The translations under genes were made by a program, and so were the position numbers. From positions 2,480,001 to 2,544,000 of the forward strand of contig NZ_CP113065.1 in NCBI RefSeq assembly GCF_026625825.1: 64,000 nt of DNA. The letters run 5' to 3'. Positions 1 to 64,000 of this stretch are shown piece by piece. This DNA comes from Pseudoxanthomonas sp. SL93. Lineage in GTDB: Bacteria > Pseudomonadota > Gammaproteobacteria > Xanthomonadales > Xanthomonadaceae. Every line of letters begins with the position of its first letter. Within the stretch, counting starts at the first letter, position 1. The notes beneath the pieces are model-generated. The model was not told the origin of the DNA. It did not search any database and saw only the letters and a program-made list of their open reading frames with translations.

Positions 1-109
1 CGTACTCTTCTCACATAAACGGGCTATCGGTGTGCATCGGCGTAACTTATGCACTTCGCGACTCCCTCCGAAGAATGCTGCCGCCCGCCACGCCAAAGGA
101 AGGACAACC

Positions 110-1345
110 TTGAAGTCATCCCAGCATCTAGTCGTCGGCGAGGTGTACACGCGTGCCGAACTTAAAGCCAAGTTCGACATCACCGATGCCAGCATCAACA
201 ACGGCATCTTCAAACCCAAGGGTTACAGTTCGATCTGGCTGTTCGTGACCAAGGAGAAGACGTCCGATCGCACGCAGTATCACGACCTTCTGGATGGCGA
301 CACGCTGACCATGGAGGGGCAGACCAGCGGCCGAACGGACCACTGGCTGACAGACCACGCCAGCACGAGATACGAGCTGCTCCTGTTTTACCGGGAGAGC
401 AAGGTGCAGTATCCAGGAGCCGGTTTCGTCTACGAGGGTGTATTTGAGTACCAAGGGCACGCCGGCTCCATGCCCGCCACATTCACATTGAAGAGGCAGG
501 CAACCCAGGTCCCACCCCGTACCACCCCAAGCAGAACCTGGGAGTTGGCGCTACAGGCCGTCCAAGACCTAGGCGGCAGGGCCACTCCGCAACAGGTCCG
601 CGACCTCATTCTTTCCCGGAAGCCTGACTACAAGGTCGCCAACGTTCAAGCTGACCTGGCCTTCCTTTCCGTGAATTCTCCCTCCCGCACCTCCTATCAC
701 CACAACCACGTTCCTCGCCGCACCGACGCAGGGAGCTCTTACGACAGGTTGTTCAAGGTCGGCAGTGGTCCCGGGGTGCTCTTTGAGCTCTACGACCCAC
801 ACGAGCACGGCGTATGGGAGATATACCCCGACGCGTCGGCGACAAACTCCAACGGTATGATGGTGCGACGGATCAGTGATCCGGTAGCAGAAGCCGTCAA
901 GGCCATTTCGGCCGCGGAAGAGAATGCAGGCGTGTTTGACGCACACAGCGTCGATGACGCCCGCAGTCGAGTCTTGGCGGCAATCGTGCGGCGTCGGGGC
1001 CAGAGGAATTTCCGCGAGGCACTGCTAAAGGCCTACTCAGGTGCCTGCGCCATCACCGGCTGCACCATTCCGGCGATCCTCGAGGCCGCCCACGTTCACC
1101 CTTACAAGGGCGACCACACCAACGTGGTTAACAACGGCCTGCTCCTGCGTGCGGACATCCATACGCTGTTTGACCTCGGCCTGATCGCGGTCGAGTCAGC
1201 AACAATGACGGTCAGAGTATGTCCAGGGCTGACTGAGACCGAGTATGCGATGCTCGATGGACGGCAGCTGGGCGAACCGATCCTGGATAGCCAAAGAGTC
1301 AGCGCCAGCGCTCTGGACTGGCATCGGAGTCGATGCGGATGGTGA
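110..1345 (+). CDS. HNH endonuclease, restriction-like
   Basis: The C-terminal part (about residues 305-400 of 411) is an HNH nuclease fold: a Cys-x4-Cys pair in 'CAITGC', the 'AAHVHP' metal/catalytic motif, then 'NNGLLLRADIHTLFD', as in HNH_2-type proteins. The N-terminal ~140 residues, with 'GYSSIWLFVT', look like the SRA/sulfur-binding-like recognition domains found in modification-dependent restriction enzymes, but I cannot assign the domain firmly. A middle segment (~150-250) may be a winged helix. I chose the TTG at 110 because AAGGAAGGA (95-103) sits just upstream; an in-frame ATG at 32 has no such site. It probably cuts modified or foreign DNA as island cargo. Specificity is unknown. 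Confidence 0.75.
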   Translation: MKSSQHLVVGEVYTRAELKAKFDITDASINNGIFKPKGYSSIWLFVTKEKTSDRTQYHDLLDGDTLTMEGQTSGRTDHWLTDHASTRYELLLFYRESKVQYPGAGFVYEGVFEYQGHAGSMPATFTLKRQATQVPPRTTPSRTWELALQAVQDLGGRATPQQVRDLILSRKPDYKVANVQADLAFLSVNSPSRTSYHHNHVPRRTDAGSSYDRLFKVGSGPGVLFELYDPHEHGVWEIYPDASATNSNGMMVRRISDPVAEAVKAISAAEENAGVFDAHSVDDARSRVLAAIVRRRGQRNFREALLKAYSGACAITGCTIPAILEAAHVHPYKGDHTNVVNNGLLLRADIHTLFDLGLIAVESATMTVRVCPGLTETEYAMLDGRQLGEPILDSQRVSASALDWHRSRCGW

Positions 1346-1851
1346 CTGGGGCCACCTATTCAACCTGGACCGGCGCGTTCGCTGATCGAGCTGGTGAGCT
1401 CTTGGCAAGCGGATCCAGGGCAAGCCTACTTTACGCTGCCCTGGAGATCCGAATGGGTGCTGAGGCGCGCCTCCAGTCCTATGTCCAGGCAAGCGATGAG
1501 GTCACAGCTGCCCTCAAGAGAGGGTGGCAGGTTCACAAGCTGTTCAAGGGACTGGAACGGACGTTCTCCAACTCGAACCAGGTTGTGAGATTCACTGTCC
1601 GGACGCAAGACCGGGAGGTGGAGATGCACTTCATACCAGTTCGCCAGCGGCTTCTCGATCACGTGAACCGCTTCGGCAACGCCCTACACTACAGCTCCGG
1701 TGGGCACGCGGATGACGCGTGGTGGGGCGATCTAGAACTATCGGCTCGGGATGCGCTGCAGGAGCTGCGGGTGCGAAGGAGCTGCGGGTATGCGCAAAGG
1801 CCACACTATTGGGCGTACCTCTTATGCGAACCGATAGCACCGAAGTTCTGA
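1339..1851 (+). CDS. Hypothetical protein following the HNH gene
   Basis: A 171-aa soluble protein of unknown function. GGAG at 1326-1329 lies 9 nt before the ATG at 1339, inside the end of the HNH gene, so the two genes overlap by 7 bp and are probably translationally coupled. The N-terminal half is helical ('AALEIRMGAEARLQ'), loosely like HEPN/Abi-type helices, and the C-terminal half contains 'HYSSGG' followed by acidic and aromatic residues. I do not recognise the family. The coupling suggests a partner or immunity role for the nuclease, which is inference only. Confidence 0.55.
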   Translation: MVTGATYSTWTGAFADRAGELLASGSRASLLYAALEIRMGAEARLQSYVQASDEVTAALKRGWQVHKLFKGLERTFSNSNQVVRFTVRTQDREVEMHFIPVRQRLLDHVNRFGNALHYSSGGHADDAWWGDLELSARDALQELRVRRSCGYAQRPHYWAYLLCEPIAPKF

Positions 1852-2021
1852 CGAAGTTCGAGTTTCCGGCAGGAGACGCGCGTGCGGCTTACCTGATGGA
1901 TCTCGCGCATTCTGGCTCGGAACACCAGTTCCTGGTCGATTACATACCGACAGAGTTTTTCTACATGACTGAGCGGGGCGACGCAGCTCCCGCCGACGTT
2001 GCGCAGCAGCAACAGCCTTAG
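1824..2021 (+). CDS. Possible small hypothetical protein
   Basis: A 65-codon frame starting at ATG 1824 and overlapping the preceding gene by 28 bp. The predicted protein is acidic and aromatic-rich in its second half ('FLVDYIPTEFFYMTERG'), with amino-acid use like a real protein rather than a frame shadow. There is no good ribosome-binding site and no recognisable family. It could instead be the displaced 3' part of the gene before it if a frameshift occurred near 1830-1850. Confidence 0.35.
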   Translation: MRTDSTEVLTKFEFPAGDARAAYLMDLAHSGSEHQFLVDYIPTEFFYMTERGDAAPADVAQQQQP

Positions 2022-2551
2022 GCGGACTACCGTGCTTCCGGTCGCACTTAGTCGTGCGCCGAGCGTTCGGCCGTCGGCGTCGCCCAGGCAGCGTCCCAGC
2101 CAGCCTAGCGCATCTCATCCGTCCGGCTTACCGGCCACTTACCTCACGGCAGGGCAGCGACGCCCCGCGCGGAAATCCTTGTTCGGCCAGGTGTTCCGAT
2201 CACCCCAGCGTTTGCGACCCAGGCATCAGAACTGCAAGGGTCGGCGATTCAGCGCAGATGAGGCTGATCCTCGTCCTCCCCGCTCGGCTACCACAGTCGT
2301 GCGAACGTCAGCCCAGACCTGCAAGAACGCGGCACATAGGTCTGGAGACTCAAGACCCACCCGATACGTAGTCCGCAAAGCAGCCTGTGGGACGGCGTTC
2401 GCGCATGGGAATTACTAACAGTTCTAGAAACATTCTGCAGTATGATTAGCGCCATAGCTTTAGTGCTCTGTCATTAAAAAGCAAAGTACCAAACCTCATC
2501 CAGCGAGCTTCCCGCAACTCTCATCCGGCCAACACTCTAGACGCAATCATA
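2022..2551. other. Non-coding gap before the RiPP cluster
   Basis: The 530 bases have no convincing gene. Open frames here are rich in Ser, Arg and Pro with erratic codon use. From about 2420 the sequence becomes clearly A+T-rich, marking the switch to the low-GC RiPP cluster. The promoter of the peptide arginase gene should lie in 2430-2550, but I see no strong -35/-10 pair. Confidence 0.5.
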
Positions 2552-3502
2552 ATGCGCATCTTATTGCCCGAGATCGAACGAAGCGAAAGAGCCGAGCTCG
2601 CAACTCGATGCAAGAGATACTTCAGAAACCTGATTCTTAACTTCGATTGGGAAGACCGATCTCTTATAATAAAAGGACCATCTTTCAGCCACCTCGATAT
2701 TGACCACGAACTACTGGACTTCGCTGAAACATTCGGATGCGAAAGAAGCATAAGTGGCGTCTCGCAGTTCCACATGGAACTAGGTGGCTATGATCTATCC
2801 TTTGAGGACAGCTGGTCAGGCTTCTACATAGCCAAGCGCGCCCGGATCGAGAGCGGAAATCGTCTCACAATCCTGCATTTTGACGCTCACGTCGACATCA
2901 TGCCTGCCCCCCTATGGCGCGATTCAGGCAGCCTACGCAGCCTAATCGATGGACAGAGATTCTCAGTCTTACGCACCGATTGCTGGCAGCGAGCTATCGA
3001 AAACGGGACTGTAGGCATAGGCAATTTCTTCACGCCATTCTTTCATGATCTGTCCAGCTTCACAGTTATGCACGTCACCTCAGTTCCCACCGAGGGGGTA
3101 AAAACCTACCGCGCGACGCCGTCGACGTCCGAGTCAAGCGACCTCCGCGGCATCCAGCAAATAAGCGTGGAGATGCAGAAAGCCCGGAGTGGTGACGACC
3201 CCTATACATATGCCCGGTCTAATGATTTGCAGTGGCTGCTCGATGTATCCCCCTCCCAGGAACTGATAGGCCATATTGATCTTGACTACTTCGTAAATTA
3301 CTTTGATGGAAGAAGCAAAGATCAGCTTGATAAGAACTTCAGCCTAGATTCTGCCTTTCGATCAATCGACCGGATCGCAGATACACTATCAAGGTCAGGA
3401 GTTTATGTAAGCCGATGGATCCTGGCGACATCGCCGGGATTCTGCCCAGCTAGAGCGTGGAACCAACTCATCAACAGATTTGCCAGCGCCATGGAAGCTT
3501 AA
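2552..3502 (+). CDS. Arginase-fold (UPF0489-like) peptide arginase candidate
   Basis: A 316-aa ureohydrolase-fold protein. The metal-binding signatures are visible: 'HFDAHVD' (residues 109-115, the DAHxD motif) and 'HIDLDYF' (241-247, the DxD pair), plus 'GNFF' at 157-160, the arrangement I recall for UPF0489 proteins. OspR-type members of that family convert arginine in a RiPP precursor to ornithine. The nearby FxSxx precursor has Arg at positions 40, 55, 64 and 78, so it is the likely substrate. The gene starts an A+T-rich two-gene unit with the aldo/keto reductase 7 nt downstream. No clear ribosome-binding site precedes the ATG. Its role on this precursor is inferred from context. Confidence 0.75.
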   Translation: MRILLPEIERSERAELATRCKRYFRNLILNFDWEDRSLIIKGPSFSHLDIDHELLDFAETFGCERSISGVSQFHMELGGYDLSFEDSWSGFYIAKRARIESGNRLTILHFDAHVDIMPAPLWRDSGSLRSLIDGQRFSVLRTDCWQRAIENGTVGIGNFFTPFFHDLSSFTVMHVTSVPTEGVKTYRATPSTSESSDLRGIQQISVEMQKARSGDDPYTYARSNDLQWLLDVSPSQELIGHIDLDYFVNYFDGRSKDQLDKNFSLDSAFRSIDRIADTLSRSGVYVSRWILATSPGFCPARAWNQLINRFASAMEA

Positions 3503-3509
3503 GTTTGCA

Positions 3510-4301
3510 ATGATGAAGCCGCCGCTGATCATATACGGAACCGCCGGCTATGGGCCAAGGACTATGGCACTCACTAGTGCCGCACTGAACGCGGGCATTT
3601 CCGGCTTAGACACCGCAAATCAGCTTCCGTACTACGAAGAGCGAGAAGTCGGTAGGGCTCTGGCGACATATGCTGGCGCAAAGCCATACCTACAGACAAA
3701 GTTCACAACCACGAAGGGGCATCATATTCGAGTGCCATATGATCCACTCGCATCTCCTGGAGTGCAGATAGGTCAGTCAATCGGTGTATCAGTTCGCAAT
3801 CTTTTACGCCCATATATTGATGCGTACCTCCTTCACTCCATCGAAGGCGAGCGAATCGGCCGTGTCGATTCTATGCGCCTAGAGGCGATGCACACCCTAA
3901 AAGAAGTAGGCATTGTGGGCGCCGTGGGCGTGTGTAACGTCAGCGCCAAGGAGATTTCGGCCATCACCAGAACGATCGGCCGGATCTCGATTGTGCAGAA
4001 TCGTTGCGATCTAGCAAACGCTTGGGATAAGGCAGCACGCGCGCTTTGCCTCCAGGAATCCATCACATATCAGGGGTATGGACTTTTTCATCAGTGGGAG
4101 GCAGTGCAACTCTGCTCACCCATACTGAATGCTGCAGCTGACCACAGTATCAGCAGGGCCACCGCATATCTGATTATGGCCATCCAATCTGGCATAACTC
4201 CGATTGTAGGAAGCAATAGCATTTCGCACATGCAAGAATTAGCGGCCATTGGAGTGGCTATTGAGAAACTTACGCTCGATGCCCGATTGAGCGTTCGGTA
4301 G
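3510..4301 (+). CDS. Aldo/keto reductase
   Basis: A 263-aa NADPH-dependent aldo/keto reductase. Visible family elements are 'GLDTAN' with the active-site Asp (34), Tyr41/42 in 'PYYEEREVG', Lys64 in 'QTKF', 'LLHS' with the catalytic His, and a C-terminal 'GITPIVGSNS' that fits the cofactor phosphate-binding loop. The Asp-to-Tyr spacing is 2-3 residues longer than in typical members. I use the ATG at 3510, 7 nt after the arginase stop; an upstream TTG (3480) would overlap that gene. Its 3' end overlaps the converging HEXXH gene by 32 bp. It may reduce a carbonyl on the modified peptide or supply a building block; the substrate is unknown. Confidence 0.8.
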   Translation: MMKPPLIIYGTAGYGPRTMALTSAALNAGISGLDTANQLPYYEEREVGRALATYAGAKPYLQTKFTTTKGHHIRVPYDPLASPGVQIGQSIGVSVRNLLRPYIDAYLLHSIEGERIGRVDSMRLEAMHTLKEVGIVGAVGVCNVSAKEISAITRTIGRISIVQNRCDLANAWDKAARALCLQESITYQGYGLFHQWEAVQLCSPILNAAADHSISRATAYLIMAIQSGITPIVGSNSISHMQELAAIGVAIEKLTLDARLSVR

Positions 4302-5358
4302 CATCCCTGATCGCACACAGAACCTCTTGCGCTAGCTCCGTCAGCTCGATGTGACGCTTTCCTATAACAGCGATCACGTCCGCCCCGAATCCTTTAGCAC
4401 TCCGGTCGAGAAGCTCGCCTCCGCGACGACCCTCACACACCAGATGCGCGGCACCTTTAGCCAACGCATACCAGATCATCACCGCATGCACATACGTGCG
4501 AAGCGACAACATCTGACCGGTCCATGGAGATCTTATTACCCGCTCCTGTGAAGCAGAAGTGGTAAGCGGCGTCTCAAGCTCAACAATATCAAGCATAGAG
4601 TGAACTGCCTCATGAATGAGAGCATCATAGATCGCTTCTGGATACGCAGAACTTGGGTTATGTAGAACGGTCATTCCATTCGCCACCGGCGTCGAAGATG
4701 ACCTAAAAGAAGGGCTTGCGGGATCACTCCGAACGACCACGGAGCGTGTAAAGCTCCGGAAGACACTAGCATGCCCCTCAAGGCCAGACTCGACCAGCGC
4801 GGCGGCTTTCACGATGAGGCTCAGGACAACACCGAATTCTCCTGGCGACCATGCTTGATGGCCACCACGCACCTGCGATAATGGACCGGTGGCGTAAGTA
4901 CTCAGGCCGTCTACTACACAGCCGGCATTCAACCTTGGCAAAAATAACGCCTTCCCTTCCAGCAAGGCCGCGTCGCCTAGCGCGGTCCAGTTTGCTAGGG
5001 CCAGCCCACTAAAGCTCTCAGAGCCAACCACTGATTCATGCTCTGCAGGATCCTTGGACGCTAAAACTGCCTCCACGTGCAGGCAACGATCTAGCCAGCG
5101 AAGCTGCTGTGCTGGCTCCCGCAGCACGAACACTTCCCACGTCTGCGGCGCCTCAAGAACCCTAGTAACCTGAGTAGCGGGTGCGGCCAGGATGAGATCT
5201 ACAAATCCCTTTTCCAATGTCAGAAGAGCGGCCAATCGCTCGCCAATGTATCTTCGCCGACGAGATAGTAGCGTAGCGTGGAATGTATCGCTTTCGTGCC
5301 CGCTCAATACCGCTAGTATCTGCGAGGCGACCTCGCCATTGCTAGGCGCGCCTTTCAC
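4270..5358 (-). CDS. HEXXH-motif putative peptide modification protein (copy 2)
   Basis: A 362-aa protein with the metal-binding motif 'HEAVH' (about residues 249-253 from the GTG start), followed ~35-50 residues on by 'SPWTGQMLSLRTYVHA'. This pattern fits the HEXXH-motif family that accompanies FxsB/FxSxx peptide systems, mainly in actinobacteria. Related HEXXH RiPP enzymes have, as I recall, been shown to be 2-oxoglutarate-dependent oxygenases rather than peptidases. GTG 5358 is preceded by GAAGG with 5-nt spacing; TTG 5370 lacks such a site. The start lies inside the end of the paralogous gene upstream. The two copies are clearly diverged, so they may act on different residues. Confidence 0.75.
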   Translation of the reverse strand: MKGAPSNGEVASQILAVLSGHESDTFHATLLSRRRRYIGERLAALLTLEKGFVDLILAAPATQVTRVLEAPQTWEVFVLREPAQQLRWLDRCLHVEAVLASKDPAEHESVVGSESFSGLALANWTALGDAALLEGKALFLPRLNAGCVVDGLSTYATGPLSQVRGGHQAWSPGEFGVVLSLIVKAAALVESGLEGHASVFRSFTRSVVVRSDPASPSFRSSSTPVANGMTVLHNPSSAYPEAIYDALIHEAVHSMLDIVELETPLTTSASQERVIRSPWTGQMLSLRTYVHAVMIWYALAKGAAHLVCEGRRGGELLDRSAKGFGADVIAVIGKRHIELTELAQEVLCAIRDATERSIGHRA

Positions 5359-6541
5359 GGATGCCTTCAACTAGCGCGGGATAATCCGATTTCATTACCA
5401 TCTTCTGCATGGCGTATATACAATCGATAAGTATAGGGTCAGTCAAATGCCTCCACGAAGAGGTGAGCCCCACAAGATCGGAACGATAGAAACCTTTTCT
5501 TGCATCCCAGGCCATGGCAGCGGCGCGCTCATTTCCGAACTCCTTCACAGCCCCTGGCATTGTCCAGAATTTATACAAACCGAACCAAACGAAGCATGCC
5601 TGCATGAACTGCCGGGGCGTTAGCGTTCTTCCTGACCAGGGTGAGACAGCGCCATATCCGACGCCCGAGTAGACGTCTGCATCGGTGACCCAAGGAGCCA
5701 TCTTCTCCTGCATATACAGGACGGAGTGGATGCTCTCGTGAACGAGAGCATCCGCAAGCACTGCCAGGTCGACTCCTGGCGCAAGTACGTTGGTGAGACA
5801 AGTTCTTCCAACATACTGCCCTGTCGATCCAGAAGTAAATCTGGATGGCTGCCGCGGATCATTTCGCACAACGAGGGAAAGCGTGAAACTCGTGACTGTC
5901 TCACCTATATGCTTATCAACTCTGTGTATGCGCCGCAGTGCTTCCGCCAGCTTAGCAACCACCTCCGACTCCTCGGCTAGCGTGTGAAGATGGACTCGAC
6001 CCTCCAGAAAATGACGCTCCAGTTCTGAGCTTGTGAGCTGAGGGTGGTCCTCCTCAAGAAGAATCCCTGTTGCGTTTGGCGACCTAAAGTCAGCGCTCAG
6101 TCCATAGCCGATCGAAGATGCCTCAATTTGATCGCGAGCATCATCAGCCGGAAACAGCTGAGCCCGCGATTTAGCCTTTCCAAACCAGTCTCCCTGTGCC
6201 GTCCATAACTCGAGTTCGGGATCAGCACATTCAACACCATCTCTAGCGCGAAGCTCTGCGTGAACTGCACGGCGAAAGAAATCGGCTGACTCTGATGGTT
6301 GAACGTTATGCCAGGCAAAGTATGACGCCAAAGGCGAAGTTGACACTCTTTGAATAGAGTCTTCGCTTAGCCTAAGCCAAAGCCCTATTAATGAATCATC
6401 GTGCGCAGACGCATTTGCAAGCGCAATGCCAAGACCTCGCCGCGTACGAGAAAAGTAGGCGGACCTTAGCTCACCCAAAGACTGACTAAACTCTTTCTCC
6501 CATCCAAGCCAGTCTGGTGTGGCATCTATAGTTATTGTCAC
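5342..6541 (-). CDS. HEXXH-motif putative peptide modification protein (copy 1)
   Basis: A 399-aa paralogue of the next gene downstream, with 'HESIH' at residues 268-272 and a matching 'SPWSGRTLTPRQFMQA' block about 30 residues later. The N-terminal ~200 residues are helical and resemble the other copy only loosely. Translation starts at GTG with GGGGAG 6 nt upstream; GTG and the TGA of the radical SAM gene overlap as GTGA, so the genes are coupled. It probably carries a metal and modifies the FxSxx precursor, perhaps by hydroxylation. This is inferred from family and position. Confidence 0.78.
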   Translation of the reverse strand: MTITIDATPDWLGWEKEFSQSLGELRSAYFSRTRRGLGIALANASAHDDSLIGLWLRLSEDSIQRVSTSPLASYFAWHNVQPSESADFFRRAVHAELRARDGVECADPELELWTAQGDWFGKAKSRAQLFPADDARDQIEASSIGYGLSADFRSPNATGILLEEDHPQLTSSELERHFLEGRVHLHTLAEESEVVAKLAEALRRIHRVDKHIGETVTSFTLSLVVRNDPRQPSRFTSGSTGQYVGRTCLTNVLAPGVDLAVLADALVHESIHSVLYMQEKMAPWVTDADVYSGVGYGAVSPWSGRTLTPRQFMQACFVWFGLYKFWTMPGAVKEFGNERAAAMAWDARKGFYRSDLVGLTSSWRHLTDPILIDCIYAMQKMVMKSDYPALVEGIRERRA

Positions 6542-7743
6542 CCCGCTCCCCTTTGTGACCTGATGTGCTCAAGAGCTGACCTCCTACGTAAGGTTTCATT
6601 GCTATCGACTCTAAGCAGCACTCGCACTCTATGGAATATAGCTTTTATGTCCTTACACCAGATAGACGAGTGGTTGAACTTTGAAGCCCGCTCTCGCGCG
6701 TCATTCCTGTATCTATGCGGCAGGTATCCGCCCGCGCAAGTTGCACTCTCGCTGCACTCGACACAGTCGTCGGGCAAAGGCAGTTCACCTCGGGACACCA
6801 TTGCGGAGAAGGAGTCACTACGAACGTAGTCGTGAAAGCCATGGCGGGAAACATTCAGAGAAGTTGCAGTCAGCCCGCTCTCACACACCTTCAGCACATC
6901 GAGCCCCTCGATGGTTCCATCCGCTTCTACGAACACGTAAGGGAGAGATCCAGAGCCGAAGGTGTCTACTCTTGAGCGACCACCCATCACTAGTTCTGCC
7001 ACTTGCCGGAGTATTCTCACCCCTCCGCTTAGGTCTCCTCGAACTATCCATTCATCTAGCAGCGGAATGAGAAAATCTGCGACTGGGGTCTCACCGAATT
7101 CTCGCGTCGCAGCCAAGTGTTCTTCATATGACATGTCTGGGAACAAGAAATCTATTGACTCAAATCCCATACCCTTTAATGCAGTCATGACCTCATGGGG
7201 ATTCTCTCCAAGAGGAATCACGCATAGCGCACTGAAAGTGGCCGAAGCTCGCTTAAGCTCTTCGACGCCCCTAGCCACACTTGCATAGCTGCCGTTCCCT
7301 CGCTTGTCTACACGATGCAAATCGTGCGACGCCTGAGTTCCATCTACGCTGACACTTGTATGCACATTGTGGTGCGCCAGCATTGTTGCCCAGGCAGGTG
7401 TGAGCAACGTTCCGTTCGTCTGGAGCACTATGTCAACTCGTCGAGGCGCCAAAGTCGATACAGCATAGCGGCACAAATCATCAAAGCGCCGAGCTCCGAC
7501 AAGAGTAGGCTCCCCGCCATGCAGAACGATCTGCACTCTATCTAGGGACTCAATCTCTGCGTAGGAAGCTATGCGCTTTATGGCTTCATGCACAACCTCG
7601 CTTGACATTAGCTTAGGGCGGTTGCGCCAGCTAGCGTCTGCTTTGAAGTAGACGTAGCAGTAGTCGCACGCGAGATTACATCTCGACGAAATCTTAAGGA
7701 CGAAGGATCTTAGTCTTGGGGCTGCTGAGCTTGGGCTACTCAT
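6538..7743 (-). CDS. fxsB: FxsB-like radical SAM/SPASM peptide maturase
   Basis: A 401-aa radical SAM enzyme. The SAM-cluster motif is C22-x3-C26-x2-C29 ('CNLACDYC'), followed by 'LHGGEPT' and 'QTNGT'. The C-terminal SPASM/twitch region has cysteines near 287, 327, 330, 336 and 363, including 'CAGGYLPHRY'. 'KISSRCNLACDYCYVY' closely matches FxsB enzymes, which with XyeB and GrrM form three-residue cyclophane crosslinks from an aromatic side chain to the beta-carbon two residues later. It lies 16 nt after the FxSxx precursor gene, which fixes its substrate. The ATG at 7743 has only AGGGG directly against it, so translation may depend on the upstream gene. Confidence 0.88.
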   Translation of the reverse strand: MSSPSSAAPRLRSFVLKISSRCNLACDYCYVYFKADASWRNRPKLMSSEVVHEAIKRIASYAEIESLDRVQIVLHGGEPTLVGARRFDDLCRYAVSTLAPRRVDIVLQTNGTLLTPAWATMLAHHNVHTSVSVDGTQASHDLHRVDKRGNGSYASVARGVEELKRASATFSALCVIPLGENPHEVMTALKGMGFESIDFLFPDMSYEEHLAATREFGETPVADFLIPLLDEWIVRGDLSGGVRILRQVAELVMGGRSRVDTFGSGSLPYVFVEADGTIEGLDVLKVCESGLTATSLNVSRHGFHDYVRSDSFSAMVSRGELPLPDDCVECSESATCAGGYLPHRYRNDARERASKFNHSSIWCKDIKAIFHRVRVLLRVDSNETLRRRSALEHIRSQRGAG

Positions 7744-7759
7744 CCCCTAAGTGGATCTT

Positions 7760-8014
7760 CTAGTTACTGGACAAGAAGGCACGCGCGAAGGCTATGTTCG
7801 CTTCCTCGGATATTTCAGGGGAACGCGCCACCCCATCCAGTATCTGAGCCCTACTAAAATCATGCCCAGATTTACTATGTCCGGTTCCACCACTCCGCGA
7901 GAAACCCGTCTCTTGTGTAGAGCCGTTTGAGTATGCCTGGAATGCCAGGCTCCCCTCTAGGGCCTCCTTCATGGCATTCAAAATCTCATTCTTCGCCTGA
8001 CCGTCGGACGACAT
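7760..8014 (-). CDS. fxsA: FxSxx-COOH RiPP precursor peptide
   Basis: An 84-aa precursor. Its last five residues are F80-L-S-S-N84, a perfect FxSxx-COOH motif, in 'FARAFLSSN'. The N-terminal part (residues 5-30) is a helical leader; residues 30-56 are Gly/Ser-rich with 'GFSR' and 'DFSR'; residues 57-84 hold a second helix and the likely core. The ATG at 8014 is preceded by AAAGGAG (8023-8029); an in-frame TTG at 8056 would fall at the predicted promoter and is rejected. The radical SAM enzyme could crosslink F80 to S82 and perhaps F76 to R78. Arg40, 55, 64 and 78 are possible arginase targets. No exporter or protease gene is seen nearby. Confidence 0.82.
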   Translation of the reverse strand: MSSDGQAKNEILNAMKEALEGSLAFQAYSNGSTQETGFSRSGGTGHSKSGHDFSRAQILDGVARSPEISEEANIAFARAFLSSN

Positions 8015-8042
8015 CGCACCCACTCCTTTGACAAGGACCCTT

Positions 8043-8071
8043 TGGATATCAATCAAAATCTAACCTGTCAA
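8043..8071 (-). promoter_or_regulatory. Promoter of the RiPP precursor operon
   Basis: On the minus strand a perfect -35 TTGACA (8071-8066) is followed after 17 nt by a weak -10 TATCCA (8048-8043). The start of transcription would fall near 8036, giving a leader of about 20 nt that contains only the AAAGGAG ribosome-binding site. Confidence 0.55.
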
Positions 8072-8582
8072 CGCCATTCGTCAGAAGAGAGGTGTGTAAT
8101 TCGTATTCTAGTGGGCGGCTCAGTAACCTTTCGGAATAGTTGATTCGAAACCGGAATGATCGTGTTCATTCGTTACCAACGCTTAGCGGTAAGTAGGATT
8201 ACAAAGCCGCGACGTCCGAAGACTTAGTAAGGATTGGAAACTCTGCCGAAGTGGGCCTTCGGCTGGCGGCTTCTCGAGTTTGGATTTTTCCGATTATCCT
8301 GGGATCCAGCATCTACTACGCATGCTACGGACGCGAGCTCCAGAAGGCCAGCAAGCTTCGCACTGATGACGTACGCCCCTTCTCGTCCATGAGCCGGATT
8401 TCCATGACGCGGTGGCGGACCACTCCTGACGTGTACTCCCTTTGAAGGTTCAGCAGCTCGCCCTACTTGCCTTAGAAGGCCGCCGGCTTCAGGCCGGCTT
8501 ATCAGCCTGTAAGTCGGCAGTCCGACTTAGGAAAACACTGATCTTCCTCATTATTTTCAGGAACTTGGCCGCATCGAGTCTT
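8072..8582. other. Non-coding end of the island
   Basis: About 510 bases between the precursor promoter and the tRNA fragment, with no convincing gene. A 64-codon forward frame at 8251-8445 has no ribosome-binding site and no family resemblance. Two hairpins lie near 8482-8529. In integrated elements the stretch next to the attachment site often holds recombination sites, but I see no identifiable integrase or excisionase gene here. Confidence 0.4.
8482..8529. repeat. Two adjacent hairpins beside the attachment site
   Basis: GCCGGC (8482-8487) and GCCGGC (8493-8498) enclose the loop TTCAG. TAAGTCGG (8510-8517) and CCGACTTA (8522-8529) form a perfect 8-bp stem around CAGT. Neither is followed by a T-run on either strand, so they are not typical terminators. 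Confidence 0.45.
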
Positions 8583-8629
8583 CACTCATAATGCTGGGGT
8601 CGGTGGTTCGAGTCCACCCATAGCCACCA
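8583..8629 (+). repeat. 3' half of tRNA-Met (CAT): island attachment site
   Basis: From CACTCATAATG (anticodon loop CTCATAA) through GGTGG-TTCGAGT-CCACC (T arm) to CATAGCC-A-CCA this is the 3' half of an elongator tRNA-Met. The left side of the anticodon stem (CTTCA) cannot pair properly with TGCTG, and there is no D arm or 5' acceptor strand upstream, so the tRNA is not complete. Such a 3'-half copy is left when a tyrosine-recombinase element integrates into a tRNA gene. Because this copy reads on the plus strand, the intact tRNA should be at the left end of the element, outside the window. Confidence 0.8.
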
Positions 8630-8643
8630 CACCGCGTGACCTG

Positions 8644-8671
8644 AAGCCTTGCAGCGAGGCGGGGCTTTTTC
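8644..8671 (+). terminator. Probable tRNA terminator
   Basis: AAGCC (8644-8648) pairs with GGCTT (8663-8667), with an inner GCCT/AGGC pairing, and a T-run follows (8666-8670). It lies 15 nt after the tRNA CCA end, so it is probably the native terminator of the tRNA-Met gene, displaced with the fragment to the right end of the island. Confidence 0.5.
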
Positions 8672-8916
8672 ATTCCCAAGGGCAGCCATTGGGCTCCGCG
8701 GATCGCGGAAAACCTCCGGATCCCGCTGAGGTCTTCGGTGACCTCTGGCCATGCCAGGCGCTTGCGGGTCAAGCCCCAATGCGATCCCCCTCGTGGCATA
8801 GACCCATCCGGCCACCGCGTGCACGAGTTGGGGCAAACGCAAATCCGCTGACCCCCGCGACCCAAGACAGCAGAGACATTGGCCGTCACTTGGAGCACAG
8901 GACGCGCTGTACGTCG

Positions 8917-9465
8917 TCAGCGCGCCACGCCCTGCAACGCCATCCATTCCTCGGGCGTATTGCAGTTGCGCAGCGTCTGTTGCCAGGGCGAAGCCGGTAC
9001 ATGCACCGCGTGCAGGTGTTGCTGCAGCGCGCGCAGCGAGCGTTCGCGGCCGGTACGGTTGCCCATGCCTTCAATCACGGCGCGCATGTCGGCGTCGAGG
9101 CGCAGCGCCATCGGCAGGGGATGGTCTTCGACACAGACGCAGGCGGCGTCCGTGGCCAGCAATGCCTGCAACAGGTCTGACGACAACAGCGGCATGTCCA
9201 CCGGCACCACGATCCATGCGCCATCCTGAAGTCGCGGGGCGAGCTGCGCCAGCGCGCCCATCGGTCCGGTATCTGGCCGCGTGTCGGGGATGCCCTGCAG
9301 GCCCGGCCGGTCACCACTGACGATGACCTCCTGCGCACCCGCCGCCTGCAGCAACGCGTGCATGTGCGAGAGCAACGTACCGCCACCCCACGGCAGGAGG
9401 GCTTTGTCCGCGCCCATGCGCGAGGATCGTCCGCCCGCCAGCAGCACCGCACGCCATGGCTTCAT
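8917..9465 (-). CDS. mobA: Molybdenum cofactor guanylyltransferase
   Basis: A 182-aa nucleotidyltransferase that adds GMP to molybdopterin to make the bis-MGD cofactor in the cytoplasm. The N-terminal nucleotide-binding motif 'LAGGRSSRMGADKALL' and 'PDTRPDTGPMGAL' are diagnostic. The ATG at 9465 overlaps the moeA stop as ATGA; an in-frame GTG 15 nt upstream is less likely. It is the first intact chromosomal gene beyond the island boundary. Confidence 0.92.
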   Translation of the reverse strand: MKPWRAVLLAGGRSSRMGADKALLPWGGGTLLSHMHALLQAAGAQEVIVSGDRPGLQGIPDTRPDTGPMGALAQLAPRLQDGAWIVVPVDMPLLSSDLLQALLATDAACVCVEDHPLPMALRLDADMRAVIEGMGNRTGRERSLRALQQHLHAVHVPASPWQQTLRNCNTPEEWMALQGVAR

Positions 9466-10742
9466 CAGAAGAGGGTCCACGACGGCGGATGCAGGTGGCC
9501 GTGCCCGTGAACCAGCACGCGTGTGCCAGCAGGTGCATGCGCTTCTTCAGCCGGCAACGTGATCCAGGCGGAGGAGCGCGAGAACGGCAGCAGCCGGAAC
9601 GACGCCTGCGCCTCGGCGACATGCGCGCTCAGCCGTCCGTCGGCATCGCATCGCAGCGTGGCATGGTAGGCGGCGTGCAGGCCGGCACGCTTGCCGCACG
9701 AAGTGGCCAGCGGCAAGCGGAACTCCGCTTCCTCCGGCATGCCCAGCCACGCACGCAGCACAGGTTCCACCAGGAAACGGAACCCGACCGCCGTCGACAA
9801 GGGATTTCCCGGCAGGCCGACAAACAATGGACCCTCAGGCAAGCGCGCGCCCAGGACCGGCTTCCCGGGCCGCAAGGCCACGCCGTGGAAAAGCCGCTGT
9901 GCACCGCGCGCGTCCAATGCGTGCGGAACGAAGTCGTAATACCCCTTCGACACCGCACCCGTGCTGAGCACCAGGTCGACACCCTCCGCCAGTGCAGCAT
10001 CCAGCGCCGCCTGGAAAGCCTCCACGTCGTCACCGACGCGCACGCGGCGTACCGGCTCCGCACCCGCGGCGATCAGCGCGGCAGCGAGGTACGGCGAGGT
10101 CGCATCGTGGATGCCGCCCGGTGGAAGCGGTTCACCGGGTGCCACGATCTCCCGCCCGGTCACCAGCAGGGCGACGCGCGGGCGTCGCGCCACCGCGACG
10201 TCATCGATGCCGAGGCCTGCCAGCAGCATCAGTTGTGCGGCTTCGATCAGGCGACCGCTCTCCAGCACCGTTTGCCCAGCTCGCACATCCTCGCCAAGCC
10301 GACGGATGTTCGCGCCCGGTCGCGCATCGGCCAGCAGCCGCACGCGGGCAGCGACTTCCAAAGTGGGTGCGATGTGCTCGATGTGCTCGACGGGCATGAC
10401 GGTATCCGCACGCGATGGCAGCGGTGCACCGGTCATGATTTCCCAGGCACGGGCGGCGTCATGCGATGGCGACACGTCACCGGCACCGATGCGGGCCGCG
10501 GTCTCCCACTCGCTGCCCGCGGGCTGTACCTGTCCGCCAGACGCCAGCGCGATGCCATCCATGGCGGCATTGTCGAACGGCGGCAACGCGCTGCCGCTGA
10601 CCACATCGGCGGCCAGCACGCGGCCGACGGCGGCACGCAGTGACACGCGCTGCACGGCGAGCAGGCTTGCGCCCTCCCGCAATCGTGCCACCGCCTCGTG
10701 ATAACCGATCACCCTGCCTCCCTGTGCATGCCGCACCATCAC
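9465..10742 (-). CDS. moeA: Molybdopterin molybdenumtransferase
   Basis: A 425-aa MoeA that inserts molybdate into adenylylated molybdopterin. It has an N-terminal 'PPFDNAAMDGIAL' motif, the MPT-binding central domain with 'VLSTGAVSKGYYDFV', 'GLPGNPLSTAVGF', and a C-terminal beta domain. It is coupled to mobA by a 4-bp overlap, so the two form a cofactor operon. The start codon is one of two adjacent ATGs. Confidence 0.93.
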   Translation of the reverse strand: MMVRHAQGGRVIGYHEAVARLREGASLLAVQRVSLRAAVGRVLAADVVSGSALPPFDNAAMDGIALASGGQVQPAGSEWETAARIGAGDVSPSHDAARAWEIMTGAPLPSRADTVMPVEHIEHIAPTLEVAARVRLLADARPGANIRRLGEDVRAGQTVLESGRLIEAAQLMLLAGLGIDDVAVARRPRVALLVTGREIVAPGEPLPPGGIHDATSPYLAAALIAAGAEPVRRVRVGDDVEAFQAALDAALAEGVDLVLSTGAVSKGYYDFVPHALDARGAQRLFHGVALRPGKPVLGARLPEGPLFVGLPGNPLSTAVGFRFLVEPVLRAWLGMPEEAEFRLPLATSCGKRAGLHAAYHATLRCDADGRLSAHVAEAQASFRLLPFSRSSAWITLPAEEAHAPAGTRVLVHGHGHLHPPSWTLF

Positions 10743-11129
10743 CGACCATCGCCCGGTCGCGCATGGCGGGTCGCCGACAGCCTAGTGCGCGGTCGCTGCG
10801 AACGCCAATTGTCGCGTTGCGTGCTGCCACGCTCAGGCGTGCACGTAACCCAGCAAGGTTAACCTCACGCTGCGGCGAAAACCTTCTCCAGGACACCGCA
10901 CAACGCAATACGCGTCCGGATGACCTCGACGGCTCCCGATATGGAATCCCCCAGTCGTGAAGTCGTCGACATCGCGGATCCGGAAACGCCCTTGTCCAGT
11001 ACGTGCGGCGCCAACAGCGGGATGTCGGGAGCCCACGCGGATGGGAACCCCGGGCCGATGATCAGCCGTGTGGACTCCGCGATACTTTCATGTCTCCCGG
11101 GCGCGGGTGCGCCCGGGATTCGTGTTGTG
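10743..11129. other. Intergenic region between moeA and the glycosidase
   Basis: The 387 bases have no supported gene. The moeA promoter should lie at the left end. A strong hairpin that can end glycosidase transcription lies at 11095-11118. Nothing else was recognised. Confidence 0.4.
11095..11118 (-). terminator. Hairpin after the glycosidase gene
   Basis: TCCCGGGCGC and GCGCCCGGGA form a perfect 10-bp GC-rich stem with a GGGT loop, just past the glycosidase stop. The T-run is poor on both strands, so it may be a weak or Rho-assisted terminator or an mRNA-stabilising hairpin. Confidence 0.5.
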
Positions 11130-13691
<2,562 letters not shown>

Positions 13692-13696
13692 CGTAT

Positions 13697-13774
13697 TCAT
13701 CCTTCCATCTGCTCCAGTTCCTTGCCCTTGGTCTCGTGAACATGCTCAAGCACGAAGAATACCGAGATGATCGC
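13697..13774 (-). pseudogene. 3' stump of an MFS sugar transporter
   Basis: Reading toward the glycosidase gene, 26 codons encode the typical C-terminal end of a major-facilitator sugar porter: 'AIISVFFVLEHV' (last membrane helix) then 'HETKGKELEQMEG' and a TGA. An in-frame TGA (13775-13777) directly precedes it and no transporter sequence is found upstream, so the first ~95% of the gene is gone. The stump's stop overlaps the upstream candidate ATG of the glycosidase, showing that transporter and enzyme once formed an operon. Confidence 0.75.
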
Positions 13775-14009
13775 TCAGATCCGCTCGACGCTGTAGCCCT
13801 CGGCCAGCATACCCATTCCCTGGCGCCACGACCGTCGCCCCTCCCTCCGCGAGCCGTTTTGGAACGCCAGGACTACCCGTCTGCGATGTCGAAGACGGCC
13901 CGAGGTTGGCCCCCATTCCGGCTTCTTCAGCCTGCGGCTGGCGCTGTACAGCGCCGGGGCGGGTGCGGTCGAGCCCAGGCGACTTCCGCTATCGCCCTCG
14001 CCTGAGGCC
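13775..14009. other. Intergenic region with no gene seen
   Basis: About 235 bases between the transporter stump and the next gene. This is where the deleted transporter should have been. No coding sequence, insertion sequence or clear repeat was recognised. The glycosidase promoter must now lie here. Confidence 0.4.
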
Positions 14010-16076
14010 TCACGCGATCGGCGTATCGTGGTGGAAGTGCCGCTTGAACGGCACCCCGTCGTGCTTCGGGGCATCCAGTTCCTGCGCATAGCGATGGCCG
14101 GCGTACACCGCGTGCGCGATCAGGCCAGGCGCCAGCGCATCGCCGATGCAGGCCACGCTGCGCATGCCCGCGTCGGCCCATTCCGGCTCCCGTGCCTTCA
14201 ACGCGTGGTAGAGCGCATCGTCAGGCAGGCGCGCAGTGACCACCACGACGGCATTGCACTCAAGCGACGCGACGGCACCGCTCCATACCTGCTCCAACGC
14301 CAGCGTGGTACCGGCATAGCCGGTCACCATGTGCGAGACGCGCTGGGCGACGCCGAGCCCGGCCATCCGCCACTGGATGTGGCGGTAGTCCAGCGTATTC
14401 GCGCTCCACGAAGCGACGGTGTCGTCCGGCGTGAGCCAGGTGACCTCGCATCCGCGCAGGCGCAGGGCTTCGGCGACGACGCTGGCGGTGTAGAAGTAGT
14501 CGTCGTCGTAGACCGCGACGCGGCCTTCCGGCCAGCGCCCGTCCATCAGGTCGTCCGGGGTGAACACGCGCGGATTGCCGGCGAAATCCGCGACGCCCAG
14601 ACCGTGCGTGCGGCCGAACCCGTCCCTCCGCCAATGGCAACCGGTGGCGATGACGACGTGGTCGGCGCCGAAATCGAGCACGTCCTGCGCGGTGAGCGCG
14701 GAGTCGAGGTAGGTGCTGACGTTCGCCAGCTTGCTAATCTGCCCCAGCCGCCAGTCGCGCACGCGCGCCCATTCGGCCAGGCCCGGCAGGCGGGCCTCGC
14801 GGGTGACGCGACCGCCGAGTTCTCGCCGTGCTTCGGCGAGATGCACTTCGTACCCGCGCTGGCCCAGCGCGCGCGCCGCTTCCAGGCCGGCCGGACCGCC
14901 GCCGACCACGAGCACGCGGGCCTCGCTCGCCTTCGCCGCGATGCGCTCCGGATGCCAGCCCTTGCGCCATTCCTCGCCCATGCTGGGGTTCTGCGTGCAG
15001 CGGATCGGCGAGATCGTCATGTCGCCGGACACGCAGATGTTGCAGCCGATGCATTCGCGGATGTCGTCGACGCGGCCTTCCTCGATCTTGCGCGGCAGGT
15101 AGGGATCGGCGATGGACGGGCGCGCGGCGCCGATCAGGTCGATCACGCCGCGGCGGATCTGCGACACCATCGTGTCGGGGGAGGTGAAGCGGCCCACGCC
15201 GACCACGGGCTTGGTGGTGGCCTTGCGGACGAAATCGATGAAGGGTTCCTGCGCGCCTTCGCGGGCGAAGCGCGAGGGCACCGAATCGTTGTACCAGGCC
15301 GCGACATTGACGTCCCACAGGTCCGGCAACTCCGCGAGCATCCCGACGATGTCCTGCGCCTCGGCCAGTTCCACCCCGCCCGGCCCCAGCAGTTCCTCGG
15401 TGGCAAAGCGCAGCGCCACGGCGCAGCGGTGGCCGACCGCCTCGCGCGTGTCCTGCAGCACCTCGCGCAGCAGGCGCACACGGTTCTCCAAGCTGCCGCC
15501 ATAGGCATCGCTGCGCTGGTTGCGGCGTCGCTGCAGGAAGTGCATCGGCAGCGACAGGTCGTGTGCGGCGTAGACATAGATGATGTCCATGCCCGCCTTC
15601 ATGCCACGCACCGCCGCTTCACGATGCCAGCGGCGGTACTCGGCGATGTCGTGCAGGTCCATCGCCCGCGCCTGCGAGGGATAGCCATACTTGGAAGGCT
15701 GGTGCGACGGCGCCAGCAGTACTTCCCGCGAGTAAAGGTTCGAGGCAGTCGGTCCGTTGTGCGACAACTCGAGCGCCGCCAGCGCGCCATGCGCGTGCAC
15801 CTTGTCGCACATCAAGGCGAGCGCCGGGATGTCGCGGTCATCCCACAGCCGCGCCTCGACGTAGGGCGTCAGGTCGCTGCTCGGGTGGATCTCGCACTCC
15901 TCCGTCGACACCACGCCCCAGCCACCCTCGGCCTTCACCTCGCGCATGGCCGCGTGCGCCAGCGGCATCGCATGGCCCATGCCGTTGCAGTGCGGCACCT
16001 GGAAGAACCGGTTCTTCGTCGTCACCGGACCGATGCGTACCGGCTCGAAGAGGATGTCATAGCGCGGATCACGCAT
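14010..16076 (-). CDS. Old-yellow-enzyme type flavin/FeS oxidoreductase
   Basis: A 688-aa enzyme of the trimethylamine dehydrogenase/2,4-dienoyl-CoA reductase group. The N-terminal FMN barrel (~1-340) begins 'YDILFEPVRIG'. A [4Fe-4S] motif 'CIGCNICVSGD' with a fourth Cys in 'IRCTQNPS' follows. The C-terminal half binds FAD/NAD ('VLVVGGGPAGLEAARALG'). Relatives include N-demethylases of dimethylglycine and N-methylproline. It overlaps the permease stop by 8 bp when read from ATG 16076; another in-frame ATG lies at 16094. With the permease and Rieske oxygenase it likely removes methyl groups from an amine; the substrate is unknown. Confidence 0.8.
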   Translation of the reverse strand: MRDPRYDILFEPVRIGPVTTKNRFFQVPHCNGMGHAMPLAHAAMREVKAEGGWGVVSTEECEIHPSSDLTPYVEARLWDDRDIPALALMCDKVHAHGALAALELSHNGPTASNLYSREVLLAPSHQPSKYGYPSQARAMDLHDIAEYRRWHREAAVRGMKAGMDIIYVYAAHDLSLPMHFLQRRRNQRSDAYGGSLENRVRLLREVLQDTREAVGHRCAVALRFATEELLGPGGVELAEAQDIVGMLAELPDLWDVNVAAWYNDSVPSRFAREGAQEPFIDFVRKATTKPVVGVGRFTSPDTMVSQIRRGVIDLIGAARPSIADPYLPRKIEEGRVDDIRECIGCNICVSGDMTISPIRCTQNPSMGEEWRKGWHPERIAAKASEARVLVVGGGPAGLEAARALGQRGYEVHLAEARRELGGRVTREARLPGLAEWARVRDWRLGQISKLANVSTYLDSALTAQDVLDFGADHVVIATGCHWRRDGFGRTHGLGVADFAGNPRVFTPDDLMDGRWPEGRVAVYDDDYFYTASVVAEALRLRGCEVTWLTPDDTVASWSANTLDYRHIQWRMAGLGVAQRVSHMVTGYAGTTLALEQVWSGAVASLECNAVVVVTARLPDDALYHALKAREPEWADAGMRSVACIGDALAPGLIAHAVYAGHRYAQELDAPKHDGVPFKRHFHHDTPIA

Positions 16077-17394
16077 TACCCACCGCCCGGCCATGACGAC
16101 GGCGCAGCAGGAAGTACAGCGGAAGACCCACCACCATCAGCGCCATCGCCAGCAAGAACGGCTGCGCGCCCATGCCGATGAAGGCGAACACCGCATAGGC
16201 CGTGCCGAGCACTGCCGCGACCAGCAGGTCGCGTCCTGCGTCGCGATGCCCGCGCCACCAGAGCACGCCAAGGGCGAGCGAAGCACACAGGTACAACGGC
16301 AGGTTGGCCGCCGTCACCACCGTGCTGAGGAAGGTGAAGCCGGACACCAGCGAGCGGCTGTAGCTCATCATTACCATGCCGCTGGCCAGCAGGCCGGTCA
16401 GGACCAGCGCGGCAACCGGCGCGCCGAAGCGGTTGTTGCGCCCGAATGCACGGGGCAGCACGCCGTTGTCGGCCATGGTGCGGGTCAGCTCGCCGGCCAG
16501 CAACGTCCATCCATTCAACGCGCCCAGCCCGCTGATCACCACGAACAGCGCGAGCCAGCGACCGTAGCCTTCGCCACCGAAGCGCTCCATCACCAGGGCG
16601 AACGGCGCGCTGGCTTCGGCAAGTTCTGCATGCGGGACCAGCAGCAGCGGCACCGCCGACACCACCAGGTAGATCGAAGCGGTGATCCAGGTGCCGGCCA
16701 TGGTCGCGCGCGGAATGGTGCGTCCGGGGTCCTCCACCTTGGCCGCGGGGATGGTGGCCGATTCCAGGCCCAGCATCGCGAACAGCGCCAGCGTCGAAGC
16801 CGCCATCGCATCGCCCAGGCTGATCGGCCGCGCCGGCGGGTGGGCCGCGAAGGAGCCGGGCGACTGCACGAGCATCCACGCGCCAAGCAGTGCGACCGCC
16901 AGCATCGGCAGCAGCTTCATCACCGTGGTGGCCACCTGCACGCGCCCGCCCATGCGCACGCCCAGCAGGTTGATGCCGACGAAGAGCCACAGCAGCGTGA
17001 TCGCCAGCAACGAAGGCTGCACGCGCGACAACGACGGGAAGATCGCCATCGCATACCCCACCACGCCCGTCACCAGGGCGGCATGGGTGATCCAGATGGA
17101 CACCCAGTACGACCACAGCACCATGTACGCCGGCAATTCGCCCAGCGTGCCGCGCACGTAACCGTAGGGACCGTCCGCCCCCGGCAGCAGGCGCGCCAGC
17201 CGTGCGAAGACGCGGGCCAGTGCAAGGCAGCCCAGTACCGTGATGCCCCAGCCCAGCAGTGCGTTGTAGCCGAACGGCGCCAGCGAGGCGGGCAGCACGA
17301 AGATACCCATGCCGATCGTGTTGCCCACCACCAGCGCGGTGCACGTCCAGAACCCGATCTTCCTGCCATCGCCTGCGCGCATGTGATCGCTCAC
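16069..17394 (-). CDS. APC-family amino acid/amine permease
   Basis: A 441-aa membrane protein with about 12 hydrophobic helices. The first helix motif 'VVGNTIGMGIFVLPASLAPFG' and 'GPYGYVRGTLGELPAYM' are typical of AdiC-like amino-acid/amine transporters in the cytoplasmic membrane. It lies between the Rieske oxygenase (42-nt gap) and the flavoprotein (8-bp overlap), so it probably imports their substrate or its demethylated product. Confidence 0.85.
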   Translation of the reverse strand: MSDHMRAGDGRKIGFWTCTALVVGNTIGMGIFVLPASLAPFGYNALLGWGITVLGCLALARVFARLARLLPGADGPYGYVRGTLGELPAYMVLWSYWVSIWITHAALVTGVVGYAMAIFPSLSRVQPSLLAITLLWLFVGINLLGVRMGGRVQVATTVMKLLPMLAVALLGAWMLVQSPGSFAAHPPARPISLGDAMAASTLALFAMLGLESATIPAAKVEDPGRTIPRATMAGTWITASIYLVVSAVPLLLVPHAELAEASAPFALVMERFGGEGYGRWLALFVVISGLGALNGWTLLAGELTRTMADNGVLPRAFGRNNRFGAPVAALVLTGLLASGMVMMSYSRSLVSGFTFLSTVVTAANLPLYLCASLALGVLWWRGHRDAGRDLLVAAVLGTAYAVFAFIGMGAQPFLLAMALMVVGLPLYFLLRRRHGRAVGNA

Positions 17395-17436
17395 GAGCCG
17401 AAGCCGGTCGGCGTAGCGCTGTGCATGGCGCGGGTA

Positions 17437-18492
17437 TCACGCATCGCCGTACGCGGCACGCAGCAGGTTGTGGAAATGCCACACGCCGCTTTCCCGCTTC
17501 GGGCACAACCGGCCCGCTTCGTAGAAGCCGGAGGCCAGGCCTTTCTGCACCGCCTCGCAGATGGCGATGTCCTCCGCCTGCACTTCATCGCTGAACGCCT
17601 GGTCGTTGGCGGTGCGCGCCAGCGCCGCATCGTCCTGGGCGTAGTAGTAGTCGAACTCCACCCGGCAGCGTCCCGGCCCCAGCGGCAGGATGCGGTTCGT
17701 CTGCAGGCGTCCCGGCATGATGTTGAGCATGATGTTGGGGTAGACGAAGTAGTAGAACGCGTCCCCCTCCCCGTAGAGGTCGCCGCTGTCGCGCAGCGGG
17801 GAATGCTGCAACGAATGCCACGGGAACAGCACGGTGTCGTAGGCACGGTAGTCCAGCACCTTGGACAGCCCCGGGTGCACATGCGGCAGGTGGTAGCCCT
17901 CCAGGAAATTGTCCACGTACACCTTCCAGTTGCACGCGATGTCGTAGCGGTCGCGGCGGTGGAAGCGCATGGCGGCCAGGTCGATCGGCGCGATGCGCTC
18001 GGCGATGCCGGCGTATACCTCGTCGAACGGTGGCACGTCGTCGTGCAGCGCCACGAACACCAGCCCCTGCCACGCATGCACCCGCAGCGGCGGCAGCCGG
18101 ATGTCGCCGACGTCGAAATCGGCGGCGCCCTGCATTTCAGGCGCGCTGCGCAGCTGGCCTTCAAGCGTGTAGGTCCAGCCGTGGTACCTGCAGTGCAGCG
18201 CGCGGGCGCCCTTGCCGTTGCACAGCGCCAGCGGTCCGGCGCGGTGCCGGCAGACATTGGGGAAGGCACGCAGCACGCCGTCCTGCCCGCGCACCAGCAG
18301 CACCGGCACGCCGCCGACCTCTTCGACCACATGGTCGCCCGGTTCCGCCAGCTGTCCTTGGTGGGCGACCAGTTGCCAGCTGCGGTGGAACACTGACGCC
18401 TGTTCCATTGCCAGCATCGCGTCGCCGGCGTAGTAGCGCGCCGGCAAGGCGCGTGCGCGCTCCAGTGGAAGCGGGCTCTGTGGATCTGTCAT
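17437..18492 (-). CDS. Rieske oxygenase alpha subunit, amine-demethylase type
   Basis: A 351-aa ring-hydroxylating-type oxygenase. The Rieske [2Fe-2S] ligands are C81-R-H83 and C101-R-Y-H104. The mononuclear iron site is in 'DNFLEGYHLPHVHPGL' (Asp/His/His). The sequence resembles quaternary-amine oxygenases (glycine betaine, stachydrine, carnitine) more than aromatic ones. No reductase gene of the GbcB type lies beside it in the window, so the electron donor must be encoded elsewhere. It heads the three-gene catabolic unit. Confidence 0.82.
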   Translation of the reverse strand: MTDPQSPLPLERARALPARYYAGDAMLAMEQASVFHRSWQLVAHQGQLAEPGDHVVEEVGGVPVLLVRGQDGVLRAFPNVCRHRAGPLALCNGKGARALHCRYHGWTYTLEGQLRSAPEMQGAADFDVGDIRLPPLRVHAWQGLVFVALHDDVPPFDEVYAGIAERIAPIDLAAMRFHRRDRYDIACNWKVYVDNFLEGYHLPHVHPGLSKVLDYRAYDTVLFPWHSLQHSPLRDSGDLYGEGDAFYYFVYPNIMLNIMPGRLQTNRILPLGPGRCRVEFDYYYAQDDAALARTANDQAFSDEVQAEDIAICEAVQKGLASGFYEAGRLCPKRESGVWHFHNLLRAAYGDA

Positions 18493-18595
18493 GGCGTCGG
18501 CGCCCCGCCTGTCGGCATGGTGGATAGGCGCCCAAGGCTACCGCAGTCGACGCGTGTTGCGCGGCTCGCCGGCATGCGGGCCGGGTGGCGCAGGG

Positions 18596-18718
18596 TTACC
18601 CCTGTGACGCGCGCTCGGCGGCTTCGCGGTCGTTCTCGCGCATCTCGTACCACATGCCGTTGAGGATGGCGAAGCTGGCCGCGAGGCTGACGCCGAGTAT
18701 CCAGGAGAAGTACCACAT
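18596..18718 (-). CDS. cydX: Cytochrome bd small subunit CydX
   Basis: A 40-aa single-helix membrane protein that stabilises cytochrome bd. It begins 'MWYFSWILGV' and contains 'LNGMWYE', the CydX/YbgT signature, with an acidic tail. TGAGGA, 7 nt before the ATG, overlaps the cydB stop, so translation is coupled. Confidence 0.93.
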   Translation of the reverse strand: MWYFSWILGVSLAASFAILNGMWYEMRENDREAAERASQG

Positions 18719-18728
18719 GGTGCGTTCC

Positions 18729-19877
18729 TCAGTAGGCGTTATGGTTCTGTTCCAGGCTTTCCGGGCTCACCTTGCCGCGCAGTACGCGGTACACCCAGGA
18801 GGTGTACAGCAGCACCAGCGGCAGGAACACGATCGTCGCCACCAGCATCACGAACAGTGTCAGGTGGCTGGACGAGGCGTCCCACAGCGTGAGGCTTGAA
18901 CCGGGATGGGTGGACGACGGCAGCAGGAACGGGAACACCGCCAGGCCTTCCGTCAGGATGATGCCGGCGATGCCGAGCGCCGAGGCAAGGAAGGCCGCCA
19001 TGCCACGCCCGGCACGCAACAGCGCGGCCGCGGCCAGTGACCCCGCCACGCCCAGGACCGGGAAGATCCAGGTCCATGGCATCGCCTGGTAGTTGGCCAT
19101 CCAGCCGCCGCGCAGGGTGGTCACCTGCTTGAACAGGGGATTGGACGGCGCGTCGGTGACGGCGGCACCCGCCAGCGCATAGCCGTCCACGTCCAGCGCC
19201 AGCCAGGCCCCACCCAGCACGAACAGCACCGCCGTCGCCAGCGCCGCCAACATGCCGATGCGCCGTGCGCGCAGCGCCACGGGTCCGTCCGTCTTGATCA
19301 CCAGCATGCTGGCGCCATGGGCCACCAGCATGGCGACGCTGACCAGGCCGCACAGCAGCGCGAACGGCGACAGCAGCCCGAAGAAGCCCCCGGAATAGTG
19401 GATGCGCAGGGTGTCGTCGAAATAGAACGGCACCCCCAGCAGCACGTTGCCCATCGCCACCCCGAACACCAGCGCGGGGACGAAACCACCGACGAACAGC
19501 GCCCAGTCCCACACCGCGCGCCAGCGCGGGTCTTCCACCTTGCTGCGGAACTTGAAGCCGACGGGCCGCAGGATCAGCGCGAACAGGATCAGGAACATCG
19601 CCATGTAGAAGCCGGAGAAGCTGACCGCATACAGCGCCGGGAACGCGGCGAAGATCGCGCCGCCGCCCAGGATCAGCCAGACCTGGTTGCCTTCCCATAC
19701 CGGGCCCACCACGTTCAGCACCAGCCGGCGCTCGGCATCGGTGCGCGCCACCGCGGGCAACAGCGTGCCGATGCCCAGGTCGAAGCCGTCCATCACCGCG
19801 AAACCGATCAGCAGGATGCCCAGCAGCAGCCACCAGATCAGGCGCAGGGTGGCGTAGTCGAGGGGAATCGTGTCCAT
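18729..19877 (-). CDS. cydB: Cytochrome bd ubiquinol oxidase subunit II
   Basis: A 382-aa polytopic membrane protein. '[13 protein letters not shown]', '[14 protein letters not shown]' and '[14 protein letters not shown]' are conserved CydB motifs. AGGAGGACGAC precedes the ATG. It lies 12 nt after cydA and forms the heterodimeric bd oxidase with it for oxygen reduction at low oxygen. Confidence 0.95.
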
Positions 19878-19889
19878 GTCGTCCTCCTG

Positions 19890-21476
19890 TCAGGCCACGG
19901 TCGTGGAAGCAGGCGCCAGCGGCGCACCTGCCTGGTCGGGTCGTCGTTCGCCGCCGGGCACGTCGTCCGGTCCCTTCAGGATCACCTTGCGCAGCAGGTA
20001 CACGTCGATGACCGCCAGCGTCGTATAGACCAGCACGAACCCGCTGAGCGAGATGATGACCTGGTGCAGCTTCAGGCCCGACGCGGCGAGGAAGGTCGGC
20101 AACACGCCGTCGATGGCCCATGGCTGCCGCCCGTACTCGGCGATCAGCCATCCGGCCTCGATCGCCAGCCAGGGCAGCGGCAGGCTGTACAGCGCCAGCT
20201 TCAGGAACCAGCGGTAGTGGTCAAGCTTCTGCACCGTGGCCAGCCAGAACGCCAGCGCGAAGAAGGCGATGAAGTAGAAGCCGATGCCCGCCATCAGGCG
20301 GAAGCTCCAGAACAGCGGCGCCACGCGCGGGATGGTATCGGCCGCGGCGCGCGCGATCTCCTGCTCGGTGGCGTTGCCGATGTCTTCGCGATAGCGCTTC
20401 AGCAGCAGCGCGTAACCCATGTCTTGCCAGTGCTGGTCGAAGACCGCCTTCGCCTGCGCGTCCTCGCGGTTGGCGCGCAGCTGCTGCAAGGCCGCGTAGG
20501 CCAGCTGTCCGTTGCGGATGCGATCTTCGGCGCGCTCGACCAGTTCGCCGATGCCGGGGATTTCGGTGTTGAACGACCGCGTACCGATCAGGCCCATCAC
20601 CCACGGGATGTGCAGCGCATACTGGTTGGCACGCGCATTCTGGTCGGGGATGGCGAAGGCGGTGAATCCCGCCGGCGCGGGTTCGGTCTCCCACATCGCT
20701 TCGATGGCGGCCAGCTTCATCTTCTGGTTCTCGCCGGCCACGTAGCCGCTCTCGTCGCCCAGCACCACCACCGACAGCGCCGCGGCCAAGCCGAAGCTGG
20801 CCGCCACCGCCATGGAGCGTTTGGCGAGGTCCGCGTGGCGCCCACGCAGCAGATAGAACGCGCTGATCGACATCACGAACACCGCGCCCAGCACGTAGCC
20901 CGCACTGACGGTATGCACGAACTTGGCCTGCGCCACCGGATTGAACAGCACGGCCGCGAAGTCGGTCACCTCCATGCGCATCGTGACCGGATTGAACTCC
21001 GCGCCGACCGGGTACTGCATCCAGCCGTTGGCGATCAGGATCCACAGCGCCGAGAAGTTGGTGCCCAGCGCCACCAGCCAGGTCACCATCAGGTGCTTCA
21101 CGCGCGACAGCCTGTCCCAGCCGAAGAAGAACAGGCCGATGAAGGTCGCCTCCAGGAAGAACGCCATCAGCCCTTCGATAGCCAGGGGCGCACCGAAGAT
21201 GTCGCCGACGTAGTGGCTGTAGTAGGACCAGTTCATGCCGAACTGGAACTCCATCACGATGCCGGTGGCCACGCCCATGGCGAAGTTGATGCCGAACAGC
21301 GTGCCCCAGAACATCGTCATCCGTCGCCAGATGTCGCGCCCGGTCATCACGTAGACGCTCTCCATGATCGCGATCATGAAGGAGAGGCCCAGCGTCAGCG
21401 GGACGAACAGGAAGTGGTACATCGCCGTCAGCGCGAACTGCAGACGGGAGAGCTCGACTACGGTCATGTCCGGCAT
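19890..21476 (-). CDS. cydA: Cytochrome bd ubiquinol oxidase subunit I
   Basis: A 528-aa haem-bearing subunit. 'SRLQFALTAMYHFLFVPLTLG' contains the N-terminal haem-ligand His, and 'GRQPWAIDGVLPT' is the conserved CydA block; the quinol-binding loop is of ordinary length. Start choice is between ATG 21476 and ATG 21467; both lack a good ribosome-binding site. The coding frame stays open about 270 nt further upstream, but that part has no CydA similarity and would run through the divergent promoter region. Confidence 0.95.
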   Translation of the reverse strand: MPDMTVVELSRLQFALTAMYHFLFVPLTLGLSFMIAIMESVYVMTGRDIWRRMTMFWGTLFGINFAMGVATGIVMEFQFGMNWSYYSHYVGDIFGAPLAIEGLMAFFLEATFIGLFFFGWDRLSRVKHLMVTWLVALGTNFSALWILIANGWMQYPVGAEFNPVTMRMEVTDFAAVLFNPVAQAKFVHTVSAGYVLGAVFVMSISAFYLLRGRHADLAKRSMAVAASFGLAAALSVVVLGDESGYVAGENQKMKLAAIEAMWETEPAPAGFTAFAIPDQNARANQYALHIPWVMGLIGTRSFNTEIPGIGELVERAEDRIRNGQLAYAALQQLRANREDAQAKAVFDQHWQDMGYALLLKRYREDIGNATEQEIARAAADTIPRVAPLFWSFRLMAGIGFYFIAFFALAFWLATVQKLDHYRWFLKLALYSLPLPWLAIEAGWLIAEYGRQPWAIDGVLPTFLAASGLKLHQVIISLSGFVLVYTTLAVIDVYLLRKVILKGPDDVPGGERRPDQAGAPLAPASTTVA

Positions 21477-21599
21477 GGCGGGGGCTACCGTGTGGATTGA
21501 CGGGGATTCTAGACCCATCCGTGCCGCACCGGGCGCGACCGTCGGTCGCACCCCGGCGGGTGCGCGCCAGCCCGTCCTTCGCGCCCACGGCGGGGGCGA

Positions 21600-21641
21600 T
21601 TGATCTGGATCAATGCCGCTTCTGGACCGGCGGCCGACAAT
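21600..21641 (+). promoter_or_regulatory. ANR/FNR box and ccoN promoter
   Basis: TTGAT-CTGG-ATCAA (21600-21613) is a perfect FNR/ANR site. A -10-like GACAAT lies at 21636-21641, putting the transcription start near 21648. The box centre (21606.5) is then at -41.5, the position of a class II FNR-activated promoter. The site lies 57 nt before ccoN and about 124 nt before cydA, so it may also serve the divergent cyd operon. The FNR-type regulator encoded at 35210-35980 has the matching recognition residues. Confidence 0.85.
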
Positions 21642-21669
21642 CCCGCCGCACAGACGAGGAGGGGGTCGC

Positions 21670-23109
21670 ATGCAAGGCGTCCAGGGGACATACAACGACA
21701 AGGTGGTGCGCCAGTTCACGGTGATGACCGTGGTCTGGGGCATCGTGGGGATGGCGGTGGGGGTGCTGATCGCGGCGCAGCTGTACTGGCCGGCCCTGAA
21801 CTTCGACCTGCCGTGGCTCAGCTACGGCCGGCTGCGGCCGCTGCACACCAACGCGGTGATCTTCGCGTTCGGGGGCTGCGCGCTTTTCGCCACCAGCCTG
21901 CACGTGGTGCAGCGGACCTGCCATGTGCGGCTGCTGTCGGACCGGCTGGCCGCGTTTGTGTTCTGGGGTTGGCAACTGGTTATCGTGGCGGCGGCGGTCA
22001 CGCTGCCGCTAGGGCTGACGCAGGGCAAGGAATACGCAGAACTGGAATGGCCCATCGACATCCTGATCACCGTCGTGTGGGTGGCGTACGCGGTGCTCTT
22101 CTTCGGCACCATCGCCAAGCGGCAGGTGAAGCACATCTACGTGGCCAACTGGTTCTACGGCTCTTTCATCATCGCCGTGGCGCTGCTGCACATCGTCAAC
22201 AGCATGGCCATCCCGGTGGGCCCGACCAAGTCGTACCCGGTATACAGCGGCGCCGTGGATGCCATGGTGCAGTGGTGGTACGGCCACAACGCGGTGGGCT
22301 TCTTCCTGACCGCCGGCTTCCTGGGAATGATGTATTACTTCGTCCCCAAGCAGGCCGGGCGGCCGGTGTACTCCTACCGCCTGTCGATCGTGCATTTCTG
22401 GGCCCTGATCGCCGTGTACATGTGGGCCGGCCCGCACCACCTGCATTACACCGCGTTGCCGGACTGGGCGCAGAGCCTGGGCATGGTGTTCTCGCTGGTC
22501 CTGCTGGCGCCCAGCTGGGGCGGTGCCATCAACGGCATCCTCACGCTGTCGGGCGTGTGGCACAAGCTGCGCACCGACCCGATCCTCAAGTTCCTGATCG
22601 TCTCGCTCTCGTTCTACATGATGAGCACGTTCGAGGGGCCGATGATGTCGATCAAGACGGTCAACTCGCTGAGCCACTACACCGACTGGACCGTGGGCCA
22701 CGTGCATGCCGGCGCACTGGGCTGGGTGGCGATGATCTCGGTGGGTGCGGTCTACGCCATGCTGCCGCGTCTGCTGGGTGGCGAGCGGATGTACTCCATC
22801 AAGGCCATCGATACCCACTTCTGGATGCACACCCTCGGCGTGGTGCTCTACATCGCCTCGATGTGGATCGCCGGCGTGATGCAGGGCCTGATGTGGCGCG
22901 CCACCAACGATGACGGCACGTTGACCTACAGCTTCGTCGAATCCCTCAACGCGACCTATCCCTATTACCTGATCCGGCTGTGCGGCGGACTGCTGGCGCT
23001 GGGTGGCATGTGCGTGATGGCCTGGAACATGGCCAAGACGTTCCAGGCCGCCCGGTCGACGGCGCCGCAGCCGGTGCTGGCGCCCGACGTTTCCGAAGCC
23101 CGCGCCTGA
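21670..23109 (+). CDS. ccoN: cbb3 cytochrome c oxidase subunit I
   Basis: A 479-aa catalytic subunit with about 12 membrane helices. Haem and copper ligands are visible in '[11 protein letters not shown]', '[10 protein letters not shown]', '[10 protein letters not shown]' and '[11 protein letters not shown]'. ATG 21670 is preceded by AGGAGGGGG and is preferred over the in-frame ATG at 21613, which would fall at the regulator box. It is first in the ccoNOQP operon and reduces oxygen at low concentrations while pumping protons. Confidence 0.96.
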
Positions 23110-23118
23110 GGACATGAC

Positions 23119-23739
23119 ATGAGCAACGGAAATCCCCACGAGAAGATCGAAAAGAACGTTGGCCTGATGGCGGTGCTGATCGCGGTGGCGGTGTCGTTCG
23201 GCGGCCTGGCCGAGATCGTGCCGCTGATGTACCAGGCCGAGGCCATCCAGCCGCTGGAAGGCGTCAAGCCCTACCCCGCGCTGCAGCTGGCTGGCCGCGA
23301 CGTCTACGTGCGCGAGGGCTGCTACAACTGCCATTCTCAGATGGTGCGCACGCTGCGTTTCGAAAGCGAGCGCTACGGCCACTACTCGCTGGCAGGCGAG
23401 TCGGTCTACGACCGCCCGTTCCAGTGGGGCAGCAAGCGCACCGGGCCGGACCTGGCACGCGTGGGCGGCCGCTACTCCGACGACTGGCACCGGGTGCACA
23501 TGATCAATCCGCGCGACGTCGTGCCGGAATCCAACATGCCCGGCTTCCCCTGGCTGGCGAAGAACGCGGTGGACGGCGGGCAGGTCACCGACCGCATGCG
23601 CGCGCTGAAGAAACTCGGCGATCCCTACAGCGATGAGGAGATCGCCAACGCCGCGGGCGCCGTGGCCGGCAAGAGCGAACTGGATGCCGTGGTCGCCTAC
23701 CTGCAGGCGCTGGGCAAGCAAGCACCGAGGGGGGGCTGA
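23119..23739 (+). CDS. ccoO: cbb3 oxidase monohaem subunit
   Basis: A 206-aa membrane-anchored cytochrome c. One N-terminal helix (~14-38) is followed by the haem motif C68-x-x-C71-H72 ('CYNCHSQM') and a later Met-rich '[10 protein letters not shown]' that fits the axial ligand. It passes electrons to CcoN and lies 9 nt behind it. Confidence 0.95.
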
Positions 23740-23742
23740 GCC

Positions 23743-23883
23743 ATGGTGTCGGGCATCGTGACGGCGGTACTGCTGGTGTTGTTCGTGGCGGGCTGGATCT
23801 GGGCCTGGAGCCCGCGCCGCAAGAAGGATTTCGAGGATGCGGCGCGACTGCCGCTGGGCGAGGCCGGGGAGAAGGGCGAATGA
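23743..23883 (+). CDS. ccoQ: cbb3 oxidase small subunit
   Basis: A 46-aa single-helix protein: hydrophobic residues ~4-23 ('VLLVLFVAGWIWAW') followed by 'SPRRKKDFEDAARLPL', the typical CcoQ tail. It sits between ccoO and ccoP, overlapping ccoP by 4 bp. Confidence 0.92.
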   Translation: MVSGIVTAVLLVLFVAGWIWAWSPRRKKDFEDAARLPLGEAGEKGE

Positions 23884-24815
23884 GCGCCGCATGGACATGG
23901 TTCATCATCGCGCTGGTCGCGCTGAACATCCTGGGCTGCGTCTGGCTGCTGTGGTGGACCGCGCGCCGACGCCCCGGCGATCCCGCACCCGAAGACACCT
24001 CGCACGTGTGGGACGGCGACCTGACCGAATACAACAAGCCGCTGCCGCGCTGGTGGATCAACCTGTTCTACCTGACCATCGTGTTCGCGGTCGGATACCT
24101 CGCCTGGTATGGCGGGCTGGGGGCGATCCCGGGCTACGGCAAGTGGAGTTCGGCGGGCGAGCACGCGCAACAGAAAGCCAGGGATGACGGCAGGCTGGAG
24201 GCCACGTTCAAGCCGTACGCGCAGCAGCCCCTCGATACGCTGGCGCAGGACCCGAAGGCGCTGGCTCTGGGCCGCTCGATCTTCAACAACACGTGTGCGA
24301 CCTGCCACGGTTCGTCGGCGCAGGGCGCAGTGGGCTACCCCAACCTCCGCGACGACATCTGGCACTGGGGCGGCGCGCCCGAGCAGGTGCTGCAGACCGT
24401 CCTCGACGGCCGCGAAGGCGTCATGCCCGAGTGGGGCACCGCCTTGACGAGCATGGGGGGCCCGGATGCGGTCGACTACACCATCGCCTACGTCAACACG
24501 CTGTCCAACCCGGAAAGCCTGCACAACAACTTCATGGCCTCGCAGGGCAAGGCGCTCTACAACGGCCTGTGCGTGGCCTGCCACGGCGTGGACGGCAAGG
24601 GCAACCAGGAACTCGGCGCGCCCGACCTCACCGATGCCTACTGGCTGTACGGCAGCAGCAAGGAGAGCCTGCGCCAGACCATCATGCAGGGGCGGCATGG
24701 CGTGATGCCCGCGCATCGCGAGTTGCTGGGCGAAACGCGCGCACGGCTGGTCGCCGCCTATGTGTGGTCGCTGTCGCACGACAAGCCTCCCGGCACGGCA
24801 GGCGCGGCGAGATGA
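23880..24815 (+). CDS. ccoP: cbb3 oxidase dihaem subunit
   Basis: A 311-aa dihaem cytochrome c with two N-terminal helices and periplasmic haem motifs 'CATCHG' (about residue 139) and 'CVACHG' (about 231). 'VWDGDLTEYNKPLPRWW' is the conserved CcoP start. Coupled to ccoQ by ATGA overlap. Confidence 0.95.
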   Translation: MSAAWTWFIIALVALNILGCVWLLWWTARRRPGDPAPEDTSHVWDGDLTEYNKPLPRWWINLFYLTIVFAVGYLAWYGGLGAIPGYGKWSSAGEHAQQKARDDGRLEATFKPYAQQPLDTLAQDPKALALGRSIFNNTCATCHGSSAQGAVGYPNLRDDIWHWGGAPEQVLQTVLDGREGVMPEWGTALTSMGGPDAVDYTIAYVNTLSNPESLHNNFMASQGKALYNGLCVACHGVDGKGNQELGAPDLTDAYWLYGSSKESLRQTIMQGRHGVMPAHRELLGETRARLVAAYVWSLSHDKPPGTAGAAR

Positions 24816-25108
24816 CCGATTTCAGCCAACCCCGGCTGGACCACCCGCCCCGGCCGCTCGCGCAGCGCATCGGGGCGGTGCTTTGGCCGAGCTTCTTCGC
24901 CGCGGGCGTGGCGACGATGGTGTTCTTCGCGTTCGTCGACCCGCTGACGCTGCGCGATGTGACCTTGCCCGACCTGGCGATCAGCCGGGAGCTGGGCTAC
25001 ACGCTGGGATTCTTCATGTTCTGGCTGGCCACGGCCTCCAGCAGCCTGTTCACCTGGATCCTGCTGCGCCCGGCCAGCCGCTTCAACCGCGCGCTGCCGC
25101 TGGACTGA
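24812..25108 (+). CDS. Small membrane protein of the cco operon
   Basis: A 98-aa protein with two predicted membrane helices (~24-42 and ~66-85). It starts in the ccoP stop (ATGA), so it is co-translated. I do not recognise a named family; similar small proteins occur at this place in xanthomonad cco operons as far as I recall. A structural or assembly role in the oxidase is inferred from position only. Confidence 0.75.
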   Translation: MTDFSQPRLDHPPRPLAQRIGAVLWPSFFAAGVATMVFFAFVDPLTLRDVTLPDLAISRELGYTLGFFMFWLATASSSLFTWILLRPASRFNRALPLD

Positions 25109-25204
25109 TCCGACCCCCATGGACATCACCGCCACCTTGCCCGTGTCGCTGCGACAAACCGTCGCTGCACCGCCGGTGGCGCGACAGCGAGCATTACGCC
25201 AGCC

Positions 25205-26785
25205 ATGCCAGCCACGCCTGCCGAGCCACCCGTGAACCGTCGCATCCCCCTGGATGTGGTGGACGAACATGGCAACTCGTTCTACGTCAGCGAACGCAAG
25301 GTCTACCCGCGCGATGTGGCCGGCACGCTCAACCGCTTGCGCGTGGCAGCGGTGTGGTGGCTGCTGGGCATGTACTACGTGTTCCCCTGGCTGCGCTGGG
25401 ACGACCGCCAGGCGGTGCTGTTCGACCTGCCGGCGCGCAAGTTCCACGTGTTCGGCCTGGTGTTCTGGCCGCAGGATTTCCTGCTGCTGGCCGTGCTGCT
25501 GATCATCGCGGCGATGGCGCTGTTCTTCTTCACCGCGCTGGCCGGCCGCCTGTGGTGCGGCTACGCCTGCCCGCAGACGGTGTGGACGGAAGTGTTCCTG
25601 TGGATGGAGCGCTGGACGGAAGGCGACCGCAGCGCGCGCATCAAGCTGGATGCGGCGCCGTGGAGTGCGCACAAACTGCTGCGCAAGGGTGGCAAGCACG
25701 TGCTGTGGGCGCTGTTCGCGCTGTGGACAGGCTTCACCTTCGTCGGCTTCTTCACCCCCATCCTCGACCTGGGGGCACGCCTCTGGCCGTTCGCCTGGGG
25801 CGGCTGGGAAACCTTCTGGGTCTTCTTCTACGCGCTGGCCACGTGGGGCTTCGCCGGTTTCCTGCGCGAACAGGTCTGCAAGTACATGTGCCCGTATGCG
25901 CGGTTCCAGAGCGCGATGTTCGACCGCAACACGCTGATCATCGCCTATGACCCCATGCGCGGCGAACCGCGCGGTCCGCGCAAGCGCGGCCTGGGCAGCG
26001 TGCTGGAACGCGCGCGCGGCCTGCTCGACCAGGTCACCGCCTACGACTACGTGGTGCGTGCCAACGCGCATCCCAGCGTCGCCGACGAGCGCCTGGGCGC
26101 GCGCGGCACCATCACCTTCGCCGGCGCCGGCGCGGTGGTCGAACCGCTGCCGAAATTCGTCCCGGAACAGTTGGGCGACTGCATCGACTGCACGATCTGC
26201 GTGCAGGTCTGCCCCACCGGCATCGATATCCGCAACGGCCTGCAGTACGAGTGCATCGCCTGCGGCGCGTGCATCGACGCCTGCGACGACGTGATGGGCA
26301 GGATGGGCTACCCGAAAGGACTGATCCGCTACACCACCCAGAACGCCATCGATGGCAGGCCATCGCGCGTGCTGCGTCCGCGCATCTTCCTGTATGGCGT
26401 GCTCCTGCTGGCGCTGGGGGTCGGCTGGGCATGGGGAGCGACGCATCGCAGCGAACTGATCGCCGAAGTGCTGCGCGACCGCAATGCGCTGTACCGCGAT
26501 GTCGGCGGCGGCGCCATCGAGAACGACTACACGCTCAAGCTGGTCAACAAGGACCAGCAGCGCCACGACTACCGCATCACCCTCGGGGCCGCGACGCCCG
26601 GCATCCGCCTGCGCGGCGGCGACCTGCGCGTGCCGGCTGGGCCGGAGCAGGTACTTTCCGTGCCGCTGACGGTCACCGCGCCTGCGAACGTGCGGGGGCG
26701 CCACGCCATCACCGTGCGTGTCCGGCGCGAGAGCGGCGGTGAGGAAAAGACCATTGAAAGCAGTTACTTCGGGCCGACGCCATGA
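25205..26785 (+). CDS. ccoG: cbb3 oxidase assembly ferredoxin-like protein
   Basis: A 526-aa membrane polyferredoxin (RdxA/FixG). It has 'CGYACPQTVWTE', 'CKYMCPYARFQ' and two ferredoxin clusters in 'CIDCTICVQVCP' and 'CIACGACIDACDD', with a C-terminal immunoglobulin-like domain. Known CcoG acts as a cupric reductase in copper delivery to cbb3 oxidase. The ~100 nt before it are non-coding; the ribosome-binding site is weak. Confidence 0.94.
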   Translation: MPATPAEPPVNRRIPLDVVDEHGNSFYVSERKVYPRDVAGTLNRLRVAAVWWLLGMYYVFPWLRWDDRQAVLFDLPARKFHVFGLVFWPQDFLLLAVLLIIAAMALFFFTALAGRLWCGYACPQTVWTEVFLWMERWTEGDRSARIKLDAAPWSAHKLLRKGGKHVLWALFALWTGFTFVGFFTPILDLGARLWPFAWGGWETFWVFFYALATWGFAGFLREQVCKYMCPYARFQSAMFDRNTLIIAYDPMRGEPRGPRKRGLGSVLERARGLLDQVTAYDYVVRANAHPSVADERLGARGTITFAGAGAVVEPLPKFVPEQLGDCIDCTICVQVCPTGIDIRNGLQYECIACGACIDACDDVMGRMGYPKGLIRYTTQNAIDGRPSRVLRPRIFLYGVLLLALGVGWAWGATHRSELIAEVLRDRNALYRDVGGGAIENDYTLKLVNKDQQRHDYRITLGAATPGIRLRGGDLRVPAGPEQVLSVPLTVTAPANVRGRHAITVRVRRESGGEEKTIESSYFGPTP

Positions 26786-27300
26786 CCATGACCACCAGCA
26801 GCTCCGCCCCCACCGCTCGTCCCTCGTGGCGCGAACCCATGCTGTGGCTGGTGTTCGGGCTGCCCCTGGCCTCCATCGTCGCCGGCGTGGGACTGGTGAT
26901 CGTGGCCGTGCGCGCGGGTGGTGCCGACAGCGTGACCGACCAGGTGCAGCGCGTGGCGCAGATCCAGACCACCGACATGGGCCCGGACCAGCGTGCGCAG
27001 GCGATGAACCTCAGTGCGATCGTGCGGCTTGAGTCGGGGCGCATCGATGTGGTGCCGGTCACCGGCAACCTCGGCACGGGTGCGTTGCGGCTCACCCTGG
27101 CGCATCCTGCGCAGGCCGCCGAGGACCGGCAGCTGACGCTGGTACGTACCGCGACCGGCTGGTCGGTGGACGGCGTCCTCGATGCCGGCCACGACTGGAA
27201 CGTGCAGGTCGCCGACGATGTTGGCCGATGGCGCCTGCGTGGGCGCTTGCAGAAGAACACCCAGGCGGTCCGCCTTGCGCCATCGCAGGCGCGTGACTAG
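26782..27300 (+). CDS. ccoH: cbb3 oxidase assembly protein FixH/CcoH
   Basis: A 172-aa protein with one N-terminal membrane helix ('LWLVFGLPLASIVAGVGLVIV') and a periplasmic FixH-like domain ending 'WRLRGRLQ'. Coupled to ccoG by ATGA overlap. It helps assemble the oxidase. Confidence 0.85.
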   Translation: MTMTTSSSAPTARPSWREPMLWLVFGLPLASIVAGVGLVIVAVRAGGADSVTDQVQRVAQIQTTDMGPDQRAQAMNLSAIVRLESGRIDVVPVTGNLGTGALRLTLAHPAQAAEDRQLTLVRTATGWSVDGVLDAGHDWNVQVADDVGRWRLRGRLQKNTQAVRLAPSQARD

Positions 27301-27309
27301 GCCACCGGC

Positions 27310-29691
27310 ATGGACATGGCCATCGCCTGCTGCCATCACTGCGGGGAGCCCGTCCCCCGGAGGGCGACGTCCGTCCGCGAAGATGCAACGACGCACGTTT
27401 ACTGCTGCGAAGGATGCGCCGCGGCGGCAACGTGGATCGAACAGTCCGACCTGGGCAGCTATTACCGCCTGCGCAGCAGCACCGCCAATCGCGTGCAGGC
27501 CGACGCGGCGGACATGCAGGACTGGGACCGCACCGAACTGCTGGACGAACACGCGCGTGTCGTCGCCGGCGGCCGCGAGATCGTGCTGCTGACCGATGGC
27601 ATGCGCTGCGCCGCGTGCGCGTGGCTGATCGATCGGGCGCTGGCGCGGGAACCGGGCGTGCTGGACACCACGGCCAACGCGGTGACCGGCCGCATCCGCA
27701 TCGCCTGGGATCCTTCACGCGCATCGCTGTCCTCATTACTGCAACGGCTGGCGATGCTCGGCTACCGCGCCTACCTGGCCACCGGTGAAGCGCGCGAACA
27801 GGCGCGCCTGAGCGAGCGCAGGCGCTGGTTGCTGCGACTGGGCGTGGCCGGGCTGGGTTCGCTGCAGGCGATGATGCTGGCCGAGGCGCTGTACCTGGAT
27901 GTCAACGCGACGATGCCGCTGCCCACGCGCGACCTGTTCCGCTGGCTGACGTTCCTGGTCAGCACGCCGGTGGTGTTCTACAGCGGCTGGCCCTTCCTGT
28001 CGGGGATGGCGCGCGAACTGCGTGCGCGTCACGTGGGCATGGACACGTTGATCGCCGGCTCCACGCTGCTGGCCTATTTCGCCAGCCTGGTGGAGACGGT
28101 CCGCGGCGGCACCCATGTCTGGTACGACGCGGCGGTGATGTTCGTGTTCCTGCTGCTGGCTGCACGCATGCTGGAGCAGCGCGCGCGCCACATCGCCACC
28201 GCGCAGGTCGATGCGCTGGCACGCGCGCAGCCCGTGTTCGCCACCCGTGAGCGCGCAGACGGCACGCGCGAAACGGTACCCCCGTCGGCGTTGCGCATCG
28301 GCGACACCGTCTGCGTGGCGGCGGGCGATGGCGTGCCGGCCGACGGCACGCTGCTGGACAGCCAGGCGGTGTTCGAGGAAGCGCTCCTGACCGGTGAGTC
28401 GCATCCTGTGGTGCGGCACCAGGGCGAGCCGGTCTATGCCGGCACCACGTGCCGCGAGCGGCCGGCACGGTTGCGCGTCGGCGCCACCGGCCCGGCCACG
28501 CGGTTGTCGCAGCTGGCCACGCTGGTGGAACAGGCGCAGGCGCATCGCCCACCGCTCGCCCGGACGGCGGATCGCGTGGGCCGCTATTTCGTGGTGACGC
28601 TGCTGGTGCTGGCCGTGCTCGTCTACGCGGGTTGGCGCATCGTCGCACCGGAGCGCGCCTTCGAAGTGACGCTGGCCCTGCTGGTCATCAGCTGCCCGTG
28701 CGCGCTGTCGCTGTCGGTGCCTGCCGTGCTGGCGGCCGCGCACGGCGCGCTGGCCCGGCGCGGGGTGCTGGCCACCCGACCGGAAGCCCTGGACACATTG
28801 GCGCGTGCAACCGACATCGTGTTCGACAAGACGGGCACGTTGACCGATGGCGCGCCTTCGCGCGTCTCGGTCGATCGATTGGCGGGTATCGATGAAGCCG
28901 CCGCGCTCACCATCGCGGCGGCACTGGAAAAAGACAGCGGCCATCCCTTGGCGGCGGCGTTTGCTGACATCGCGGTGCAGCGGACCGCGGTTTCGGTGAC
29001 CACGGTCAGTGGCCTCGGCGTGCAGGGCCACGTGGATGGGCGGCTCTGGCGGCTCGGTCGCGCCGACTGGGCCGCGGGTCGGGGGGACGACGGCGCTGTG
29101 TGGCTGGGCGATGGCACGCAGGCCATCGCGCGCTTCCAGGTGAGCGAGCGCCCGCGCGCGGACGCGGCCCCGGCGCTGGCGGCCCTGCGTGCCCAGGGCC
29201 TGCGCATCCATCTGGCCAGCGGCGATGGCGAAGGGGCGGTGCAACGGCTGGCGCATGCACTGGACATCGGTGACGCGCATGCGCGCCAGTCGCCGCTGGA
29301 CAAGCTGGCGCTGGTGAAGCGCCTGCAGGCAGAAGGCCGCATCGTCGCGATGGTGGGGGACGGGCTGAACGATGCACCGGTGCTCGCCGGTGCGGATGTT
29401 TCCATCGCCATGGGGGAAGGTGCACCGCTGGCGCAGCGCGCCGCCGACCTGGTGACCCTGCGCCCCAGCCTGCTGCGCATCGCCGATGCCGTACACGTGG
29501 CCCGCACGTCACGCCGGCTGGTCGCGCAGAACCTGGCGTGGGCGATCGGCTACAACGTGCTGGCGCTGCCGCTGGCCGCCGCGGGCATGGTGACGCCGTG
29601 GATCGCTGCCCTCGGCATGGCGGTATCCTCATTGGCCGTCACCCTCAACGCGCTGCGTCTTGCGCGGGATGGAGAAACGATCACCGCATGA
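27310..29691 (+). CDS. ccoI: Copper-transporting P-type ATPase of cbb3 assembly
   Basis: A 793-aa P1B-type ATPase. N-terminal metal sites 'CCHHCGEP' and 'CCEGCA', then 'MRCAACAWLI'; transport motif 'SCPCALSLSVP'; phosphorylation motif 'DKTGTLTDG'; hinge 'GDGLNDAPVLAGAD'. It exports copper across the inner membrane for the CuB site of cbb3 oxidase. Confidence 0.95.
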   Translation: MDMAIACCHHCGEPVPRRATSVREDATTHVYCCEGCAAAATWIEQSDLGSYYRLRSSTANRVQADAADMQDWDRTELLDEHARVVAGGREIVLLTDGMRCAACAWLIDRALAREPGVLDTTANAVTGRIRIAWDPSRASLSSLLQRLAMLGYRAYLATGEAREQARLSERRRWLLRLGVAGLGSLQAMMLAEALYLDVNATMPLPTRDLFRWLTFLVSTPVVFYSGWPFLSGMARELRARHVGMDTLIAGSTLLAYFASLVETVRGGTHVWYDAAVMFVFLLLAARMLEQRARHIATAQVDALARAQPVFATRERADGTRETVPPSALRIGDTVCVAAGDGVPADGTLLDSQAVFEEALLTGESHPVVRHQGEPVYAGTTCRERPARLRVGATGPATRLSQLATLVEQAQAHRPPLARTADRVGRYFVVTLLVLAVLVYAGWRIVAPERAFEVTLALLVISCPCALSLSVPAVLAAAHGALARRGVLATRPEALDTLARATDIVFDKTGTLTDGAPSRVSVDRLAGIDEAAALTIAAALEKDSGHPLAAAFADIAVQRTAVSVTTVSGLGVQGHVDGRLWRLGRADWAAGRGDDGAVWLGDGTQAIARFQVSERPRADAAPALAALRAQGLRIHLASGDGEGAVQRLAHALDIGDAHARQSPLDKLALVKRLQAEGRIVAMVGDGLNDAPVLAGADVSIAMGEGAPLAQRAADLVTLRPSLLRIADAVHVARTSRRLVAQNLAWAIGYNVLALPLAAAGMVTPWIAALGMAVSSLAVTLNALRLARDGETITA

Positions 29692-29870
29692 ACATCCTGC
29701 TGCTGCTGTTGCCGATCAGCCTGCTGCTCCTGGGCGCTGCCATCGCCGCGTTCGCCTGGGCCGTGCGCAAGGGCCAGTTCGACGACCTGGATACGCCGGC
29801 GCTGGACATCCTGGACGACGCGCCGCCTGCCCCGCCGCGCGCGCGGAAGAGCGACGGCGATGCCGGCTGA
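29688..29870 (+). CDS. ccoS: cbb3 oxidase maturation protein CcoS
   Basis: A 60-aa protein with one helix followed by 'WAVRKGQFDDLDTPALDIL', the CcoS signature. The ATG overlaps the ccoI stop (ATGA). Needed for cofactor insertion into the oxidase in known systems. Confidence 0.93.
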   Translation: MNILLLLLPISLLLLGAAIAAFAWAVRKGQFDDLDTPALDILDDAPPAPPRARKSDGDAG

Positions 29871-30585
29871 CACGCCTGTGCTGGTGGCGGCACTGCTGGC
29901 CGGGCTGGTCGGTAGCACGCATTGCGCGGTGATGTGCGGCGGCATCGCCACGGGTTTCTCGGCACTCTCCGCGCGGCAGGGCTGGCCGCATGCGCTGCAG
30001 CTCAACCTGGGCCGGGTCGCGGGTTACGCGCTGGCGGGTGGGCTGGTAGGCGCATTCGGTGGCGGGCTGCTGATGCTGTTCCGCCACGATGCCGTCGCAC
30101 TGGCGATGCGCGTGGGTGTCGGACTGGCGCTGGTGCTGCTTGCGTTGCGCCTGCTGGACCGGAAGGGGCGGCTTGATGTCGTCGCCCGGCCCGGCGCAAA
30201 GCTGTGGCACGCATTGCGCCCGCTGCATGCACGCGTACTGCCTGCGGACACCGTGCCACGCCGCCTGCTTGCAGGGGCCTTGTGGGGCTGGCTGCCCTGC
30301 GGCCTGAGTATCAGCGTGCTCACGGTCGCCTGGCTGCAGGCCAATCCGCGAGATGCGGCCTTGACGATGGCCGCCTTCGGCCTGGGTACGCTGCCGCTGA
30401 TGGTGCCGCTGACGTGGTCCGGCGCGCGCCTGGGCCGACTCTGGCAGCGGACGTCCCTGCGCGCGTTCGCCGCCTCGGTGGTGATGCTGGCGGGCGTGCT
30501 GACCATCGCCTCGCCATGGTTGATGCAGCAACCCGCGCTGCACGGCATCCTTGCCGCCCTTGGATGTCGTACGTTGCCTGCATGA
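29860..30585 (+). CDS. TauE/SafE-like (UreH-domain) membrane transporter
   Basis: A 241-aa protein with six or seven hydrophobic helices. 'GLVGSTHCAVMCGG' and 'WGWLPCGLSIS' are typical of the sulfite exporter TauE/SafE-UreH group found next to ccoS. Conserved His/Cys in the first motif fit metal handling. It overlaps ccoS by 11 bp. A role in metal supply to the oxidase is inferred from position. Confidence 0.85.
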   Translation: MPADTPVLVAALLAGLVGSTHCAVMCGGIATGFSALSARQGWPHALQLNLGRVAGYALAGGLVGAFGGGLLMLFRHDAVALAMRVGVGLALVLLALRLLDRKGRLDVVARPGAKLWHALRPLHARVLPADTVPRRLLAGALWGWLPCGLSISVLTVAWLQANPRDAALTMAAFGLGTLPLMVPLTWSGARLGRLWQRTSLRAFAASVVMLAGVLTIASPWLMQQPALHGILAALGCRTLPA

Positions 30586-30628
30586 GCCTGATTGTCTGCG
30601 CAACGCCCCACTCCCCGGCGGCAACCCC

Positions 30629-32338
30629 ATGAGCGCCGCACCTGGTTCCAACGGAGCGCGCACGGCCGCCGGGCAACTGGCGGGGCTTGGGCACGCCGCA
30701 CGCGGCCGCCTGCGCGCGGCCAGCGCACTGGCCGTGCTGTCCGGCGTACTGCTGATACCGCAGGCCGCCCTCATCGCCTCGGCCGTGCAGCAGGTCTTCA
30801 TCGACGGCGTGGCGCCTGGCCATGTCGCGATGTCGCTGTGGGGGCTGCTAGCCATCCTGCTGCTCCGCGCCGGACTGGGCTGGGCGGGTCGGCGGCTGGC
30901 CGACCGGGCGGTGGAACGCATCCGCGTGGATCTTCGCGCGCGCATCGCGCGGCGGCTGGTCGCGCGTGGGCCCTACTGGGTGCGTTCGCAGCAGAGCGGC
31001 GCGCTGGCCGAGCGCATGGGCACCCACGTCGACGCGCTGGAAGGCTACTTCGGCGGCTTCCTCCCCGTACGCGCCGAAGTGGTGTGGGTGCCGCTGGCGA
31101 TCCTGGTGGCGGCGTTCTCGGTGGACCGCACGGTGGGCGCCATCCTGCTGCTGACACTGCCCCTAGCGCCGGTGTTCATGATGCTGGTGGGGTACGGCGC
31201 GGAAGCGGCCAGTCGCCAGCAGTTGCAGGCGCTGTCGCGGATGGGCGGGCATTTCGCCGACCGCCTGCGCGGGCTCGGGCTCATTCGCCTGTATGGCCAG
31301 GGCGAGAACGAACTGTGCGGCATCGAAGCCGCGGCCGAAGGCCTGCGCGTACGCAGCCTGAAGGTGCTGCGCATCGCCTTCCTGTCATCGGCGGTGCTGG
31401 AGTTCTTCGCGTCGCTCAGCGTGGCGATGGTCGCGTTGTACCTGGGGCTCACCTATCTGGGCATGCTCGACCTGCGCGCGTCGCCGCTGACGTTGGGCGC
31501 AGGCGTGTTCTGCCTGCTGCTGGCGCCTGAATTCCATGCGCCGTTGCGCCGGCTGGCGACGCACTACCACGACCGCGCAGCCGCACTGGCGGCGGTGGAC
31601 GAGATCACGGCGGTGCTGGGCGATCTGGACGAGACCGTGCCTGGCGATGCGTCCACGACCGCGACCCTTGTCGTGGGCAGCACCACGGACGACATCGGCG
31701 CGCCGCTCATCTCGGTCCGTGGCCTGCGCGTGCGACACGCCGCGGCGATGCCGCCGGTGATCCAGGCATTGGACCTGACACTACGCCGCGGCGACCACAT
31801 CGCCCTCGCCGGCCCCAGCGGCGGCGGCAAGAGCACGCTGCTGGAAGCACTGGCGGGCTGGCTGCCGATCAAGGACGGCACCATCGAGCGCGCGCACGGC
31901 CTGCGCATTGGTTACGCGCCGCAACGGCCTTTCCTGTTTGCCGGCAGCCTGGCCGACAACCTGCGCCTGGCGCGGCCGGACGCGAGCGACCTCGACCTCC
32001 GTCGCGCCGCCGAGGCGGCGCAGGTGCTGCGCTTTGCCGATCGCCTGCCGGAGGGACTGGACACGGTGATCGGTGAGCGGGGTTTCGGCCTGTCGGGAGG
32101 CGAGGCGCGCCGCATCGCGTTGGCGCGCGTGTTCCTGCGCGACCCGGACGTGCTGCTGCTTGACGAACCCACCGCCTTCCTCGACGCCGACACCGAAGCG
32201 GCGGTGCTGCGCGCGATCATCGCGTTCGCACAGGGCCGCGCCTTGCTGATGGCCACGCACGGTCGTACGGCGATGGCGTCGATGCAGCAGGTGTACCGGC
32301 TGCGGGATGGGCGCCTGCGCGCGGAGGACGCGGCATGA
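30629..32338 (+). CDS. cydD: Thiol reductant ABC exporter subunit CydD
   Basis: A 569-aa half-transporter: membrane domain (~30-320) then ATPase with Walker A 'GPSGGGKST', signature 'LSGGEARR' and Walker B 'VLLLDEPT'. With CydC it exports cysteine/glutathione to the periplasm, needed for cytochrome bd assembly. ATG 30629 has no clear ribosome-binding site; an in-frame ATG at 30551 lies inside the preceding gene. Confidence 0.9.
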   Translation: MSAAPGSNGARTAAGQLAGLGHAARGRLRAASALAVLSGVLLIPQAALIASAVQQVFIDGVAPGHVAMSLWGLLAILLLRAGLGWAGRRLADRAVERIRVDLRARIARRLVARGPYWVRSQQSGALAERMGTHVDALEGYFGGFLPVRAEVVWVPLAILVAAFSVDRTVGAILLLTLPLAPVFMMLVGYGAEAASRQQLQALSRMGGHFADRLRGLGLIRLYGQGENELCGIEAAAEGLRVRSLKVLRIAFLSSAVLEFFASLSVAMVALYLGLTYLGMLDLRASPLTLGAGVFCLLLAPEFHAPLRRLATHYHDRAAALAAVDEITAVLGDLDETVPGDASTTATLVVGSTTDDIGAPLISVRGLRVRHAAAMPPVIQALDLTLRRGDHIALAGPSGGGKSTLLEALAGWLPIKDGTIERAHGLRIGYAPQRPFLFAGSLADNLRLARPDASDLDLRRAAEAAQVLRFADRLPEGLDTVIGERGFGLSGGEARRIALARVFLRDPDVLLLDEPTAFLDADTEAAVLRAIIAFAQGRALLMATHGRTAMASMQQVYRLRDGRLRAEDAA

Positions 32339-34029
32339 GCCTTCCCGACGACCTGAGCGGCGCCTCGCTCCGTTGCGTGTTCCAGCGGCATCGGCGCCTG
32401 ATCGTGCTGACGGTGGCACTGCTGCTGTTGACGCTGCTGGCCGGCACGGGCCTGCTGGGCCTGTCAGGCCACTTCCTCACCGCCGCCTCGCTGGCGGGCG
32501 CGGGGGCGATGGGGTTCAACTTCTTCGGGCCATCGGCGGGCATCCGTGCTTTGACGTTCGTGCGCATCCTGTCGCGCTACGCCGAAAAGCTGCTGGGCCA
32601 CGACGCCACCCTGCGCGTGGCGCGCGACCTGCGCGTGTGGTTCTTCCGCCGTGCCCTGCCACGGGCACCGCTGGGCCTGGGGCGCCTCCGCATCGGCGAT
32701 CTCATGGCACGGCTGGTGGCGGACATCGAGGCCGTCGACGGCCTGCTGGTGCGCGCCATCGGTCCGCTGCTGGCTTTGCTGATGCTGGCGCTGGTGGCCG
32801 TGGGCGTCGCGCTTTCACTGCTGCCGTCGGCCGGCGTGCTGCTGCTTGGCGTGCTGTTCCTGCTGGGCGGCGCCATCCCGTGGATCACCTCGCGCGGTGT
32901 CGCGACGCTGGAAGAGGATCGCGCCACGGCACGGTCGGACCTGCGTGCCGCCGTGCAGGAAGGCATCGAGGGCGCCACCGACCTGGCCGCGATGGACGCC
33001 ACCGCCGCGTGGCTGCAGGCCCTGGATGCACGCAGTCGTGCCGTCGCCACGTGGGAGGACCGCCGCAAGCGGCGGCTCGCCGCCGGCAACGCGGCGCATG
33101 CCGGCGTCACTGCACTCGCATTGCCGGCGATGCTGTGGCTGTTGCTGTCCGCCGCGCATGAGGGACGCATCGCTGCCGCCACGGCGGGCGGCCTGTTCTT
33201 CATGAGCCTGGCCGTGCTGGAAGCGGCCGCGGGCATCGCACTGGCATGGCAGTCCTGGCGGGCCACGACCGCGTCGGCGCGGCGACTGGAGGACATCACG
33301 CAGCCGGGGGACGACAGCACCGAGGCCACGGGCGGGGCGGCACCCTCGCGGCACGGCGAACTGGAGTTGCGCGACGTGTCCTTCCACTGGCCAGGCAGCA
33401 CGCGGCAGGTGCTGGAAGGCGCGCAGTTGCGGGTCGGTGCGGGCGAGCGCGTCGTCATCTACGGCGACAGTGGCGAAGGCAAGTCCTCGCTGCTGGCGCT
33501 GGTGCTGCGCCTGTGCGACCCGCAGGCGGGCAGCGTGCGGTTCGATGGTGACGACCTGCGCACGCTCGATGCCGCGCAGTGGCACGCCCGCATCACCTGG
33601 CTGCCGCAGGACGCGCCGGTGTTTTCCGGCAGCGTGCGCGAGAACCTGCAACTGGGCGACCCGCAGGCCCCCGATGCACGCCTCTGGCAGGTATTGGAAC
33701 AGGTACGCCTGGACACGCGGTTCCGCGAGACGGACCTGGGGCTGGACACATGGGTCGGCGAGAGCGGGGCCACGCTGTCGGCCGGACAGTCGCGGCGACT
33801 GGCGCTGGCGCGCGCGCTGCTGCGGGACGCGCCGCTGCTGTTGCTGGATGAACCCACCGAGGGACTGGACCACGACACCGCGGACGCGCTGATGCAGGAC
33901 ATGGCCACGGCCTGCGAAGGCCGCAGCGTACTGATCATCAGCCACGACACCCTGCCGGACGGCGTCGTGCATGCGCGCTACCGGCTGCGCGACGGCACGC
34001 TGCAGCGGATCCAAGCACCCGCGGAATGA
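32335..34029 (+). CDS. cydC: Thiol reductant ABC exporter subunit CydC
   Basis: A 564-aa half-transporter, partner of CydD, coupled by ATGA overlap. The ATPase domain has 'GDSGEGKSS' (Walker A), 'LSAGQSRR' (signature) and 'LLLLDEPTEGLD' (Walker B). 'LLGLSGHFLTAAS' in the first helices is typical of CydC. It ends the 12-kb cco-cydDC run. Confidence 0.92.
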   Translation: MSLPDDLSGASLRCVFQRHRRLIVLTVALLLLTLLAGTGLLGLSGHFLTAASLAGAGAMGFNFFGPSAGIRALTFVRILSRYAEKLLGHDATLRVARDLRVWFFRRALPRAPLGLGRLRIGDLMARLVADIEAVDGLLVRAIGPLLALLMLALVAVGVALSLLPSAGVLLLGVLFLLGGAIPWITSRGVATLEEDRATARSDLRAAVQEGIEGATDLAAMDATAAWLQALDARSRAVATWEDRRKRRLAAGNAAHAGVTALALPAMLWLLLSAAHEGRIAAATAGGLFFMSLAVLEAAAGIALAWQSWRATTASARRLEDITQPGDDSTEATGGAAPSRHGELELRDVSFHWPGSTRQVLEGAQLRVGAGERVVIYGDSGEGKSSLLALVLRLCDPQAGSVRFDGDDLRTLDAAQWHARITWLPQDAPVFSGSVRENLQLGDPQAPDARLWQVLEQVRLDTRFRETDLGLDTWVGESGATLSAGQSRRLALARALLRDAPLLLLDEPTEGLDHDTADALMQDMATACEGRSVLIISHDTLPDGVVHARYRLRDGTLQRIQAPAE

Positions 34030-34095
34030 GCGGACAGTGGCACCCTTGGACCGCTTTATGCGTGATCAAGGGCAATCGCTCGGAGCATGTGGCGC

Positions 34096-35199
34096 ATGCC
34101 GACCTACCAGGCCCCCGGGGTGTATATCGATGAGGCCGGGCGCCGGCCGGGCATGCCGTCGGCCGCGCCCGCGACGTTGTTCGTCTGCGACACCCTGCAG
34201 GATGATGAAACGCACATCGTGCGGGTCGCCGGCATGGCGGACTATGCCGCGCAGTGGGGCAGCCCCGACACACACCTGGTCGGGCGCGCCCTCCGGCATT
34301 TCTTCGCCAACGGCGGGCACACGGCCCACGTACTGCGGCTGGCGAAGGACGAAGACGGCGTTGCCGCGGCCATCGCATCCGCGCTCGCGGCCGGAGGCGC
34401 ACTGGAGACGGCGAGCTTCACCCTGCTCTGCGCACCGGGCCTGGCCGACCTGCCTGCACTGAAGGCCCTGCAGCAATGGTGCGCCGCGCGCGACGCGTTC
34501 CTGCTGATCGACGCGCCGCGTGACGCCAGCCACGATGCCGTGCTCGCCCATGCCGATGCGCTGGCCGGCGAAGACGCCTCGCACTCCGCGCTCTACCACC
34601 CCTGGCTGCGCGACGCGCGCGGCGCCTGTCCGCCATGCGGCGCCCTTGCCGGGCTGTACACGCGCAACGATGCCGCGCATGGCCCGTGGAAGGCGCCGGC
34701 GGGCACCGACGCGGACCTGCGCGGCGTACTGGGCGTGCAGGTGATGCTGTCCGACCAGGAGATCACCCGCCTCAACCCGCGGGCGGTCAATGCGATCCGC
34801 TGGGGCCGCAGCAGCGTGATCGCGTGGAGTGCACGCACGCTGGCGGGCCAGGACGGCAACGCGTCGGCATTCAAGTACGTTTCCGTGCGCCGCCTGGCCT
34901 CGCACCTGCAGCTGACGCTGCGGCATGACCTGGCGTGGGTGGCGTTCGAATCCAACACGCCGGCCCTGTGGGCACGGGTCGCGTCGCACGCGGAGCGCGT
35001 GCTGCAGGGGCTGTTCCTGGAGGGCGCATTCCGCGGTACCCGGCCGCGCGACGCCTACGTGGTCCGCTGTGGCAGCGATACCCTGACCGCCGACGACATC
35101 GCCCACGGCCGGGTCCATCTGCTGGTCGGATTCGCCCCGCTCAAGCCCAGCGAATTCGTGATGCTGCGCATCACGCTGCAGGCCGCGGACGCCACCTGA
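34096..35199 (+). CDS. Orphan contractile tail-sheath-like protein
   Basis: A 367-aa protein of the phage/contractile-system tail sheath family. It starts 'MPTYQAPGVYIDE', has 'NAIRWGRSSVIAWSARTL' and 'KYVSVRRLASHLQ', and ends with the conserved 'LTADDIAHGRVHLLVGFAPLKPSEFVML'. An ATG at 34087 is an alternative start. Shorter than common sheaths (~480 aa). There is no tube, baseplate, spike or ATPase gene nearby; the neighbours are cydC and an FNR regulator. It may be a relic of a contractile system, a stand-alone sheath with a new role, or one part of a scattered system. Codon use and GC match the chromosome, so it is not a recent arrival. Confidence 0.82.
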   Translation: MPTYQAPGVYIDEAGRRPGMPSAAPATLFVCDTLQDDETHIVRVAGMADYAAQWGSPDTHLVGRALRHFFANGGHTAHVLRLAKDEDGVAAAIASALAAGGALETASFTLLCAPGLADLPALKALQQWCAARDAFLLIDAPRDASHDAVLAHADALAGEDASHSALYHPWLRDARGACPPCGALAGLYTRNDAAHGPWKAPAGTDADLRGVLGVQVMLSDQEITRLNPRAVNAIRWGRSSVIAWSARTLAGQDGNASAFKYVSVRRLASHLQLTLRHDLAWVAFESNTPALWARVASHAERVLQGLFLEGAFRGTRPRDAYVVRCGSDTLTADDIAHGRVHLLVGFAPLKPSEFVMLRITLQAADAT

Positions 35200-35209
35200 G
35201 TGATTCGGC

Positions 35210-35980
35210 TTACGCGCGCGCTTCCGCCAGCGCGTCGAGGCGTGCGCGGTCGAGCAGGCGCACGTGGTGGGGATCATCGGTGGCGATGCTGCCTTCCTGG
35301 CGCAGGCGGGTGAAGCTGCGGCTGACGGTTTCCACGGTCAGCCCCAGGTAGTCGGCGATGTCGGTGCGGGTCATCGGCAGGATCACCTCGCTGTCGTCCT
35401 GCCCCTGGCGTCGGCGGCGCATCGCCATGTCCACCAGGAAACCCGCCAGCCGCTCCATGGGATTGAGCCGCGCAAGCGACATCAGGTTGCCGCGGGTGGC
35501 ATCCAGCTCCACGCAGGCGCGTTCCAGCAGTTCGCGCTCCAGCTGCGGATGGTCGCTGCACAGCGTGCGCATGTCGGACATCGAGAACGCGCAGACCGTG
35601 CTGTCGATGATGGCTTCGATGCTGTGGCGGTAGTGCGAGGCGCCGCTGAAGCCGATGAAGTCGCCCGGCATCAGGAACCCCGCCACCAGGCGGCGGCCAT
35701 CCGGCAGCAGGCGCATGCGGCGCAGCGCACCCCTCGTGACCGTGAAAACGCCGCGCCGGGCCTCGCCCTCGCGCACCAGCAACTCACCGGCGCGCAGCCG
35801 CATGTCGTCTGCCAGGGCTTCCAGTTCGCGTGCGTTTTCCAGGGGCAGGGCCGCGCAGACGGCCAGATGGCGGACCAGGCAGCCGGTGCAGCCGCGCGCA
35901 TTGGCCTGGCAGGCGGGGGGGTCAGCCAACGCCTCCGCAGGCACCGGCACGCCGTTCTGGCGGAGGATGCGGAAGCTCAT
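35210..35980 (-). CDS. FNR-type oxygen-responsive regulator
   Basis: A 256-aa Crp/Fnr protein. Candidate [4Fe-4S] ligands are C24, C31, C34 and C42 (C-x2-C-x7-C, as in FnrN/FnrL types), with a further Cys in 'STVCAFSM' near the effector domain. The helix-turn-helix 'TVETVSRSFTRLRQEG' has the Glu-x2-Ser-Arg set that reads TTGAT half-sites, matching the box at 21600-21613. It should switch on the oxidase genes when oxygen falls. It converges on the sheath gene. Confidence 0.9.
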   Translation of the reverse strand: MSFRILRQNGVPVPAEALADPPACQANARGCTGCLVRHLAVCAALPLENARELEALADDMRLRAGELLVREGEARRGVFTVTRGALRRMRLLPDGRRLVAGFLMPGDFIGFSGASHYRHSIEAIIDSTVCAFSMSDMRTLCSDHPQLERELLERACVELDATRGNLMSLARLNPMERLAGFLVDMAMRRRRQGQDDSEVILPMTRTDIADYLGLTVETVSRSFTRLRQEGSIATDDPHHVRLLDRARLDALAEARA

Positions 35981-36381
35981 GAGGGGCGCGGGAAGGATCG
36001 CATTCAGCGGGCATCATACGCCCGCGTCTCCACCCCCATCGCCGGCATCGACCTGAACCGTCGGTCCGGGCGCCAAGGAATTTCCCCCATTCAGGCGGCG
36101 GATCGGTTACAGTGCGCGCCGCTTGCCAGCGGCCGTTCGTTTCCCCATGGTCCGCCGGCGCCGGGATGTCCAATCGACCTCCCGCGCCCGCCCGCTCCGA
36201 CTTCTTTCGTTGCGCAAGCCCGGATCCGCCGTTTTGGCGACTCCGCACCCCTTCTCGCAGCGCGGTTTCAGGGAACGCTTCGAGTCACGGTCATTCCGCA
36301 TTCCGCGTGTCGAACGCTGCCGCACAGTTCCTGTGCCGGCGTCGCGCGTGTGTCCGGCCGGCCGACTTTGGAGCTTCAACA
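35981..36381. other. Long leader/promoter region of rhlE
   Basis: The 400 bases between the divergent FNR and rhlE genes hold both promoters. The rhlE frame stays open upstream of ATG 36382, but that part has no helicase similarity. No FNR box was found here, so autoregulation is not visible. Nothing else was recognised. Confidence 0.4.
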
Positions 36382-37749
36382 ATGACGTTTGAAAACCTTG
36401 GCCTGGCGCCTGCCCTCCTGCGTGCGCTGGACGAACAGGGCTACACCCAGCCCACCCCCATCCAGGAACAGGCCATTCCGCTGGCCCTGGCAGGCCACGA
36501 CCTGCTGGCCGGCGCCCAGACCGGCACCGGCAAGACGGCCGCGTTCGGCCTGCCGCTGATCCAGTACCTGGCCACCACCCCGCAGGAAGTCGCCGCCCGC
36601 GGCCCGCGCAAGCCGCGCGCGCTGGTGCTGACCCCCACCCGCGAACTGGCCGTGCAGGTGCACGACAGCCTGCGTGGCTACGGCAAGTACCTGCGCATTC
36701 CCAGCACCACCATCTACGGCGGCGTCGGCATGGGCAACCAGCTGGATGCGCTCCGCCGTGGCGTGGACATGGTGATCGCCTGCCCGGGCCGGCTGATCGA
36801 CCATATCGAACGCCGCAGCATCGACCTGTCCGGCATCGAGATGCTGGTGCTGGACGAAGCCGACCGCATGCTGGACATGGGCTTCCTGCCGTCCATCAAG
36901 CGCATCCTGGCCAAGCTGCCCAAGCAGAACCGCCAGACCATGCTGTTCTCCGCCACGTTCGCCGAGCCGATCCGCGAACTGGCCATGGAGTTCATGCGTG
37001 ATCCCAAGCAGATCCAGGTCACGCCGAAGAACACCGTGGCCGAGACCATCACCCACCGCGTCCACCCGGTCGACGGCAGCCGCAAGCGCGACCTGCTGCT
37101 GCACCTGCTGGCCAAGGACAGCCGCCTGCAGACGCTGGTGTTCGCCCGCACCAAGCACGGCAGCGACAAGCTGGCGATGTTCCTGGACAAGAGCGGCATC
37201 AAGACCGCGGCGATCCACGGCAACAAGTCGCAGGGCGCCCGCCAGCGCGCGCTCAACGACTTCAAGGCCGGCCGCATCAACGTGCTGGTGGCCACCGACA
37301 TCGCCGCGCGCGGCATCGACATCGACCAGCTGCCGCAGGTGATCAACTTCGACCTGCCGATGGTGGCCGAGGACTACGTGCACCGCATCGGCCGTACCGG
37401 CCGCAATGGTTCGACGGGCGAAGCGATCTCGCTGGTCGCCCAGGACGAAGCCAAGTACCTGCGCGCCATCGTGCGCATGCTGGGCCGCGACGTGGACCTT
37501 CGTGACGTGCCGGGCTTCGAGCCGCAGACGCCGATCCGCTGGGGCAACAGCGCACCGGGCAAGGCCGAGCAACCCGGCGGCGACCATGCCCCGCGCCGCA
37601 CGTCCGCGCAGAAGCATGCCCGACGCCCGCACAGTGAGGCCCCGCGCCATGCCCATGCCGGCCCGAAGAAGCACGGCAGTGGCCCGCGCCGCGAAGGCGA
37701 CCGTCGCCCTGCCGGCGCCCGCCAGGGCCAGGCGCGTCCTGCCCGCTGA
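36382..37749 (+). CDS. rhlE: DEAD-box RNA helicase
   Basis: A 455-aa ATP-dependent RNA helicase. Motifs in order: Q motif 'GYTQPTPIQEQAIP', 'AQTGTGKT', 'PTRELAVQ', 'VLDEADRMLD', 'SATF', 'RGIDIDQLPQVINFD' and 'HRIGRTGRNG'. A basic, low-complexity tail of ~75 residues follows, typical of RhlE, for RNA contact. TTGGAG 8 nt before the ATG fixes the start. Confidence 0.94.
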   Translation: MTFENLGLAPALLRALDEQGYTQPTPIQEQAIPLALAGHDLLAGAQTGTGKTAAFGLPLIQYLATTPQEVAARGPRKPRALVLTPTRELAVQVHDSLRGYGKYLRIPSTTIYGGVGMGNQLDALRRGVDMVIACPGRLIDHIERRSIDLSGIEMLVLDEADRMLDMGFLPSIKRILAKLPKQNRQTMLFSATFAEPIRELAMEFMRDPKQIQVTPKNTVAETITHRVHPVDGSRKRDLLLHLLAKDSRLQTLVFARTKHGSDKLAMFLDKSGIKTAAIHGNKSQGARQRALNDFKAGRINVLVATDIAARGIDIDQLPQVINFDLPMVAEDYVHRIGRTGRNGSTGEAISLVAQDEAKYLRAIVRMLGRDVDLRDVPGFEPQTPIRWGNSAPGKAEQPGGDHAPRRTSAQKHARRPHSEAPRHAHAGPKKHGSGPRREGDRRPAGARQGQARPAR

Positions 37750-37813
37750 GCTGATCCGTGCGGCGCCGTCACCGGCGCCGCACGTTTGTTTCCACGCCCT
37801 CTAGAATCCCCCC

Positions 37814-38167
37814 ATGGATATCTTCAAGGTCTTCACCCTGGAAGCCGCCCACCGGCTGCCCAACGTGCCCGAAGGGCACAAGTGCGCGCGCCTGCACGGG
37901 CATTCGTTCCGCATCGAACTGCACCTGAGCGGTGAACTCGACCCGCATACGGGCTGGGTGATGGACTTCGCCGACGTCAAGGCCGCCTTCAAGCCGATCT
38001 ACGACCGGCTGGACCATCACTACCTCAACGACATCCCCGGCCTGGAAAACCCGACCAGCGAGCGCATCGCCGCCTGGATCTGGGAACAGGCCAAGCCCGT
38101 GCTGCCGCTGCTGAGCGAAGTCGTGGTGCACGAGACCTGCACGGCAGGCAGCCGTTACCGGGGCTGA
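37814..38167 (+). CDS. queD: 6-carboxytetrahydropterin synthase
   Basis: A 117-aa enzyme of queuosine (preQ0) synthesis that converts dihydroneopterin triphosphate to 6-carboxytetrahydropterin. Zinc ligands H13 ('AAHRL') and H28/H30 ('HGHSF'), catalytic C24, 'DHHYLND' and 'PTSE' are all present. A single gene with no other queuosine genes in the window. Confidence 0.93.
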
Positions 38168-38181
38168 CCATCACGGGGCTG

Positions 38182-38248
38182 TGTGGGAGCGACGTCAGTC
38201 GCGATGACGCCATCGCGGCGGTCGATCGCGACTGACGTCGCTCCCACA
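38182..38248. repeat. 24-bp perfect inverted repeat, REP-like
   Basis: TGTGGGAGCGACGTCAGTCG plus CGAT (38182-38205) is exactly mirrored by the complement at 38225-38248, with a 19-nt loop. The GTGGGAGCGACGTCAGTCGC core is a common form of dispersed intergenic palindrome in Xanthomonadaceae as I recall. It may act as a transcript-end hairpin for queD. Confidence 0.8.
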
Positions 38249-38392
38249 GCGCCGCAGCGGGACCCATACAAGCGTTTGATTTTAAACGAACCCTGACCGT
38301 TCGTCGGCAAACCATACGGCTGTTATTGCACTGCAACATTTTCAGGGGTATGCTGCGTCGCAACAAATGGGAAATCCCCTCAGGAGTACGCC

Positions 38393-38785
38393 ATGACCAC
38401 CCAATTCAACGAAAGCTTCAGCCAGTTCACGCACCAGTTCGCCGCCGCTGCCTCGCGCGCCAACCGCCTGGCCCTGGAAAGCGCCGAGACCGTGTTCGGC
38501 GTGCAGCTGAAGACCTTCGAGAAGAACATCGACGCCACCACCGCCTTCTTCGGCGAGCTGGCCGAGACCCGCGACCTGGACGGTTACAAGAACCTGTGGC
38601 CGAAGGGCCTGCAGGTGGCCAAGGACAACGCCGAGCGCGTCGTCGCCGCCAGCCAGGAAGTGTTCGGCCTGAGCCTGAAGACCGGTGAGGCGTTCGGCCA
38701 GCTGGTGAAGACGCAGTTCGAAAGCGCGACCGACAACGTCCAGGCCTCCGTGGCCAAGGCGACCAAGGCCGCCAAGGGCAAGTAA
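38393..38785 (+). CDS. Phasin family protein
   Basis: A 130-aa, mostly helical, Ala-rich protein with the phasin pattern 'FNESFSQFTHQFAAAASRANRLALES' shortened, and heptad-like hydrophobic spacing throughout. Phasins coat polyhydroxyalkanoate granules; many xanthomonads carry one without an obvious PHA operon. CAGGAGT lies 7-8 nt before the ATG. An A+T-rich promoter region and the REP-like repeat precede it. Confidence 0.85.
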   Translation: MTTQFNESFSQFTHQFAAAASRANRLALESAETVFGVQLKTFEKNIDATTAFFGELAETRDLDGYKNLWPKGLQVAKDNAERVVAASQEVFGLSLKTGEAFGQLVKTQFESATDNVQASVAKATKAAKGK

Positions 38786-38840
38786 TCCCGCCCTGCTCCA
38801 ACGCTTATTGCGCGGCTCCCCCTCCCTCCGCGCAGCCCGA

Positions 38841-38872
38841 CCCGGCAGCACCTCCACGCTGCCGGGTTTTTT
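38841..38872 (+). terminator. Rho-independent terminator of the phasin gene
   Basis: CCCGGCAGC (38841-38849) and GCTGCCGGG (38858-38866) form a 9-bp stem, followed by six T residues. Confidence 0.92.
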
Positions 38873-39011
38873 ATTGCCGCGCCGCGCCGCGCCCACTGGA
38901 ATCGTCAGCGGTGGGAACATCGAACGCGTCGCAACGCGTCCATCAGGTGAACGGCACCGCTTCCGAGCAGCCGCGACAGACACTCCGCGCCGCCAAGAAC
39001 GCACGCGCGCC

Positions 39012-39677
39012 CTACGGCGGCGACAGATACGTCGCCAGATCCACCGCGCCCGCCTCCGGCGCATGCGGCAGCCTGCCCCAGCACGCCACCGGCATGCGCG
39101 CGGACAACAGCGCGAAGTTCTCGTCGCGGCGCTCCATCTGCGGGTCGACTTCGTTGGCGATCCAGCCCACCAGCCTCGCGCCGTCGGCCTGGATGGCGCG
39201 CGCGCTGAGCCGCGCATGGTTGATGCAGCCCAGCCGCATGCCGACCACCAGCACCACCGGCAGGTCCAGCGCCTCGACCAGATGGCGCTGGTCCAGCGTG
39301 GCGGTCAACGGCGCCGCCCAGCCGCCCACGCCCTCGACCAGCACGAGATCGGCACTGCCGCGCAGCCGCTCGAACGCCACCTGCAACGGCGCCAGTTGCA
39401 CGTCCACGCCCGCCTCCCGTGCGGCGATCTCGGGCGCCAGGGGGGCCGGCAGGGCGAACGGATTGAGGTCGGCATAGGCCGGCACCGGCTGGCTGGCGGC
39501 CTGCAGTGCCAGTGCGTCGTCGTTGCGCCACCCGTCGCCGGTCAGCACGCAGCCGCTTGCCACCGGTTTCATGCCTACCGCACGCAACCCACGCGCCCGC
39601 CATGCATGCAGCAAGGCACAGCTGGCGACCGTCTTGCCTGCACCGGTATCGGTCCCGGTGACGAAGACCCTATCCAT
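39012..39677 (-). CDS. bioD: Dethiobiotin synthetase
   Basis: A 221-aa ATP-dependent enzyme of biotin synthesis. The P-loop 'GTDTGAGKT' lies at residues 8-16, and 'MKPVASGC' and 'VEGVGGW' are conserved. ATG 39677 is preceded by GGGAGG with 6-nt spacing; an in-frame GTG at 39695 is rejected. No other bio genes are in the window. Confidence 0.94.
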   Translation of the reverse strand: MDRVFVTGTDTGAGKTVASCALLHAWRARGLRAVGMKPVASGCVLTGDGWRNDDALALQAASQPVPAYADLNPFALPAPLAPEIAAREAGVDVQLAPLQVAFERLRGSADLVLVEGVGGWAAPLTATLDQRHLVEALDLPVVLVVGMRLGCINHARLSARAIQADGARLVGWIANEVDPQMERRDENFALLSARMPVACWGRLPHAPEAGAVDLATYLSPP

Positions 39678-39923
39678 GCGACGCCTCCCGACCACGACGC
39701 CCGGCCCAGCGCAGGTGCGAGTACCGGAACATCGCCAGCCTCGCGAAACCGGCGGCGTTCAACGCCTGCAGCAACGCGGCCACGCTGCCGGGGATTCGAT
39801 CGGCGGCAATCATCCACAGGCTGGCGGCGAACGCGACGACGGCATCGATGAAGGACGCAAGCTGCGGGTTGCCATGCCCGCACGCGTTGCCGCTGTCGTC
39901 GTCCGTCTGCGTCGTGATCGTCA
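39670..39923 (-). CDS. Hypothetical small protein upstream of bioD
   Basis: An 84-aa protein with one likely membrane helix (~25-50, 'IDAVVAFAASLWMIAADRIP') and a basic C-terminal end. AGGG lies 5 nt before the ATG. It overlaps the start of bioD by 8 bp, which suggests a real, co-transcribed gene. The family is not recognised. Confidence 0.5.
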
Positions 39924-40022
39924 TGTTGCCCTGCCCGTACCGGTTGGGCGGCATCATATCGGGCCGAAGCGTTCCAGCCATCCTGCCGACGGCTAAAGCG
40001 GCGCGGGAGTAGAATCCGGGGC

Positions 40023-40508
40023 ATGTCATTCACCACACAGACCCTGTCCGGCAGCAAGCCGGAACAATACGCACAGCTGGCCGCCCAGGCCCGCGCACTG
40101 CTGCATGGCGAAAGCGACCGCATCGCCAATGCCGCCAACCTGGCTGCCCTGCTCTACCACTCGCTGCCCGACTTCAACTGGGCCGGCTTCTATTTCTTCG
40201 ATGGCCGGGAATTGGTCGTAGGTCCGTTTCAGGGATTACCAGCCTGCGTGCGGATCCCGTTGGACAAGGGGGTCTGCGGAGCCGCCGCACGCACCCGCCA
40301 GACCCAGCGCGTGGACGATGTGGAAGCCTTCCCGGGCCACATCGCCTGCGATGCGGCCTCGCGTTCCGAACTCGTGGTGCCGCTCGTCCGGGGCGACACG
40401 CTGATCGGCGTGCTGGACCTCGACAGCCCGCGCGTGGCCCGCTTCGATGCGGACGACCAGCAGGGCATGGAAACCATCGCGCGCCTCTTCGTGGAGTCCC
40501 TGGAATGA
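40023..40508 (+). CDS. msrC: Free methionine-(R)-sulfoxide reductase
   Basis: A 161-aa single GAF-domain enzyme that repairs free methionine-R-sulfoxide using thioredoxin. The three family cysteines are in 'CVRIPLDKGVCG' and 'HIACDAASRSELVVPL'. The downstream gene starts in its stop codon. Confidence 0.93.
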   Translation: MSFTTQTLSGSKPEQYAQLAAQARALLHGESDRIANAANLAALLYHSLPDFNWAGFYFFDGRELVVGPFQGLPACVRIPLDKGVCGAAARTRQTQRVDDVEAFPGHIACDAASRSELVVPLVRGDTLIGVLDLDSPRVARFDADDQQGMETIARLFVESLE

Positions 40509-40879
40509 CAGCCGCCAAGATGCGCAACATCGGCCCCAAGTCCGCCGCCTGGCTGCGCCAGGTCGGGTTGCGCACGCAGGAAGACCTGGCCTCGGTCGGG
40601 TCGGTGGAAGCCTTCATCCGGGTCAAGCGTGCCGGCTTCCGGCCCAGCCTCAACCTGCTGTACGCCCTGGAAGGCGCGCTGCTGGATTGCCACTGGCAGC
40701 AGTTGCCGGAAGACCGCCGCGGTGAACTGATCACCGCCTACGACGCCGCTGCCGCGCTGTTGCCGCCGCCACGCGGCCGCCCCGCCGCGGGCCCCGTCAC
40801 CACCACCCACACCGAGCGCGAAGAGGACAGCGGCCCGTCGCTGAACCTGTTCGATGCACGCGGTGGCGACGACGACTGA
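40505..40879 (+). CDS. TfoX C-terminal domain protein
   Basis: A 124-aa protein. Residues ~1-80 ('MRNIGPKSAAWLRQVG', 'SVEAFIRVKRAGFRPSLNLLYALEGAL') form the helical TfoX C-terminal domain; the tail is Pro-rich and acidic. It lacks the TfoX N-terminal domain, so a competence-regulator role cannot be assumed. Coupled to msrC by ATGA overlap. Confidence 0.88.
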   Translation: MTAAKMRNIGPKSAAWLRQVGLRTQEDLASVGSVEAFIRVKRAGFRPSLNLLYALEGALLDCHWQQLPEDRRGELITAYDAAAALLPPPRGRPAAGPVTTTHTEREEDSGPSLNLFDARGGDDD

Positions 40880-40911
40880 GCCCCATCGCGTATACTCGCC
40901 GCGCTTCAAGG

Positions 40912-41105
40912 TGACCTGCGGCCACGGCCGGAGGTTGAAACGGGAAGCCGGTGACGTGCCCGCCACAGCGGCACCATTCCGGCGCTGCCCCCGCAACGGT
41001 AAGCGAAGACAGCCACGGCATCGGCCACTGTGCGTCCAACACGCATGGGAAGGCGCCACGGCGGAGTGCCCTGCACTCGTTCGCAAGCCCGGAGACCGGC
41101 CTGGG
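40912..41105 (+). promoter_or_regulatory. Cobalamin riboswitch
   Basis: The leader before btuB contains the hallmarks of the B12 riboswitch: 'GGGAAGCCGGTG' near 40938, 'GCCCCCGCAACGGTAAG' near 40986, the B12 box GCCACTG (41034-41040), and the closing 'AGCCCGGAGACCGGCCT' near 41085-41101. It should shut down btuB when adenosylcobalamin is plentiful. Ends are approximate. Confidence 0.93.
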
Positions 41106-41237
41106 AGTCCACTGGTTGCGATGCGGAGGGCGTCGCGGCGTGCCGCGCCGCTTGCCTGCGCTGTCCGCAACGTTTCCCTTCGTGCTGCAACTCCACCCCG
41201 ATGAATGCGCGCGGGGCGCGCGATGGAGTTGTTTCCG

Positions 41238-43127
41238 ATGCACAAGCGTTTTCCCACTTCCCACCGACTGGCGATGGCCGTCGCGCTGGCCCTTCCCTTC
41301 TCCGGGCTGGCGCAGGACGCCACCACCGAGCTCGACGAAGTCGTCGTGTCCGGCACGCGCACCGAGGTGTCGGTGCAGGACAGCCTGGTGCCTGCCCAGG
41401 TGATCAACCGCGAGGAGATCGAGCGCTCGCAGGCGCGTTCGCTCCCCGAACTGCTGAAGGGGCGCGCAGGCATCAACCTGACCAACCAGGGCGGCATGGG
41501 CAAGCTGACCACGCTGTTCCTGCGCGGGGCCGAATCGGACCACGTGCTGGTGCTGGTGGACGGCATCCGCATCGGCTCGGCGAGCGCCGGCCTGGCGTCG
41601 TTCCAGGACCTGCCCGTCGACCAGATCGATCGCATCGAGATCATCCGCGGCCCGCGCTCCAGCCTGTACGGTTCCGAAGCCATCGGCGGCGTGATCCAGA
41701 TCTTCACCCGTACCGGCGGCATGGGTTTCAGCCCGCGCCTGCGCGTCGGCGCCGGCAGCCACGGCCTGCGCGAAGCCAGTGCGGGCTTCAGCCAGCACAC
41801 GGAGCGCGGCTGGATCAGCGCCGATGGCGCGTACCAGGAGACCGACGGCATCAATGCCTGCCGCGGCTCCGCCGTCACCTTCCAGGGTTGCTTCGCCGAC
41901 GAACCCGATGCCGATGGTTACCGCAACGTCTCGCTGTCGCTGCGCGGCGGCCTTGAGCTGGCCGACACGCTGACGCTGGAAGGGCACTTCCTCAATGCCG
42001 ACGGCGACAACGAATACGACGGCAGCATCTTCGGCGGCAACGAGACCGAAACCACGCAACGCGTCGTCGGCAGCAAGCTGACGTGGACGCCGGGCGATCG
42101 CCTGAAACTGACCGCGCAGGCGGGCCGCGCGGCGGACCAGTCCGACGCCTACTTCCGTGATGCCGGCGTGCGCACCTACGTCAACACCTTCGACACGCGC
42201 CGCGACACCGCGTCGTTGCAGGCGGACTTCACCCTTGCCGAAGGCCAGCTGCTGAGTGCAGGCGGCGACTGGCAGCGGGACGAGGTGACCAGCACCACGG
42301 CGTTCACCGTCGACAGCCGCGACAACACCGGCGTGTTTGTGGAATACCAGGGCCAGTTCGGCGCGCACCAGCTGCAGGCCAGCGTCCGCAACGACGACAA
42401 CGAGCAGTTCGGCAACCACACGACCGGCAGCGTTGGCTGGGGAATGGCGCTGGGCGGCGATTTCAGGCTCAACGCCAGTTACGGCACCGGCTTCAAGGCG
42501 CCCACGTTCAACGACCTGTACTACCCGTTCGGTGGCAATCCTGATCTCGAGCCGGAGGAATCCGAAAGCCTCAACGTGGGCATCGGCCAGTACGCGGATG
42601 CCTTCAGCTGGACCTTCAACGTGTACGAAACCCGCATCGACGCCCTCACCGGCTACGACAGCTTCTTCAACCTGGTGCAGGTGGATGAGGCGCGCATCCG
42701 TGGCGCGGAGTTCACCTTCGCCACCACGCTGGCGGGTTGGGACATCGCCACGCAGCTCAGCTATGCCGATCCGCGCGCCCGCGCCGATACCACGGCCGAA
42801 GGCGCTTCGAATCCCAACTACGACAACCTGTTGCCGCGCCGCGCGCCGCGGACGGGTCGCATCGACGTGGATCGCCGCTTTGGCGCGTTCCGGTTCGGCA
42901 CCACGGTCAACGGCGCCAGCGCGCGCTACGACGACGCCGCCAACAACGTGCGCGTGGCGGGGTATGGCACCGTGGACCTGCGCCTGGAGTACGCCATCAG
43001 CGCCGACTGGAGCGTGCAGGCGCGCGCCACCAACGTGTTCGACCGCGATTACGAAACCATCGCCTGGTACAACCAGCCGGGTCGCGAGTACGGCATCAGC
43101 CTGCGTTATCAGCCTGCGTCGGACTGA
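41238..43127 (+). CDS. btuB: TonB-dependent vitamin B12 receptor
   Basis: A 629-aa outer-membrane receptor. Signal peptide (~1-24, ending 'FSGLAQ'), TonB box 'DEVVVSGTR', plug domain ('LPELLKGRAGINLTNQGG', 'DHVLVLVDGIRIGS', 'RGPRSSLYGSEAIGG'), then a beta-barrel ending 'GISLRYQP'. The B12 riboswitch upstream fixes the substrate class. ATG 41238 is used because GGAG lies ~10 nt upstream and a signal peptide follows; an in-frame ATG at 41205 gives a charged extension. Confidence 0.92.
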   Translation: MHKRFPTSHRLAMAVALALPFSGLAQDATTELDEVVVSGTRTEVSVQDSLVPAQVINREEIERSQARSLPELLKGRAGINLTNQGGMGKLTTLFLRGAESDHVLVLVDGIRIGSASAGLASFQDLPVDQIDRIEIIRGPRSSLYGSEAIGGVIQIFTRTGGMGFSPRLRVGAGSHGLREASAGFSQHTERGWISADGAYQETDGINACRGSAVTFQGCFADEPDADGYRNVSLSLRGGLELADTLTLEGHFLNADGDNEYDGSIFGGNETETTQRVVGSKLTWTPGDRLKLTAQAGRAADQSDAYFRDAGVRTYVNTFDTRRDTASLQADFTLAEGQLLSAGGDWQRDEVTSTTAFTVDSRDNTGVFVEYQGQFGAHQLQASVRNDDNEQFGNHTTGSVGWGMALGGDFRLNASYGTGFKAPTFNDLYYPFGGNPDLEPEESESLNVGIGQYADAFSWTFNVYETRIDALTGYDSFFNLVQVDEARIRGAEFTFATTLAGWDIATQLSYADPRARADTTAEGASNPNYDNLLPRRAPRTGRIDVDRRFGAFRFGTTVNGASARYDDAANNVRVAGYGTVDLRLEYAISADWSVQARATNVFDRDYETIAWYNQPGREYGISLRYQPASD

Positions 43128-43154
43128 TGGCGCGGCGGTTGCCAGCGTGAAAAA

Positions 43155-43184
43155 GAAAGCCCGGCAACGCCGGGCTTTCTTTTT
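43155..43184. terminator. Bidirectional terminator between btuB and dinB
   Basis: GAAAGCCCGGC (43155-43165) and GCCGGGCTTTC (43169-43179) form a perfect 11-bp stem with an AAC loop. T-runs follow on both strands, so it serves both converging genes. Confidence 0.93.
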
Positions 43185-43210
43185 CAGGCTTGCCGGGATT
43201 GCGCGGCCCC

Positions 43211-44281
43211 TCACTCCCCGGGAACGTCGAACAATCCCGGCTGTGCGGCTTCATCGCGCTCACGGAATCCCGACAGGCCCACGCCCACCAGCCGGTACAG
43301 CGTGGACGCCGGCAACGCCACACGGTCGCGCAGGGCCAGCGCGATGTCGATGAATTCGTGTGCCGATGCCGGCGGCGCCTCCGGCGTGAAGCTGCGGGTG
43401 AGGATGCGGAACTGCGCCGTCTTCAGTTTCAGCACCACGGTGCGGCCGACGCGATCCGTCTTGCGCGTGGCCTCCCACGTCTTGCCGGCCAGCTGGCGGA
43501 TGGGCGCCTCGAGTTCGGCCAGCGGGATGTCGGTGGCGAAGGTGTCCTCCGACGAGATCGACTGCACCGGCTGGTCCGGTTGCACCGGACGTTCGTCGAT
43601 GCCGCGCGCGCGCCGGTACAGGCTGCCGCCGAAGCTGCCGAAGCGCTGCTCGAGATCGTGCTGCGCGAAGGTGCGCAGGTCGCCTACCGTGTGGATGCCC
43701 GCCGCGTTCAACTTCCCCTGCATCACCTTGCCCACGCCGGGGATGCGCTCCACTGGCAGCGGCGTCAGGAACGCCTCCACCTGGTGCGGACGCAGGACGA
43801 ACTGGCCATCAGGCTTGCGCCAGTCCGACGCGATCTTCGCGAGGAACTTGTTGGGCGCCACCCCGGCCGATGCGGTCAGCGCGGTTTCCTCCCGGATCTG
43901 CGCGCGGATGGTTTCGGCGACGGCCGTCGCGGTGGGCAGGTTTGACTTCGGCGCGGTGACGTCGAGATAGGCCTCGTCAAGCGAGAGCGGTTCAACCAGA
44001 TCGGTGTGGCGCAGGAAGATCTCGCGCACCTGCCGCGACACCGCCTTGTAGCGGACGAAATCCGGCGGCACGAACACCGCCTGCGGGCACAACCGCTCCG
44101 CGCGCACGGCCGGCATCGCCGAGCGCACGCCGAACACGCGTGCCTCATACGATGCCGCGCACACCACCGACCGCTCGCCGCGCCACGCCACCACCACGGG
44201 GCGGCCACGCAGCGACGGATCGTCGCGCTGTTCCACAGAGGCGTAGAACGCGTCCATGTCGATGTGGATGATCTTGCGCAT
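43211..44281 (-). CDS. dinB: DNA polymerase IV
   Basis: A 356-aa Y-family translesion polymerase. 'HIDMDAFYASVEQ' (D8) and 'LSLDEAYLDVT' (D102/E103) carry the catalytic acids; 'GVAPNKFLAKIASDW' and 'IPGVGKVMQGKL' are conserved. The C-terminal end lacks an evident clamp-binding peptide beyond 'GLFDVPGE', which may serve as one. ATG 44281 matches the family N-terminus. Confidence 0.94.
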   Translation of the reverse strand: MRKIIHIDMDAFYASVEQRDDPSLRGRPVVVAWRGERSVVCAASYEARVFGVRSAMPAVRAERLCPQAVFVPPDFVRYKAVSRQVREIFLRHTDLVEPLSLDEAYLDVTAPKSNLPTATAVAETIRAQIREETALTASAGVAPNKFLAKIASDWRKPDGQFVLRPHQVEAFLTPLPVERIPGVGKVMQGKLNAAGIHTVGDLRTFAQHDLEQRFGSFGGSLYRRARGIDERPVQPDQPVQSISSEDTFATDIPLAELEAPIRQLAGKTWEATRKTDRVGRTVVLKLKTAQFRILTRSFTPEAPPASAHEFIDIALALRDRVALPASTLYRLVGVGLSGFRERDEAAQPGLFDVPGE

Positions 44282-44495
44282 CACGTGATGATATCGGCCG
44301 CCGTACGCGATCGCATGGATGCATGCGCGCACGATACGCACGCGTGTGGAGTCGCGGGCAGAAAGCGCGAAACCCTTGCCGCAATTACGTCGCGCGAATG
44401 GTACGCCGGCGTATGGAAAAACCCGGTTGCCCTGCGTCAAGACAAGCGTATGCACATGTGTGCATTATTTGCGGCTTCGCATAACGGACCACGCA

Positions 44496-45011
44496 ATGAA
44501 CGCCCCTGCTTCCTTCTCGCGCGAACAGCTGCTCGCCAGCGCGCGCGGTGAACTCTTCGGCCCCGACAGCGGCCGCCTGCCGAACGACCCGATGCTGATG
44601 TTCGACCGCATCACCGAGATCCGCGAGGACGGTGGTGCGCACGGCAAGGGCATGGTGCGCGCCGAACTGGATATCCACCCCGAGCTGTGGTTCTTCAAGT
44701 GCCACTTCCTCGGCGATCCGGTGATGCCCGGGTGCCTAGGGCTGGATGCGATGTGGCAGCTCACCGGCTTCTTCCTGACCTGGATCGGCGCGCCTGGCCG
44801 TGGCCGCGCGCTCGGCACCGGCGAAGTGAAGTTCACCGGCCAGGTGCTGCCCACGGCCAAGCGCGTGACCTACGAGATCGACATCAGCCGCGTGATCAAC
44901 CGCAAGCTGGTGCTGGCGGCAGCCGATGGCCGCATGCTGGTCGACGGCCGCGAGATCTACACCGCGCGCGACTTGCGCGTGGGTCTGTTCACCTCGACGG
45001 AGAGCTTCTGA
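44496..45011 (+). CDS. fabA: 3-hydroxydecanoyl-ACP dehydratase/isomerase
   Basis: A 171-aa enzyme, the exact usual length. Active-site H70 lies in '[21 protein letters not shown]' shortened. It makes and isomerises the C10 enoyl-ACP that starts unsaturated fatty acid synthesis. The fabB ATG overlaps its stop, so the pair is an operon. The frame is open further upstream but without similarity. Confidence 0.95.
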
Positions 45012-46219
45012 TGCGCCGCGTCGTCATCACCGGCCTGGGCATCACTTCCTGTTTGGGCAACGATGCGGATACCGTGTCGTCCGCGTTGCGCGAAGGCCGT
45101 TCGGGCATCCGCCATATCCCGCAATACGCCGAACTCGGCTTCCGCAGCCAGGTGGGCGGTGCGCCGGAGATCGACCTTGACGCGCAGATCGACCGCAAGC
45201 AGAAGCGCTTCATGGGCGATGCGGCGGCGTTCGCGCACATCGCGCTGCGTGATGCGATCGCCGATGCCGGCCTGGACGATGCACTGGTCAGCCAGCCGCG
45301 CACGGGCCTGATCGCCGGTTCCGGTGGCGGTTCGGCGGAATGGCAGATCGAAGCCGCGGACCTGCTGCGCGCGCGCGGCATCCGCAAGGTGGGGCCGTAC
45401 ATGGTGCCGCGCACGATGTGCTCGACGGTATCGGCGACGCTGGCCACCGCGTTCAAGATCAAGGGCGTGAGCTATTCGATCTCCGCCGCCTGCGCGACCT
45501 CGGCACACTGCATTGGTGCGGCGGCGGACCTGATCCGCGCCGGTCGCCAGGACATCGTCTTCGCCGGCGGCGGCGAAGAACTGCACTGGGCGCTGACGAT
45601 GATGTTCGATGCGATGGGCGCGCTGTCGAGCAAGCGCAATGACGATCCCACGCACGCCTCGCGACCCTACGATGCGGACCGCGACGGCTTCGTCATTGCC
45701 GGGGGCGGCGGCATGCTGGTGCTGGAGGACTACGACCACGCGATGAAGCGCGGTGCACGCATCCGCGCCGAATTGCTGGGCTACGGCGTGACGTCCGATG
45801 GCGCCGACATGGTGGCGCCCTCCGGCGAAGGCGCCGTGCGCTGCATGCGGATGGCACTGGAAGGCGTCAGCGCCCCGCTGGATTACCTCAACACGCACGG
45901 TACCTCGACGCCGCTGGGCGACGTGATCGAACTCGACGCGATCCGCACTGCACTCGGCGACGCGCTGCCGCCGATCTCGTCCACCAAGGCGCTGTCCGGC
46001 CACTCGCTGGGCGCGGCCAGCGTGCACGAGGCGATCTACTGCCTGCTGATGATGCGCGATGGCTTCAGCGCCGGCTCGGCCAACATCGAGACGCTGGACG
46101 AGGGCGCCGCGGACTTCCCCCTCGTGCAGGTGAGCCGCGAGGCGACGCTGAACACCGTCATGTCCAACAGCTTCGGGTTCGGCGGCACCAACGCCAGCCT
46201 GGTGTTCGGCCGGGTGTGA
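45011..46219 (+). CDS. fabB: 3-oxoacyl-ACP synthase I
   Basis: A 402-aa condensing enzyme. Active-site C161 is in '[13 protein letters not shown]'; the two catalytic histidines are in '[11 protein letters not shown]' and '[10 protein letters not shown]'. It elongates the unsaturated acyl chain made by FabA. It starts in the fabA stop (TGATG). Confidence 0.95.
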
Positions 46220-46225
46220 GGCCGG

Positions 46226-47311
46226 TCAGCGGGCGTCGACCGCGCGACGCCCCAGCGCCGGATCGTCGGTGAAGAAGCCGCCGATCCCCAGCGCGAGATA
46301 GGCGCGGATCTCGGCAAGGGATCCGGCCTCGTTGCGCGTGCGCGGATCGTCGCCTTGGCGCAGTGCCTCCGGCAGGAACTGGTTCTCCGGCCGGAAGGTG
46401 TACGGCCACACGTGCAGGCCTTCCTTGCGCGCATCCGTCGTCAGTGCAGTGGGCGCGCCAAGCGTGCCGTCCTCCGCCACCGGGATCAGCAGGCGTGTCC
46501 ACGGCCCGATGATCTCGGCGTAGCCGGCGATGTCCCGCAATCCTGCGGGCGTCATCAGGTCCGCGTAGCGTGTCGACTTTCCGGCTGCCAGTGCATCCCC
46601 GGGTTGCGTGTCCGCCGGGCCCAGCAGCTGCAGCAGGCGGATGTTCCCGTGCGACGGCCCCAGCCGCGTGCGCAGCGCACGCAGGTTCGCCTGTTCGAAC
46701 GATTGGATCACCACCGGTGCCTCGCGCGTGTACGCATGCGCCGCCAGCGTCCCCAGCAGCCGCTCCTCCATCGGCAGGCCGATGCGCTGGAAGTGGCTGG
46801 GATGCTTGATCTCGGGAATCAGGCCGATGCGACGCCCACTGCGCGCAGCATGCTCCGCCGCCAATGCGATGACCTCATCCAGCGTCGCGATGTCGTATCG
46901 GCCATCGTGCGACGTACCGCGCAGCGCGGGCAATCTTTCACGTGCACGCAGCGTCTTCAGTTCGGCCAGGGTGAAGTCTTCGGTGAACCAGCCGTCGAAT
47001 GCCTCGCCATCGATCACCTGCCGGCGCTTGCGTGCGGCGAACTCGGGCCGCTGCGCGACATCGGTGGTTCCGCTGATCTCGTTCTCGTGCCGTGCGACCA
47101 GGACGCCATCGCGCGTGGCCACCAGATCGGGCTCGATGTAGTCCGCACCGTCCTCCATCGCACGCGCATACGCCGCCAGCGTGTGCTCCGGCAGCTGCGC
47201 GCTGGCGCCACGGTGTGCGATCACGAGCACATCGGCCCACTCTTCGCCGGCGTGGACGGATGCGGCCGGCATCAGGGCCAGCAGGAAGGGGAGCAATCGA
47301 CGGAACGGCAT
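46226..47311 (-). CDS. glpQ: Periplasmic glycerophosphodiester phosphodiesterase
   Basis: A 361-aa secreted enzyme that hydrolyses phospholipid head-group diesters to glycerol-3-phosphate. Signal peptide ~1-21 ('LLPFLLALMPAASVHA'), catalytic 'IAHRGASAQLPEHT' and 'YIEPDLVATRDGVLVARHE', and 'IPEIKHP'. GAAGGA precedes ATG 47311; upstream ATGs are not followed by a signal peptide. No glpT-like permease is adjacent. Confidence 0.9.
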   Translation of the reverse strand: MPFRRLLPFLLALMPAASVHAGEEWADVLVIAHRGASAQLPEHTLAAYARAMEDGADYIEPDLVATRDGVLVARHENEISGTTDVAQRPEFAARKRRQVIDGEAFDGWFTEDFTLAELKTLRARERLPALRGTSHDGRYDIATLDEVIALAAEHAARSGRRIGLIPEIKHPSHFQRIGLPMEERLLGTLAAHAYTREAPVVIQSFEQANLRALRTRLGPSHGNIRLLQLLGPADTQPGDALAAGKSTRYADLMTPAGLRDIAGYAEIIGPWTRLLIPVAEDGTLGAPTALTTDARKEGLHVWPYTFRPENQFLPEALRQGDDPRTRNEAGSLAEIRAYLALGIGGFFTDDPALGRRAVDAR

Positions 47312-47521
47312 AGGCAATCCTTCATGCATGCAAGCATGCCATGCGAAGCACGGGAGCCGGACAGCACAAAGCCCGACCTTCGCCGGGCTTCGGTGCAACG
47401 CGGGAGGAGAGAGGCCCCGTTGCAGCGCGTATTCTGCGCGCCGACTGTTACAGGCGGGCGACAGCGGCGCCCCGTGGACCGCTGCAGTGGTTCATGCCGC
47501 ACTTCGCTGCCGCACCGCCAG

Positions 47522-47550
47522 TTGACAACATTACATGTAATACATATCGT
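47522..47550 (+). promoter_or_regulatory. Promoter with palindromic operator of the yjfI-telA operon
   Basis: A perfect -35 TTGACA (47522-47527), 17-nt spacer and -10 TATCGT (47545-47550) precede yjfI. The spacer contains the perfect palindrome ATTACATGTAAT (47530-47541), a likely operator. Transcription should start at about 47557, which is the A of the yjfI ATG, and there is no ribosome-binding site, so the mRNA appears leaderless. Confidence 0.65.
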
Positions 47551-47556
47551 TATTTC

Positions 47557-48198
47557 ATGACAGACACCCGCCCTGCCATAAAGGCATCCACGCTGCACGT
47601 TCGCAACTACCGCGAGCGCATGCGTGAGCAGGGACTGGTCAAGAAGGACGTGTGGATCCGGCCCGAGTATGCCGAGGAACTGGCGGCCATCGAGAAGGCC
47701 ATGCGGGAATCGGCTCGGGATGCGGGCATCCCTTACCTGCCCACGCAATCCACGGAGGCGGGCTGGACGCTGGCCGCCATCCGGCACGCCCTGCAGCAGG
47801 CCAGCACGGTGCGGGACGGCCTGATCAGCCTGGAGACCATCGAAGGCGCGGAACCCAGCCTCCATCTGGTGATGCACGAATACGGGGACCTGTCGGTGTT
47901 CCTTGCTGTGGGTGGCGAGCAGATCCTGGTCGAAGCGTACCTGTGGCCGGTGGATGACGTGGCCGACCCGGCCGCCTTCAATGCGCATGTGCTGAGCACG
48001 CACGTGCTGCTGCCGCTGTCGACCATCGGCATGCAGCGCATCGGCGGCGTCCCTGGCTACACGATGTTCGGCGCGCTGGACACGCATTCCAGCCTGGCTA
48101 ACGTCATGTTCGAGATCGAGACGCTGGCCGAGAATGTCATCAGCGCTACCGAAGCCTACCGCCCGTTCCTGCGCACGGCGACGCGGAGGAAGGCCTGA
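47557..48198 (+). CDS. yjfI: YjfI (DUF2170) family protein
   Basis: A 213-aa cytoplasmic protein. After a basic N-terminal stretch (~1-40) comes the DUF2170 domain ('EGAEPSLHLVMHEYGDLSVFLAVGGEQILVE' region and 'VLSTHVLLPLSTIGMQ'). It precedes the PspA homologue as in E. coli yjfIJ. The first 40 residues, with 'NYRERMREQGLVKKDVWIRP', look like a small ribbon-helix-helix-type DNA-binding segment, so it could regulate its own operon at the ATTACATGTAAT site; this is inference. Confidence 0.82.
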   Translation: MTDTRPAIKASTLHVRNYRERMREQGLVKKDVWIRPEYAEELAAIEKAMRESARDAGIPYLPTQSTEAGWTLAAIRHALQQASTVRDGLISLETIEGAEPSLHLVMHEYGDLSVFLAVGGEQILVEAYLWPVDDVADPAAFNAHVLSTHVLLPLSTIGMQRIGGVPGYTMFGALDTHSSLANVMFEIETLAENVISATEAYRPFLRTATRRKA

Positions 48199-48860
48199 TG
48201 CCCGACACGCTGAAGACACTGTTCAAGCGCATCCAGGAGGGCATGGAAGGGTTGGCTGGCTCCGTGATGGGCGACCGCGCAGAGCGCCTACTCGACGAAG
48301 AGATCCGCACCATCGATGATGCCCTGCATGCCACGCGCGGCGAGCACGCGGCGGCGAAGGCACGTCGTGTCGCCAGCGAACAGCACCAGGCGAATCTGGT
48401 CGCACGCATTGGCGAGGTCGAGGCCAAGGTGGAGACCGCGCTGCGCCAGGGTCGCGCGACACAGGCGCGCAAGGCAGCGGACGAGGTCGTCCATCTCCAG
48501 GCCGAGCGCAGCCAGCGCGTGGCGGAGGGACAGGAACTCGCCATGCAGGAACGCCAGTTCGCCCACGTCGTGGAACAACTCGAAGGCCGCCTGCGCCGCC
48601 TCAAGCACCAGTTGGACATCCTGCGTGCGTCGAACAGCCTGCAGCGGGCTCAGGCAACGGTGGCGCGTCGACAGCCCGGCGACGCGTTGTATCCGGAGCC
48701 GGCATTCGCTTCTGCTGCGCGGATGAAACAGCGCCGCGGACCATCGACAGGGGGGACCGCCGCCGTCCGGGAGAAGGGCAAGAAGACCACCGCGGATCCC
48801 GCAGAGGCTGTGCTGGACCGTGCCCGCAAACGCATCACATCGTCCGCGCGTAAGCGCTGA
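48198..48860 (+). CDS. yjfJ: PspA/IM30 (YjfJ) membrane-stress protein
   Basis: A 220-aa, mostly coiled-coil protein of the PspA/IM30/Vipp1 group: N-terminal 'LFKRIQEGMEGLAGSVM', then long Glu/Arg/Ala-rich helices (~25-150) and a basic low-complexity tail. Such proteins form rods on damaged inner membranes. ATG overlaps the yjfI stop (TGATG). Confidence 0.87.
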   Translation: MPDTLKTLFKRIQEGMEGLAGSVMGDRAERLLDEEIRTIDDALHATRGEHAAAKARRVASEQHQANLVARIGEVEAKVETALRQGRATQARKAADEVVHLQAERSQRVAEGQELAMQERQFAHVVEQLEGRLRRLKHQLDILRASNSLQRAQATVARRQPGDALYPEPAFASAARMKQRRGPSTGGTAAVREKGKKTTADPAEAVLDRARKRITSSARKR

Positions 48861-48871
48861 AGGGGAGTTGC

Positions 48872-49507
48872 TTGAACGAGTTCCTCACCATCATCCTGAG
48901 CTTCCCGACCGTCGTGTACGGCGTGCTGCTCGCCCTCTGCGTCATCTATTGGCTGCTGGCCGCGACTGGCCTGTTCGAGCTCGATACCGTGGACGGATGG
49001 CTGGGCAGCGACGGCGACACCATCCAACCGTCATCCGTCGCCGGCATGCTCGCCAAGATTGGCCTGTCCGGCGTTCCGCTGACGCTGGTGCTGACGACAC
49101 TCGCGCTGTTCGGGTGGATTGTCTGCTTCCTCGCCCAGCGCTACCTCATCCCGCTGGTTCCGGGCGCCTTGCGAGGATTTGCCGGCCTTGCGGTCGCGGT
49201 CGCAGCGCTGGTGCCAGGAATACTGGCGACATCGGCGACGTTGAGGCCGCTTGCGATGCTGATCGCGCGGCTGCGACCGCCCATTCCGCCTTCCGTGCTG
49301 GGTCGCACCGGCCAGGTCGTTTCGCCCTCGGTCGACGAACGAAGCGGGCGCGCCCACTTCGATGATGGTGGTGCCGGCCTGATCCTGCAGGTCCGCGCCC
49401 CGCCAGGGCAGCAATTCCACCGCGGTGACCCGGTCGTCCTGATCGAGCACCTGGAAACCGCCAACGCCTTCCGGGTCATGTCCAAGACCGAATTCGACCA
49501 GCAGTAA
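48872..49507 (+). CDS. yqiJ: YqiJ family membrane protein with OB-fold domain
   Basis: A 211-aa protein. Three membrane helices (~10-28, ~68-90, ~95-120) and a C-terminal OB-fold (NfeD-like) domain ('GRTGQVVSPSVDERSGRAHF', 'QFHRGDPVVLIEH'). Starts at TTG with GGGGAG ~6 nt upstream. YqiJ/NfeD proteins partner flotillins, and the flotillin gene follows 30 nt later. Confidence 0.85.
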   Translation: MNEFLTIILSFPTVVYGVLLALCVIYWLLAATGLFELDTVDGWLGSDGDTIQPSSVAGMLAKIGLSGVPLTLVLTTLALFGWIVCFLAQRYLIPLVPGALRGFAGLAVAVAALVPGILATSATLRPLAMLIARLRPPIPPSVLGRTGQVVSPSVDERSGRAHFDDGGAGLILQVRAPPGQQFHRGDPVVLIEHLETANAFRVMSKTEFDQQ

Positions 49508-49537
49508 GCATCCGCCACATCCTCAAGGAGTTTCGCC

Positions 49538-51511
49538 ATGGATACCACCAACCTGATCTTCGTCCTCACCATCCTCGGCGTTGCGGTGGTGCTGCTGTTC
49601 GGCTTCATCGGCATCTTCAAGGCCTTCTACAAGAAGGTCGAACAGGGCACGGCCCTGATCGTCAACGACATGAGCGCGCAGCCGAAGGTGCACTTCACCG
49701 GCGCGCTGATCATCCCTGTGCTGTACAAGGCCGAGCTGATGAAGATCAGCCTGATCACCCTGCAGGTGGATCGCCGCGGCAAGGAAGGCCTGGTCTGCAA
49801 GGACAACATGCGCGCCGATATCGCGGTGGCGTTCTACCTGCGCGTCAACGAGACTCCTGCCGACGTGTTGCGCGTGGCCAAGGCAATCGGTGCCGACCGC
49901 GCGTCCGACAAGCACGCCGTGGACGAGCTGTTCAACGCCAAGTTCTCCGAGGCGCTCAAGACCGTCGGCAAGAAGTTCGACTTCACCGAACTTTTCGACA
50001 AGCGCCAGGAGTTCCGCGACGAGATCGTCGCCGTGATTGGCCAGGACCTCAACGGCTACGTGCTGGAAGACGTCGCCATCGACTACCTGGAGCAGACGCC
50101 GAAGCACCTGCTCGACCCCAGCAACATCCTCGACGCCGAAGGCATCCGCAAGATCACCGAGCTGACCGCGCGCCAGAACGTGCAGACCAACGAACTGGAA
50201 CAGAACGAAAAGCTGGCGATCACCAAGAAGAACACCGAAGCCCGCGAGGCACTGCTCGCGCTCGAACGCCAACAGGCCGAAGCCGAGGCGCGCCAGCAGC
50301 GTGAAGTGGAGACTGTGCGCGCCCGCGAGGCCGCCGAGACCGCCAAGGTGATCGAGGAGCAGCGCCAGGTGTCCGAGCGCGCGCGCCTGGAGACCGAGGA
50401 GCAGATCAAGATTCGCGAGCAGGAGCAGCTGCGCCAGGTCGAGGTGGCCGAGCAAAACCGCCGCCGCGCCGTCGCCATCGAACTCGAGCGCGTGGCACGC
50501 GCCGAGCAGCTCGAGCGCGTCAACACCAACAAGGAAGTACAGCTGCAGGAAGTCGACCGCGACAAGGTGGTCGAACAGGGTCGCATGGAAGTGGCGAACG
50601 TCGTCCGCGAGCGCACGCAGATCGAACAGACAGTCGCCGTGGCCGAAGAGAAGATCAAGGAAACCCGCGAGGTCGCCGAAGCCGACCGCGCGAAACAGGT
50701 GACCATCCTGGCCGCCGAAGCTGCCGCGCAGGAAACGCTGGTCAAGGACGTCAAGGCCGCAGAAGCCGCCGAACAGGCCGCGCGCCACCGTGCCGTCGAG
50801 CTGACCGTGCTGGCCGAAGCCGAACTGCAGGCCGCCGGCAAGCAGGCCGAAGCCAAGCGCGTGATGGCGGACGGCGTGCGTGCCGAAAGCGCCGCACCCG
50901 GCCTCGCACTCGCCCAGGTGCAGGAAGCCAATGCCGTGGCGATGGAGAAGACCGGCCTGGCCGAAGCACGCGTGCTGGAAGCCAAGGCCGACGCAACCTA
51001 CAAGCAGGGCAACGCGGATGCGCGTGTGCTTAACGAGCGCCTGACCGCCGAAGCCGAAGGCGCACAGAAGCTGGGCCAGGCCAACGCCAGCGCCAGCCAG
51101 GCCATGGGCGACGCCGAGGCCAGCAACATCGCCAAGAAGATGTCCGCCGAAGCCGAGGGCCTGACCTCCAAGTTCGACGCGATGGGCAAGATGAGCCCCG
51201 ATGCGCGCAGCCACGAGGAGTTCCGCATGCTGCTGGAAACCCAGCTGCGTCAGTTGCTGGCGTCCATCGACGCAGGCAAGGCGATCTCGCGCGAGAACGC
51301 CGAGGTGCTGGCCAGCGCATTGAAGAACGCCAACATCGAGCTGATCGGCGGCGATGGCGGCGTCTTCAACGCGTTGACCAAGGGCATCTCGCTGGGCAAG
51401 GCACTGGAAGGCATCGTGGGCGAAAGCCCGATCGCATCGCAGCTGCTGGGCCGACTGGCAGGCGCTGGCCTGCCAGTGTCCGGCCGCCAGGCCGAGGCGA
51501 CCGACGCCTGA
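49538..51511 (+). CDS. yqiK: Flotillin-like protein YqiK
   Basis: A 657-aa flotillin. One N-terminal membrane helix (~5-26), band-7/PHB domain (~30-210), long Glu/Ala-rich coiled coil with many 'AEA' heptads (~210-520), and a C-terminal region ending in the oligomerisation segment. AAGGAGT precedes the ATG. It organises membrane microdomains together with YqiJ. Confidence 0.9.
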   Translation: MDTTNLIFVLTILGVAVVLLFGFIGIFKAFYKKVEQGTALIVNDMSAQPKVHFTGALIIPVLYKAELMKISLITLQVDRRGKEGLVCKDNMRADIAVAFYLRVNETPADVLRVAKAIGADRASDKHAVDELFNAKFSEALKTVGKKFDFTELFDKRQEFRDEIVAVIGQDLNGYVLEDVAIDYLEQTPKHLLDPSNILDAEGIRKITELTARQNVQTNELEQNEKLAITKKNTEAREALLALERQQAEAEARQQREVETVRAREAAETAKVIEEQRQVSERARLETEEQIKIREQEQLRQVEVAEQNRRRAVAIELERVARAEQLERVNTNKEVQLQEVDRDKVVEQGRMEVANVVRERTQIEQTVAVAEEKIKETREVAEADRAKQVTILAAEAAAQETLVKDVKAAEAAEQAARHRAVELTVLAEAELQAAGKQAEAKRVMADGVRAESAAPGLALAQVQEANAVAMEKTGLAEARVLEAKADATYKQGNADARVLNERLTAEAEGAQKLGQANASASQAMGDAEASNIAKKMSAEAEGLTSKFDAMGKMSPDARSHEEFRMLLETQLRQLLASIDAGKAISRENAEVLASALKNANIELIGGDGGVFNALTKGISLGKALEGIVGESPIASQLLGRLAGAGLPVSGRQAEATDA

Positions 51512-51600
51512 CGCACTGCCGCCTGAGCCCGGCCGGCGGCGATGGCCGCCGGCCCCCGATTTCCGCATCAACCGCCCAGGATGGGCGAGGATGAGGTTCG

Positions 51601-54600
51601 ATGCCCGACACGACGAACACAGAAGTCCCCTCCACCGACACGCAGGTCGACCAGGCAGTGGCCCAGGGCGGCGCCTACGACGTGCTGCGTCGGCGGCTCG
51701 ATGAGCAGGCCACGCGCCTGCGCACTGTCGTCGAAGCGCTCAACACGCGCCGGCTGCAGGAATTCGGCGACAGCCGGATGGAGGCGATCGGCCGCCTGCG
51801 CATCCGTACCGAACACAACTCCGTCGGCCGCGACATCGTGCAGGTCGGCGATCTGCTGCTGTTCGGTTTCAACGTCTACATGGGGCTTAAGGCGACCACG
51901 TCGGTGGCCGACGTGTTCGGTATCTACCGCCTCGTGGAGACCGGCGAAGGCTATGACGTGGCACCGGTCGACATCGCAGCGAGCTTCCTCGCCGATGGCG
52001 CGTTTCAGCGTGATTTCAGCGAGCTCTACAGTTATTACAAGGACGCGCGCCTGCTGCAGCTGATCGTCCGCGACGGCCGCCTGCTGATGGCGTTCCAGAT
52101 CGGCCTGAAGTCCACCGACGTGCGCGTGTTCCGCTGGACGCTCACCGCGGAGGGCGAGGTCAATTACCTGGACGCGCGCGGCGAGCGCGACATCGTGCTG
52201 CCGCCGCCGTTCGATTTCGAATGGACGCGCGCGACCAAGGACATGGAGGTAAGCGGCCGCCATCCGCACCTGAACATCCTCGACACGCTGTTCGTCGAGA
52301 CGATCGGCGGCGACCTGACCCTGAAGGCGGAAAACAACACCGAGACCGGCGCCGGCGTCTACAGCGAGCCGGTGGAGGACCGCACACAGTCGCTGGACGA
52401 TGCGCAGATCGAGTTCGCGCGTGTCGGCTCGCTGATCCTGATCAAGGTGCTGCCCTACCGCGAGAGCGCGTGGCGCGGCCTGGTCTACAACACCCAGACC
52501 GGCAAGGTGACGCGACTGGACGCCATCGTGCAGGCCTGCATCCAGCTGCCCGAAGACCACGGCATCATCTTCCCCGGCGGCTACTACCTGCAGAGCGGTG
52601 AACACAAGGCGTTCGATGCCGCTGTGCAGGACATGCAATACAAGCGCACGATCCGTTCGCCGAACGGCGAAGACGTGATGTACATTTTTTACGAGCGTGA
52701 AACTGGCCAGGCTGCCTTGCTCGTCTACAACCTGGTGCAGCGCCGCCTGCAGCCGCCGGTACTCGCACATGGCTACGCGCGCCTGCACGACGGACGCATG
52801 GTGCTGTTCCGCGCCGAGAACGACGACGCCACGCGCGTCCACCAGATGCAGCTCTGGCAGACGCCTTTCAGCTCGGACGAATTCGCCGCGACGCGGCCTG
52901 CCGGCACCTCGTTCATGGCCAGGCTGGGCAATGCCGAACTGGTGCGCGCGGTGTCGAACCTGTTCGACCTGGCCCGCGAGATCGAGCGCCCGGACGTCTC
53001 CGCGCAACGCTACCAACTGCTGACGCACCGCACGCGCCGCCTGTTCGACCTGCATCACTGGATCGACGACGCGCAATGCGAAGGCCTGGGCACGCTGCTG
53101 CACGAGATCGCCGCCACCGGCGAATCGGTGCTGGACGAATACGAGAAGGTGCAGGAGATCCGGCGACAGTCCGAGACGTCGATGGCGCATGCGCAACGCG
53201 ACCATCGGGCCCTGATCGGCCGCTTGCAACCGGAGGGATGGAACGGCGTCACCGAGTTCGTCGAAGCGCTCGGCGCGATCTCGCGCCTTCGCGGCCATCT
53301 GCTGACGCTGCGCGACTACCGCTACATCGATATTCCCGCCATTGACGCGATGGTCGCTTCGCTGCAGGAAGCCCACGAGCGCGTCGGCACGGCAACAGGA
53401 CAGTTTCTTGCCGGCGAGAAAGCGTTGGCCCCGTTCCAGCAGCGCCTGGTCGCGCTGGATGCGCAGGCCCAGAAAGCCGCGAGTGCGCGCGAGCTGGTCG
53501 AGGCGATCGAGGCCATGCAGGGCATGGCCGGCGAGCTGGACATGCTTTCCGAACTGATGGCAACGCTGCGGGTCGACGACGCTACCCAGCGCACCCGCGT
53601 GGTGGATGCACTGTCGGGCATCTACGCGAAACTCAACCAGACCCGCGCGCGCGCCACCCAGCGCCGTCGCGAACTCGGCTCGGCCGAAGCGGTGGCGCAG
53701 TTCGGTGCGCAGTTCACCCTGTTCGGCCAGGCGGTCAGCAACGCGCTGGCGATGGCGACCACGCCAGAGCGCGCCGACGAGCAACTGTCGCGCCTGATGG
53801 TGCAGTTGGAGGAGCTGGAGAGCCAGTTCGGCGAGCACGAACAGTTCCTCGGCGACATCCTGTCCAAGCGCGAGGAAATGCTGGAGGCCTTCGAGGCGCA
53901 CAAGCAGGCGCTGCTGGACGAACGCCAGCGCAAGGCGCATGCGGTGCAGGAAGCCGCCAATCGCATTCTCGAAGGGCTTGCGCGCCGTACCGAACGCTTC
54001 AGCACCCCGGACGAGCTCAATGCGTTCTTCGCCGGCGATGCACTAATCCTAAAGCTGCGCGAACTTGCTGGCCGTCTGCGCGAGCTGAAGGACTCGGTGA
54101 AGGCCGACGACATCGAGGCGCGCATCAAGGGCGCCCGCGACCAGGCCGTGCGCGGCCTGCGCGACCGCAGCGACCTGTTCGAGGACGCCGGCAACGTCAT
54201 CCGCCTCGGCCCGCGCCACCGCTTCAGCGTCAACGCGCAGCCGCTGGACCTGACCCTAATCCCGCGCGGCGACACACTGGCCGTGCACCTGACCGGCACC
54301 GACTACCTGGCACCGTTGCAGGAGCCAGCGCTGGACGCGTTACGCGACTACTGGCATGTCACGCTCGAATCGGAATCGCCCTCGATGTACCGCGGCGAGT
54401 ATCTCGCGTGCCGGCTGCTGGAAGAGGCGCTGGCGGGTGCTGGCGAACCGGACATGGCGCAGCTGGACCATGCCCTGGCCGATCCTGAAGCACTGGACCG
54501 GATCGTGCGCGACTATGCCGCCCCGCGCTATCGCGAGGGTTACGAAAAAGGCATCCACGACCACGACGCCGCTGCGATCCTGCGCGCGTTCCTGCCCTTG

Positions 54601-56925
54601 CGCAGCGCCGCCGGCACGCTGCGGCATGCGCCGGCGGCGCGTGCGTTGGCGGTGGCCTGGTGGTGCCGCAGCGACGCCGCCCCACAGGAGGCGATCGACC
54701 GGATCCGCGCGGCGCGCGCGATCGATGCGATGTCGCCGGCGGGACGCGCATTGCAGTCGGTGCGCGAGGAACTGGCGACCGCCATCATCGAATGGGTGCA
54801 GCGCGACGCGCTGCCCTTCGCTGCCACGGATGCCGTAGCGGCGGCGGCCTTCCTGGTGGACACCGTCGCCACGGCGACGCCCACGTTCCGTTTCACCCAT
54901 TATGCGGAAGCACTGGTGACCGCGTTCCGCGGCCGCCTGTCCAACGACGCCGGCGGCGGCGTACTGACCAGTGCGCTGCAACGCCTGGACGGACGAGCGG
55001 CCGCGGCCTGGTCACTACTGCGACAGGCGCTGGATGCGCTGGTCGCCTTGCCGGAGTACGCGCACCTGGCCGCCTACGTGCCAGAAGCGATCGCGCTGTT
55101 CCGCCACGGCGCGCAGCTGACGCATGTAGTCGAGCACGTGACGCTGATGGCGACCGTCGAAGGTTTGCTGGGCGAACACGAGCGCATCCGCGAGGGCCGC
55201 CTGTCGCTGGCGGTGGACGACCTGCCGGCGCGCTTCGCCGCGCACCGAGACCACTTCGTCCCGGCCTGGCAGCGCTACCAGGCGCTGCGCAGCGAAGTCG
55301 CGCAGCGCGAGCGCGCGGCGATGCGCCTGTCGGAATTCAAGGCCCGTCCCCTCAGCTCGTTCGTGCGCAACAAGTTGATCAACGACGTGTACCTGCCAGT
55401 GATCGGCGACAACCTCGCCAAGCAGATGGGCACCGTGGGCGAAAACAAGCGCAGCGACCTGATGGGCTTGCTGATGATGATTTCGCCACCCGGGTACGGC
55501 AAGACCACGTTGATGGAGTACGTGGGGCACCGGCTGGGCCTGGTGTTCATGAAGATCAATGGGCCGGCGCTCGGGCACGGGGTGCGCTCCCTTGACCCGG
55601 CGCAGGCACCTGACGCGACATCACGACAGGAGCTGGAGAAGCTCAACCTGGCACTGGAGATGGGCAACAACGTCATGCTGTACCTGGACGACATCCAGCA
55701 CACGCATCCGGAGTTCCTGCAGAAGTTCATCTCGCTGTGCGACGGCACGCGCCGCATCGAGGGCGTCTGGCGCGGCAAGACCAAGACCTACGACATGCGC
55801 GGACGCAAGTTCGCGGTGGTGATGGCCGGCAACCCGTACACGGAGTCCGGCGAGGTCTTCAAGATCCCGGACATGCTGGCCAACCGTGCAGACATCTACA
55901 ATCTGGGCGACGTGCTGGGCGGCATGGAAGATGCCTTCCTGCTGAGCTACGTGGAGAACTGCCTGACCTCCAATCCCGTGCTGGCGCCGCTCGCCACGCG
56001 TGACATGGCCGACCTGTACCTGCTGGTCGACAAGGCTCGCGGCAAGGAGGTCAGCACCAACCAGCTGTCGCATGCCTACAGCGGCGCGGAGATCGGCGAG
56101 ATCGTCGCGGTGCTGCAGCGCCTGTTGACCGTGCGCGACGTGGTCTACCGCGTCAACCGGCACTACATCGCCAGCGCCGCGCAGGCGGACAATTACCGCG
56201 TGGAACCACCTTTCCGGCTGCAGGGCAGCTACCGCAACATGAACAAGCTGGCGGAGAAGATTTCGCCGGTGATGAATGCGGCCGAACTTCAGCAGCTGAT
56301 ATCCGACCACTATCTTGGCGAAGCGCAACTGCTGACCACGGGTGCCGAAGAGAACCTGCTGAAACTGGCCGAACTGCGCGGCACGCTGACCGGCGAAGAG
56401 CAGATGCGCTGGGCCCAGATCAAGGCGGACTTTCTTCGCAACAAGGCCATGGGCGCTGAAGATGCCGATGTCGGCGGTCGGGTCGTCGCACAGCTGGCCG
56501 ACATCGCCGTTGGCCTGCAGCGACTGAGCGACCCCGCCCCGGTGCAGGCCACTCAGCCGGCGCCTTGGGAGGCACTGCTGTCGGCGCTGCACTCGCTGCG
56601 GCCACCAGAAGCGGTGCCCCCCGCTCCGCCTGTGCCGCCTGCTGCGCCCGCGGTCGATACCGCACCCGTGCTGCAGGCCCTTCAACAGACGATGGCGAGG
56701 CAGGACCAGCTCAACGCAGCGCTTGTGGCACTGGCGCAGGCCATGCGCAGTGGAGCCCCTGCACTTGCAGCCACCGGCGTGCGCAAAGCCAAGCCGCGCT
56801 CGCCGCGCGAGGCGGAGTTCGACCAGGTGATCGCGAGTCTCGCGTTCAAGGAAGAACGCCCCACGCCAACACTGGATGTTTCACCGTCCCGACCGGACAG
56901 TGAAGAGGGAGACGGTTCGAGGTGA
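51601..56925 (+). CDS. Giant AAA+ ATPase (DNA-repair-ATPase-like, DUF3686)
   Basis: A 1774-aa protein. Residues ~1-440 are beta-rich with repeated units that look like a propeller ('FDFEWTRATKDMEV', 'YNTQTGKVTRLD', 'YERETGQAALLVYN'). Residues ~500-850 are coiled coil. An AAA+ domain follows with Walker A 'PPGYGKTT' (1296-1303), Walker B 'MLYLDD' (D1363/D1364) and sensor-1 N1411 ('AGNPY'). A Pro/Ala-rich linker and a short helical end complete it. It resembles the large ATPases annotated as DNA-repair ATPases, but here it belongs to a PspA-flotillin-TelA operon, so an envelope-linked function is more likely. The next gene starts in its stop codon. Confidence 0.82.
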   Translation: MPDTTNTEVPSTDTQVDQAVAQGGAYDVLRRRLDEQATRLRTVVEALNTRRLQEFGDSRMEAIGRLRIRTEHNSVGRDIVQVGDLLLFGFNVYMGLKATTSVADVFGIYRLVETGEGYDVAPVDIAASFLADGAFQRDFSELYSYYKDARLLQLIVRDGRLLMAFQIGLKSTDVRVFRWTLTAEGEVNYLDARGERDIVLPPPFDFEWTRATKDMEVSGRHPHLNILDTLFVETIGGDLTLKAENNTETGAGVYSEPVEDRTQSLDDAQIEFARVGSLILIKVLPYRESAWRGLVYNTQTGKVTRLDAIVQACIQLPEDHGIIFPGGYYLQSGEHKAFDAAVQDMQYKRTIRSPNGEDVMYIFYERETGQAALLVYNLVQRRLQPPVLAHGYARLHDGRMVLFRAENDDATRVHQMQLWQTPFSSDEFAATRPAGTSFMARLGNAELVRAVSNLFDLAREIERPDVSAQRYQLLTHRTRRLFDLHHWIDDAQCEGLGTLLHEIAATGESVLDEYEKVQEIRRQSETSMAHAQRDHRALIGRLQPEGWNGVTEFVEALGAISRLRGHLLTLRDYRYIDIPAIDAMVASLQEAHERVGTATGQFLAGEKALAPFQQRLVALDAQAQKAASARELVEAIEAMQGMAGELDMLSELMATLRVDDATQRTRVVDALSGIYAKLNQTRARATQRRRELGSAEAVAQFGAQFTLFGQAVSNALAMATTPERADEQLSRLMVQLEELESQFGEHEQFLGDILSKREEMLEAFEAHKQALLDERQRKAHAVQEAANRILEGLARRTERFSTPDELNAFFAGDALILKLRELAGRLRELKDSVKADDIEARIKGARDQAVRGLRDRSDLFEDAGNVIRLGPRHRFSVNAQPLDLTLIPRGDTLAVHLTGTDYLAPLQEPALDALRDYWHVTLESESPSMYRGEYLACRLLEEALAGAGEPDMAQLDHALADPEALDRIVRDYAAPRYREGYEKGIHDHDAAAILRAFLPLRSAAGTLRHAPAARALAVAWWCRSDAAPQEAIDRIRAARAIDAMSPAGRALQSVREELATAIIEWVQRDALPFAATDAVAAAAFLVDTVATATPTFRFTHYAEALVTAFRGRLSNDAGGGVLTSALQRLDGRAAAAWSLLRQALDALVALPEYAHLAAYVPEAIALFRHGAQLTHVVEHVTLMATVEGLLGEHERIREGRLSLAVDDLPARFAAHRDHFVPAWQRYQALRSEVAQRERAAMRLSEFKARPLSSFVRNKLINDVYLPVIGDNLAKQMGTVGENKRSDLMGLLMMISPPGYGKTTLMEYVGHRLGLVFMKINGPALGHGVRSLDPAQAPDATSRQELEKLNLALEMGNNVMLYLDDIQHTHPEFLQKFISLCDGTRRIEGVWRGKTKTYDMRGRKFAVVMAGNPYTESGEVFKIPDMLANRADIYNLGDVLGGMEDAFLLSYVENCLTSNPVLAPLATRDMADLYLLVDKARGKEVSTNQLSHAYSGAEIGEIVAVLQRLLTVRDVVYRVNRHYIASAAQADNYRVEPPFRLQGSYRNMNKLAEKISPVMNAAELQQLISDHYLGEAQLLTTGAEENLLKLAELRGTLTGEEQMRWAQIKADFLRNKAMGAEDADVGGRVVAQLADIAVGLQRLSDPAPVQATQPAPWEALLSALHSLRPPEAVPPAPPVPPAAPAVDTAPVLQALQQTMARQDQLNAALVALAQAMRSGAPALAATGVRKAKPRSPREAEFDQVIASLAFKEERPTPTLDVSPSRPDSEEGDGSR

Positions 56926-57626
56926 ACCAGACGCGCATCGCGGATGTCGAGATCGCCGGCGTGGCCGAACACGCCGCCGCCATCCGCGCGTTGGCGCAGG
57001 CGGGGGCAGGCGATCTGCAGGCGACCCTACGCGACCTGCGCACCGTGCTGCTCTCGGCAGACCCGCGTGCGCTACGCCGCAGCGTGGGATTCTGGGGCCG
57101 GCTGATCGGCCGCGACATCCGCCTGGCCGCCGAAGCGCGCTCGCTGCGTGAGCGCACCGGCATCCTGCTGCAGCAAGCTGGTTTTGAAGCATCACGGCTG
57201 CGCAACCAGCACGCCACACTCGCTACACATGCGCAGCGGCTGCGCGACATCTGTGCACAGCTGCAACAAGTCATCGACAGCCTCGGGCGCCAACAGGCGA
57301 TGGCGGAAGGCGACACGCCTGCCCGATCCCCACGTCTCGCGCACCTCATCACGCTCCGCAGCGCGTACGAGATCACGGCCAGCCAGCTGGACCTCGTCGC
57401 CGCCAATGCGCTCGCCATCGCCGACCGTCACGCGCAGCAACTGCCCCGGCTGACCGTGCTGCTCGACCAGCAGCTAGGTGTCACCGCCGGTGCCAGCCAC
57501 GGAATGCAGCTATCCTCCGCTGCGCGGACGATAGAAGAGCTGGAAGCCCATATCGAAAACCTGCCCGCACCATCCGCCGCGCCCGCGACGGCGGCGCGCG
57601 CCACTCAAACCCAGGAGGCCTCATGA
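56922..57626 (+). CDS. Coiled-coil protein between the ATPase and TelA
   Basis: A 234-aa all-helical protein with no recognised family. 'LRRSVGFWGRLIGRDIRLAAEARSL' (shortened motif 'FWGRLIGRD') resembles segments near the start of some TelA-type proteins. It has no membrane helix; the C-terminal ~25 residues are Ala/Pro/Thr-rich. It begins at GTG, overlapping the ATPase stop (GTGA), and overlaps telA by 4 bp, so it is made in step with both and is probably a subunit that links them. Confidence 0.75.
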   Translation: MNQTRIADVEIAGVAEHAAAIRALAQAGAGDLQATLRDLRTVLLSADPRALRRSVGFWGRLIGRDIRLAAEARSLRERTGILLQQAGFEASRLRNQHATLATHAQRLRDICAQLQQVIDSLGRQQAMAEGDTPARSPRLAHLITLRSAYEITASQLDLVAANALAIADRHAQQLPRLTVLLDQQLGVTAGASHGMQLSSAARTIEELEAHIENLPAPSAAPATAARATQTQEAS

Positions 57627-58723
57627 CGACCCATCCCGAACAGCCGCTGGTTCCCGCGACGCTGTCGCCCCAGCTGCTGACAGACCTGGGCCTGCAAAAC
57701 GGCGACATCCCGCGTATCCAGGAAGCAGCGAAAGCGCTGCAGGACATCACACCCGGCAACCTGCACACCTACGGTCGCGAAGCGACCACCAAGACCAGCG
57801 CCTTCAGCACGCAGTTGCTGGACAAGGTCCGCAATGCCGACCTTGACAGCAGTGGCGACAAGCTGGGCGAAGTGGTGCGCATCGCGCGTTCGCTGAACCT
57901 CGAATCCTTCCATGGCCGCTCCAAGTTGCCGATCCTCGGCCCGCTGATCGACAAGATGCGCGCCACCAAGAACGACCTGGTCCAGCGATACAGCTCGACC
58001 AACCGCCAGATCGACCAGCTGATGGGCGACGTGGGCAAGACCCAGCAGATCCAGCAGCAGCGCGTCCGCGAGTACGACCAGATGCACGACATCGTGCTGG
58101 AGGAACGCCGCGAGCTGGGCGTGCACGTGGCCGCCGGCCGCGTCCGCATTAGCGAGCTCGAGGCGGAACTTGCTTCGCTGGCAGGACATGAAGATCCCGA
58201 ATCGCGCACCCGGCATGCGTCCCTCGACACGGCGCTGCGCCTTATAGACAAGCGCGTGTCCGATCTGCAGGTGCTGCAGCACGCCGCCAATCAGACGCTG
58301 CCGATGATCCGGCTGATCCAGGCCAACGCGATCCAGCTGATCGAGAAATTCAGCGCGGTACGCGACGTCACCATCCCGATGTGGCGCAACCAGTTCGCCA
58401 TCCAGCTCTCGCTGGCCGACCAGCGCAACGCCGTGGAGCTGGCGAACGCCATCGACGATGCAAGCAATGAGTTGATGCGCAAGAACGCCGAACTGGTTCA
58501 CTCCACCGCCGTTGGCACCGCACGAGCCAACCAGCGCTCGGCGATCGACATCGAGACGCTGCGGACCGTCAATGACACCCTTATCCGCACCGTCGAGGAA
58601 GTCCGCGAAATCCATCGCGATGGCATGGCCAAGCGTAAGCAGCTGTCCAGCGAACTCGTCGGCATGCGTGAAGATCTGGAGAAGCGGCTGGCACTCCCGA
58701 CGACAGGCAGCACGCCAGCCTGA
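57623..58723 (+). CDS. telA: TelA/KlaA-family toxic anion resistance protein
   Basis: A 366-aa helical protein of the TelA family. 'SRSKLPILGPLIDKMRATKNDLVQRYSSTNRQID' (core 'LIDKMRATKNDL') and 'LIQANAIQLIEKFSAVRDVTIPMWRNQF' (core 'TIPMWRNQF') are the family signatures. Such proteins are linked to tellurite, nisin and other membrane-active stress. It ends the seven-gene operon and overlaps the gene before it by ATGA. Confidence 0.9.
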   Translation: MTTHPEQPLVPATLSPQLLTDLGLQNGDIPRIQEAAKALQDITPGNLHTYGREATTKTSAFSTQLLDKVRNADLDSSGDKLGEVVRIARSLNLESFHGRSKLPILGPLIDKMRATKNDLVQRYSSTNRQIDQLMGDVGKTQQIQQQRVREYDQMHDIVLEERRELGVHVAAGRVRISELEAELASLAGHEDPESRTRHASLDTALRLIDKRVSDLQVLQHAANQTLPMIRLIQANAIQLIEKFSAVRDVTIPMWRNQFAIQLSLADQRNAVELANAIDDASNELMRKNAELVHSTAVGTARANQRSAIDIETLRTVNDTLIRTVEEVREIHRDGMAKRKQLSSELVGMREDLEKRLALPTTGSTPA

Positions 58724-58754
58724 CCACGAATTAACAGCGCTCGCCGCAAACGCA

Positions 58755-58778
58755 ACGGGCCGCCCAAGGGCGGCCCGT
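58755..58778. terminator. Bidirectional hairpin between telA and glmS
   Basis: ACGGGCCGCCC (58755-58765) and GGGCGGCCCGT (58768-58778) form a perfect 11-bp stem. It lies between two converging genes. T-runs are short ('CCTGTT'), so strength is uncertain. Confidence 0.75.
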
Positions 58779-58803
58779 CCTGTTCGCCTGGCAGCCTGCC
58801 GAC

Positions 58804-60630
<1,827 letters not shown>

Positions 60631-60673
60631 AGGCTGCTGCCACCGTTGGTTGAAGTTGATACGCCATTCTACG

Positions 60674-60725
60674 TGTCCGGGCCGGACAGTCGCTGTCCGC
60701 CCACTGTCCGCGGACAGCCGGACAG
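60674..60725 (+). promoter_or_regulatory. CGGACAG palindromes, probable enhancer sites
   Basis: TGTCCGG-G-CCGGACA (60674-60688) and the perfect CTGTCCGCGGACAG (60704-60717) are followed by half-sites at 60718-60725 and near 60737. They lie 45-100 nt upstream of the sigma-54 promoter, the usual distance for an NtrC-family activator. Confidence 0.7.
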
Positions 60726-60769
60726 CGGCCATTCCCCGGACAACCCCTTTTGAATCAAATGCTTGCGTT

Positions 60770-60785
60770 TGGCACGCATCCTGCT
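60770..60785 (+). promoter_or_regulatory. Sigma-54 promoter of the ABC exporter operon
   Basis: TGGCACG-CATC-CTGCT matches the -24/-12 consensus TGGCACG-N4-TTGCT except for one base, with the exact 12-nt GG-to-GC spacing. It lies 38 nt upstream of the adaptor ATG. Confidence 0.8.
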
Positions 60786-60822
60786 TTGTTGTGCAGGTCT
60801 CTCCACAGAACGCACGCCACCG

Positions 60823-62091
60823 ATGATTCGGGACACCTCCGCTCAAGACCGCCCCATCACCGCCGCCCAGACCCGCGCCCCCTGGCGCCGCTGGGTATGG
60901 CCTGCCGCTGGCGGCGCGCTGCTGCTGGCCGGCATCGTGTTCGCCGCGCGCGGGTGGCTGGGGGGCACGGCGTCCATCGACGGCGAGCGCCTGCGCATCG
61001 CCGAGGTGACGCGCGGTGACCTGGTCCGCGACATCGCCGCCGACGGCCGCGTCATTTCCGCCAACAGTCCCACCCTGTACGCCGTCGCCGGTGGTGTGGT
61101 GACCCTGAAGGTGGTGGCCGGCGACCAGGTCAAGAAGGGCCAGCCGCTGGCCGAGATCGACAGCCCGGAACTGCGCAGCAAGCTGGCGCAGGAACAGACC
61201 ACGCTGGCCGGCCTGGAAGCCGAAGCCAGCCGCGCCACGCTGGACGCCAGCGTCACCCGCGCCAATGCGCAGAAGGCACTGGACCAGGCCGAAATCGAAC
61301 GCCAGGCCGCCGAACGCAACCTGCAGCGCTACCAGCGCGGTTTCGACGGTGGCGCGGTGCCTCAGGTCGACGTGATGGAAGCCCAGGACAACCTGCGCAA
61401 GAGCGAGATCGCCGTAGCCCATGCGCGCAAGGATCTGGGCCTGCAGGGCCAAGGCGCGGGCCTGGATGCCCGCAACAAGCACCTGCTGGCCGATCGCCAG
61501 CGTGCCGTCGTGGTGGAAGTGCAGCGCCAGGTGGATGCATTGACGCTGCGCGCGCCGTTCGATGGCCAAGTCGGCCAGATCCAGGCCGTGCAGCGCTCCA
61601 ACGTGGCCATCAATGCGCCCGTGCTGAGCGTGGTGGACCTGTCCGTGTTCGAAGTCGAGATCAAGGTGCCGGAAAGTTTCGCGCGTGACCTGGCCATCGG
61701 CATGCCGGCCACGCTGACCAGCAACGGCGCCCCCTTCCCCGGCGCGATTTCGGCCGTGTCACCGGAAGTGGTCAACGGCGAAGTGGTCACCCGTCTGCGC
61801 TTCTCCGAGAAGCAGCCGCCCGGCCTGCGCCAGAACCAGCGCCTGTCGGCCCGCATCATGATGGACACGCGTCGCAACGTGTTGATGGTGGAGCGCGGTC
61901 CGTTCGTCGAACAGGGCGGCGGCCGCTATGCCTACGTGATGGACGGCAGCACCGCCGTCCGCCGTCCCGTGCAGCTGGGCGTCAACAGCCTGAGCGCCGT
62001 CGAAGTGCTCGGCGGGCTGCAGGCCGGCGACAAGGTCGTCGTCTCCGGCAGCGATCTGTTCGGCGATGCCGAGCGCGTATCGGTCAACTAG
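60823..62091 (+). CDS. Periplasmic adaptor (MacA-like) of an ABC exporter
   Basis: A 422-aa membrane-fusion protein. One N-terminal helix (~28-46) anchors it in the inner membrane. Lipoyl-type half motifs '[35 protein letters not shown]' (core '[15 protein letters not shown]') flank a coiled-coil hairpin rich in Ala/Gln (~125-235), followed by beta-barrel and membrane-proximal domains. It links the ABC transporter downstream to an outer-membrane channel. Substrate unknown. Confidence 0.87.
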
Positions 62092-62100
62092 CAATGCCAG

Positions 62101-62210
62101 GTGATTGGTGAGACGTGATTCGCAAGAGCACGCCTATCCCCGACCACCGCGCACCTCACCTCCCTCACCTCCCTCGAATCACCAATCACGAACCACGAAT
62201 CACCATTAGG
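62101..62210. repeat. Inverted and direct repeats between adaptor and ATPase genes
   Basis: GTGATTGGTGA (62101-62111) and GTGATTCG (62115-62122) are complementary to TCACCAATCAC (62179-62189) and CGAATCAC (62175-62182). CGAATCACC recurs at 62197-62205, and 'CACCTCCCT' is tandemly repeated near 62154-62173. The 128-nt spacer could fold into a long hairpin inside the operon and tune expression. Confidence 0.55.
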
Positions 62211-62219
62211 AGTCCGACA

Positions 62220-62954
62220 ATGCTCGAAATGCGCCAAGTCGCCAAGGTCTACCGCACCGAACAGGTGGAAACGCACGCGCTGCGTTCGCTCGACCTGCAT
62301 GTCCGCGAAGGCGAGTTCGTCGCGGTCACCGGTCCGTCGGGTTCCGGCAAGACCACCTTCCTCAACATCGCCGGCCTGCTGGAGACCTTCACCGGCGGCC
62401 AGTTCCTGCTGGACGGGCAGGATGTCAGCGGCCTGAACGACGATGCGCGCTCGCGCCTGCGCAACCAGAAGATCGGCTTCATCTTCCAGGGCTTCAACCT
62501 GATCCCGGACCTGAACCTCTTCGACAACGTCGACGTGCCGCTGCGCTACCGCGGCATGCCGGCGGCGGAACGCAAGCAACGCATCGAGGATGCGCTGGCG
62601 CGCGTGGGCCTGGGCTCGCGCATGAAGCACTTCCCGTCGGAACTCTCCGGCGGCCAGCAGCAGCGCACCGCGATCGCGCGCGCGCTGGCCGGCAGCCCGC
62701 GCCTGTTGCTGGCGGACGAACCCACGGGCAACCTCGACTCGCAGATGGCACGTGGCGTGATGGAGCTCATGGAGGAGATCAACCGCCAGGGCACCACCAT
62801 CATCATGGTCACCCACGATCCGGAACTGGCGGCGCGCGCGCAGCGCAACGTGCACATCGTGGACGGCGCAGCCACCGACCTGTCGGTGGAACCGGCCCTG
62901 ATCCGCGCGGCGCACTCGGCCGAATCCAGCCCCTCCGCTCCCGCCTCCGCGTAA
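62220..62954 (+). CDS. ABC exporter ATPase (MacB/LolD type)
   Basis: A 244-aa ATPase: Walker A 'GPSGSGKTT', signature 'LSGGQQQR', Walker B 'LLLADEPTGNLDSQ', switch His in 'MVTHDPE'. TAGGAGT lies ~7 nt before the ATG. Works with the permease encoded 10 nt downstream. Confidence 0.93.
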   Translation: MLEMRQVAKVYRTEQVETHALRSLDLHVREGEFVAVTGPSGSGKTTFLNIAGLLETFTGGQFLLDGQDVSGLNDDARSRLRNQKIGFIFQGFNLIPDLNLFDNVDVPLRYRGMPAAERKQRIEDALARVGLGSRMKHFPSELSGGQQQRTAIARALAGSPRLLLADEPTGNLDSQMARGVMELMEEINRQGTTIIMVTHDPELAARAQRNVHIVDGAATDLSVEPALIRAAHSAESSPSAPASA

Positions 62955-62964
62955 GGGGAACGCC

Positions 62965-64000
62965 ATGTTCGGCTACTACTTCAATCTCGCCCTGCGCAGC
63001 TTCAGGCGCAACAAGGCGCTGACGATGCTGATGGTGCTGGCGATCGCACTGGGCATCGGCGCCAGCATGACCACCCTGACGGTGTTCTACGTGCTGTCGG
63101 GCGACCCGATCCCGCAGAAGAGCGACAAACTGTTTTATCCGCGCATCGATCCGCGCTCGATGAACGGGTTCACCCCGGGCACCGAGCCGGAAGACCAGAT
63201 GACGCGCTACGACGCCGAGCGTCTGCTGCGCGACAAGAAGGGCGACCGCCAGGCACTGATGACCGGCGGGCAGATGCCGGTGGAATCCGGCGACGGCAAG
63301 CTCGATCCGTTCGCGGTGGAGGCACGCTACACGTCGGCGGACTTCTTCCCGATGTTCGACGTGCCGTTCCGCTACGGCAATGGCTGGGCGGCGACGGACG
63401 ACGAGGCGCGTGCGCGCGTGGCGGTGATCTCGACGGCGCTGAACGACAAGCTGTTCGGTGGCGCCAACAGCGTCGGCCGCGACCTGCTGGCGTCGGGCTA
63501 CACGTTCCGCATCATCGGCGTGATGGACGACTGGCGGCCAACGCCGAAGTTCTACGACATGACCAACGACCGGTTCACCGAAGTCGAGCAGGTCTTCGTG
63601 CCGTTCTGGACCTCGCGCGCGCTTGATCTGGGCACGCAGGGCAACATGAACTGCTGGGGCGACTCGAGCAAGGAAGAAGAAGGCGCGACCGGCCCGAACG
63701 CACCGTGCTCCTGGCTGCAGTACTGGGTGGAGCTGGGCACGCCGGCCAAGGTCGCCGACTACAAGCAGTACCTGGCGAACTATTCGGACCAGCAGCGCGC
63801 CGCCGGCCGCTTCGAACGCCCGAGCAACGTCGACCTGCACAACGTCATGCAGTGGCTGGACAAGAACAACGCGGTGCCGGGCGACGTGCGCCTGCAGGTG
63901 TGGCTGGCCTTCGGTTTCCTGGCCGTGTGCCTGTTGAACACGGTGGGCCTGCTGCTGGCCAAGTTCCTGGGCCGCTCTTCGCAGATCGGCGTGCGTCGCG
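62965..64000 (+). CDS. ABC exporter permease (MacB/FtsX type), partial
   Basis: The first 345 residues of a permease that runs off the window end. 'MFGYYFNLALRSFRRNKALTML' (start 'MFGYYFNLALRSF') leads into the first membrane helix (~20-45), then a periplasmic MacB-PCD domain, then a second helix starting near residue 312 ('LAFGFLAVCLLNTVGLLLA'). AAGGGGAA precedes the ATG. FtsX-family permeases of this form export peptides, lipids or antibiotics. Confidence 0.9.
   Translation, partial: MFGYYFNLALRSFRRNKALTMLMVLAIALGIGASMTTLTVFYVLSGDPIPQKSDKLFYPRIDPRSMNGFTPGTEPEDQMTRYDAERLLRDKKGDRQALMTGGQMPVESGDGKLDPFAVEARYTSADFFPMFDVPFRYGNGWAATDDEARARVAVISTALNDKLFGGANSVGRDLLASGYTFRIIGVMDDWRPTPKFYDMTNDRFTEVEQVFVPFWTSRALDLGTQGNMNCWGDSSKEEEGATGPNAPCSWLQYWVELGTPAKVADYKQYLANYSDQQRAAGRFERPSNVDLHNVMQWLDKNNAVPGDVRLQVWLAFGFLAVCLLNTVGLLLAKFLGRSSQIGVRR

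Follow-up and report, generated by a model that had tools for sequence, protein, structure and literature searches.

Several known peptide-modifying systems resemble parts of the locus described here; what we say of them draws on the accessible parts of the papers cited. YhhA/YhhB triceptides contain Tyr-x-Arg and His-x-Arg cyclophanes (PMC11002830). In ChlB/ChlH a radical SAM enzyme (rSAM) is fused to an aKG-HExxH beta-hydroxylase (PMC12636437; PDB 9gm3, 8s5f), and ChlBH hydroxylates Asp or His (PMC12636437). The biphenomycin pathway uses an arginase (BipC/PbsE), an HExxH protein (BipH) and a B12-rSAM (PMC12707348, PMC12257519). For BipC the motifs EEHxE, DxHxD and DIDLD have been reported (PMC12707348).

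We analysed a window of 64,000 nucleotides from Pseudoxanthomonas sp. SL93. Six genes at positions 2552-8014 of this window had been predicted to form an FxSxx-type RiPP cluster in A+T-rich DNA on an island. All six are found where they had been placed, each with an open and compact frame:

2552..3502, + strand: arginase-fold, peptide-arginase-like protein (predicted fold, OspR-like)
3510..4301, + strand: aldo/keto reductase (AKR; PF00248 58.9 bits, cut-off 24)
4270..5370, - strand: aKG-HExxH-type protein 2 (HEAVH; TIGR04267 38.4 bits, just under the cut-off of 40)
5342..6541, - strand: aKG-HExxH-type protein 1 (HESIH; TIGR04267 49.3 bits against a cut-off of 40)
6538..7743, - strand: cyclophane-type radical SAM/SPASM enzyme, from a clade next to those of FxsB and YhhB
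7760..8014, - strand: precursor peptide of 84 aa (ATG start, AAAGGAG upstream, C-terminus FLSSN)
8583..8636, + strand: right end of the island, an exact 54-bp copy (tRNA-Met 3' end)

The AKR frame is open from 3480, and its start codon at 3510 is assumed. The AKR gene lies 7 bases after the arginase-like gene and is convergent with the gene of HExxH protein 2, which in turn overlaps the gene of HExxH protein 1. Arginase-like and AKR genes share one strand and the remaining four genes the other, which counts against the explanation we favour below. The stretch from the arginase-like gene to the precursor gene contains no gene for a protease or an exporter. Hence other cellular machinery would have to process the peptide, unless it acts intracellularly. 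The island itself is backed by the sequence: exact 54-bp repeats flank it, one at genome C1:2465729-2465782 (outside the window) and one at window positions 8583-8636, and they enclose a tyrosine integrase. A+T-rich, as the original prediction had it, is true in relative terms only, with a GC content of 0.53 in the cluster compared to 0.679 in window positions 8637-64000.

The window shares with YhhA/YhhB a cyclophane-type SPASM rSAM, an aromatic-x-Arg precursor and an HExxH domain, but it has two separate HExxH proteins, and Phe instead of Tyr or His (PMC11002830). Five plasmid yhh loci carry the arginase-like family of the window. Unlike yhh loci, the window has an AKR in place of a GNAT and a glycosyltransferase, and unlike YhhB, its rSAM belongs to a different clade and shares only 30-33% identity with the plasmid YhhB proteins. 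Compared to ChlB/ChlH, the window enzymes are unfused and an arginase-like gene is added (PMC12636437). The Asp and His targeted by ChlBH (PMC12636437) are absent from the X position of the window F-x-R motifs, which is Ser or Ala; this also counts against the explanation we favour.

With the biphenomycin pathway the window would share an rSAM C-C crosslink, a UPF0489 arginase, an aKG-HExxH hydroxylase (BipH) and a single precursor. In contrast to the window, biphenomycin biosynthesis relies on a B12-dependent rSAM and an MNIO, and forms a biaryl bond between ortho-tyrosines (PMC12707348). Given this pathway, the gene combination, which had been thought undescribed, is not wholly so, as far as the accessible part of PMC12707348 goes. 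A literature search for cyclophane or triceptide together with arginase or ornithine, covering few subscription journals and parts of the papers, returned only biphenomycin-like work and a lanthipeptide review. Actinobacterial FxsA/FxsB/FxSxx systems (PMC7159879) resemble the window in their rSAM and in the C-terminal F-x-S-x-x, but differ in rSAM clade, in host group and in gene set, and the window rSAM scores under their family cut-off.

We consider the chances even that the cluster encodes a RiPP pathway of the triceptide type, carried on a tRNA-Met integrative island. Such an island cluster probably makes a peptide with small C-C rings and then alters the Arg of the ring. By analogy with its characterised relative YhhB, the rSAM would link the Phe aromatic ring and the Arg beta-carbon within F-x-R, giving three-residue cyclophanes. 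The arginase-like enzyme would next hydrolyse the guanidine group of the ring Arg, or of an Arg next to the ring, releasing urea and leaving ornithine. This step is suggested by a fold like that of OspR, by the metal-binding residues that have been kept and by the association with precursors that carry aromatic-x-Arg. Judging by their family, one or both HExxH proteins may hydroxylate the peptide. The AKR may add an optional tailoring step or be a passenger. As read from the genes, a product with a cyclophane, ornithine and a hydroxyl group is the best reading. The original prediction is supported in so far as it saw a RiPP cluster that combines an rSAM of the cyclophane type with proteins resembling HExxH hydroxylases and an enzyme of the arginase fold.

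The rSAM had been called FxsB-like. Among NCBIfam models TIGR04269 (FxsB) indeed fits it best, but its 299.4 bits are under the cut-off of 370; NF041707 (YhhB) reaches 290.2 bits, under a cut-off of 445. We placed the enzyme in a midpoint-rooted tree of 46 rows with a bootstrap that had not fully settled, using five of the seven Streptomyces FxsB fetched. It falls in a 34-row clade (99/95) that excludes these five, and outside the clade of the four YhhB. The rSAM also gives a strong sequence match to the solved ChlB/ChlH structures (PDB 9gm3, 8s5f). An assignment as viperin (PADLOC, 52.9 bits) was rejected: it reflects the shared rSAM fold, while the FxsB and YhhB models score 290-299 bits.

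The precursor ends in FLSSN, as predicted, and contains three F-x-R motifs (FSR at 38-40, FSR at 53-55, FAR at 76-78). Shuffling the precursor 200,000 times for each motif gave a C-terminal F-x-S-x-x in about 1% of cases and at least three F-x-R in about 0.05%. FLSSN is weak evidence for filing the sequence under FxSxx. The precursor matches no NCBIfam family at E<=1, NF041705 (YhhA) included, and a plasmid search with it gave no match.

In gamma- and alphaproteobacteria, seven loci combine genes for an rSAM, an HExxH protein and an arginase-like protein, and the precursors of all seven loci read contain Arg-containing motifs. Since the core sequence is identical in the five plasmid loci, the seven amount to about three independent lines. 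The related loci point to aromatic-x-Arg as the core instead of FxSxx, although the single YIR of the G045 precursors is not significant in a shuffle test (0.20 and 0.12). In the five plasmid yhh loci the arginase-like protein is annotated as hypothetical, as GNAT (one) or not at all. The loci of Rhizobium and Novosphingobium include GNAT genes. No AKR turned up in L024, nor is one among the annotations of L026-L029; this counts against the explanation we favour. In the Vibrio yhhA locus aromatic-x-Arg is present but an arginase-like gene was not found, which counts against our explanation. Among the database relatives P0122-P0160, the surrounding DNA was read for P0124 only.

The arginase fold is supported by a structure model (pLDDT 94.1), whose best PDB match is, by a wide margin, the peptide arginase OspR; deacetylases and other hydrolases also have this fold. 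No family exceeds its cut-off for this protein (PF12640, 12.8 bits against 27; PF00491, 11.7 against 22), nor for the arginase-like proteins of L026 and L024. The DxHxD and IDLDYF motifs of PF12640 are present as DAHVD and HIDLDYF, and the metal-binding residues D111, H113, D115, D243 and D245 are kept in all 45 aligned rows. However, the metal histidine of EEH(N/H)EAF is aligned with an Asp, which speaks against our explanation. In OspR-type peptide arginases (PF12640; PMC12703449, accessible part) the EEH motif supplies a histidine and DIDLD begins with an Asp; the window protein has Asp and His, respectively, at these places. This exchange, Asp86/His241 for His86/Asp241, recurs in 40 of the 44 rows with letters at both positions. 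As two active-site positions thus differ from characterised peptide arginases, ornithine formation is less certain than originally assumed.

Wider searches for the arginase-like family returned little. A scan of viral_contigs with its alignment gave 155 stretches that fit a pattern, none of them confirmed, and phage records searched with the Methylomarinum relative P0131 gave no match. In a search toward this relative, pmoA was present in 5 of 185 genomes; the arginase-like gene was found in 0/2 and 0/38 genomes of two pmoA-bearing families. The PF12640 profile matched in one of 200 phylum genomes. PDB matches for relatives P0160 and P0154 were dismissed as chance, and a PDB search with the three-row alignment A1 gave none. 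The arginase-like profile has two weak matches of 64-66 residues, in G722 and G580.

Both predicted HExxH proteins carry the motif, which is present in ten of ten aligned proteins, but only protein 1 passes the family cut-off. Protein 1 has Gln where eight of the ten have His and gives a weak sequence match to the ChlB/ChlH structures (PDB 9gm3, 8s5f). Its structure model, built from a two-row alignment, was discarded (pLDDT 39.8).

The site of crosslinking could lie elsewhere. An unlikely alternative is that His motifs (HDF, HSK), and not F-x-R, are what the rSAM crosslinks, with Arg incidental, as may happen on the MHDQTHSE repeats that dominate long precursor-like proteins of Rhizobium. These proteins accompany the rSAMs most similar to the window enzyme among those whose neighbours could be read (43% and 41% identity, on R. 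lusitanum and R. ruizarguesonis plasmids). By tblastn no arginase-like gene was found at these loci; this absence and the repeats count against the explanation we favour. The window precursor itself contains GHSKSGHDFSR. Yet the repeats are a putative substrate, the same proteins also hold FAR (two, L035) and FGR (L036), and F-x-R exceeds chance in the window precursor. The G045 precursors, furthermore, end in YIRF and lack His throughout their final 35 residues. Their YIRF also argues against an actinobacterial-type FxSxx system with F-L-S of FLSSN as the crosslink site, which we regard as quite improbable. The terminus and the best-scoring NCBIfam model suggest such a system, but the sub-cut-off score, the separate clade and the roughly 1% of shuffles that yield the terminus do not, and with the related loci they leave the original FxSxx filing unsupported.

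It is somewhat unlikely that the arginase-like protein does not form ornithine, its altered metal site performing another hydrolysis (amidine, amide, acyl) or the protein being a non-catalytic binding partner. The D86/H241 exchange, the lack of a family over cut-off and the other hydrolases with this fold are consistent with that possibility. Against it stand the wide margin by which a peptide arginase is the nearest fold, the retention of the remaining metal-binding residues and the Arg-containing motifs at every locus read. That the genes came together on a cargo island by chance, or are in decay there, and do not serve one product is hardly credible: the two gene groups are convergent, the family is rare and the setting mobile, but the six frames are open and compact and the three core genes recur together.

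A further-reaching reading, somewhat less likely than not, is a distinct triceptide branch spread by mobile DNA. In this branch cyclophane Arg would be converted to ornithine by a new peptide-arginase branch with an exchanged His/Asp metal-site pair, and the amine could then be acylated (GNAT loci) or altered in other ways. If true, a ureohydrolase with a rearranged site would place ornithine within a strained C-C ring. Coupling the guanidine-to-amine step to cyclophane formation would yield small, rigid rings that bear a free, derivatisable amine. The family would also be a natural experiment in swapping arginase metal-site residues. Our analysis raises the questions of whether this arginase branch acts on ring Arg and whether the D86/H241 exchange keeps the manganese pair, and it suggests a role for the unnamed arginase-like protein in the five plasmid yhh loci.

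The six genes predicted at positions 2552-8014 of the window are all there, as compact open reading frames in a translation of both strands. Four of them, on the minus strand, converge on the pair on the plus strand.

Genes of the cluster, and genes of the source island beyond the window
2552-3502, plus strand, arginase-like enzyme
3510-4301, plus strand, aldo/keto reductase (AKR)
4270-5370, minus strand, HExxH 2
5342-6541, minus strand, HExxH 1
6538-7743, minus strand, radical SAM/SPASM enzyme (rSAM)
7760-8014, minus strand, precursor
L010:7236-12418, source island beyond the window, ScaI-type restriction enzyme, DNA methylase, Mrr-like nuclease and tyrosine integrase

The rSAM and HExxH 1 genes have overlapping ends, as do HExxH 1 and HExxH 2, and AKR and HExxH 2 overlap at their stop ends. 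A good ribosome-binding site precedes the precursor; none is evident upstream of the arginase-like gene. The AKR clearly belongs to the aldo/keto reductase family (Pfam family score) and contains a candidate D-Y-K-H set.

The claim that the cluster sits on an island is borne out by exact tRNA-Met repeats with a tyrosine integrase between them. The 3' end of a tRNA-Met gene (genome C1:2465699-2465775) recurs as an exact 54-bp repeat at window positions 8583-8636. The stretch between the repeats measures 22,854 bp and has a GC content of 0.567, versus 0.679 for window positions 8637-64000. Ten island frames were scanned, and they include the integrase, the ScaI-type restriction enzyme, the methylase, the Mrr-like nuclease and an SRAP protein. 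The RiPP genes are the last cargo of the island and adjoin DNA that, from its protein sequence, is presumably mobA-like.

Seven relatives of the same genus carry the tRNA-Met end and the mobA-like sequence on one contig, about 1.3 kb apart in G023 and 28-132 kb apart in G008, G014, G015, G017, G021 and G024. Varied inserts or a different gene order could account for these distances. The tRNA-Met end at 8583-8636 is possibly an integration hot spot in the genus.

The rSAM query matches 18 of 61 relatives at E<=0.001, but only the source genome itself and one other (G045) over most of its length. In a phylum draw, 7 of 398 genomes match at E<=1e-30, the six others being 26-31% identical. The arginase-like family matches one of 369 class genomes, three of 398 phylum genomes (two as weak fragments) and two of 299 order genomes (the source and G045). 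The draws overlap. Among 5.8 billion database proteins, a search that finds only relatives with short exact words in common returns three sequences for the single query (itself included) and 40 for a four-row profile.

At the loci read, the partners of the arginase-like gene recur. The G045 locus has two short, mutually similar frames that end in LLYIRF, followed by a HExxH protein (TIGR04267, 91.2 bits), an rSAM and an arginase-like gene. An arginase-like relative is found in 5 of 72,556 plasmid records, and yhhB adjoins it in all five (L026-L030; L030, a record without annotation, was read by translation), which brings the linkage to seven loci. GNAT and glycosyltransferase genes are annotated downstream in L026-L029. 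In Rhizobium sp. L51/94 (L028:2092-6866) an IS21-type element separates the rSAM and HExxH parts of yhhB, and in Rhizobium tumorigenes (L027:6863-8335) the arginase-like domain is continuous with a GNAT domain in one 490-aa frame. In Rhizobium leguminosarum Vaf10 (L030:4700-7840) the rSAM, HExxH and arginase-like domains share a single 1046-aa frame. As the similar L029 has them as separate genes, this could reflect either a genuine fusion or an error in sequencing.

Other Rhizobium loci differ in content. Plasmids of Rhizobium lusitanum (L035:6721-7863) and R. ruizarguesonis (L036:5986-7884) encode unusually long precursor-like proteins of 380 and 632 aa with many MHDQTHSE-type repeats. Downstream of each come an rSAM, a HExxH protein and a third protein that weakly resembles NAL1/trypsin-like families. 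Such a locus may specify a multi-core RiPP together with a candidate for its protease. Rhizobium etli IE4803 (L037:5844-11146) has a 77-aa peptide, a SPASM rSAM, HExxH-like, JmjC_2, unknown and GNAT proteins, near TIR-like and cyclase genes.

The rSAM is FxsB-like, as originally predicted, but not FxsB proper, because it scores below both cut-offs (299 bits to the FxsB model, 290 to the YhhB model) and groups apart. In a midpoint-rooted tree of 46 rows, its bootstrap not quite settled, it falls in a 34-row clade (support 99/95) together with G045, two proteins from Rhizobium plasmids and 30 database relatives (drawn from 120 listed of 1507 matches); the five FxsB proteins of Streptomyces and the four YhhB proteins in the tree lie outside this clade.

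The yhhA cores of the five plasmid loci read ITSYDRMHHRHNRS. YhhB links Cbeta of Arg to C3 of Tyr or to C2 of His (PMC11002830), and these bond types are consistent with the YDR, HHR and HNR motifs. In the window precursor the motifs are FSR, FSR and FAR, and a crosslink would form at F-x-R. The C-terminal ISEEANIAFARAF of this precursor lines up with the G045 sequences ISAETLLYIRF and INKEALLYIRF, at an overall identity of only 20-24% in the three-row alignment. A shuffle test gives 0.004-0.009 for the YhhA proteins, and 0.20 and 0.12, values short of significance, for the G045 precursors with their single YIR.

Both HExxH proteins keep the HExxH motif. A His further along the chain, part of LLHA in the yhh proteins, is present in HExxH 2 and in 8 of the 10 proteins aligned; HExxH 1 has Gln314 there and the G045 protein, as aligned, Asn. 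If this His is a metal ligand, HExxH 1 may have a changed activity or none.

The arginase-like structure model is confident (pLDDT 94.1), the peptide arginase OspR stands clearly ahead of its other PDB matches, and the enzyme would form ornithine. D111, H113, D115, D243 and D245 are invariant in an alignment of 45 rows (40 of A4, L026, L027, L028, L030 and a UPF0489 protein of G544). Of the 44 rows with a letter at position 86, 40 have Asp and four have His; at position 241, 41 of the 45 rows have His and the other four Asp. The same four rows, database relatives P0158-P0160 and the UPF0489 protein, carry both His86 and Asp241. Since two residues are exchanged between two positions, the alignment suggests that 86 and 241 are neighbours at the metal site. 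OspR, as aligned, has Asp at 241. FlmR has H14, D41/H43/D45 and D166/D168 named as active-site residues (PMC12703449), and therefore position 86 occupies the place of His14. The motifs EEHxE and DIDLD are ascribed to BipC (PMC12707348). D86 is placed on the EEH histidine because Trp88 is conserved (44/44, the UPF0489 protein included), although Ser87 could, less probably, hold that place instead of D86.

The introduction of PMC12703449 gives NHLP, N11P, SCIFF and 'SCCRRSCN' precursors as substrates of peptide arginases, adds 'DD(I/V)LF', and names KgrD and PbsE as well; no cyclophane precursor of the yhh or FxS type appears in that list. The combination of cyclophane, ornithine and possibly hydroxyl groups was originally not known to be described. 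The kinds of enzyme are already known together, because in biphenomycin an rSAM C-C crosslink comes together with an arginase and a HExxH hydroxylase (PMC12707348, PMC12257519). In the literature searched, no case turned up of such enzymes, with this arginase branch, acting on aromatic-x-Arg cyclophanes. Hydroxylation, and an order of steps, we infer for the window product.

Restriction, Piwi, ThiF/JAB or Fic genes are neighbours at the mobile loci (L026-L029 and the source island). As to biological role, our guess is that the mobile settings and these neighbours may point to conflict, either among bacteria or with phages.
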